Shown here: positions 1 to 31,361 of the stretch, piece by piece | Layout of the letters: every line of letters begins with the position of its first letter | How positions within the stretch are numbered: the first letter of the stretch is position 1 | DNA from: a virus | Direction: 5' to 3' (one strand) | Length of the DNA: 31,361 bases | Virus record (IMG/VR): IMGVR_UViG_3300045884_000047 | Coordinates: 1 to 31,361 of that record | Translations under genes and position numbers: made by a program | Notes under the pieces: model-generated | What the model was told of the DNA's origin: nothing | Seen by the model: only the letters and a program-made list of their open reading frames with translations | Databases searched by the model: none

Positions 1-3000
1 TAACCGACCTGATGCAGCTGCGCGAGGACCTCCGAAAAGACCGCACGGATCTGGGCACGTTCGACGGGATTCTCGGGCGTTTCCTTTTGCCCATCGAGAT
101 GGGCGCCCAGGTTGTTGCCCGCCCGCCGGACCTCATCGCCGATGGCGGTCGCCGACATCCGGTCCCGCAGTGCCGGCTTTTCACTCGCCTTGCGGATGTC
201 CTGGGCAAGCGTGTCGAACTGCTCGTCCGTCGTGATCGCCGCCAGGTCCATGTCCACGATGTCACTGAAGACGCGCGCCTGCGCGGGGGCCTGCGCGAGC
301 ATCCGCGCTAGCGCCGCTTCTAATCGGGTCCGCCCCGCCGGCACCAGCACCGTGGTGTCGTAGAACAGCTGCCCAGTCCACCGGCCCCAGGTGCGGAGCA
401 GCCAGCGGTCCATCGTGAGCGCATCGAAGAACCCATTGAGGTTGCTGAAGAAGCCGTTACCGACCTTCGGCCCGATCACCGCCGCGCCACGCACCTCCGT
501 CTCAGCCGCTTCGCCGGACGCATCGAGGCCGAGGCGCCGCAGTTCGCTGACCGTGAACTGACTCACCATGAACTGCCGGAACGTCGGCAGACCCCACTGC
601 GCGACCTTCTCGTTGAACAGTTCCGTCGCGACCCGCATCTGCTTCTTCGCCGTGCCGATGCCGGTGTTCGTGGGCATCTTCCCGGTGCGCCGATACTTGG
701 CGTAGGCGTCGTCCGCGAGTTGGAAGTTCTTCTCGACCGCCACGCCGTTGGAGAAGACCGCCAGCGCATAGGTGAACGCGAAGCGCGCGTTCTCGTCGGT
801 GTTCAGCTCGGGATAGATGAGCGCCGCCACCGCGAGCGCCTGCCGGGTCTTCTCGTCATACCAGCCGACGGCGTTGCTGTTGGCCTCAAGCGCCGTCAGC
901 ACGTCGCGGAGCGCAATGCTGGTGAGATACGCCTGGCCCTCCGGCGTCGAGGCATCGAGCGTGATGCCGGCGTCCTTGGCCGCCTGCTGCACCAACTCCT
1001 GCATCCGGAGCTTGAGGTCGCGCCGGCGTGGGAACTGGCCCGCCTCGGCCACCTTCGGCACCATCGCATCAAGCGCCGCGACGTCCTCGACGGCCAGCGC
1101 CGCATCGGCGGGCCCCTGCGCGAGTTCTGTTTCCCCGGCGGTATCACCAGTGATCAGCCGGATCACGTCCTGCTCTGGCAGCGTATTGATGACCGCAAGC
1201 GCCTTGACCGCCGCGGCCGGCGGTCGACGTTCCCGTTGCCTGCCGAACCCCCGGCCACGGTCAGAGGGGGTCGCATCCGACAGGAGCCACACGCGCTCCT
1301 CGTCGTCGTACAGCTCGACATCGAACCCATGTTTACGAATCGTCTCGAGCGCATCGATGGCCGCTTGTGGAATCGCGCGTTTCGGGCCGGGGCTCTGCGC
1401 GAGCTCGGTGTCCGCCGACGGCGGCGCGCTCCGGATGGCCTCGCGGATCTCGGTCGCCCGCGCCGTGGTCGCCGCGTCCGGTGCCGCCGCGGCGGCCGGC
1501 CTCGGCCTACGCGCGGCGCGCCGAGCCTCACGCTCGAGCCGCTGCACTCTGGCGTCCGCCGACTTGTAGGCGTCTCGCGCCGTCCGATAGGCCTCGTTGC
1601 CTTCCAGCTCGCCCAACGAGGCCGCCTGCGGCGCCGGCCCGCCCCACATTTGCCCGACGTGACTGGCCCGCGTGTCGCGGTCAATCGCCTCGACAACCTG
1701 ATCGACCTTGGCCCGTGCTTCCTCCCGTGCCGCCCGTGCGGCGACCAAGGCCGGGTCTTCGACTGCTCCCTGCGAGAAGTCGAACGACGTATCGCCCTCG
1801 CCGGTCTCGACGGCATCACCGACCTCACCCGCCTCGCCGGCGGCCACATCCTCCGCCGTTGCGGTGCGTCGGCGCCCGGTCTGCTCCCACCATCGCTCGC
1901 CCAGCCGGATGCCGAGCTGCGACGCCAGGTCCTCAGTGCCTGGGAACCGGTTGGGATCGACCTGCACGGCGCGCTCGGACAGCGCACGCCCCAAGGCATC
2001 GAACAGGTCGTGGAAATCGGTGAGATGTTCGAACCGCGGGTCCTGGCGCAAGGCCTCGAGCATGGCGTCCGGCGACTTGCCGCCCTCCTTGAACACCCCG
2101 GCGACGCCCCGCCACGTTTGCGCCCCGACCACCCGCCGTTTGCCCGTTCTCGGATCGAGCACCGAGGCGCGCTGCCGGGAATCCACCCCGCGCGCCATCA
2201 GGTCCTCGACTTCGCCGCGTTCGCCTTCCGTTCGCGGATCCCACCAGAGCCCACCTTCGGCGGCAACCGCCCGTAGCAGGTTGCCGGGATCCTCGCCGCT
2301 CGCGGCCAGCGACTCCTGCCCGGCTTCGTGCATGGCGAGCCGGAAGGCAATCTGGTCTTGCAGCGCCTCGACGTCGACGTTGGGGTCCTGGGCAACGGCG
2401 TCGCGCACAATCGACCGCGTCAGCGCCGCGTAGTGGCCGGCGCGGCGGGCGCCGCGTTGCTCCGGTGTTTCAGTGGCCGGGGCGGTGCTGGGGGGAATGC
2501 CCCCCATCGGCTCGGTCGTTTCGAACCCTTCGAACCCCGGGCGGGTGACGGCAATCGGATAGTCCGCGACGAGCTCCGCCTCGGGCCGCCCGGCGCGCTC
2601 CCCGATCGCCCCGACGATGGATCCGTGCAGGTCAGCCACGCGGGCCGCCTCGTCCGGCGCGAGGCCTTTCGCCTCGAGCTGGGTGAGTAACGCCTGGCGT
2701 GCCGCTGAGGCGTCCGGCGTCTGCTCCGCTTCCGCCGCGGCGGCTTTCATGCGCGCCTCGACGGCCGCGCGGATCGCTTTGGCCTCGCGGAAGTTGGGCG
2801 CGTTGGGATCGGTGCGCAGTTCCTGGGCGAAGAAGGCGTTGTGCTCGGTGCCGGCGAGCTTCGCCGCATACCGGGCGGTCGGAATCACCAGGTCGGTGCC
2901 TTCCCGCACGGCGCGCGCGTAGGCCTCGCTATCGCCCGTGACCTCCGTCGCCATCTCGGCCGGGTCGAGGTTCTGGGACTGCCAGTACGTCGTCCAGCTC

Positions 3001-4427
3001 TCGACGGGCGCGTAGACGTCGGCGAGCGGCCCGTCCTTGGTGGCCTTGGCGAGGAACGACTGCACCGCGTCCGGACTGCGGCCGGCCGTCTTCGACTGCG
3101 CGACGCCTTCGCCCAAGGCGGTAAAGAACGTCTGGTTGTGCTCGGCCTGGCGGGCCGCCCGCAGGTCGCCGCGGACCCCGGCGGCCGGGCCCACGGCCGA
3201 GAGCAGCGTGAACGACAACGCGGACTGCACGGCGGTCTCGCTGAGCCGACCGGCGACCTCCTCCCCAGTGGCCCCTTCCACGCCGCTCGCGGCCTTCGCG
3301 GCTTCGCCCCCGAGAATCGTGGACAGTTCCTGCACTAGCTCAACGGCCGTCTCGAGCGTCAGGTTGCCGGTGTAGGCTTTCGCCGCCTTCGCCAAGGCGG
3401 CACGGACGGTCGGGGACCGGAGTGCCGCCTTGACGGCGGGGCGGGCGAACGCCGCGACGACTTGCTTACCACCCGGGAGCAAAGCCGCGAGCTTGCCGAG
3501 GCCGTAGGCCTCAAGGGCCGAATTGACGACGCCCACCCCGATCGCGGCGACGCGGGCGACCTCGGGGTCAATCGTGTGGCCGAGCTCATCCTTGACGTCG
3601 AGGAATTCGTCGTAGGCGAGGCCCGCCTCGAGCTGGAACCCGAATTCCACGCCGCCGGCCAGGAACCCGGCCGCCACGCCACCCCCCGTCATGGCTGGCA
3701 CGGTGAAGATCGTGGCCGGTCCGGTGAGCGGCGCCCCTATCGCCGCCATCGTGCCTGCTGTCGGTCCGGCGATCGCGGCGCGTTCCGCGCCCTTGAGCGT
3801 GCCGCCCCACAGGATCGGCAGCAGTTCGGATGTTCCAGTCACGGCTTTTCGGAACCAGGCATCGCCAACGCCGAGCTCCCCGCCGGCCCCCATGGCGGTC
3901 TTGAGCTCGGCCAGCCGCCGGTGCTCCGCCGCCGTGAGCGGCGTCCCGAACAGCATCCGAGTCCGCAGCTGGGACAGTTCGACCTGCGCCTGGCCGCGCG
4001 CGAAGGCCCGCTGCGGGGCCGTGACCAGCCACTCGAGCAGGCCCAGGTTGGCGAGGTCATCGTTGGCGATGGCCGCCTGCTGCTCGTCCTCCTGCAGCCA
4101 CGCCGCGAGGTGCGGGCTCTCCCGCCGGAACTTCGCCGCATCGAAGTTGCGCTGCGCGACCTCGCGCTCGATCTCGTCGAGATGGTCGGCAATGACCGGC
4201 CCGGGCAGGCCGGTCTTCTGCTGCAGGGTCCAGATGCGGGCGGCGGTGTCGGGGCTCGCGGTGCGCGCCTCGCCGACGCGCTGCGCGAGCTGCTCATCGG
4301 TGGCCGGACCGCCGAAGATGGACGACGGCGGCAGCTGCAGGGGTCCGCCGGGCGCGCTCGGCGCCGGGGCGGGCGGCTCGGCTTCCGTTGGGAAGACCGG
4401 GCCGAAGATCGACGACTGCTGCGCCAC
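1..4427 (-). CDS. Giant internal virion / DNA-ejection protein, C-terminus beyond the window
   Basis: Reading leftwards from a GTG at 4425-4427, the frame stays open to the window edge, so at least 1475 codons are present and the stop lies outside. An AGGAG sits about 11 bases before the GTG, inside the end of the preceding gene. The N-terminus carries the motif SSIFG twice (about residues 5-9 and 36-40). A glycine/alanine-rich hydrophobic stretch at about 200-276 ends in a LEAGLAYDEFL-like motif typical of giant phage virion proteins. Near residue 1182 is a block starting NAVGWYDEKT, and near 1340 TMDRWLLRTWGRW. Both resemble blocks I associate with large 'polyvalent' (PLxRFG-type) phage proteins; this is recall, not a search. 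Position after the tail genes and two other internal proteins fits an ejection protein like T7 gp16. No lysozyme motif was seen in the visible part. Role is inferred. Confidence 0.8.
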   Translation of the reverse strand, partial: MAQQSSIFGPVFPTEAEPPAPAPSAPGGPLQLPPSSIFGGPATDEQLAQRVGEARTASPDTAARIWTLQQKTGLPGPVIADHLDEIEREVAQRNFDAAKFRRESPHLAAWLQEDEQQAAIANDDLANLGLLEWLVTAPQRAFARGQAQVELSQLRTRMLFGTPLTAAEHRRLAELKTAMGAGGELGVGDAWFRKAVTGTSELLPILWGGTLKGAERAAIAGPTAGTMAAIGAPLTGPATIFTVPAMTGGGVAAGFLAGGVEFGFQLEAGLAYDEFLDVKDELGHTIDPEVARVAAIGVGVVNSALEAYGLGKLAALLPGGKQVVAAFARPAVKAALRSPTVRAALAKAAKAYTGNLTLETAVELVQELSTILGGEAAKAASGVEGATGEEVAGRLSETAVQSALSFTLLSAVGPAAGVRGDLRAARQAEHNQTFFTALGEGVAQSKTAGRSPDAVQSFLAKATKDGPLADVYAPVESWTTYWQSQNLDPAEMATEVTGDSEAYARAVREGTDLVIPTARYAAKLAGTEHNAFFAQELRTDPNAPNFREAKAIRAAVEARMKAAAAEAEQTPDASAARQALLTQLEAKGLAPDEAARVADLHGSIVGAIGERAGRPEAELVADYPIAVTRPGFEGFETTEPMGGIPPSTAPATETPEQRGARRAGHYAALTRSIVRDAVAQDPNVDVEALQDQIAFRLAMHEAGQESLAASGEDPGNLLRAVAAEGGLWWDPRTEGERGEVEDLMARGVDSRQRASVLDPRTGKRRVVGAQTWRGVAGVFKEGGKSPDAMLEALRQDPRFEHLTDFHDLFDALGRALSERAVQVDPNRFPGTEDLASQLGIRLGERWWEQTGRRRTATAEDVAAGEAGEVGDAVETGEGDTSFDFSQGAVEDPALVAARAAREEARAKVDQVVEAIDRDTRASHVGQMWGGPAPQAASLGELEGNEAYRTARDAYKSADARVQRLEREARRAARRPRPAAAAAPDAATTARATEIREAIRSAPPSADTELAQSPGPKRAIPQAAIDALETIRKHGFDVELYDDEERVWLLSDATPSDRGRGFGRQRERRPPAAAVKALAVINTLPEQDVIRLITGDTAGETELAQGPADAALAVEDVAALDAMVPKVAEAGQFPRRRDLKLRMQELVQQAAKDAGITLDASTPEGQAYLTSIALRDVLTALEANSNAVGWYDEKTRQALAVAALIYPELNTDENARFAFTYALAVFSNGVAVEKNFQLADDAYAKYRRTGKMPTNTGIGTAKKQMRVATELFNEKVAQWGLPTFRQFMVSQFTVSELRRLGLDASGEAAETEVRGAAVIGPKVGNGFFSNLNGFFDALTMDRWLLRTWGRWTGQLFYDTTVLVPAGRTRLEAALARMLAQAPAQARVFSDIVDMDLAAITTDEQFDTLAQDIRKASEKPALRDRMSATAIGDEVRRAGNNLGAHLDGQKETPENPVERAQIRAVFSEVLAQLHQVG

Positions 4428-4429
4428 CC

Positions 4430-6394
4430 CTACGGGTTCTCCTGCAGGCGCTTCATAACCTCTTCGTCCCCCTGGTCCGTGATGTAGGCGCCGTAGGCCC
4501 GCTCGATGATGCGCTGGTACTCCCTGATGATCGCGGCGTCGTCTTTCCGTTGGAGCGACGGCCGGTTCGAACGGATGATGTTGACCGCCTTGGTGACCTC
4601 GTCCGGCGGGATCTTCGCGAGCGGCATCCGCACGTTGGCCCGGTCCTCCGCATTCACGACCAGCGCACGCGCCATCTCGACCGTGCCGCCATACCAGTAG
4701 CCGCGGTCCACCATGACTGTCTCGGCCAACACCCGTCGCATGACCTGCCGTTGCGCCTCGACGCTGAGCCGCACCTTGTGGCCCTTCCCCCGGCTGACAG
4801 CCACTTCCTCCTGCGCGATGGCGGCATCGACGCGGCTGCGCAAATTCCCGAGCCGGGCGCGCTGGGTTTCGTTCGGGTTGGTGTTGTAGACGTAGTTTTC
4901 GCCGGCGCGGTAGGCCTCCTGCTTGAACATGTCGTTGTCGGTGTTGGCGGCGGTCAGGTTCTCGACGCTGGCCTGGATGGACTGCTGAAGCTCAAGCAGC
5001 CTCTGGCGTTGTGCGTCGCTCACCGGGTTGGCGGCGAGTTCCGCCTGCAGCGCGCTAGGAGACATGTTGGCGAGCATGGCGGGATCCGTCGATAGCCGCT
5101 CGTAGGTGGCATTGCCGCGGATTGCACGGCGGTCCTGGTCAAGGCGGTAGGCGCGGACATCGTCGCCCTCCCGCTCGCGTGCGGCAGATTCGGCGGCGCG
5201 CTGGTCAGCGAGCTCTTGCCGGGCCCGTTGGTCGTAGAGGTTCCGGATCTCGCCCTGCAAGCCCTCCGAGGCGTTCTTCCACGCCGGCGTCTCCCGCAGG
5301 GTGACGAGCGGGATCTTCTGCTGAAACATGTTGTAGAGCGTGCCCTTGTTCGCCTCTTCTTGATTGGCGCGCTGCCCCTCAACCGCGCTTTCCATGTCCC
5401 GCAGATAGGCCACGGCGGCGTTCCGCTTCTTGGTATCGGTGCCCGCCTTCGTGGTGACGTAGTCGATCATCTCCGCGATGCGCACGGGCGCATTGGGGTC
5501 GCCGGGTTTCGGGCCCTTGAATTCCTTCCAAGCCTCCTGGGCAGACATCAACCCCCAGGCATCGGTCGTGTTGACATCGAGCTTCGTGCGCAGGTCCTTC
5601 GCCTGGTTCTCGAGAATCTCCCCTTGCGGATACCCGGGCGACGGCGCCATGACGCGGTCGAAGTAGGCCTGCGCCTGCGGCACCTTGTCGCTCGAGAGGA
5701 GCTTCTCGACGGCGAGCACATGCACCGCCGACTGCGCCTCGGCCATCGCGACCCGTTTCTCGTCGTCAGTGTGCAGCCCCAGTTTGTCGCCCGAATACCA
5801 GATGATTTCTTCGATCCGCAGGAGCTTCTCGTCGATCACTTCCTGCCCGCCAGGCGTGCCGGCGGCGGCCCCAGCCAGGTTGATCGTGCTTTTCAGCTGC
5901 GCCTGCTTCTGCCCGGTTTCCGCCTGCGCATACTCGGCGCTGGCGTGCCGCATCGCGCTGTCGACGTAGCGGGCGCGCGCCTGGTTGACCATCCGCTCGC
6001 CGATCAGGCGCTGCTCGGGGTTCTTCGCCTGCTTGAGAATCTCCGCCGTCTGCGCGTCGTAGTCCTTGAGGTTGTCTTCGAACTTCTCCTGCGGCTCCAT
6101 GCCGGTCATCGTCAGCAGCCCCCGGGTGCCGGAGGGGCCACGGTCAGTGCCCAGCCCCTGGACCTGATAGAGCTGGTTCAGCTGCGTATCGACGGTGGTG
6201 GCGAAGTGCTCGTTCGCGCGCTTCTGCTGCTCCTCCGCAATCTGGCCGAGCACTGTCCCCGCCTGCGTGAGGGTCTGCCCGACCTGTCCGCCGAAGACAT
6301 CGGCGGTCGGCACCGGCGGCGTCGCCGTGCGGCGCATCCGGGGGAGCGGCGCGGTGCGGACCTGGTCGCCGCCGTAGGCTTCGACGCGAGGCAT
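4430..6394 (-). CDS. Internal virion protein (probable ejection protein)
   Basis: 654 residues, ATG start with AGGAGG ten bases upstream inside the end of the previous gene. The stop lies 2 bases before the next GTG. It is rich in Ala, Glu, Gln and Arg and looks largely helical. The N-terminal 80 residues include GQVGQTLTQAGTVLGQIAEEQQKRANE-like helix text, as in internal core proteins of T7-like phages. A charged block with many DQRAAES/REREGDD residues lies around 385-410, and the tail end contains RSNRPSLQRKDDAAIIREYQRI-like sequence. No enzyme motif was recognised. Its place between the nozzle/core genes and the giant last gene suggests that it is packed inside the head and ejected with the DNA. 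Function is inferred from position and composition. Confidence 0.75.
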   Translation of the reverse strand: MPRVEAYGGDQVRTAPLPRMRRTATPPVPTADVFGGQVGQTLTQAGTVLGQIAEEQQKRANEHFATTVDTQLNQLYQVQGLGTDRGPSGTRGLLTMTGMEPQEKFEDNLKDYDAQTAEILKQAKNPEQRLIGERMVNQARARYVDSAMRHASAEYAQAETGQKQAQLKSTINLAGAAAGTPGGQEVIDEKLLRIEEIIWYSGDKLGLHTDDEKRVAMAEAQSAVHVLAVEKLLSSDKVPQAQAYFDRVMAPSPGYPQGEILENQAKDLRTKLDVNTTDAWGLMSAQEAWKEFKGPKPGDPNAPVRIAEMIDYVTTKAGTDTKKRNAAVAYLRDMESAVEGQRANQEEANKGTLYNMFQQKIPLVTLRETPAWKNASEGLQGEIRNLYDQRARQELADQRAAESAAREREGDDVRAYRLDQDRRAIRGNATYERLSTDPAMLANMSPSALQAELAANPVSDAQRQRLLELQQSIQASVENLTAANTDNDMFKQEAYRAGENYVYNTNPNETQRARLGNLRSRVDAAIAQEEVAVSRGKGHKVRLSVEAQRQVMRRVLAETVMVDRGYWYGGTVEMARALVVNAEDRANVRMPLAKIPPDEVTKAVNIIRSNRPSLQRKDDAAIIREYQRIIERAYGAYITDQGDEEVMKRLQENP

Positions 6395-6958
6395 CTACTC
6401 ATACCCTCCTGATCCCGGTGCCGGCGTCCCCGGCGCTTTCCTGTTCCCATAGAACCGGTGCGCCATCAAGGCGGTGTCCGCGCCGCCCCCGAGGATCGTG
6501 CTGGCGACGTTCCAGCGCCCCGCTGACCGCGCATACTGCCCGCCCTTGCGCAGGAACTTCGCTTCCTCGCGCAGGTTCGCGGCTTCGCTCTTGAACCCGA
6601 GCGCCTCGCGTTCGGCGTTGCGCTTGAGCCGATCGAGGTCACTCTGCAGCAGCGCCTCGGCCTGCTGCGGCAGCTCGCGCGCGGTGCCGAGCGAGACATC
6701 GATGCCTTGCGCCCCGTAGCCGGCGACCTGCCGGCCGATGAGCCGGCGCACCTCGCGGCGATGCGCGCTGGCGGTTTCCTCGCCGCGGCGGCTGACATCG
6801 GTCGCCTGCTCAAGCGCCTGTTCGGCGTTGAACTCCGCCTGCTTCGCCTGATACTCGGCGACGCGCTGCTGCTCTTTGGCCGCCTTGGTCTGGGCCACGG
6901 CGCGGAGGGCCGTGCCGCCGACGGCGAGCCCGATCGCGAGGGCGGTGAGTGCAGCCAT
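6395..6958 (-). CDS. Small internal virion protein (T7 gp14-like position)
   Basis: 187 residues, ATG start. The first 20 residues are hydrophobic (ALTALAIGLAVGGTALRAV), which could be a membrane-inserting helix. A long alanine/glutamate/arginine coiled-coil follows to about residue 135. The motif GYGAQGIDVSLGTARELPQQ (about 79-98) is a pattern I recall from phage core proteins annotated as internal virion protein. It ends with a Gly/Pro tail (APGSGGYE). It lies directly after the nozzle gene and before the 654-residue internal protein, the same order as T7 gp12, gp14, gp15, gp16. A role in the ejection channel is probable but not shown by any catalytic motif. Confidence 0.75.
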   Translation of the reverse strand: MAALTALAIGLAVGGTALRAVAQTKAAKEQQRVAEYQAKQAEFNAEQALEQATDVSRRGEETASAHRREVRRLIGRQVAGYGAQGIDVSLGTARELPQQAEALLQSDLDRLKRNAEREALGFKSEAANLREEAKFLRKGGQYARSAGRWNVASTILGGGADTALMAHRFYGNRKAPGTPAPGSGGYE

Positions 6959-6962
6959 GGCG

Positions 6963-8999
6963 TTACCCTCCGACGTCGACGTTCGGGAGCAGGCCCAGCA
7001 CGGTCAGTGTGGTCGGCGCGGTATGCCGCAGGAACACGCGGCCTTCGTCATTGAAGGTGCCGGTCGGCACGAGCTCGACCCGCCCGGTGAATGGGGCGTC
7101 CGCATCCTGCCACTGCGCCGCGCGCACCGGCCGCAGATGATCCACGTCCGGGCCGGCGAAGAAGTTCTGCCGGCTGGCCTCGACGAGGATCGCGAGGCTC
7201 GTCACCTTCTTGCGCCGGTCGCGCACGTCCGCGCCCGCGACGTCGAGCTCGAGCGTCTCGAGGTCCGCCGTGATCGGGAGCCCGACATCGATGACCGCGG
7301 CCGGCGTGGGGAGCGTGAGCTGGCCGTCGACGGTGACATGGCTCCGGAGGGCCTGCCCGTCCGCCACCACGCGCACCGCCTGGCCGGCGAGATGCGCGAG
7401 GCCCGTCGTCACCGTGCGGATCGGGGCGGTGCGGATGCGCACCATCTGGTCGAGCGTCGCGGCGACCTCGAGGTCATCGCGGACCCCGAGCCGTTCGAGC
7501 GTGCGCGTGCCGTCCCGGTTCACGATCACGTAGACGGCATCCTCCTCCGGCTCGGGGACGACGACCACCGACTCGAACAAGCCATCCTCGGTATCGTGGC
7601 GATGCCACGCGAGCACATCTTCGTCGGGAATATACGTCAGGCCGAGTAGCACGCCGTCGTCGCGCACGCACCAGAGAATCGCGTCCGGCACGAGCGCAAA
7701 CGCCATCGAGACGATGCGGTGCCCGCGGAAGAGGTGCGCCGCCTCGCGCGTCAGGTCGCGCCCGCTCAGCCCTTCGACGTCCCGGTTGAACGTGAACTCC
7801 CGCACCACCGTGTCGCGCGCCTGCACGAACAGCACGCGCTCGCCGTAGATGACCGGCGTCGCGTAGCCGGCCCCGACGTAGCCCTGCTGCTCCGGGTAGA
7901 TGGTGGTCGGCGTGAGCCCGCCGTCACTGTCGCCGCGGATGACCCACTCGCCGCGGTCGCTGAGGAGAATGAGCGGCCCGAGGCTGAGAATGTGACGCAC
8001 GACCTGGTAGTCGCGCGACACCGTGCGCCAGGTGACGGCGTCATCGTCTTGCATCGGGCTGCGGAAGGTGAAGTTCGACGGGAGCCCCGTCCGCGACGCG
8101 TGCGCGATGTCGCGCCGGAGATGGGTGCCGACGTAGACGCGCCGCTGCTGGTGCATGGCGGTCACCGCCGGATACGCGAGCGGCGCGGCGAAGAGCCCGA
8201 CGCGCGGCTGCGGCGGCGTGAACGCATAGTCCGGGGCCAGGCCGATGTCGTTGAAGTGGTCGGTGTCCTGGCCGGTGGCGGTGCCGATGTAGCCAAACGT
8301 CTTGTTCGCCCCGTCATCGCGGTAGACCTTGTATTCGACCGCGCCTGGCACCGTGTCCCACTCGATGACGTTGGGCGCCTCCGGCGTGCCCATTTTCGTC
8401 GCCGGCAGCTCGCCCGAGGCGGCCGAGGGCAGTGACTCCTCGTAGGTGTTCACCTTCACCGCCGTGACCTTGTAGTGTAGGGTGAGCGTGCCGGCCGCCC
8501 CCGCCGTCGCCGTATGGACGTTCGGCGCATCGATGCCGGGGCTAATCACGACCGGCGCCAGCGTGAAGGTGTCCGGCCCGCCGTAGGTCAGCTCCTGCGG
8601 TGGGTAGTTCAAGTGGGTGAGCGACACCACCCCTTCGGACTGCGCCCAGCACAGCGGGTCGGGCGGGAAGAGCGCATGTTTCGGGTACGGGGTGGTGAGT
8701 TCGAGCACCATGCCGCGCAGCCGGTGATGAAAGCGGAAGTAGAAGTCGCCCGCCTCGACCACGTAGCTATCGTCGGCCCCAGCGAAAATGAACGCGAAGA
8801 GCCACGACGTCTGGGTTGGGAGCTTCGTGGTGGCGATGTGCTCGAGGCCCGGCCGGGACTGCACGCCGCCTGACCGCCGCACGATGAAATTCCGGCAGGT
8901 CCGCAGCCCTTGCGCGTAGGCCGTGAGGTCGCCGCGCGCGGAGAGCCCCGGGTCGAGCTCCCCGTGCGCGAACGCGCGCTGGATGACGGGCTCGCCCAT
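6963..8999 (-). CDS. Tail tubular protein B / nozzle (stabilisation) protein
   Basis: 678 residues, start ATG one base after the stop of the gatekeeper fusion gene. The N-terminus (FAHGELDPGLSARGDLTAY, then CRNFIVRRSGGVQSRPGLEH) is the standard opening of podoviral nozzle proteins. The second half carries the expected propeller-like blocks: LSDRGEWVIRGDSDGGLTP, LFVQARDTVVREFTFNRD, GRDLTREAAHLFRGHRIV, LWCVRDDGVLLGLTY and LAWHRHDTEDG. Between roughly residues 160 and 260 lies a fibronectin-III-like insert (LHYKVTAVK...VPGAVEYKVYRDDG), not part of the core fold. The protein should form the distal tube or nozzle through which DNA leaves. Homology to the T7 gp12/P22 gp10 class is family knowledge; identification here is strong. 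Confidence 0.93.
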   Translation of the reverse strand: MGEPVIQRAFAHGELDPGLSARGDLTAYAQGLRTCRNFIVRRSGGVQSRPGLEHIATTKLPTQTSWLFAFIFAGADDSYVVEAGDFYFRFHHRLRGMVLELTTPYPKHALFPPDPLCWAQSEGVVSLTHLNYPPQELTYGGPDTFTLAPVVISPGIDAPNVHTATAGAAGTLTLHYKVTAVKVNTYEESLPSAASGELPATKMGTPEAPNVIEWDTVPGAVEYKVYRDDGANKTFGYIGTATGQDTDHFNDIGLAPDYAFTPPQPRVGLFAAPLAYPAVTAMHQQRRVYVGTHLRRDIAHASRTGLPSNFTFRSPMQDDDAVTWRTVSRDYQVVRHILSLGPLILLSDRGEWVIRGDSDGGLTPTTIYPEQQGYVGAGYATPVIYGERVLFVQARDTVVREFTFNRDVEGLSGRDLTREAAHLFRGHRIVSMAFALVPDAILWCVRDDGVLLGLTYIPDEDVLAWHRHDTEDGLFESVVVVPEPEEDAVYVIVNRDGTRTLERLGVRDDLEVAATLDQMVRIRTAPIRTVTTGLAHLAGQAVRVVADGQALRSHVTVDGQLTLPTPAAVIDVGLPITADLETLELDVAGADVRDRRKKVTSLAILVEASRQNFFAGPDVDHLRPVRAAQWQDADAPFTGRVELVPTGTFNDEGRVFLRHTAPTTLTVLGLLPNVDVGG

Positions 9000-11900
9000 C
9001 TACCGGCCCTTGATCCAGTCCGGTAACCCGTCGGTCGGTTGCTGCGGCTCCTCGTCGTTGGCGTGCTGCGTCTTCGCCTTCGGCAGGCGCACTTCGTAGT
9101 TGCGGAGACACCGGTCCGCATCCTTGCTGTCGCGCGCCAGCCCTTTCGCCAGGCCGGCGGCGAGCCGATGCACCAGGCACTCGCGGAACTGCGCATCGCC
9201 CGAGCGCGCCGGGCACCGCACGCGCCGGGTGTATTCGACGATGAGCGGGTCGCCCGCCTGCAGATAGGTCTCCGGCTCGTTGCAGAGCAGCAGGTCGGAC
9301 CGCCCGAGCAGCTGGCCGGCGGCATTGACCGACAGGTCCGCGCGCACATCGAAGGGGACCGGGGTGTCGGTGTACTGCCGCGCCAGCGCCGGGTCGCACA
9401 CCCGCCGCACGCGGAGACAGTCAGACGGGAGCCGATAACTGTAGCGCCAGTCGGGGTTGACCTTCTCGGTGGGCGTGCCGCCGACCAGGACGAGCGTCGC
9501 GTATTCGGTGGCGAACGACCACGGGTAGTCGCGCAGCACGGTGTCGACGAGCGTCCGGTAGATGAGGCGCGCCGTGTAGGCTTCCTGGGACGTGTCGATC
9601 CAGTCGCCGTCCTCGTTGACGCCGAGGCTGACGATCACCTTCGTGATGCCAATCTCGGCGAGGGCGAGGTTCACGATCCGGGTCGAGGCATTGACGCAAT
9701 CCGCCTCAATGTCGCTACCGGGCCCGCCGGGGTCGGTCGGGTCGTCGCCCGGTTCCCCCGGTTCCTCAGGCTCCTCGGGTTCCTCGGGCTCTTCCGGTTC
9801 GGGGTCAGGAACCGGCTCATCCCACGGCGGCGGCTTGGGCGAATCACTCGGCACCGGCACATGCTCGCCGTTGCAGCTCCAGCCGTTCTCGCACGCCTCG
9901 GTGCCGCCGTAGAGGCCCCAATACCCGTAGGTGACGCCGTTGGCGTTCAGGCTGGTCCCCACGGTGAAGCTGTCCGGCCCCCCGCCGGTAATGGCCGTCG
10001 CGACACCCCCCGAGGCGGCGCCGAGGGCCTGACTGCTGTTGGTGCCCACATGACTTGGGTCGCGATGATAGGCAGTGCTCGCGGTCGTGGCGCCGACCAT
10101 CGCGTAGAGCGGTCGGCGCCCCGTCGCCCCGAACGTGATGGTGCGGCTCGCCGCCCCGTCCCCGACATAGGTGCCCGTGAACAGCACCTTGCCGTTCGCG
10201 TCGAGGTTGCCGTCGTTGCGCCGGAACAGGAGCATCGCCAGGTTTTCCGCGGAGTCGGCGTCAGGCACGAGCCCGGCACGGAGCGTGAGCTCGCCGGTGC
10301 CAAACGTCAGCGCATCCGGGAGCACCGCGGCATCGATCACTTGCGCCGCATCGACCGCGTGGGCGGGCGTCTTCCAGAGGCACTCCGGGGCCGCGCCCAC
10401 GGCGATGGACTCGGTGTAGGCCACCGCCACCTCAGCCAGAAAGGCCGGGTCATCGAGCGGCCAACTGCGCGGCACCCCCAGCACGCTGGTGCTGCCCGCC
10501 TCGCGCAGCATGGTGGCGAAGGCCCGCGAGAACCGGCCCGCGGGATCGAGCAGCGCGCAATACTGATAGGTCACGCCGCTGGTGTTAATGGAGCCGCTGC
10601 TCGCCCCGGACCCCCCGCCGAGGCGGACCCGAAACGACATCTGCTGATCGGCCGTGGGCCCCGCGGGCACGAAGCTGTAGTCGCGCTCATGATGCAGGAG
10701 CCGCGAGCCGTGCCCGATCACAAACGAGCCCTCGCCGTCGTAATGCGAGCCGAGCATGGAGGGCCACCAGCGGATGACGTGGTTGGTGGCGGCGGCTTCC
10801 CGAATCAGGAGCCACGCCGGTGGCAGCTTGAACGGCAAGTCGAGGCCGGTGCCCGTGCCGACATAGGTGCCCCCCACAATCAGCACCGGCCCGAGCGGGA
10901 TGACATCGCGCGCCCACGGCGACCACGGATGTTGATTCAGATGCGTGACGGCATCCCGCGGGAACGTGAGCGCCCCGGCCGTCGGCTGGCCGTCTTCCGG
11001 CCCGAACGCCCCGACGAGCTCGACGACCGCCCCGAGCAGGGCGCACGCGCCCGCCCCGCTGTCGTTCCCCTTCGTGTAGCGGAGCGTCAGGCTCTCGCCG
11101 GTGAGCGGCGCCGCCCCGAGAATCGTCCCGGTGATCGCCTCGTAGGTGTGCGCGGCGAGGGTGCTTTCCACGATCGGCGTATCGACGGCCGCGGCGGCAC
11201 CGATTTGATAGCCGAGCGTGCCATCCGTGGTACCTCGCTGCGACAGGACGACCACCCGGAGGGCGATCCACCCCAGGCTGGTGGGGATACTATCGATCAC
11301 GGTCGCCATCGGCAGCGTGACCTCGAGGCGTGCGTTGGCCGTCGCGCAGGTCAGCGGCGCCGGGGGCGTGCCGTACCCGTGCAGGCGGTGCTGCAACGTA
11401 CGCAGGTCGCCGACCCACGCGGGATCATGGCCGGCGCCGAAGGCATCGGGGGCCACGCGCACCAGGTGCGAGCCTTGCGCCAGATCGGACGAATCGCCGA
11501 CCAGGGCCCAGTACGCATTGCTCGCGCCGCCGGGCGGCTGGTTCGTCGAGGCCGCGGTCGCGACATACGTCAGGCCGCCATGGCGCACGACCGCGCCCAC
11601 CGCGTAGGGCGTGGCGCTCGACCACGCCGGGACATTGGCCGACTGGGCCAGGGGCACCGCGGCACCGATCCAGTCGTCCAGGTCGAACTCATGATCGCTC
11701 GTGGCGATGCCCGCCGGGCCGAGGGCGTGGACCCCCCAGCCGAGCCGCGCCGTGGTCCAGTGCCGCGTCGCGTCATTGAACGGGGCGAGATACGCTCCCG
11801 TGGCGAGCGGCACGCCGTTGATCCGCACGTCAATCGAGACGTTCTTGAGCCCGGTGCAATGCAGCAGACAGTCGAGGCGCGTCCACTGGTGGAGCACGGC

Positions 11901-12773
11901 CTGGCCGAACGTTTGGATGAGCACCGCGGGCACACTCATATTCGCGTCGGGGTCGTGGAAGAGCGCGAATTGCCCCGTCGCCGTGAGGCCGATCGAGAAG
12001 CCCTTGCCCCCGTTGGTTTCCGTCGTCTGCCAGAAGCGCACGGTGCTCGAGCCGAACCGGAGCGGCCGAATGTAGAACCGCTGCCAGAGGTCCTGGCAGT
12101 CGGTCACGGCGGGGCGCAGGCCGCTCAGGAGGTATTCGTCATACCCGCCGAGATACGCCGCCGTGCTGATGTTGCGCTGCCCGAGCCCATCGCCGGTGCG
12201 CGACGCGGCGGGCGAGTGTTTCGTCAGCGTCGGCACCCCACCGGTCCCGGCCTGGTCGCCGGCGATCGGGAACTCGGCGCCGTGGAGCCAGTAGCGCCGC
12301 GAGAACCCGCCTGAGGCACCGGGGATGTCTTCGCCCGGCGTGCCGATGATGACCACCGACCCGGGCGCGAGCGCCACCTGGCCCGCCCAGTAGAACGTCG
12401 TCTCGCGGCCGAAGATCCACCAGCCTTCGGAAATTTTGAACGTGTAGAGCGTGCGCGGGAAGCCGTTATCCGGCGTGAACCACGGCGAGGTGATGTAGCC
12501 GAGCCCCGTGGCCGGCGTGGCCTGCCCACTCTCAATCTGCGGCAAGCCCGGCACCCCGTCGCCGCCGGCCGCGATGTCGAACTCGATGCCCGCGTAGTAG
12601 GGCGCGGTCGAGCAGCCGTAGCCGCCGAGCGGGAGCTTAATCAGTCGCGTCGGACCGAGCACCTCCGAGAGCACCGGGCCGGGCGGGCCGTCGGCGATCT
12701 CGGCCTGGAGGCTCGCCACGAGCGCGGCATCCCGTAGCCAGACCGTGTATTCGAGAATCTGCGTCTTCGCCAT
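9000..12773 (-). CDS. Large beta-rich protein fused to tail tubular protein A (gatekeeper)
   Basis: 1257 residues in one uninterrupted frame. From about residue 1024 (DCVNASTRIVNLALAEIG, then YRTLVDTVLRDYPWSFATEY, YSYRLPSDCLRVRRV, ending near CLRNYEVRLPKAK) it is a T7 gp11-like gatekeeper of the usual ~200 residues, which normally is a separate gene. Ahead of it is a Pro/Glu/Asp linker (about 980-1018, repeated PEEPEEP) and almost 980 residues of beta-rich sequence. That includes a chitin-binding-type (CBM5/12-like) module at about 379-424 (PAWSSATPYAVGAVVRHGG, ending in a W) and two related GTYVG.G modules at about 634 and 866. No good internal ATG with a ribosome site precedes the gatekeeper part, so a true fusion is likely. 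It could place a receptor- or glycan-binding appendage at the neck. The fusion is seen; the role is inferred. Confidence 0.88.
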   Translation of the reverse strand: MAKTQILEYTVWLRDAALVASLQAEIADGPPGPVLSEVLGPTRLIKLPLGGYGCSTAPYYAGIEFDIAAGGDGVPGLPQIESGQATPATGLGYITSPWFTPDNGFPRTLYTFKISEGWWIFGRETTFYWAGQVALAPGSVVIIGTPGEDIPGASGGFSRRYWLHGAEFPIAGDQAGTGGVPTLTKHSPAASRTGDGLGQRNISTAAYLGGYDEYLLSGLRPAVTDCQDLWQRFYIRPLRFGSSTVRFWQTTETNGGKGFSIGLTATGQFALFHDPDANMSVPAVLIQTFGQAVLHQWTRLDCLLHCTGLKNVSIDVRINGVPLATGAYLAPFNDATRHWTTARLGWGVHALGPAGIATSDHEFDLDDWIGAAVPLAQSANVPAWSSATPYAVGAVVRHGGLTYVATAASTNQPPGGASNAYWALVGDSSDLAQGSHLVRVAPDAFGAGHDPAWVGDLRTLQHRLHGYGTPPAPLTCATANARLEVTLPMATVIDSIPTSLGWIALRVVVLSQRGTTDGTLGYQIGAAAAVDTPIVESTLAAHTYEAITGTILGAAPLTGESLTLRYTKGNDSGAGACALLGAVVELVGAFGPEDGQPTAGALTFPRDAVTHLNQHPWSPWARDVIPLGPVLIVGGTYVGTGTGLDLPFKLPPAWLLIREAAATNHVIRWWPSMLGSHYDGEGSFVIGHGSRLLHHERDYSFVPAGPTADQQMSFRVRLGGGSGASSGSINTSGVTYQYCALLDPAGRFSRAFATMLREAGSTSVLGVPRSWPLDDPAFLAEVAVAYTESIAVGAAPECLWKTPAHAVDAAQVIDAAVLPDALTFGTGELTLRAGLVPDADSAENLAMLLFRRNDGNLDANGKVLFTGTYVGDGAASRTITFGATGRRPLYAMVGATTASTAYHRDPSHVGTNSSQALGAASGGVATAITGGGPDSFTVGTSLNANGVTYGYWGLYGGTEACENGWSCNGEHVPVPSDSPKPPPWDEPVPDPEPEEPEEPEEPEEPGEPGDDPTDPGGPGSDIEADCVNASTRIVNLALAEIGITKVIVSLGVNEDGDWIDTSQEAYTARLIYRTLVDTVLRDYPWSFATEYATLVLVGGTPTEKVNPDWRYSYRLPSDCLRVRRVCDPALARQYTDTPVPFDVRADLSVNAAGQLLGRSDLLLCNEPETYLQAGDPLIVEYTRRVRCPARSGDAQFRECLVHRLAAGLAKGLARDSKDADRCLRNYEVRLPKAKTQHANDEEPQQPTDGLPDWIKGR

Positions 12774-12797
12774 CGCGCGCCTGCTCTACGGGTCGTG

Positions 12798-13067
12798 TCA
12801 GATGCCGGGGTCCGGATCGATGACCCCCGGTGCGGTCTTCACATGGGCCCGCTTCTGCTTGAGCGTGACGCCCCCCTCGCCCCGCTGTTTCGGCGAGGCC
12901 TCAACGGCCGCCGCCAAGGTGTCCGGCGTCTCCGGCGGCACGCGCGCCATCGAGGACGCCGAGAAGTGGGCCGGGTCCGTCAGCGTGAAGGTGACCCCGG
13001 GGCGGATGCGCATCCCGCCGTAGAACACCATCTTCGTTGCGCGCACGCGCAGGGACTGGTCGGTCAT
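12798..13067 (-). CDS. Small conserved-position phage protein, unknown function
   Basis: 89 residues, starting MTDQSLRVRATKMVFYGG. I chose the ATG at 13065-13067 because GGAG lies about 8 bases upstream; longer in-frame extensions would cross the hairpin and the preceding gene. The core (MRIRPGVTFTLTDPAHFSASSMARVP) resembles short phage proteins found next to capsid genes. The C-terminal half is Lys/Ala-rich (ASPKQRGEGGVTLKQKRAHV) and ends DPDPGI. It lies between the cement gene and the gatekeeper fusion, so it may be a head or neck accessory protein. No domain was recognised. Confidence 0.75.
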   Translation of the reverse strand: MTDQSLRVRATKMVFYGGMRIRPGVTFTLTDPAHFSASSMARVPPETPDTLAAAVEASPKQRGEGGVTLKQKRAHVKTAPGVIDPDPGI

Positions 13068-13089
13068 GAACGTGTCTCCGCCGGGGAGC

Positions 13090-13117
13090 GGATCCAACTT
13101 GGATGCAAGTTGGACCC
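13090..13117 (-). terminator. Intergenic hairpin after the capsid/cement genes
   Basis: In the 71-base gap between the cement gene and the 89-residue gene there is a perfect 8-bp inverted repeat, TCCAACTT/AAGTTGGA, with a 6-base loop. The stem extends to 11 bp with one G-U pair in RNA of the minus strand. No U-run follows, so it is not a textbook intrinsic terminator. A partial terminator, a processing site or a 3' stabiliser for the abundant capsid mRNA are alternatives. Confidence 0.55.
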
Positions 13118-13138
13118 GTCCGGCTTCACTCGGGTTGA

Positions 13139-13582
13139 CTAGATGGCGTCCGGGTACGCCTTCCACTGCTTCGGGTCGTGCGTCAGGAACGCATTGACCG
13201 CGCCGGCACCGACCGCCGACCCGGTGACGTTCTGCTGCACGCCGAGGATCGTCTCGTAGGCGGGCGGCTCCCCCGGCAGGGGGATGCAGCACACCACCGT
13301 GCCGGCCGTCAGCGACGCCACCGGCACCGACCGCGAGGCGACATGCACCGTCGCCGTGCCATCGGTCAGCGGCGGGTTGCTGGTATCGCTCACCAGTTCA
13401 AACGCCACGCTGGTCGGCCCGGTGATCGCGGTGGTCACCTGGACGACGAAGTAGAGCGGGCGCGGCGGGGACCCGACATTGCGCGCCACCGTGAGGGGGA
13501 TCTGGTCGCCGAGATTGGCGCGCCCGGTCGAGAGGCCCAGCGCCAGGGCATCGGCGAATTCGCATCGCTCGTCAAGAATCAT
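13139..13582 (-). CDS. Bbp16-family capsid cement protein
   Basis: 147 residues, ATG start, stop TAG. It begins MILDERCEFADALAL and contains the blocks GDQIPL, LYFVVQVTTA, PTSVAFELVSD, IPLPGEPPAYETILGVQQ and ends in NAFLTHDPKQWKAYPDAI. This layout matches the cement protein Bbp16 of phage BPP-1, a jelly-roll protein bound to the outer capsid (family knowledge). It lies directly after the major capsid gene, the expected place. It is followed by a hairpin that may set its mRNA level. The assignment rests on recognised pattern and position. Confidence 0.82.
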   Translation of the reverse strand: MILDERCEFADALALGLSTGRANLGDQIPLTVARNVGSPPRPLYFVVQVTTAITGPTSVAFELVSDTSNPPLTDGTATVHVASRSVPVASLTAGTVVCCIPLPGEPPAYETILGVQQNVTGSAVGAGAVNAFLTHDPKQWKAYPDAI

Positions 13583-13606
13583 GGGTCTGCTCCTTTCCTG
13601 CGGCCC

Positions 13607-14608
13607 TTACGGGACGAGGGCCTCGTTGTTGACGAGCGCATCGCACCGCCGCACCGGCACGCCGTCGAACGTGAGTACGTGCTTGCCGGCCACTTGCTCC
13701 ATCTGCAGCGTGGAGCCGGCCACCTTGTTCACGATCTGCCGCCGCAGGAAGCTCTTCACGGTCCGGTTCGCGTAGAACGCCGGCTTGCCCATGTTGAGCG
13801 ACTGCACCAGCTCGAGCGCCTGCGTCATCAGGTCGATCAGGTCCGCGCCGGTCGAGCCGGTCTTCGTCAGGTCCGACAGGTCGATGTTGGCGATGCGGAC
13901 GACGTAGCGCCAGTCGCGCACCGAGAGGCCGATGTCCCAGCGGTAGTGCGTCCGGTAGGCTTCCATCCGGCCGCCGCTGCCGTCGACGTTCTCGATCGTC
14001 TGCTGGCCCTTGTCCTCCATGTAGAACCCGCCGCGGCTCCCCTTCGGGTAGATCGCATGGACCGTGTTCTCGCCCCAGACGACGAGCCAGACGCTGGTGT
14101 TATCGCTGCCAGCGCCGCCCGCCTTGATGATGTTCTGCGCGTTCTCGACCGCGACCGTCGTGTTGAACCGCGGCGCGAGCCCGGTGAACGCCTCGGGCTC
14201 GTTGTCCTCGTTCGCGTAGAAGAGGCTCTGCGCCACCTCCTGGTTGAACCCCTCGAGGATCGGCCGGTTCTCCGAGAGCCGGAACGCCGCCGTGTTGCCG
14301 TTCAGATCCGCCAGCGCCTTGTCGACCTCGGCATAGTTCTCGAGCATGCCGCACGCGTCGGTGATCTTCACCGACGTGCTCTTGGTCGGCTGCACGCCGC
14401 CATAGAGCTTTCTCCACGTCGGCGCGGGGATGCCGGTCCGCACCGTCGTCTGGTGACCCGTCAGGAGGTTCCCTTCGATCGTCACCATGTCGTCGAGAAT
14501 CTCGTTCGTCTGGTTGAGAATCTCGATAATCGTCGCCACCTTGTCGTCCGGACCGAGCACCTGGGCCAGGTCCAGCAACGTCGGGTTCTGTGCCGCCAGT
14601 AGGGCCAT
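13607..14608 (-). CDS. Major capsid protein (BPP-1 type)
   Basis: 333 residues, ATG start with a GGGAGTG purine stretch upstream. Recognisable blocks include the N-terminal MALLAAQNPTLLDLAQ, then WRKLYGGVQPTKSTSVKI, ENYAEVDKALADLNGN, LSENRPILEGFNQEVAQ, VWLVVWGENTVHAIYPKG and YRTHYRWDIGLSVRDWRYVV. These are typical of the BPP-1-like major capsid proteins of podoviruses (HK97-like fold, known for the family). It sits between scaffold and cement genes and is the most certain head gene in the window. The next gene starts 24 bases on with its own AAAGGAG site. Confidence 0.94.
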   Translation of the reverse strand: MALLAAQNPTLLDLAQVLGPDDKVATIIEILNQTNEILDDMVTIEGNLLTGHQTTVRTGIPAPTWRKLYGGVQPTKSTSVKITDACGMLENYAEVDKALADLNGNTAAFRLSENRPILEGFNQEVAQSLFYANEDNEPEAFTGLAPRFNTTVAVENAQNIIKAGGAGSDNTSVWLVVWGENTVHAIYPKGSRGGFYMEDKGQQTIENVDGSGGRMEAYRTHYRWDIGLSVRDWRYVVRIANIDLSDLTKTGSTGADLIDLMTQALELVQSLNMGKPAFYANRTVKSFLRRQIVNKVAGSTLQMEQVAGKHVLTFDGVPVRRCDALVNNEALVP

Positions 14609-14640
14609 GGGCCTTCACTCCCGGCGACGCGCGCGCCGCG

Positions 14641-15345
14641 TCAGGTGGGCGGGCGAATGCCGCTCGCGTCCCCGAACAGCCGGTCCGCCTGGGACCGCGT
14701 GCTCTGGGTGAAGACGCGACCGGTCGCCCCGCTGCCTGGCTGGTCCTCGCTCATCGCCTTGCCAATGCGGGAGAGGAATTTCACAAGCAACCTGTTGTTG
14801 CCCCACCCGCTCTTGTTCATGACGTGGCGGAACGCCTTGCCGTCCTCCTCGCTGGCGGGGAAGAAGCGATCGAGCGCGCGCAGTGCGAACATCTGCGCTT
14901 GCTCGAGATGGGCGCCGCCGACCTCGGGGTCCGCGTCGAGCTCGGCACGGAAGCGCGTCGCCTGCTCCGAGAGCGTGGTGTGCATCTCGGTCAGCGCCGC
15001 CTGAGCCTGCTCGTTCGTCCAGCCCTTCGTCTTCGCGAGGTTCGCGACGACGTCGATGTCAGACTGGTCGAGCAGGCTCTGCTCCGGCAGGCGTAACTCG
15101 TATCGCTCCGGCACCGTCGCGGTCGGCGGGGCGTCGGCCGTGGTGGTCGTCGCCGCGGCTGTCGCGGTGGTGGTCCCGGTCTGCTGCGCGGTCCCCGAGC
15201 CGTCCCCCTGTTGCCCCTGGCCGGTCGTCTGGCCTTGGCCGCTTTGGGGTGCTGACTGTCCCGTCGCGCTTCCTGCGCCCTGCTGCGCACTGGCCGCCTG
15301 CCCCGCTCCGGCGTTGCCGCTCGGGGTCGCTGCCTGGTCACTCAT
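14641..15345 (-). CDS. Capsid scaffolding protein
   Basis: 234 residues, start overlapping the previous stop (ATGA). The first ~75 residues are low-complexity Gln/Gly/Ala/Thr. The conserved part follows: PERYELRLPEQSLLDQ, AKTKGWTNEQAQAAL, ELDADPEVGGAHLEQ, RALDRFF and GWGNNRLLVKFLSRIGKAM. This is the typical podoviral scaffold pattern (ADPE.GG, GN..L.K...RIGKA). It lies directly upstream of the major capsid gene. It should guide procapsid assembly and then leave the head. The long disordered N-terminus is more Gln/Thr-rich than usual. Confidence 0.9.
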   Translation of the reverse strand: MSDQAATPSGNAGAGQAASAQQGAGSATGQSAPQSGQGQTTGQGQQGDGSGTAQQTGTTTATAAATTTTADAPPTATVPERYELRLPEQSLLDQSDIDVVANLAKTKGWTNEQAQAALTEMHTTLSEQATRFRAELDADPEVGGAHLEQAQMFALRALDRFFPASEEDGKAFRHVMNKSGWGNNRLLVKFLSRIGKAMSEDQPGSGATGRVFTQSTRSQADRLFGDASGIRPPT

Positions 15346-15743
15346 TCCTGCACTCCTTCGTTACCCATCGCCTCGCGGTTTTTCCGCTGCGCCCACTCGA
15401 GCTGTTTGGCCTCGCGCGACTTGCGATCGAGGTCCGCCCGCGTCAGCGCCTCGGCCACCATCTGCGTGTACTTGTCGCGGAAGCGCCACACGTACTCGGT
15501 CAACCAACTGCGCCCGAGGTTGTGCAGCGCGACCTGCCCGTAGGTCTGCTCCGGCGGCGTGTTCACGACCGCGTTGAACGGCCCCGTCTCGAGGAACAGC
15601 ACTTCCATCAGAAACTCGCGCCCCATCGGATGGTCGAGCACCCACTTCCACAACGCCTGCAGCCGGAGCTCGCGCTCGCGCTGCCGACCCTGCACCCAAG
15701 CAACCTGCTCTGGGTCGTTGGCGTTGTAGGTGAACTCCTCCAC
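15342..15743 (-). CDS. Bbp19-like small head-module protein
   Basis: 133 residues from a GTG (MEEFTYNANDPEQVAWVQ). The region GREFLMEVLFLETGPFNAVV followed by ALHNLGRSWLTEYVWRF resembles the Bbp19-type proteins of BPP-1-like phages, where a GR.fL..LLe.tg.F motif is followed by an .LGrr.. motif. The C-terminus is charged and helical (REAKQLEWAQRKNREAMG). It overlaps the scaffold start by four bases (ATGA) and follows the portal and a small gene. Function is unknown; a part in head assembly is inferred from its fixed place. Confidence 0.75.
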   Translation of the reverse strand: MEEFTYNANDPEQVAWVQGRQRERELRLQALWKWVLDHPMGREFLMEVLFLETGPFNAVVNTPPEQTYGQVALHNLGRSWLTEYVWRFRDKYTQMVAEALTRADLDRKSREAKQLEWAQRKNREAMGNEGVQE

Positions 15744-15749
15744 GCCGAC

Positions 15750-15950
15750 TTAGGCGCTCAGCTGCGCGCGCACCGAGGTCGTGCCTTCGCCCTGCGGCTG
15801 CGCGACGTCGAACGACCCGCCGGTGGTCACCACGCGCACATTCGGCGCCGTGTCCTCGCCGATGACCGCCACGAGTTGCAGTGGGTTGACGTGGATTTCG
15901 CCGTTCTCGTTGAACGCCTCGTTCAATCGGATCAACTTCACGAGCGCCAT
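15750..15950 (-). CDS. Small protein between portal and Bbp19-like gene, unknown
   Basis: 66 residues, MALVKLIRLNEAFNENGEIH. The ATG at 15948-15950 has GAGGAG about seven bases upstream, so this start is preferred over longer frames. It alternates hydrophobic and polar residues as in small beta-sheet proteins (NPLQLVAVIGED, VRVVTTGGSFDVA). It ends six bases before the next GTG. I do not recognise a family; position suggests a head accessory protein. Confidence 0.75.
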   Translation of the reverse strand: MALVKLIRLNEAFNENGEIHVNPLQLVAVIGEDTAPNVRVVTTGGSFDVAQPQGEGTTSVRAQLSA

Positions 15951-15963
15951 GGCATCCTCCTCG

Positions 15964-17760
15964 TTACGCGACCGGCGACATCGCCGCCGCCATCTCATCG
16001 AGCGCGGTGCTGGTGCCGCCCTGCACCGGCGTCTGCCCGAGCGCCTGCGCACTCTGCGCCATGGTCTTCGCCTGCTCGGCCTGCGCCGCCTGCGCAGCGG
16101 CCTGCTGCTCGGCATCCCACAGCGCCTGCGCTTCCTCGTCCTCGCGCACGATGTGCGGGTCGACCCCGAGCATCTGCGCGTAGTCGTCGACGGCCCTGAA
16201 CGCGTTGACCTTGTGCCGCACCTCGGGGTAGGCCTGCTGCAGCAGCATCGAGGCTTGCAGGAACCGGTCATGGCCGCTCACGCCGACCAGCTTCTGCGCC
16301 TGCGAGAGGATCGAGATGTATTCCACGCGCAGGTCGACGCCGATCATCTCGTCGGGCGGCGGCGGAATCAGCCCGTGGTCGAGCATGATGTAGAACGTGC
16401 GATCGACCAGCGGGTCGAGCAGTTCGTCGTTGAGCCGCTCGAGCACCGGGCCGAGCGCCAGCAGCTTCTCTTCGTGCCGCTCCTCGACCTCGCGCGCCGT
16501 GATCGGCGTGCCGCCGCGCTGGCCGTAGGGCGAGAGCGCCAGCATGAGAAAGAGGTCCTCGAAGAAGCCGCGCGACACGCGCTCGCGCGTCTCGGCCATG
16601 TCCTGAATCAGGAACCCCAGGCCCTCGAGCCGCACTTCGTGAATGGGTGAGAGGCCGGCGCTGCTGCCGCCGGTGCGCGGGTCCTCGACGTAGGTGACGC
16701 CGCCGGGGATGAGGGACACCTTCGCGGTCTTCAGTTCGTGCGGCCCCTTGAGTGGCGGATCGATCGCTTTGGCAATCGCCTTGGCCTTGTGCTGCTGCAT
16801 GAGCTGCAGCTGCTTGGCGTCGCCGAGCGTCGTCATGCCGGGCGAATCGGTCCCGTAGGTGTCCTCGCCGGTCACGTCCCAGCGCGGCACGAACACCGGG
16901 AACACGCGGAAGCCACTTTCGCGCAGCAGGCCGTAGGCGTTCCCGAAATCGGCGTCCGTGCGCCCGCTCTCGTAGTGACACGACCGGTAAGGGAAGCGGA
17001 AGCGCGCGTCGAGCGCCCCGGGGCGATACTCCTCAAGGTTCCGCGTGACCACCCAGGTGATGTCCACCGGCGCCGTGTAGTTGCCGGTGTCCCAGAGGTT
17101 CTTGACCGACACCGACACCATCGACCAGTCGATGTCGCGCCGCGCCGGGTCGCGCACCGCGAACGCTTCGACCGTCTGGGCGACCGAGAGCTGATACTCG
17201 CGAATGAAGGTCTGCGGCATCAGCCGGTCATCGAGGCCGACCACGTAGCTGCCGACCGGATACGAATAGAAGCGCAGCGCCGCCTCGCGGTCCTCGAAGC
17301 CGGCGAAGGCGGCCGTGCCGAAGATGCCCATGTCGAGATAGGCCATCGGCAACACGTTGTAGAGGTTGCTCTTCTGGAAGAGCGCCAGCATGCGCTGCGT
17401 GACGGTGTGCAACCACTCCTTGACCGGTCCGTAGGTGTTCAGGTCCTGGTCGGGGGTCTCGAGCTTGAGCCACGGCCGCGCCGGCGACGTGAGCCCGGCA
17501 TGGAGCCCGGACGAGAGGGTGCGCGCCGCGAAGCGCGGCGTCGAGTCGATGATCTTCTGCGAGCGCCGGTCGCCCTTGTTGCGGTCGGTCACCACGAACC
17601 GCGTGCGCCGCGGCATGAAGTAGTCGCCGAGCTCGCGCCAGTGGCTGTCGAAGCTCGACCGCTCCGTCAGCAGCGCCTGCTTGGTCTGCTCATAGCGTTG
17701 GCGCTTGGTGAGGCCCGAGGCGACCGTGTCACGCGGCGCGAGCGCGAGGGCGGGTGGCAT
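15964..17760 (-). CDS. Portal protein (head-tail connector)
   Basis: 598 residues. The start ATG overlaps the previous stop as TGATG. It belongs to the podoviral head-to-tail connector family: KRQRYEQTKQALLTERSSFD, HWRELGDYFMPRRTRF, SQKIIDSTPRFAARTLSSG, LHAGLTSPARPWLKLE, YLDMGIFGTAAFAGFED, the central LKGPHELKTAKVSLIPGG and ALSPYGQRGGTPITAREVEE. The C-terminal ~80 residues are an Ala/Gln-rich helix (AEQQAAAQAAQAEQAKT). As a twelve-part ring it is the motor dock and DNA gate (family knowledge). Length is usual for the family. It anchors the assignment of this window as a podovirus. Confidence 0.95.
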   Translation of the reverse strand: MPPALALAPRDTVASGLTKRQRYEQTKQALLTERSSFDSHWRELGDYFMPRRTRFVVTDRNKGDRRSQKIIDSTPRFAARTLSSGLHAGLTSPARPWLKLETPDQDLNTYGPVKEWLHTVTQRMLALFQKSNLYNVLPMAYLDMGIFGTAAFAGFEDREAALRFYSYPVGSYVVGLDDRLMPQTFIREYQLSVAQTVEAFAVRDPARRDIDWSMVSVSVKNLWDTGNYTAPVDITWVVTRNLEEYRPGALDARFRFPYRSCHYESGRTDADFGNAYGLLRESGFRVFPVFVPRWDVTGEDTYGTDSPGMTTLGDAKQLQLMQQHKAKAIAKAIDPPLKGPHELKTAKVSLIPGGVTYVEDPRTGGSSAGLSPIHEVRLEGLGFLIQDMAETRERVSRGFFEDLFLMLALSPYGQRGGTPITAREVEERHEEKLLALGPVLERLNDELLDPLVDRTFYIMLDHGLIPPPPDEMIGVDLRVEYISILSQAQKLVGVSGHDRFLQASMLLQQAYPEVRHKVNAFRAVDDYAQMLGVDPHIVREDEEAQALWDAEQQAAAQAAQAEQAKTMAQSAQALGQTPVQGGTSTALDEMAAAMSPVA

Positions 17761-18872
17761 CAGGCGAGGCCTCCGATAAAGGCGTGCGCGTGTTCGCCGC
17801 CGCCAACGCCCGCCCCGTCATCCAGGCCCTCGAGCAGTAACCCCATGAACGGCCGCCGGAACGTCCCGCTGTTGTAGTTGGTCCAACTCGCATCGCTCGT
17901 CGGATCTTTCGCCGTGGTCAGATGCCAGTCGCGCCCGCCGGGCCAGGCATCGAGTTGCGCGAGCGACTGCATGGTCGTGTCGTACGCGGCAATCGCGGTG
18001 GTCGTCGTCGGTTCGACCACGAGGCGGTAATCGGTGTTCGCCGTGAGCGTCACGGCACTGGGAAAGACGACCCGGTAGGCCCCGCCGGTGGTCGCGCTGC
18101 GCGCCCGGGTGACGGTCAGACTGGTGAGGATGCCGGTCGCGGCGGCTTGATTGTAGGCGGTCGACACCAGCCGCACGTCGCAGGGGCCGTCCACATCGAT
18201 CGCCACCCACGCCCCGCCCACGCTGGCCGCCACCGGGAGCCGGAACCGCAGGCCAAAGACATCGGGCGACGTACTCGTCGAGAGGCTCGTGGCCGTGACC
18301 AGTCCGGGCGGCCGTGCGCCCACCAAGGGCGCATACGAGCCGTCGCTATACTCCAGCGCCACACACGTCCCGATGCCGCCGTCGACCGCCCACGCCGTGG
18401 TGAACTGGTACTGGAACGCATGCCGCTCCGCGGCGGCCCCGGCAATGCTGCTATTGATGCTCGCCGCCGCGACGAAGAAGTTCCCCGGCGCCCCGGCATT
18501 ATTCGCAATGACGACCACGAGCACATCCCCCCGCGCGACGGTGGCGTCGGCCGTCAACGCGGTGGCGAAGGTGGTGTTGTCGTCGGCCGCCAGGACCACT
18601 TGCGCGCCGTTGGTCGACGCCCCCCAGAGCGTGCCACTCGGCAGGCCCGCCGCATCCAGTGTTTCCAGACGCACATCGACCGTGGCGCCCGTCGAGACCG
18701 TCGCCGTCCGCCAGATCACTTTCCGGACGGCCCCCGCCTTCGGAATGGTGACGACCATGGCCGTCTTGTGCGCTGCCGCATTCAGGTTGCCCGTCGCGAC
18801 GAGCGCGGGCGTCACGCCGACCGTAAAGCCCTCCGGAATCCAGACGCCGCCGGGGATCGACTGCAGCGCCAT
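17760..18872 (-). CDS. Beta-rich fibre-like or decoration protein
   Basis: 370 residues, start MALQSIPGGVWIPEGF, three bases after the previous stop. The sequence is Thr/Ala/Val-rich with regularly spaced beta strands (VDVRLETLDAAGLPSGTLWG, GDVLVVVIANNAG, TDYRLVVEPTTTTAI), resembling jelly-roll modules of phage fibre proteins. The C-terminus ends with EHAHAFIGGLA. No enzyme motif was seen. It follows another fibre-like gene carrying H.sGG.D repeats and precedes the portal. The two may form one appendage. Function is inferred. Confidence 0.72.
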   Translation of the reverse strand: MALQSIPGGVWIPEGFTVGVTPALVATGNLNAAAHKTAMVVTIPKAGAVRKVIWRTATVSTGATVDVRLETLDAAGLPSGTLWGASTNGAQVVLAADDNTTFATALTADATVARGDVLVVVIANNAGAPGNFFVAAASINSSIAGAAAERHAFQYQFTTAWAVDGGIGTCVALEYSDGSYAPLVGARPPGLVTATSLSTSTSPDVFGLRFRLPVAASVGGAWVAIDVDGPCDVRLVSTAYNQAAATGILTSLTVTRARSATTGGAYRVVFPSAVTLTANTDYRLVVEPTTTTAIAAYDTTMQSLAQLDAWPGGRDWHLTTAKDPTSDASWTNYNSGTFRRPFMGLLLEGLDDGAGVGGGEHAHAFIGGLA

Positions 18873-18875
18873 GGG

Positions 18876-19832
18876 TCAGCTCGCCTGGACGGTGAGCGAC
18901 AGCGCCACGCGCGTCAGCGTGGCGATGCTGTCGACGGTGAAGCCGAGCACGTCGCCGGCCGCCACGGCGGTCGTCCAGCCGGTGAGCGTCGTGTCCTCGC
19001 TCTTGTTCGCACTGGCGAGCGTCGGCTTGGCGCTGGCGGTAATCGTGTCCGCGACCGTGGGCGGGTAGTTCGCGTAGGTGTCCTTCCAAATGTCGATGAC
19101 GATCGAGCCGGCCGTGGCCGCCGCATCCGTCGAGAGCAGGGTTGCCGCGAGAATCGTGCAGGCGAACGGGACACGCAGGAAGCCCTTCACGCCGGTCGTG
19201 ATGACGCTGCCGCCGCCGTCGATGACAAGCCCGATCGTGCCGAGACGCGGGGGCAGGCGCGCGGCGGCGATCGTGCCGGTCGTCAGCACGCCGGCATCGA
19301 GCGCCACGATCGCATCGGCCCCGCCCGTCTCATGCGAGCCGTGATGCGCGCTCGGCGCTCCACCGGCCGGCGCGCTGAAGGTGCCATCGCCCTTGAAGAC
19401 ATCGGTCGCCACGCCGGAGAGCTTCGGCAGCAGGCCATGCGCGCTGGCCGTGGCGTTGAGCGTCGTGACATCGGTGGGCGCGGCCAGCTCGTCGAGCTTG
19501 ATCGGATCGCTACCGCCACTCTTGTGCGTCGGGGCGTGCGCGGTCGGCGTGCGCGCGTCACTCAGACGCGGGTCAGTGGTGGCGACCTTCGCGGCGAGCG
19601 CCGCCGTCAGGCCGGTGACCTGACTCTCGGCGATCGTGACCGGGTCACTGCCCCCGCTCGCGTGCGAGGCGGCGTGCGCGGCGACGCCGCTCCAGCTCTC
19701 CCAGACGGTGCCCGTCCACCGCTCGGTGACGCCCTCATCGGTGACGAACCAGAGCGTGCCGATGGTGAGCGACGTCGCTGCCCCTTGGGCGGCGCGCGTG
19801 CCGCGACGATGAATGTCAGGGACCGTCGGCAT
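18876..19832 (-). CDS. Tail-fibre-like protein with H-x-S/T-GG-x-D repeats
   Basis: 318 residues, starting MPTVPDIHRRGTRAAQG. The N-terminus TLWFVTDEGVTERWTGTVWES matches a common phage fibre opening. Three repeats follow, HASGGSDPV, HKSGGSDPI and HETGGADAI, spaced by 40-70 residues, with the usual LTAALAAKVATTDPRLSDAR segment of phage fibres. The C-terminal ~120 residues look like a separate beta-domain (IVIDIWKDTYANYPPTVADT). The start overlaps the previous stop (TGATG). Such proteins usually build trimeric fibres for host recognition. Its location between terminase and portal rather than after the tail genes is noted. Confidence 0.82.
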   Translation of the reverse strand: MPTVPDIHRRGTRAAQGAATSLTIGTLWFVTDEGVTERWTGTVWESWSGVAAHAASHASGGSDPVTIAESQVTGLTAALAAKVATTDPRLSDARTPTAHAPTHKSGGSDPIKLDELAAPTDVTTLNATASAHGLLPKLSGVATDVFKGDGTFSAPAGGAPSAHHGSHETGGADAIVALDAGVLTTGTIAAARLPPRLGTIGLVIDGGGSVITTGVKGFLRVPFACTILAATLLSTDAAATAGSIVIDIWKDTYANYPPTVADTITASAKPTLASANKSEDTTLTGWTTAVAAGDVLGFTVDSIATLTRVALSLTVQAS

Positions 19833-20077
19833 CAGGGCGTCACAAATCCCATGACGACATCGCCGTTGCTGTCGTAGAGCAGCTCAGGGATCGGCGTCAC
19901 GCCGTCGGTGATGGGTGACCAGTAGCCGTCCGCCCCGGCGCCGCCGTCCCCCTCGCCCTCGACCCCGATGGCCGGCTGCGCGAAGTAGCGCGACCACGCC
20001 GGACTGACATGCCCGCGTCGGTCGAGCACCAGCACGTCTCGCGGCGGCGCGACACGACGACCTTGCGAGGACGGCAT
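19832..20077 (-). CDS. Small fibre-associated protein, unknown function
   Basis: 81 residues, MPSSQGRRVAPPRDVLVLDR. I chose the ATG at 20075-20077, four bases after the previous stop, over a longer frame that would overlap that gene. The block VLDRRGHVSPAWSRYFAQ matches a short motif (D..G.vs..W.r+f) common in small proteins beside phage fibre genes. It ends YDSNGDVVMGFVTP. It probably works with the neighbouring fibre proteins; this is inference. Confidence 0.7.
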   Translation of the reverse strand: MPSSQGRRVAPPRDVLVLDRRGHVSPAWSRYFAQPAIGVEGEGDGGAGADGYWSPITDGVTPIPELLYDSNGDVVMGFVTP

Positions 20078-20081
20078 CGGC

Positions 20082-20324
20082 TCAGTACCCGAAGAACCCG
20101 CGCCCCGCGGCGCGCATCGCCGGCCCGACCAGGTGCGTCCCGGCCACACCGCCACTGAGTAGCCCCGTGGTCGACAGGTCGCCCGCGCCCGCCGTCGCCG
20201 CGCCCTGGAGCTGCTTCTTCCGCTTCTTGAGTTGATCGGCCACGGTGCCAGGCCTGCCGCCGGTGACCGGCGTGGTCGCGCCCTTCATGGCCCCAGCGAC
20301 CGCCGCCATCGTGTTCATGCCCAT
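20082..20324 (-). CDS. Small Ala/Gly-rich protein, unknown
   Basis: 80 residues, MGMNTMAAVAGAMKGATTPV. The ATG at 20322-20324 has GGAGGAG nine to ten bases upstream; the earlier GTG at 20331-20333 lies too close to that site. A basic central patch (LKKRKKQLQGAATAGAG) is followed by a Gly/Ala-rich end (GGVAGTHLVGPAMRAAGRGFFGY). Similar short Ala/Gly proteins occur in phage structural operons. No domain was recognised. Confidence 0.7.
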   Translation of the reverse strand: MGMNTMAAVAGAMKGATTPVTGGRPGTVADQLKKRKKQLQGAATAGAGDLSTTGLLSGGVAGTHLVGPAMRAAGRGFFGY

Positions 20325-20342
20325 GGTCCTCACTCCTCCGCG

Positions 20343-20789
20343 TCAGGCGGCCAGCGGCTTCTGCCACGTCGTCTCCACCGCGACATACCCGCGGCGCCGA
20401 TACAGCACCCCGAGCGCCTCCTGCCCGACCGGTTGAATCATCTGGATGCACGTCGCGCCCTGGTTCCGCGCCCACGCCTCGCCCTCCTCCCACATCTGCA
20501 GCGCGGACGCGCCGTGCCGCCAGCCGGGCTCGACCCACCACATGCACTCCAGGGCCGCCAGTTCACCGGTCATCGGGAGCGGCGCGAGCACCAGCCCAAG
20601 CATCCCGACCACGCCCTCGGGTCCCTCGAGCACCCAGCAGCCGCCCTGCGCCAGCAGCGTCGCCGTGACCTGCGCCTGCTGCGCCGGCACCGCGGCCATC
20701 AGGCCTGCATACCGGCTCGACGCAATGAACCGACAGCCCATCTCGATCAGCACCGGCACATCGGCCTCGGTCGCCGGGCGCACCGTCAT
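20343..20789 (-). CDS. GNAT-family N-acetyltransferase
   Basis: 148 residues, MTVRPATEADVPVLIEMGCR, the standard start of GNAT enzymes. Start ATG overlaps the previous stop (ATGA). Strands VLEGPEGVVGMLGLVLAP (about 55-70) lead to the acetyl-CoA pocket ECMWWVEPGWRHGASALQM (about 84-102), with R-x-G-A in place of the usual Q/RxxGxG/A. The end VLYRRRGYVAVETTWQKPL is the expected last strand. GNAT genes near terminase genes are known in many phages; the substrate is unknown. It could modify a phage or host protein during virion assembly. Confidence 0.88.
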   Translation of the reverse strand: MTVRPATEADVPVLIEMGCRFIASSRYAGLMAAVPAQQAQVTATLLAQGGCWVLEGPEGVVGMLGLVLAPLPMTGELAALECMWWVEPGWRHGASALQMWEEGEAWARNQGATCIQMIQPVGQEALGVLYRRRGYVAVETTWQKPLAA

Positions 20790-21160
20790 CGGCCTGATCC
20801 CTTCGCCGGCGTGTCGTACTCGCCGCGCGCATACGCCTCGTGCAGTTGTTTCGCGTACGCCGTCGCCGCCTCGGGCGTCTTGAACTTGCCCAGATGCTTC
20901 CCCGTGCGGTGCCACTGCTTGATGGCGTCCTCGTCGCTCAGCAGCCCTTTGCCGGCGTGTTCGACGGTCGGGATGAGAATCTCGATACCGTCCTCGTTGA
21001 TGCTCATCGAGCGCACGGTGCTCGTCGTGCCGTCCGGGTTCTTCACGCGCGGCTGCTTGCGGAGATCGATGTTCCCCGCCTCAAGTAGGCCCAGATCTCC
21101 CGGCGGCCCAAACAGGGCCTGCCCGAGCTCCGCGTCAGTCCGCCCGCGCGCCACTCTCAC
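20786..21160 (-). CDS. Conserved phage protein with a 'GNIDL...DGT' domain
   Basis: 124 residues from a GTG that overlaps the terminase stop (GTGA). The centre has the pattern GNIDLRKQPRVKNPDGTTST, then VRSMSINEDGIEILIPTV, and TGKHLGKFKTPEAATAYAKQLHEAYARGEY. I recognise this as a small module common in phages, either alone or as part of larger virion proteins. Its function is unknown. It sits between terminase and the acetyltransferase; a structural role is possible. Confidence 0.8.
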   Translation of the reverse strand: MRVARGRTDAELGQALFGPPGDLGLLEAGNIDLRKQPRVKNPDGTTSTVRSMSINEDGIEILIPTVEHAGKGLLSDEDAIKQWHRTGKHLGKFKTPEAATAYAKQLHEAYARGEYDTPAKGSGR

Positions 21161-22737
21161 GACGACGCTCCTGGACGGAACGGGTCGTAGTCGGTGTCGG
21201 CCTTGCCCATGGAGCCCTGTGCCAGACGCGCGAGCACTTCGTTCGGCTGGTCAGGGATCGCGAAGGTCAGCGCCAGGGCATCCGCGATGTCCGGCGAGCG
21301 CCCGAGGCGCTTTTTGACCTGGTCCTTCTCCTCGAGCGCGAATGCGCCGCCGACGAAGGTGTAGGTCGGGGTGGTCAGCTCGGCGACGAGCTCGGGGACA
21401 TGCGCCGGGAGCGCCACGCCGCCCTTGACCGCTTCGGCCATCTCGAGCCACATCTCGGCCCGCCGGTTCCGGTAGCGGGGATTGATCGCCTGGGCGTGGA
21501 AGACGATGCCGAGCGCCGGCACGCCGGTCGCCCGCAGCTGGTCGAGGACGCCGTGCCCCCAGTGGCCCGTGTCGTCAATCAGCTCCACCTCGGACTGCCA
21601 GCGCGCCTTCGCCATCAGGACGCGGGCGGCGATGTCGGTCGTCGGGGCGCCCCGCATGACGACGGGCGAGGATTTCACCCGCGCGTTCAATCCCTGCCGC
21701 GCGAAGATGACGGTCCGGTCGTCGCCGAACCGCGCGACGTCGATCCCGAGCCGCTTCTGCCCGCCCTGGTATTGCTGCGGGGCGAGCTCGCGCGCCATCG
21801 CCGCCTCGACCTCCTCCAGCGTCAGCAGCGTGTTGATGCTCTTCTCGGGGAACTTGCCGAGGATGTAGGCCTTGACCCACGGGTTCTCGCGGCCGTAGGT
21901 CTGGATCTGCTCGCGGGCCCATTCAGCCGGCGTCTGCTGCCCCGGCAGCGCCACCGCCACCCGCGGCGCATTCACCCAGGCCTCGGGATCGTCCGGATCC
22001 CCGCTCACCCGGATCACATGCCACAGGTGCCGGAGCCGGACGGCCGCCTCGTGGAGCATCCCTTCGTAGGAGATGGGGTTCCCGCCCTGCAGGATCTTCC
22101 CGAACCGCGTGTTCGGGAGCGCCTGCTCGCCGGCGCGGAGGACCGTCGGCGGAATCGCGCCCGACTCATCCACCAGGACGAGGACGTTCTTGCCGTGGAG
22201 CCCCGAGAACGTGCGGCCCTGCTCGTCCGCCGTGCCCGTCTTCGGCCAGGTGCGCGCGACCAGGAACCACGTCGCCTGGAAGTCGTTCTGGAAGATGCGT
22301 TCCTTCGTCCAGGTGAACGCCTGGCGCAGGTAGTCGGAGCGCGCCTGCCACTTGGCGAATTCGGCCCAGAGGTTGTCGCGCAGGTTGACCTCGGTGATCG
22401 AGGTCGCGAACCCCTTCGGGTGTTCGAACCCGTCCCCGTCCCGCGACACCTGGGTCGCCAGGAAATACCAGCCGCACCACGCCTCGCCGCAGGTCTTGCC
22501 GGGGCCGGCGCAGGCCTGGAGCGAAATGCGCTGGATGGTCGGGTCGGCGAAGGCGACGAGGAGCCGCTCCTGCCACGGGTCGGGCGTCGCCCCGAACTGG
22601 TCCTGCACGAACCGGCAGGCGCCGTAGGGCAGCTCGCGCCACGACGCCAGGCGCGCGGCGGCCGCGCGTTCGGCCTCAAACACGCTGAGCCCTGCCACGA
22701 CGAGCAGGCCGACCCACATCGTCAGGACTGCCCACAT
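21157..22737 (-). CDS. terL: Terminase large subunit (packaging ATPase-nuclease)
   Basis: 526 residues. The ATPase has the Walker A-like QACAGPGKT (about 74-82) and a Walker B VLVLVDES (about 184-191, acidic pair DE). The RNase H-like nuclease starts near residue 330 (LGIDVARFGDDRT), has VELIDDTGHWGHGVLDQL, and a late acidic SPDIADALALTFA. It pumps DNA into the head and cuts the concatemer. The start is uncertain: the first ~18 residues (MWAVLTMWVGLLVVAG) are hydrophobic and unusual for TerL, and come from an 18-bp tandem duplication carrying two in-frame ATGs. The family normally begins near PYGACRFVQDQFG (about residue 37). The function is certain even if the start is not. Confidence 0.95.
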   Translation of the reverse strand: MWAVLTMWVGLLVVAGLSVFEAERAAAARLASWRELPYGACRFVQDQFGATPDPWQERLLVAFADPTIQRISLQACAGPGKTCGEAWCGWYFLATQVSRDGDGFEHPKGFATSITEVNLRDNLWAEFAKWQARSDYLRQAFTWTKERIFQNDFQATWFLVARTWPKTGTADEQGRTFSGLHGKNVLVLVDESGAIPPTVLRAGEQALPNTRFGKILQGGNPISYEGMLHEAAVRLRHLWHVIRVSGDPDDPEAWVNAPRVAVALPGQQTPAEWAREQIQTYGRENPWVKAYILGKFPEKSINTLLTLEEVEAAMARELAPQQYQGGQKRLGIDVARFGDDRTVIFARQGLNARVKSSPVVMRGAPTTDIAARVLMAKARWQSEVELIDDTGHWGHGVLDQLRATGVPALGIVFHAQAINPRYRNRRAEMWLEMAEAVKGGVALPAHVPELVAELTTPTYTFVGGAFALEEKDQVKKRLGRSPDIADALALTFAIPDQPNEVLARLAQGSMGKADTDYDPFRPGASS

Positions 22738-22744
22738 CGTCAGG
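22713..22744. repeat. 18-bp tandem duplication at the terminase large subunit start
   Basis: The 14-base string CCTGACGATGTGGG (minus strand) occurs twice with an 18-base period. The first copy holds the stop of the upstream gene and the ATG of terL; the second supplies a second in-frame ATG. The protein therefore starts MWAVLT-MWVGLL. Confidence 0.8.
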
Positions 22745-23531
22745 GCGGCGTGACGAGGAACGTGAGCGGGGCACTCTGGGCGCCGTCCCCGTTGCGCACC
22801 GTGACCGCAATACTGTCAGCCCCGATGGGTCCCATGTTGATGGGTGCGGTGAGCTCGGTCGGCGACACGAACGTGGTGGCGAGCGCGACCCCGTCCCAGA
22901 GAATGGTCGAGGCGACCGTGAAGGCCTCCCCGATCGCACGGAGGGTGAAATTGGGGCTCCCCGCCAGGACGCGATCGGGCTCGAGGGCCACCAGGACCGG
23001 CGGCGGGTCCACGGTCGCGCTCCAGTCGTAGTCGCCCCACTCAAAGGTGTAGGGCAGCATGTCGTCGGTCGCGGCCTCCCGGTCGACGGCCCGCTCGAGG
23101 CCATACGGCACGTCCGAGCGCGTCAGCAGGAGCGGCGCCTTCACGTCCTCGGGTGGGACATATTCGAGCTCCGCCGCCAGCGCGCCGGCGGTACAGGTAA
23201 TGGCCGCCGGGATGTCGATGCTGCCGCCGATGCCCGTCCGCGCCACCAGCACTGTCCCGGTGGAGGGATAGACCTGCGCGATCCGCCAGAGCAGCAGGCA
23301 GCGCGTGCCGGGCGCGAGCGGCGCCCCGGTCGGCAGGAGTTTGAGCGAGGTCTTCCCGGTACCAATCCGCACCGTCACCACCTGGGGCGAGGCGGCTGAC
23401 CGGCCCCCGGTACCAGGGCGGATCACCATGACCACGTCCTGGTCGAGGAAGACCCGCGAGATGACCCACTCCATCTTCACGTAGTCCCCCGGCTTGAGCT
23501 CGGGGCCGTTGTCCTTCGCGGTGAGCGGCAT
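22740..23531 (-). CDS. Two-part beta protein with C-terminal IPT/TIG Ig-like domain
   Basis: 263 residues. ATG start with GAGGAG overlapping the stop of the terminase small subunit. Residues 1-165 are a beta-rich unknown part (LKPGDYVKMEWVISRVFLDQ, then IGTGKTSLKLLPTGAPLAPG). From about 177 (PPPVLVALEPDRVLAGSPNF) to the end is an IPT/TIG-like immunoglobulin fold (LRAIGEAFTVASTILWDGVA, VSPTELTAPI, SIAVTVRNGDG). IPT/TIG domains are known as surface adhesion or decoration modules on capsids and tails. The placement between the two terminase subunits is unusual. The GTGKTS string is not a credible Walker A because no nucleotide-binding context follows. It ends two bases before terL. Confidence 0.8.
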   Translation of the reverse strand: MPLTAKDNGPELKPGDYVKMEWVISRVFLDQDVVMVIRPGTGGRSAASPQVVTVRIGTGKTSLKLLPTGAPLAPGTRCLLLWRIAQVYPSTGTVLVARTGIGGSIDIPAAITCTAGALAAELEYVPPEDVKAPLLLTRSDVPYGLERAVDREAATDDMLPYTFEWGDYDWSATVDPPPVLVALEPDRVLAGSPNFTLRAIGEAFTVASTILWDGVALATTFVSPTELTAPINMGPIGADSIAVTVRNGDGAQSAPLTFLVTPP

Positions 23532-23535
23532 CGGC

Positions 23536-23829
23536 TTACTCCTCGGGCTCGGTCGCCGGCACCTCGCCCGCGATGATTTGCGCCAGCGTCAAGGTGCCCT
23601 CGACCGTGTGGTCGACCGCCACCGCCGGGCGGCCCGCGTAGTAGTGCAGCAGCAGCGTCAGCAGCCGCGGGTCCAACTCGAGCGCGATGATCTTCTTGAC
23701 CAGCTTCTTCTCAAGCGCCTTGGACCTGAACGCCTGCTCGAACACGCGATCGAGAAACGTCCGGACCTGCTCTGTCCGCTTGTTCGGGGTGCCCTTAGTG
23801 CGGCCGCCTGTTTTCTTGCCTGCGGCCAC
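23536..23829 (-). CDS. terS: Probable terminase small subunit
   Basis: 97 residues from a GTG. The N-terminus GKKTGGRTKGTPNKRTEQVR is the typical G+.KG..NK.T start of small phage DNA-packaging proteins. A helical part follows (LDRVFEQAFRSKALEKKLVKK), then LLTLLLHYYAGRP, and an acidic tail (GEVPATEPEE). The place just upstream of the packaging ATPase region supports TerS, which recognises phage DNA for packaging. The ribosome site is weak, and a different start cannot be excluded. No second TerS candidate was found nearby. Confidence 0.78.
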   Translation of the reverse strand: MAAGKKTGGRTKGTPNKRTEQVRTFLDRVFEQAFRSKALEKKLVKKIIALELDPRLLTLLLHYYAGRPAVAVDHTVEGTLTLAQIIAGEVPATEPEE

Positions 23830-23895
23830 GCGGGCCTGATCGTGCGCACGCCCTAATGGGCGGTGCTGGTACTAATGCGGCGAGTTAGCGGGACG
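23830..23895. other. 66-bp intergenic gap before the terminase genes
   Basis: One of the larger non-coding gaps of the window. It contains a short CGCCC-TAAT-GGGCG inverted repeat (23849-23862). I see no convincing promoter or terminator, though it separates accessory genes from the packaging genes and would be a sensible place for late transcription control. Confidence 0.4.
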
Positions 23896-24204
23896 CTACT
23901 GCGGAAAGGACCTCGCCCGTCCCAGCGCCGTGCGGGTCAGGCCCAGGTCGCGGAGCGTCAGGCCAGCCAGCGTCAGCTGCCGTTCGAACCGCTCCGCGTC
24001 AAGGATCTCGATGGTCGGGAATTCGTGGCCGCAGTCACGGCACTGCCGCCGGCGCAGGTAGCCGTCCCCGAACGGGGCATAGGCCGAGCGAAAGACCGCG
24101 CTGCGGGTGCCGCCGCACCAGGGGCACGACGGTTTCGGCACCTCGCTGGCGCGTCGACGCGCGGGTCTATTTTCGTCTACTGTAGACGCCCGGCGAGCGG
24201 GCAT
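23896..24204 (-). CDS. NrdR-like zinc-ribbon protein
   Basis: 102 residues, ATG three bases after the previous stop. After a basic N-terminus there is CPWCGGTRSAVF (about residue 27), then YLRRRQCRDCGHEFPTIEIL. The pattern CxxC...RRRxCxxCxxxFpTxE is the zinc ribbon of the ribonucleotide-reductase repressor NrdR, but the ATP-cone that NrdR carries next is missing. The rest is a helical Leu/Arg tail (LTLAGLTLRDLGLTRTALG). It is likely a small DNA-binding regulator, perhaps of the packaging/late genes that follow; the regulatory target is inference. Confidence 0.75.
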   Translation of the reverse strand: MPARRASTVDENRPARRRASEVPKPSCPWCGGTRSAVFRSAYAPFGDGYLRRRQCRDCGHEFPTIEILDAERFERQLTLAGLTLRDLGLTRTALGRARSFPQ

Positions 24205-24206
24205 GT

Positions 24207-24341
24207 TTACCGGCTCTTCTTCGGCACGCCCGCCTTCCGCAGCGCGATCGCCACCGCCTGTTTGTGCGGCTTCCCGTGCGCGACCTCAGTGCGGATGTTC
24301 TGGCGAATCACTTTCTCCGAGCGGCCACTCTTCAACGGCAT
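24207..24341 (-). CDS. 44-residue conserved small phage protein (KPxKQAVAIAL motif)
   Basis: Not an obvious frame because it is short: MPLKSGRSEKVIRQNIRTEV followed by AHGKPHKQAVAIALRKAGVP and KKSR. The pattern KSG.S..vI..NI..e...GKP.KQAVAIAL..AG is one I recognise from many phages (a DUF6496-like family). It is a basic helical protein of unknown function. It overlaps the 3' end of the HTH gene by 56 bases in another frame and ends two bases before the NrdR-like gene. Confidence 0.8.
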   Translation of the reverse strand: MPLKSGRSEKVIRQNIRTEVAHGKPHKQAVAIALRKAGVPKKSR

Positions 24342-24801
24342 ACGCCCTCCGGTTCCTGCATTCCGCTTTCAGTTGCCTGAATTGCTCGCCCGAGACGCTC
24401 GCGTCGCCATATTTCGCCTGCAATGCGTTGGACAATCGCCGTCTGCGATCACGATCCACTTGGTACTGCACCGCGCCTGTCCTTAGACCCAAGGCCTTCG
24501 CAATCTGCCCAACGGACTGGCCATCCCTCCACGCCTCGATGATGGTCGACGCCAGTCGGCGGCCCTCTTCCTGCCTCGCCTGTAATGCCTTTGTTCGCTG
24601 GGTTGCCTCTTCGCGCCGGTCATGCAACGCGATGGCACATCCGCACGCCTTAATCACCGCTTCATAGAGAGCTGGCGGAATGTCCGCACGACGACGGTTA
24701 ACCAACGCCTGCAAGGCTGCCACCTCATCGAAACGTAGCCGCCGCACCACCACGGCGTAAGTGTCCGGTGTCGGGCGAACCACGCGCGGCCTGCGGGTCA
24801 T
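24286..24801 (-). CDS. Helix-turn-helix DNA-binding protein
   Basis: 171 residues, ATG start five bases after the previous gene's stop. The N-terminal half is basic and helical. At about 93-120 is a resolvase/sigma-type HTH (GQSVGQIAKALGLRTGAVQ, then YQVDRDRRRR). It is followed by a second charged helical segment. By eye the codon use is less GC-rich than its neighbours, which may mean recent acquisition. It may act as a transcriptional regulator or a terminase small subunit-like DNA binder. The latter is an alternative because TerS proteins also carry HTHs and the packaging genes follow. Confidence 0.72.
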   Translation of the reverse strand: MTRRPRVVRPTPDTYAVVVRRLRFDEVAALQALVNRRRADIPPALYEAVIKACGCAIALHDRREEATQRTKALQARQEEGRRLASTIIEAWRDGQSVGQIAKALGLRTGAVQYQVDRDRRRRLSNALQAKYGDASVSGEQFRQLKAECRNRRAYAVEEWPLGESDSPEHPH

Positions 24802-24805
24802 CGCA

Positions 24806-25084
24806 TCATTCCCCCGCCGCGCGTTGCTTCCAGTCGCGCGGCATCCAGTCGAGCCACGGGCGTTCCCGTGGCGGGGCGTCCGACGCCTCGTTGCCGCTCG
24901 TGTCCTCCGGCCGCGCGAGCTCGGCGGGTGGCTCGAGGCCCCAGCGCGTCGTTGCGCAGTCGAGACAGCGGATTGAGGCCGGCCGCGTCCCGATCTCGAG
25001 GTAGCGTTCCCCGATCGGAATCACCCGCGGCGGACTGCAGAACCCGCAGACGCGCGCGCGCGGCGCCGCCGTCTGCCACGTCAT
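24806..25084 (-). CDS. Small zinc-ribbon protein
   Basis: 92 residues, MTWQTAAPRARVCGFCSPPR. I chose the ATG at 25082-25084: GGGGGA lies about nine bases upstream, and its ATG overlaps the stop of the 27-residue membrane peptide as TGATG. Two cysteine pairs, CGFC and CLDC, 35 residues apart, make a zinc ribbon. The C-terminus (ERPWLDWMPRDWKQRAAGE) is Trp-rich. Function is unknown. Confidence 0.72.
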   Translation of the reverse strand: MTWQTAAPRARVCGFCSPPRVIPIGERYLEIGTRPASIRCLDCATTRWGLEPPAELARPEDTSGNEASDAPPRERPWLDWMPRDWKQRAAGE

Positions 25085-25167
25085 CACCGCCGGTCCCCCA
25101 GCCAGATCAACACCAGCGTCACGGTGACGGCGACAATCCACGCAGCGACTTCCGCCACCTGGCTCAC
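25084..25167 (-). CDS. 27-residue single-span membrane peptide
   Basis: GTG start, translating as MSQVAEVAAWIVAVTVTLVL then IWLGDRR. It is one hydrophobic helix (about residues 7-23) ending with charged GDRR. Its GTG overlaps the previous stop (GTGA) and its TGA overlaps the next ATG (TGATG), so it is coupled on both sides. That exact fit argues that it is translated. It may be a small inner-membrane peptide of lysis or host-takeover type; the role is unknown. Confidence 0.6.
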   Translation of the reverse strand: MSQVAEVAAWIVAVTVTLVLIWLGDRR

Positions 25168-25961
25168 CGCGTCCGCTTCCCTGGCGGGCGGTGCTTGCGC
25201 TCGAGCCGGTCGAGCCGCGCGTCGTAGTCGCGCAGCGTCGCCTCAGCGGCGGTGAGCCGCGCGACCGTGCTCACGGCATCGAAGATCGCGACCACATGCT
25301 CAGGCGCCTTCGAGAACGGGACCGACGTCGTGTAGGTAACGAAGTTGAAGTCGGGCGGCCCCTGCTGTTGGGTGAAGGCCGAGCCGTCCGGCGCCCACAG
25401 CGTGTCGACTTGCTCCGGACCTGGCGTCGGCGCCGTGCCGCCGTGCCCGGGGCAGATGTAAGGCCCATCGTCGCCGGCGTTCGCATGCTTGCCGAGGTTC
25501 CCCGGGCTGTTCGGCAGGCCGCCCCAGATGCGGCCTTCGTAGGCCGGCGTGATGGCGAGGCCGGTCTGCATGCCGTCCTCGTCCGGCCCCATGTTCGTGC
25601 GGACCTTGACGAGCAGCGACCCCTGATACGTGCCGGGTGGGGCGTCATCGGCCTTGCCGCCGATCTGGACCTGCGCCAGGTTCTCATGCACGTCCTCGCC
25701 GAGGCGCAGCGCGCAGCCCTGCACGACGCCGCCCATCTGCACGCCCTGCTGGTCGCGCGTGGCGAGCCGCAGCTGCGGCGGGTCGCCCTCCTGGCAGATG
25801 CTGACCTCGACGCCGTCGACGAAGAGCACGTCGCCCTTCGGCCCGCCGAGGCAGAGCGATCCAATGAACATGCCCTCCGCGTTGTAGAACCCGATCCGGT
25901 CGACGCGCTGCGCGCCAATCTCGAGCGAGCCGGTGGGTCTGATGTCGCAGGCCAAACTCAT
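25164..25961 (-). CDS. Beta-rich protein with C-terminal coiled coil, unknown
   Basis: 265 residues, MSLACDIRPTGSLEIGAQRV. I chose the ATG at 25959-25961: AGGA lies about five bases upstream and it overlaps the previous stop by ATGA. The first 150 residues alternate short strands with Gly turns (GFYNAEGMFIGSLCLGG, DGVEVSICQEGD, GTYQGSLLVKVRTNMGPDED). A Gly/Pro-rich part follows, with CPGHGGTAPTPGPEQVDTLW. The last 40 residues form a coiled coil (LTAAEATLRDYDARLDRLER) as in trimeric fibres. It looks like a virion appendage protein but is placed among small accessory genes. No family was recognised. Confidence 0.72.
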   Translation of the reverse strand: MSLACDIRPTGSLEIGAQRVDRIGFYNAEGMFIGSLCLGGPKGDVLFVDGVEVSICQEGDPPQLRLATRDQQGVQMGGVVQGCALRLGEDVHENLAQVQIGGKADDAPPGTYQGSLLVKVRTNMGPDEDGMQTGLAITPAYEGRIWGGLPNSPGNLGKHANAGDDGPYICPGHGGTAPTPGPEQVDTLWAPDGSAFTQQQGPPDFNFVTYTTSVPFSKAPEHVVAIFDAVSTVARLTAAEATLRDYDARLDRLERKHRPPGKRTR

Positions 25962-26212
25962 GGTTCCTCGCCATTTCTCGGCGGCGGGTCCGCCGGCACA
26001 AAGCCCACTTGCACGCTGACGTGGTCGACATACTGGTATGCCCACTCGCCGTCTGACGTTTCGAGCGCCAGGCCCGAATGGTCATCGAAGATCGTTTTCG
26101 TGAAGGCAGCGCGGAAGGCGGCGAGCTGCGCGGCGGCACTCGCCTCCGCGAGCGGCGTGCCGGGCACCGGCTCGACCTCGATGATGTCGGTGCGCGTGAT
26201 CGTGAGTGTCAT
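25958..26212 (-). CDS. Small hypothetical protein
   Basis: 84 residues, MTLTITRTDIIEVEPVPGTP. The ATG at 26210-26212 overlaps the previous stop (ATGA), preferred over a longer frame that overlaps the upstream gene. It has an Ala-rich helix (LAEASAAAQLAAFRAAF), then ALETSDGEWAYQYVDHVSVQ. It is acidic overall and coupled to the beta-rich gene that follows. Function is unknown. Confidence 0.68.
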   Translation of the reverse strand: MTLTITRTDIIEVEPVPGTPLAEASAAAQLAAFRAAFTKTIFDDHSGLALETSDGEWAYQYVDHVSVQVGFVPADPPPRNGEEP

Positions 26213-26451
26213 CCCCGTGCCCGCTTGCAGTCCGGACAGAGACAGATAAACCGCCGCTTGAACACCCGGTGCGGCACCAGCCAGCAGACCGGATGATGCG
26301 CGTTCGCGCGGGCCCGGTGCGCGGCGATGGTGTCCTTCGCGCGCGCCACGATCGCGCCGTGCCACTGCGCCCCGCACGCACAGAAGACGCTCACGGGCGG
26401 CGCCGTGCGCGCGGCGATCGACCCCGGCGTCGGCGCCAGATGGTCAGGCAT
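26209..26451 (-). CDS. Small Cys/His-rich (zinc-ribbon-like) protein
   Basis: 80 residues, MPDHLAPTPGSIAARTAPPV. It contains VFCACGAQWHGAIVARAKDT and, near the end, RRFICLCPDCKRARG. The two Cys pairs and central histidines (AHRARANAHHPVCWL) suggest metal binding. The ATG at 26449-26451 overlaps the previous gene by eight bases. The longer upstream frame is rejected because it would run antisense-like through two other credible genes. Function is unknown. Confidence 0.68.
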   Translation of the reverse strand: MPDHLAPTPGSIAARTAPPVSVFCACGAQWHGAIVARAKDTIAAHRARANAHHPVCWLVPHRVFKRRFICLCPDCKRARG

Positions 26452-26662
26452 CGAGAGTCGTCCTCTCGACCGTGCGCAGCCGGCCGTCCTCGCCCTGGCT
26501 GAGCGCGAAGCGCCCGCAGGCGCAGGCATCGCCCGGCGCGAAGAACGACGACCAGACATGGATCGTGCCCTCGCAGCGGGCGACGTCGACGTCGTCGACG
26601 ACCTCGATGGCCTCGAGCGCCTCCGCCAGGGAGCGAGAATCGTCCTCCGGGGCATCAGCCAT
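26444..26662 (-). CDS. Small acidic protein with a CACG motif
   Basis: 72 residues, MADAPEDDSRSLAEALEAIE. The N-terminal half is acidic and helical. The second half (CEGTIHVWSSFFAPGDACACG, cut here) has Cys residues that could bind a metal together. It overlaps both neighbours by eight bases. Function is unknown. Confidence 0.68.
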   Translation of the reverse strand: MADAPEDDSRSLAEALEAIEVVDDVDVARCEGTIHVWSSFFAPGDACACGRFALSQGEDGRLRTVERTTLDA

Positions 26663-26864
26663 GGTTCCCTCCCGTGATCGGCAGGATCGTCATCGCCCGC
26701 CAGGCCCGACGCCCATAGGTGCGACGCGCCCGATCCGCGCGCGCGTAGGACGCGAACACCGCCACCGCCGGCCAGCGAAAGCGCAGCAGGTCGGCGGCGG
26801 TCGCCCAGGTCCAGTCCACCAGCAGGAACCACTGCGGCGGCTTCAGCAGCACGAACCCCGTCAT
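26655..26864 (-). CDS. Small Trp-rich, partly hydrophobic protein
   Basis: 69 residues, MTGFVLLKPPQWFLLVDWTW, followed by AAVFASYARADRARR-like basic text. The first 40 residues are hydrophobic and Trp-rich and could lie in or on a membrane; the rest is basic. ATG overlaps the previous stop (ATGA). The motif GFVLLKPPQW resembles FGFVTLPQWW in a protein two genes upstream. Function is unknown. Confidence 0.65.
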   Translation of the reverse strand: MTGFVLLKPPQWFLLVDWTWATAADLLRFRWPAVAVFASYARADRARRTYGRRAWRAMTILPITGGNHG

Positions 26865-27109
26865 GCGCCTGGCTCCGCCGGCAGCGGACGCGGCTCATCG
26901 AGCCGCCGCGTGGCGTTCGCGTGCCAGTAACTGGGAAAGACCAGGACGGCGCAGAGGTCCCACACCAGGGTGAGCCGCTGGATCCGCGTCAGCGCCCCCC
27001 AGCCGGTCCAACTGATACGCAGGCGGACACGGCCATGCAGATCGATGCCGACGAAGGTGTCGTCCTCCCAGCAGCACTCAAGGAATTCGCCGGCCACCGC
27101 GATGATCAC
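26861..27109 (-). CDS. Small protein with a hydrophobic C-terminal half
   Basis: 82 residues from a GTG overlapping the previous stop (GTGA): MIIAVAGEFLECCWEDDTFV. It has GIDLHGRVRLRISWTGWGA, then LTLVWDLCAVLVFPSYWHAN, a possible membrane segment. It ends RRLDEPRPLPAEPGA. The much longer upstream frame is rejected because it would cover two other coupled genes. Function is unknown. Confidence 0.62.
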   Translation of the reverse strand: MIIAVAGEFLECCWEDDTFVGIDLHGRVRLRISWTGWGALTRIQRLTLVWDLCAVLVFPSYWHANATRRLDEPRPLPAEPGA

Positions 27110-27288
27110 GGGTGGTCGCCCCGCAGGCCGTCCTCGTAGAGCCGCTGAGCGCGCCACCGCGGGGACACGACCTGCGGCGTCGGCGGGCGGTGGCGCCACC
27201 AGCACCACCACTGCGGCAGCGTGACGAAGCCGAAGGTCAGGACCGGACGCACGCACGCGACTAGGACGGGATGCACGCTCGTCGTCAT
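27106..27288 (-). CDS. Small Trp-rich basic protein
   Basis: 60 residues, MTTSVHPVLVACVRPVLTFG then FVTLPQWWCWWRHRPPTPQV. The N-terminal 30 residues are hydrophobic, then basic and Pro-rich. Start and stop overlap both neighbours (ATGA and GTGA). It is one of three small hydrophobic or Trp-rich proteins in a row. Function is unknown. Confidence 0.62.
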   Translation of the reverse strand: MTTSVHPVLVACVRPVLTFGFVTLPQWWCWWRHRPPTPQVVSPRWRAQRLYEDGLRGDHP

Positions 27289-27461
27289 TCGATGGACTCC
27301 TTTCCTCGCGCAGGCTCGCGGAGGCGCAGGCGCAGGCGCCCCTCCTCGTCGTGCTCAAAGACGATCAGGCCGCGCGCCTCGAGCGCCTCGAGATCGGCGA
27401 GCCGCACCTCGACCGTCTTGGCTGGCTTCGCCGGGTTCACGGAAGCCCGCTTATGCGACAT
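27285..27461 (-). CDS. Small charged protein starting in stop/start element A
   Basis: 58 residues, MSHKRASVNPAKPAKTVEVR, then LADLEALEARGLIVFEHDEE and a basic end. The ATG at 27459-27461 lies within the repeated ATGTCGCATAAG box; GGGAAAAAG upstream may be its ribosome site. It is helical and charged. Its stop overlaps the next ATG (ATGA). Function is unknown. Confidence 0.7.
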   Translation of the reverse strand: MSHKRASVNPAKPAKTVEVRLADLEALEARGLIVFEHDEEGRLRLRLREPARGKESIE

Positions 27462-27510
27462 CGGCCTTTTTCCCAGCCTTTGCCGGCACCTTCGGATCCG
27501 GATCCGGATC
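27450..27510 (-). repeat. Stop/start element, copy A
   Basis: On the minus strand: GATC-CG-GATC-CG-GATC, then a GCTGGGAAAAA purine segment, then ATGTCGCATAAG. It encodes the end of the upstream protein (DPDPDP...ADVA, stop TAA) and the start of the next (MSHK). First GATC to ATG is 49 bases. Same layout as copies B, C and D. Confidence 0.85.
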
Positions 27511-27762
27511 GGGGCTTTCGCCCAGCACGTCAAACCGTTCGACGTAGAGCTGAGAGGTGCCGATGGTGGCGGTGCAGCGAAAGATCCACCCGTCCACAAA
27601 CTGACAGACCCAGCGCACCTGTTCGCCGCCGTCGTATTCGTATTGGTCAGCCGGGAGGTAGCCCTTCATGAGGGACTGCATCGCCGCTTCAACGGACTCA
27701 GCGACGACCTCCGGCGGGCCGTCGTCACCGTAGCAGCCACCAACGTAGACGTGGCGGATCAT
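27451..27762 (-). CDS. Small phage protein ending in a DPDPDP tail
   Basis: 103 residues, MIRHVYVGGCYGDDGPPEVV. ATG at 27760-27762 overlaps the previous stop (TGATG). The core (VAESVEAAMQSLMKGYLPAD, WVCQFVDGWIFRCTATIG, SQLYVERFDV) looks like a compact alpha/beta protein. The C-terminal tail from the repeated element reads ESPDPDPDPKVPAKAG then KKADVA. Function is unknown. Confidence 0.75.
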   Translation of the reverse strand: MIRHVYVGGCYGDDGPPEVVAESVEAAMQSLMKGYLPADQYEYDGGEQVRWVCQFVDGWIFRCTATIGTSQLYVERFDVLGESPDPDPDPKVPAKAGKKADVA

Positions 27763-27926
27763 CACTGCACTCCGTGCTGCTCGACCAGCTCGCGCCCGTC
27801 GGCGCTCTGATGCACCACCACGACCGCCGCGCCCGCCTCGCGAATCAGCCGGGGCTGGCACCAGCAGTCCCGCCGCGAGGCGTGTTCCCGCAGGTCGTTG
27901 ACCGGCACGACATGCACATCGCGCAT
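27762..27926 (-). CDS. 54-residue conserved phage protein
   Basis: MRDVHVVPVNDLREHASRRD followed by CWCQPRLIREAGAAVVVVHQ and SADGRELVEQHGVQ. I recognise the pattern HVVP.NDL.EH....CWC.P.......V.VH.s.DGRE from many phages and prophages. The function is unknown. ATG has AAAGGGGAAAAG upstream. Stop and next start overlap (TGATG). Confidence 0.82.
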   Translation of the reverse strand: MRDVHVVPVNDLREHASRRDCWCQPRLIREAGAAVVVVHQSADGRELVEQHGVQ

Positions 27927-27938
27927 CGCTTTTCCCCT

Positions 27939-28676
27939 TTACGCGAGGACCGCCACGTCCTGCGGCAGTTCCGTGCGGAGCCAATCGCCTACGCGCCCGA
28001 TCGCCGTGAGCCGCCAGGCGCCGCCGTCGGCTTCAAAGAGCCCCACCTCTGGCCCGCCGCCCGCCTTCCCGTCCTTGACTCGCAGGACGAACAGCGAGGC
28101 CGGTTGGAGAATGTCGCGGAAGGTCCGAAACGGGCACAGCGTGACCGGGTTGGGGACGGCAACGTCGGAGACGAGCACCACGCCGGCGCGCGCCTGCACG
28201 ACCTGCGTCCTCCCGTCATCGAGCGCGGTCTTCACCAGCTCGGACTTCACGTTGCTCAACAGCGCCAGGAGCCGCGGCCGGTCGTTGTCGTCCGCGAACC
28301 GAACCTGCAGGCCGATGAGGAAGTTTTCGAGCGACATGAAGGTCCCGAGAAAGCCCTCCGTCAGGTCGAGCGCCTTCGCCGTCAGGTAGACCTCACGGCT
28401 CCGCGTGCGCGCCGCCAGGGCGCCGCCGATCGTGACCTGCGTCGCACCCGCGACATGGACGATCAGCTCCGGCAGGGTGAGCCCGTCCCGGTTCGCCTTG
28501 AGGTAATCGCGCAGCGCCCCGAGCGTGGTCACGTCGAGCGGGCGCGGCGTCGGCCCCGGCTTCACCAGCGCCGCCGGGTCCTCAACGGTCCAATCATTCG
28601 GGCGAAGCAGGTAGCCAGCCAGTTCAATTGGTCTACGGACCTGTTCGACGATTTGTTCGATCGCTGCGCCGTCCAT
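27939..28676 (-). CDS. Conserved phage protein of unknown function (~245 residues)
   Basis: 245 residues from the ATG; a GTG one codon earlier is equally possible, and AGGTGG lies upstream. It reads LGALRDYLKANRDGLTLPEL, IVHVAGATQVTIGGALA, FMSLENFLIGLQVRFADDND and LLALLSNVKSELVKTALDDG, then QVVQARAGV. This order of motifs matches a protein family seen in many siphoviruses of Gram-positive hosts, next to a protein like the following gene's product. The family's biochemical role is not known to me. Coupled to the upstream gene by TGATG. Confidence 0.8.
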   Translation of the reverse strand: MDGAAIEQIVEQVRRPIELAGYLLRPNDWTVEDPAALVKPGPTPRPLDVTTLGALRDYLKANRDGLTLPELIVHVAGATQVTIGGALAARTRSREVYLTAKALDLTEGFLGTFMSLENFLIGLQVRFADDNDRPRLLALLSNVKSELVKTALDDGRTQVVQARAGVVLVSDVAVPNPVTLCPFRTFRDILQPASLFVLRVKDGKAGGGPEVGLFEADGGAWRLTAIGRVGDWLRTELPQDVAVLA

Positions 28677-29029
28677 CACTCATCCACCTTTCGCGGAAAT
28701 GCCGCCGTCGGCGTGGGATTGTCGAAGAGGGGCGTTTGCCGCGGGTCGCTCTCGACCGCGATCAATTTGCCCTGATGCTTCCCCATGAATAGTTGGGTCG
28801 AAACGGTCATGATGCCGGCGAGCTTCGAGCTGCATTTCAGTTCCACGTCCGCCACGTCCCTGGCGCGGTTCGGTTTGAAGCTCACGGTGAACGTGACGAT
28901 CCGCTTCGCCGCAGGATCCGTGTTGGGGTCCGCGATGTTCGCGAGAATGCGCGTCAGCTCCGCCGCGAACAGTTCGGAGAGGGCGCCGCCGCCGATCGTC
29001 TCGAGGGTCACACCGGGCATCTTCGTCAT
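28676..29029 (-). CDS. Conserved phage protein, partner of the 245-residue gene
   Basis: 117 residues, MTKMPGVTLETIGGGALSEL. It has FAAELTRILANIADPNTDPA, AKRIVTFTVSFKPNRARDVA, VELKCSSKLAGI. The IADPNTDP...KR...F.P pattern is common in phage genes that sit beside the 245-residue family. The two probably work together, but the function is unknown. ATG overlaps the previous stop (ATGA). Confidence 0.82.
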   Translation of the reverse strand: MTKMPGVTLETIGGGALSELFAAELTRILANIADPNTDPAAKRIVTFTVSFKPNRARDVADVELKCSSKLAGIMTVSTQLFMGKHQGKLIAVESDPRQTPLFDNPTPTAAFPRKVDE

Positions 29030-29226
29030 CGTCGCTTCTCCTGCCGCACTTGGCCCTTCTTCACGAAACAGCCATCCGTACCGTGCTTACAGTGCTCGAG
29101 CTTCACTTCCGCCATCGGTTCGCCGAGCAGGGAAATCATCTTGCCGGTGAACACGCCGGACTCTCCGAAGTGCGGATGCTCCTGATCGCACACGTAGACG
29201 CGACCGATGCGTTCAGCGTCCGTCAC
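29026..29226 (-). CDS. Small hypothetical protein with His/Cys pairs
   Basis: 66 residues from a GTG with GGGAGG nine to ten bases upstream: MTDAERIGRVYVCDQEHPHF. It continues GESGVFTGKMISLLGEPMAE, then KLEHCKHGTDGCFVKKGQV. The Cys and His residues could bind a metal. The start overlaps the upstream gene by 14 bases. Function is unknown. Confidence 0.7.
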   Translation of the reverse strand: MTDAERIGRVYVCDQEHPHFGESGVFTGKMISLLGEPMAEVKLEHCKHGTDGCFVKKGQVRQEKRR

Positions 29227-29443
29227 GGTTCGCTGCCTCCCGCATCAGCGCCAGCAACGCCTCCGCGAGCGAGATGTCGCCGAGCGCGTCGGCGATCGCC
29301 GTGACGAACGGGTCACCCGCCAGGCCGAGGCGCTGCGCCTCGCGGTAGACGTGGACCTGCGCGCGCTCACGCTGCTCGCGGGTGAACGTCACGAGCTCGG
29401 CGTGAGTGGTCGGCAGGTCACCAGAACCGGGGTTATATGACAT
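29213..29443 (-). CDS. Small helical protein starting in stop/start element B
   Basis: 76 residues, MSYNPGSGDLPTTHAELVTF. I chose the ATG at 29441-29443, the counterpart of the MSHK starts of the other elements; a GTG four codons earlier would add MKRP. It is helical (TREQRERAQVHVYREAQRLG, ALGDISLAEALLALMREAAN). Function is unknown. Confidence 0.7.
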   Translation of the reverse strand: MSYNPGSGDLPTTHAELVTFTREQRERAQVHVYREAQRLGLAGDPFVTAIADALGDISLAEALLALMREAANRDGR

Positions 29444-29491
29444 GGGCCGTTTCACTCGTCATTTCGCCGGTTTCAGATCCGGATCCGGATC
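29432..29491 (-). repeat. Stop/start element, copy B
   Basis: GATC-CG-GATC-CG-GATC followed 48 bases after the first GATC by ATGTCATATAAC. This copy is the most diverged in the start box, and the upstream gene stops earlier within it (DPDPDLKPAK, TGA). The purine segment is GACGAGTGAAAC. Confidence 0.8.
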
Positions 29492-29941
29492 CACCAAGAC
29501 TTGCCGCTTAAGTAGTTCGACGGTGTTCTGGAACGCCTGCTCCAGCACGCTGATGTCGAGCTTCAGCGGGTAAACGTGGCCGCTGCGCGCCATGCCGCTC
29601 ATCACGCAGTCCGCGATGTAGTCGAGCACGTCGATCAGGTTCACGCCCTCTGGAATGCCTTCCGAGTCGTTCAGATGGTGACGATTCAGCTTCTTGTGCC
29701 GGTCCCACCATTCATGCTGTTTGAAGCCGGTCACAAAGTCGGCGTGGAACCCGTCGATGTCGGTCAGTTTGTCGGTGTCGTGGGCAAGCATCGCCTCAGC
29801 GATCTTGCGACTGAAAAACTGGTGTGCTTCGCGCACGTCGGCTATGTGCTGCTTTGAGCTGGCGAGTAGCGTTTCTTTCGACACCTTCGTGAAGTCGCAG
29901 GTTCGCGTGTCGGCGGTCGGACTGGTACGAATGCGAATCAT
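29459..29941 (-). CDS. Conserved phage protein with HD / HH motifs
   Basis: 160 residues, MIRIRTSPTADTRTCDFTKV. ATG overlaps the previous stop (ATGA). The middle reads IAEAMLAHDTDKLTDIDGFH, then HEWWDRHKKLNRHHLNDSEG and VNLIDVLDYIADCVMSGMAR. HD.DK, HEWW and NRHHL are strongly conserved in a phage family I recognise (related to DUF5662-like proteins). Several His/Asp residues could hold a metal, so a hydrolase is possible but unproven. It ends with the repeat-encoded tail VDPDPDLKPAK. Confidence 0.8.
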   Translation of the reverse strand: MIRIRTSPTADTRTCDFTKVSKETLLASSKQHIADVREAHQFFSRKIAEAMLAHDTDKLTDIDGFHADFVTGFKQHEWWDRHKKLNRHHLNDSEGIPEGVNLIDVLDYIADCVMSGMARSGHVYPLKLDISVLEQAFQNTVELLKRQVLVDPDPDLKPAK

Positions 29942-30171
29942 TGGCGCGCAGCCTCCCACTCGAGACATTCGGGACAGGTCACACTGGCCCGCACCATAAC
30001 GGGTACGGGGAGCGGGTTACTGACCGACTTACCGCACCGCTGACAGCGGACACGGTAGGTGTCGTCGGCTTGCACTTCGGCGGCTTGCTGCGCCGGCGAC
30101 AGGATCGCGTCGATGGCCCGCTGGGCCGCCAGGCCGCGACGGAGAAAGATCAACAACTGGTCATCCATCAT
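29938..30171 (-). CDS. Small zinc-ribbon protein
   Basis: 77 residues, MMDDQLLIFLRRGLAAQRAI. The C-terminal half has RCQRCGKSVSNPLPVPV and VTCPECLEWEAARQ, i.e. two CxxC pairs 21 residues apart. The N-terminal half is helical. Two ATGs in a row overlap the stop of the 14-residue frame of element C, so translation may be coupled to it. Function is unknown. Confidence 0.75.
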   Translation of the reverse strand: MMDDQLLIFLRRGLAAQRAIDAILSPAQQAAEVQADDTYRVRCQRCGKSVSNPLPVPVMVRASVTCPECLEWEAARQ

Positions 30172-30212
30172 GGTTGGCTCGCCAGGTGATCAGAAGGCGC
30201 CTTATGCGACAT
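30168..30212 (-). CDS. 14-residue leader-like frame from element C
   Basis: MSHKAPSDHLASQP, starting in the repeated ATGTCGCATAAG box with GGGGAGAC upstream. Its TGA overlaps the ATG of the next gene. It is too short to prove as a gene; it may be a leader that couples translation. Confidence 0.4.
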   Translation of the reverse strand: MSHKAPSDHLASQP

Positions 30213-30260
30213 GCGGCGTCTCCCCAGCATTTCGGCTGCGTTCAGATCCGGATCTGGATC
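30201..30260 (-). repeat. Stop/start element, copy C
   Basis: GATC-CA-GATC-CG-GATC, purine segment GCTGGGGAGAC, then ATGTCGCATAAG 48 bases after the first GATC. Here the upstream gene reads the GATC run in a different frame (SGSRSGSE, not DPDPD) but still uses the same TAA. Confidence 0.85.
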
Positions 30261-30507
30261 CGGAGGTCTGGGCCGGCATGATCGGGCGGCGCTCGAACAC
30301 GGCGATGATCGTTTCGTTCATTTCGTCGGGGCGCGCCATCAGCCGATGCACCTGGAACGTCAGCAAGGTGTAGCCGCGGGCGAAGTTCACGTTGATCACG
30401 CGCTCGAATTGCTCCGCCAACAGCCCCGATCCCGGCGTGACTTCGATCCCGTCCCGCCAGTTCTTCGACACTTCGGCGACGATAAAACGGGGTGGCTGGT
30501 CGGTCAC
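30202..30507 (-). CDS. Small hypothetical protein
   Basis: 101 residues from a GTG overlapping the previous stop (GTGA): MTDQPPRFIVAEVSKNWRDG. It has LLAEQFERVINVNFARGYTL and LTFQVHRLMARPDEMNETII. The alternating strands resemble small proteins with a ferredoxin-like or DUF4177-like pattern (G+.L...), a weak guess. The C-terminus ends GETPHVA from the repeat. Function is unknown. Confidence 0.72.
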   Translation of the reverse strand: MTDQPPRFIVAEVSKNWRDGIEVTPGSGLLAEQFERVINVNFARGYTLLTFQVHRLMARPDEMNETIIAVFERRPIMPAQTSGSRSGSERSRNAGETPHVA

Positions 30508-30740
30508 AGCACGAACCGCGGATCGAAGGCTTTTACCGCATCAACCGAGGGCGGCCGGTGTTCCTGCAGCTCTCGCTCGAATTCCGTGTTGTCGTTGGTG
30601 GTGCGAGTGGCGACCCGCGTGATCATCGCGATAATCGCGATGCCATTCGCCGTCGTGCCTTCCCAGACGCGGGCCGGCACCGTGCCACTCGGGGTCACGA
30701 CATCGATGATCCGCGTGGTCGATTCAAGGGTGATCTTCAT
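30504..30740 (-). CDS. Small hypothetical protein
   Basis: 78 residues, MKITLESTTRIIDVVTPSGT. It continues VPARVWEGTTANGIAIIAMI and TRVATRTTNDNTEFERELQE. It looks like a small beta protein with a helical C-terminus. This pattern (ARVWEG.T..G......I.....) occurs in short phage proteins. ATG overlaps the previous stop (ATGA). Function is unknown. Confidence 0.74.
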   Translation of the reverse strand: MKITLESTTRIIDVVTPSGTVPARVWEGTTANGIAIIAMITRVATRTTNDNTEFERELQEHRPPSVDAVKAFDPRFVL

Positions 30741-31234
30741 TGCGTGTTCCGCGCGATGAATTCCTTCATCGCTTTCACCATGTCTTGCCGCTGGGCCGAG
30801 CTGATGTAGAACATGGACCCGGCGTCGCCTTCGCCTTTCAGGCCCGTCTTGCCGTAGCTGAAGATCATCAGCGTGAACCCGAAGCCGTCCGGCACCTTCG
30901 GCTTGATGTCATTCGCGAGCTCGCGCATCGCGGACTCGACGCCGGCGTGCCGGACGTTGTAGCCGGACTGCTCGACGACTTGGGGTACCGGTTGTCCCAC
31001 CGTGGCGGCCGCGAACTGTTCGCATTCCGCCTTGAGCCGCTCGAGTTGTTCGACGCCCTCGTCTTCGCTCGTGGAATCGTCGCCAATGTTGGCGGCAATG
31101 TTCATCAGCATGGAATACGAGCCGGCGAAGAAAGCCCGCCGGCATTCCTCGACTTGCACTGGCGGGGCATCCTTGGGGATCACCCGCTGACGGTAGCTCT
31201 CGAAACTCTGCGCGACGCTCTCGACGGTGCTCAT
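30737..31234 (-). CDS. Hypothetical protein, mixed alpha/beta
   Basis: 165 residues, MSTVESVAQSFESYRQRVIP. ATG with ACAGGAG nine to ten bases upstream; it overlaps the stop of the 16-residue frame of element D. The N-terminal half is helical (ECRRAFFAGSYSMLMNIAAN). The C-terminal half (DGFGFTLMIFSYGKTGLKG, then MFYISSAQRQDMVKAMKEFI) is a beta-beta-alpha pattern also seen in phage accessory proteins. Function is unknown. Confidence 0.78.
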   Translation of the reverse strand: MSTVESVAQSFESYRQRVIPKDAPPVQVEECRRAFFAGSYSMLMNIAANIGDDSTSEDEGVEQLERLKAECEQFAAATVGQPVPQVVEQSGYNVRHAGVESAMRELANDIKPKVPDGFGFTLMIFSYGKTGLKGEGDAGSMFYISSAQRQDMVKAMKEFIARNTQ

Positions 31235-31281
31235 TGCAACGATTCTCCTGTTCGTCTAACGGAAGACGGCTTATGCGACAT
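31231..31281 (-). CDS. 16-residue leader-like frame from element D
   Basis: MSHKPSSVRRTGESLQ, starting in the repeated box with GCTGAGGAAAAC upstream. Its TGA overlaps the ATG of the next gene. Same arrangement as the 14-residue frame of element C; coding status is unproven. Confidence 0.4.
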   Translation of the reverse strand: MSHKPSSVRRTGESLQ

Positions 31282-31330
31282 GGGGGGTTTTCCTCAGCAA
31301 AGTGACGGCTTTCGGATCGCGATCACGATC
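31270..31330 (-). repeat. Stop/start element, copy D
   Basis: GATC-GT-GATC-GC-GATC, purine segment GCTGAGGAAAAC, then ATGTCGCATAAG 49 bases after the first GATC. The bases between the GATCs differ from copies A-C but the 6-bp pitch is kept. Confidence 0.85.
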
Positions 31331-31361
31331 CACCACTTTCGCGAGCCCGCTGCCTGTTGCA
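31271..31361 (-). CDS. C-terminal end of a gene entering from the right edge
   Basis: Only the last 29 codons plus stop are inside the window: ATGSGLAKVVDRDRDPKAVT then LLRKTPHVA. The stop TAA is part of element D. The tail DRDRDPK is encoded by the GATC run. The family cannot be told. Confidence 0.65.
   Translation of the reverse strand, partial: ATGSGLAKVVDRDRDPKAVTLLRKTPHVA

Follow-up and report, generated by a model that had tools for sequence, protein, structure and literature searches.

The rapid gain and loss of small accessory genes in phages, with borders very often lying between genes, is usually accounted for by random recombination followed by selection. Plasmids carry dif modules, which are bounded by inversely oriented sites; in Xer systems, differing centres hinder exchange. 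XerD arms nearly always retain TTATG. In TLC-phi, a functional phage site combines a good XerC side with an XerD side that has diverged strongly (PMC5357621). Start-linked repeats (SAS/ESAS and similar elements) are known in actinobacteriophages: SAS is a 13-bp, RBS-overlapping motif positioned 3-7 bp before the start, occurring in 11-19 copies and conserved across its cluster (PMC3203893). In Cluster O, direct repeats at stop/start junctions flank gene gain or loss.

The window analysed here, a whole stretch of 31,361 nt, is a single contig (G000) of a high-GC podovirus-type phage and contains members of the portal, tail, major head, and terminase families. The phage is known from metagenomes only; the nearest named phages share up to ~45% identity in the portal protein, and no similarity to named phages was found at the DNA level. 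A near-identical contig (G001; IMG/VR 3300045967_000213) overlaps the window, and a third one (G002; IMG/VR 3300045977_000222) is identical to it from position 27882 down, the array lying outside its coverage. The phage has a gene for a canonical tyrosine recombinase (G002 41116-42555), and a second of its proteins is integrase-like, though diverged. A series of small accessory genes on the minus strand, upstream of the structural genes, harbours all four copies of the repeat; upstream of the array lie two genes identified through weak matches, one replication-initiator-like and the other excisionase-like. The copies are as follows.

Copy 1 (site 31270): 31254..31330, minus strand; hairpin 31330-31311, spacer, box ATGTCGCATAA 31281-31271, centre GCCGTC, right arm TTCCGTTAGAC 31264-31254
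Copy 2 (site 30201): 30185..30260, minus strand; hairpin 30260-30241, box 30212-30202, centre GGCGCC, right arm TTCTGATCACC 30195-30185
Copy 3 (site 29432): 29416..29491, minus strand; hairpin 29491-29472, degenerate box ATGTCATATAA 29443-29433, centre CCCCGG, right arm TTCTGGTGACC 29426-29416
Copy 4 (site 27450): 27434..27510, minus strand; hairpin 27510-27491, box 27461-27451, centre GCGGGC, right arm TTCCGTGAACC 27444-27434

The initial annotation had placed these four minus-strand copies, and their GATC spacing, correctly; the distance from the first GATC to the ATG, given there as 48 or 49 nt, was measured as 49, 48, 48, and 49. Its length of 60-61 bp was too short, since the element continues for 17 nt beyond the ATGTCGCATAA box, and the purine-rich stretch described as a shared feature proved to be among the least conserved parts. 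The GATC motif matched 6 times in the window (0.04 expected from shuffles), and self-alignment of the window gave E-values for the repeat as low as 5e-11. Mean pairwise identity among the four copies was 85% in the GATC3 hairpin, 46% in the 28-29 nt spacer before the box, 91% in the box, 44% in the variable 6-nt centre after it, and 65% in the 11-nt right arm (TTCYGNNNACC). Flanks on both sides showed 29%, which is background (28.5% for random 28-mers), and this sharp fall at both edges defines an element of 76-77 nt. Conservation ends exactly 28 nt after the A of the ATG, coinciding with the end expected of a 28-bp core, and all four sites have the same orientation.

Two lines of evidence indicate conservation of DNA rather than peptide. 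The GATC repeat is read in three frames in the preceding genes: GAT CCG at 27450 and 29432, GGA TCN at 30201 and 31270, and ATC CGG in the copy of G001; a conserved C-terminal peptide (DPDPDP) was rejected on this ground. At codon 6 after the ATG, TCT, CCT, GGT, and GCT encode S, P, G, and A, respectively, so that the third base is T throughout while the residue varies, against 75-83% G+C at the third positions of the genes in question; a conserved N-terminal peptide (MSHK) was rejected accordingly. A genuine DNA-level element at block boundaries is well supported.

The division of the operon by the copies into three blocks of 2-6 genes, as previously proposed, was borne out by gene counts of 3, 2, and 6:

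Block A: 30202..31234, minus strand; genes 31234-30737 (165 aa), 30740-30504 (78 aa), and 30507-30202 (101 aa, stop in box 30201)
Block B: 29459..30171, minus strand; gene 30171-29938 (77 aa) and a gene of at most 169 aa ending at 29459
Block C: 27451..29443, minus strand; six genes, 29443-29213, 29226-29026, 29029-28676, 28679-27939, 27926-27762, and 27762-27451
First gene past copy 4: 27285..27461, minus strand; MSHKRASVNPAKP..., 58 aa, begins at the box ATG

Gene 31234-30737 has a 46% homologue close to an integrase gene in the relative G012; repeats near this homologue are ordinary gene duplication. Gene 30171-29938 contains CxxC..CxxC, with only weak zinc-ribbon matches, and genes 29029-28676 and 28679-27939 correspond to phrog_997 and phrog_1029, respectively. 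Homologues of this pair, of the fifth gene of block C, and of the first gene of block A occur elsewhere without the element. No intact block was found in another context, the recurrence of one module in different contexts that characterizes dif modules thus not being seen.

The box had been described as holding the ATG of the next frame, which applies to all four copies, although ORFs of real size open only at 29432 (76 codons) and 27450 (58 codons). At 31270 and 30201, the box ATG opens mini-ORFs of 16 and 14 codons, respectively, each with its TGA stop overlapping the next gene's ATG (ATGA):

Mini-ORF MSHKPSSVRRTGESLQ, followed by its stop: 31231..31281, minus strand; opened by the box
Mini-ORF MSHKAPSDHLASQP, followed by its stop: 30168..30212, minus strand; opened by the box

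The stop of the previous gene, reported inside the box in three copies, was located there in two: 30201 and 27450, the latter ending the last gene of block C (27762-27451). At 31270, the upstream gene, as read in G001, stops at a TGA within the GATC hairpin (31325-31323), and the frame ending in HVA before a stop is a mere 50-codon open stretch without ATG; at 29432, the stop is the TGA at 29461-29459, ~16 nt upstream of the ATG.

G001 and the window differed by 14 mismatches over 19,529 bp, 13 of which were inside the copy at 29432 and one elsewhere, and by one segment:

Segment absent from G001: 29494..31066, minus strand; 1573 bp comprising most of block A, all of block B, and the left flank of copy 3

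At the 29432 site of G001, the 25-nt hairpin region was identical, the next 22 nt differed at 11 positions, and the box was ATGTCGCATAA where the window has ATGTCATATAA; from ATAACCCCGG on, the two sequences were the same except for one later mismatch. In G001, the right half of copy 3 is thus unchanged but follows another left half, and the differences cease within the box. At its opposite end, the difference stops in codon 56 of gene 31234-30737, away from any site. In this one comparison, gene content changes at the element. This agrees in part with the earlier inference of a module boundary for recombination and with the expectation that gene-content changes in relatives fall at the sites: in a natural comparison, the box of a single copy contains one end of a gene-content difference, but the other end is not at a site, and the exchange is a single event (n=1) between two metagenome assemblies.

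The core of the element has the 11-6-11 layout of bacterial dif sites. In a comparison made post hoc, with the box already seen, a matrix built from 34 published dif sites only (PMC2731167, PMC3025954) ranked the four copies 1, 2, 3, and 4 among 62,668 window positions, and the left arms alone also ranked 1-4. The lowest of the four total scores was reached at 7 of 1.35 million positions of unrelated GC-rich phage DNA, and 1 of 100 Markov copies of the window contained such a score. The left arm ATGTCGCATAA has the exact sequence of the C arm in a pdif-like site published for CP000134 (PMC10132070 Table 8), ends in CATAA as XerC-type arms do, and matches dif arms of Mesorhizobium loti and Desulfovibrio vulgaris at 10 of 11 positions. 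The centre has the 6 bp of dif/pdif sites and is the variable part; the centres differ among the four copies, which counts against Xer exchange. The right arm fell within the top 0.16-0.48% of positions, and its score peaked at exactly 6 bp spacing (near-best in one copy), dropping within one or two bases off. In place of an XerD-type TTATG core, all copies have TTCCG or TTCTG, and the right-arm matrix score ranged from -0.6 to -3.5 bits, whereas real dif sites score at least 10. Of 19 other strong left arms in GC-rich phages, 2 (one locus seen twice) were accompanied by a right arm of equal quality, so that the right arm taken by itself is weak evidence and most of the signal resides in the left arm. 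As a chromosomal dif, TGTCGCATAA-6-TTCTGTCAAC had no match in GTDB genomes.

Further copies, expected by the initial annotation in the genome or its relatives, did not turn up in the other ~28 kb of the genome, an outcome that counts against that annotation's interpretation: the element was absent from the remainder of G001 and G002, from portal-protein relatives, and from relatives of the 246-aa gene. Analogous junction repeats in relatives were rejected after a self-comparison of G010-G013, with detailed inspection of G012 only, and no relative contained a copy of the element. A wider family in other phages was also rejected, relaxed patterns matching six unrelated contigs and a reversed control pattern eight. 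In one of these six (L101), the site exactly overlaps the 3' end of a tyrosine recombinase gene, which is a lead only. No Rfam family matched the element significantly.

We tentatively read the repeat, at a probability somewhat short of even, as a dif-like junction at which recombination joins interchangeable blocks of early accessory genes and which provides start and stop codons as well. The working core would probably be the dif-like 28 bp, consisting of the left arm ATGTCGCATAA, the variable 6-bp centre, and the right arm TTCYGNNNACC, and a Xer-type tyrosine recombinase, either the host's or the phage's, could cut at the boundary between left arm and centre. The hairpin or palindrome GATCNNGATCNNGATC, at a fixed distance on the left-arm side, would presumably be an accessory part. 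Because the left arm reads ATG...TAA, start and stop are both supplied at the joint, so that blocks could be joined with the operon unbroken: the joint would give the incoming block its start codon and close the preceding gene in one frame. The blocks presumably move as units. A Xer-type recombinase as the agent, suggested by resemblance to dif, is likewise somewhat short of even in probability, the right arm having failed the corresponding test. The tyrosine recombinase and the integrase-like protein of the phage speak for this reading, and the uniform orientation of the four sites speaks against it.

The same features may instead make up a start-associated expression element, in which a hairpin ~48 nt upstream, an SD-like stretch, and the ATG boost or regulate translation or protect mRNA 5' ends at block heads, the leader mini-ORFs being translationally coupled to the next gene; copies would then have spread with the blocks, and the exchange in G001 would be ordinary homologous recombination. 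With copies exchanged by homologous recombination, such an element has a probability just below that of a Xer-type agent. The position of the ATG is fixed in the element, both short ORFs terminate exactly in ATGA overlaps, purine/SD-like stretches (GAGGA, GGGGAG, GGGA) lie 7-10 nt ahead of the ATG in copies 1, 2, and 4, and the 48-49 nt spacing is kept in spite of the divergent spacer; the start-linked repeats of actinobacteriophages and the Cluster O junctions offer precedents. The hairpin can form in every copy, including that of G001 (five in total), and two of its pairs are changed on both sides in copy 1 (31270), which is suggestive over five rows only; over 90-141 nt, however, shuffles fold about equally well (z -2.0 to +1.1). 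What is conserved is the box and not the SD region, which ranks with the least conserved parts; conservation runs 28 nt into and beyond the start, at positions irrelevant to the peptide, and two of the four boxes open ORFs of only 14-16 codons. The dif-like junction and the start-associated element are not exclusive, the box giving start and stop codons in some copies.

Two further explanations are improbable. A regulator binding site (stoperator/operator type) or promoter, recurring where every transcription unit begins, would account for GATCCGGATCCGGATC, which forms a perfect palindrome of 16 bp in three copies out of five (27450, 29432, and that of G001), and for CATAA and TATAAC, which resemble a -10 box amid GC-rich DNA; repeated stoperators and intergenic palindromes occur in other phages. 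On the other hand, no sigma-70-like promoter was found in the region, nor sigma-70 promoters or intrinsic terminators on the operon strand; in copy 1, the DNA palindrome is broken while the RNA hairpin is retained via G-U pairing, and the copies are just four, every one at a block boundary. Slightly less probable still, the copies may be remnants, with no present function, of an old tandem duplication of one ancestral gene end and start: box-opened ORFs share MSHK/MSYN and serine at codon 7, and weak similarity extends over more than 100 nt in some copy pairs. Similarity nevertheless reaches background exactly at the element edges while inner parts keep 85-91%, and the reading of the left half in three frames and the constant T at codon 6 with varying residues both argue against such remnants.

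The element was also compared with described systems. Integron cassettes also have a recombination site (attC) at the end of each gene block, but the R''/R' pair (RYYYAAC...GTTRRRY) is absent from the phage element: inspection of the four copies showed a GTTRRRY-like string only in copy 31254-31330, its partner being absent, and no integron integrase was found, the phage integrase scoring 19.7 bits against a cut-off of 265 for the integron-integrase model. The likeness to mycobacteriophage start-associated repeats drawn by the initial annotation is a fair analogy, but does not extend to the 13-bp motif, position, or copy number. The SAS/ESAS of Cluster K mycobacteriophages and of Cluster EF and EG Microbacterium phages are likewise start-linked repeats of the non-structural region with an inverted repeat upstream, to which the GATC3 hairpin, present in all five copies, corresponds, though further upstream; in the present phage, the box itself contains the start codon, identity over the 28 nt preceding the ATG, where SAS has its motif, is only 46%, and the many copies of SAS/ESAS are replaced by four in one phage and none in relatives. 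The junction repeat of Corndog gene 14 (Cluster O) is also a short direct repeat at a gene junction tied to gain or loss of the enclosed gene; it differs in being 17 bp long, concerning one gene, and occurring as a single copy in relatives, and neither a hairpin nor a dif-like core is reported for it. IMEX attachment sites (TLC-phi, CTX-phi, and VGJ-phi) are similar as phage-borne dif-like sites with a good XerC side, but integrate the whole phage into the chromosome, whereas the several sites of this phage divide one operon.

The closest resemblance is to dif/pdif sites and the dif modules of Acinetobacter plasmids (XerC/XerD), which share the 11-6-11 layout, the variable 6-bp centre, and, at a published pdif-like site, the XerC arm; in both cases, sites bound one to several accessory genes, and gene content varies at a site between close relatives. 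The phage element differs by its degenerate XerD arm (TTCYG, not TTATG), carriage by a tailed phage, direct rather than inverse repetition of all sites, and the presence, 48 nt upstream of the core, of an extra hairpin that is conserved, and action of a recombinase on it is only suggested by its sequence. The full proposal, a tailed phage with a cassette array of directly repeated dif-like sites, each with a hairpin and stop/start joint, where early accessory blocks are gained, lost, or exchanged through Xer-type recombination, is less likely than not as a whole. If true, the mechanism would be directly testable with Xer mutants, and a single repeat serving as both recombination site and translation joint would constitute a dedicated phage cassette slot, comparable to plasmid dif modules.

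Within the array of the window, positions 29029-27939 hold a phrog_997 ("replication terminator") gene and a phrog_1029 gene. Many of the phrog_1029 relatives that were fetched also had these two genes side by side, and in the window the pair were the only widely conserved genes in the array. A homologue of another array gene (31234-30737) was located in a relative (G012; 36646-38055), directly before a paralogous gene pair and an integrase gene.

A second integrase-like protein was found in G001, the near-identical phage contig:

L091 3757-5184 (G001), minus strand: integrase-like protein of 475 aa, phrog_1, E 1e-8

No match was obtained in a Pfam search with this protein, the catalytic arginine/histidine positions of which seem altered when judged by eye, and which contains an HTH-like insertion (EIWQHPMQTVASRYDVSGSYLSRVCRMLHIPRPPVGYW). 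The 127 bases at 49747-49873 of the third contig, G002, were identical to G001 1-127, and this overlap suggests that the joined contigs would form a circle of roughly 59.5 kb. G002 (L093-L095) also carries two giant paralogous ORFs, 23456-32137 (2893 aa) and 42809-48865 (2018 aa), sharing 3.8 kb at 97.9% and 1.9 kb at 79.6% identity; part of the former is absent from the latter. This pair may reflect either a large recent duplication or the co-assembly of two strains.

Outside these phages, the box and arm layout of the window copies was found at L101 13805-13832 (IMGVR_UViG_3300011439_000390), where a tyrosine recombinase gene overlaps it exactly with its 3' end; GGATCCGG lies upstream, and the contig end is 212 bp away. 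It may serve for phage attachment (an att site), or the match may have arisen by chance. Single sites, [A/C]TGTCGCATAA-6-TTCTGT[T/C]AAC[T/C], were detected in three unrelated phage contigs:

L004 2104: one site
L099 8410: one site
L100 201: one site

The count of sites of this type was not above that of the control pattern. Their right arms were mutually consistent, and were far more XerD-like than those of the window copies.
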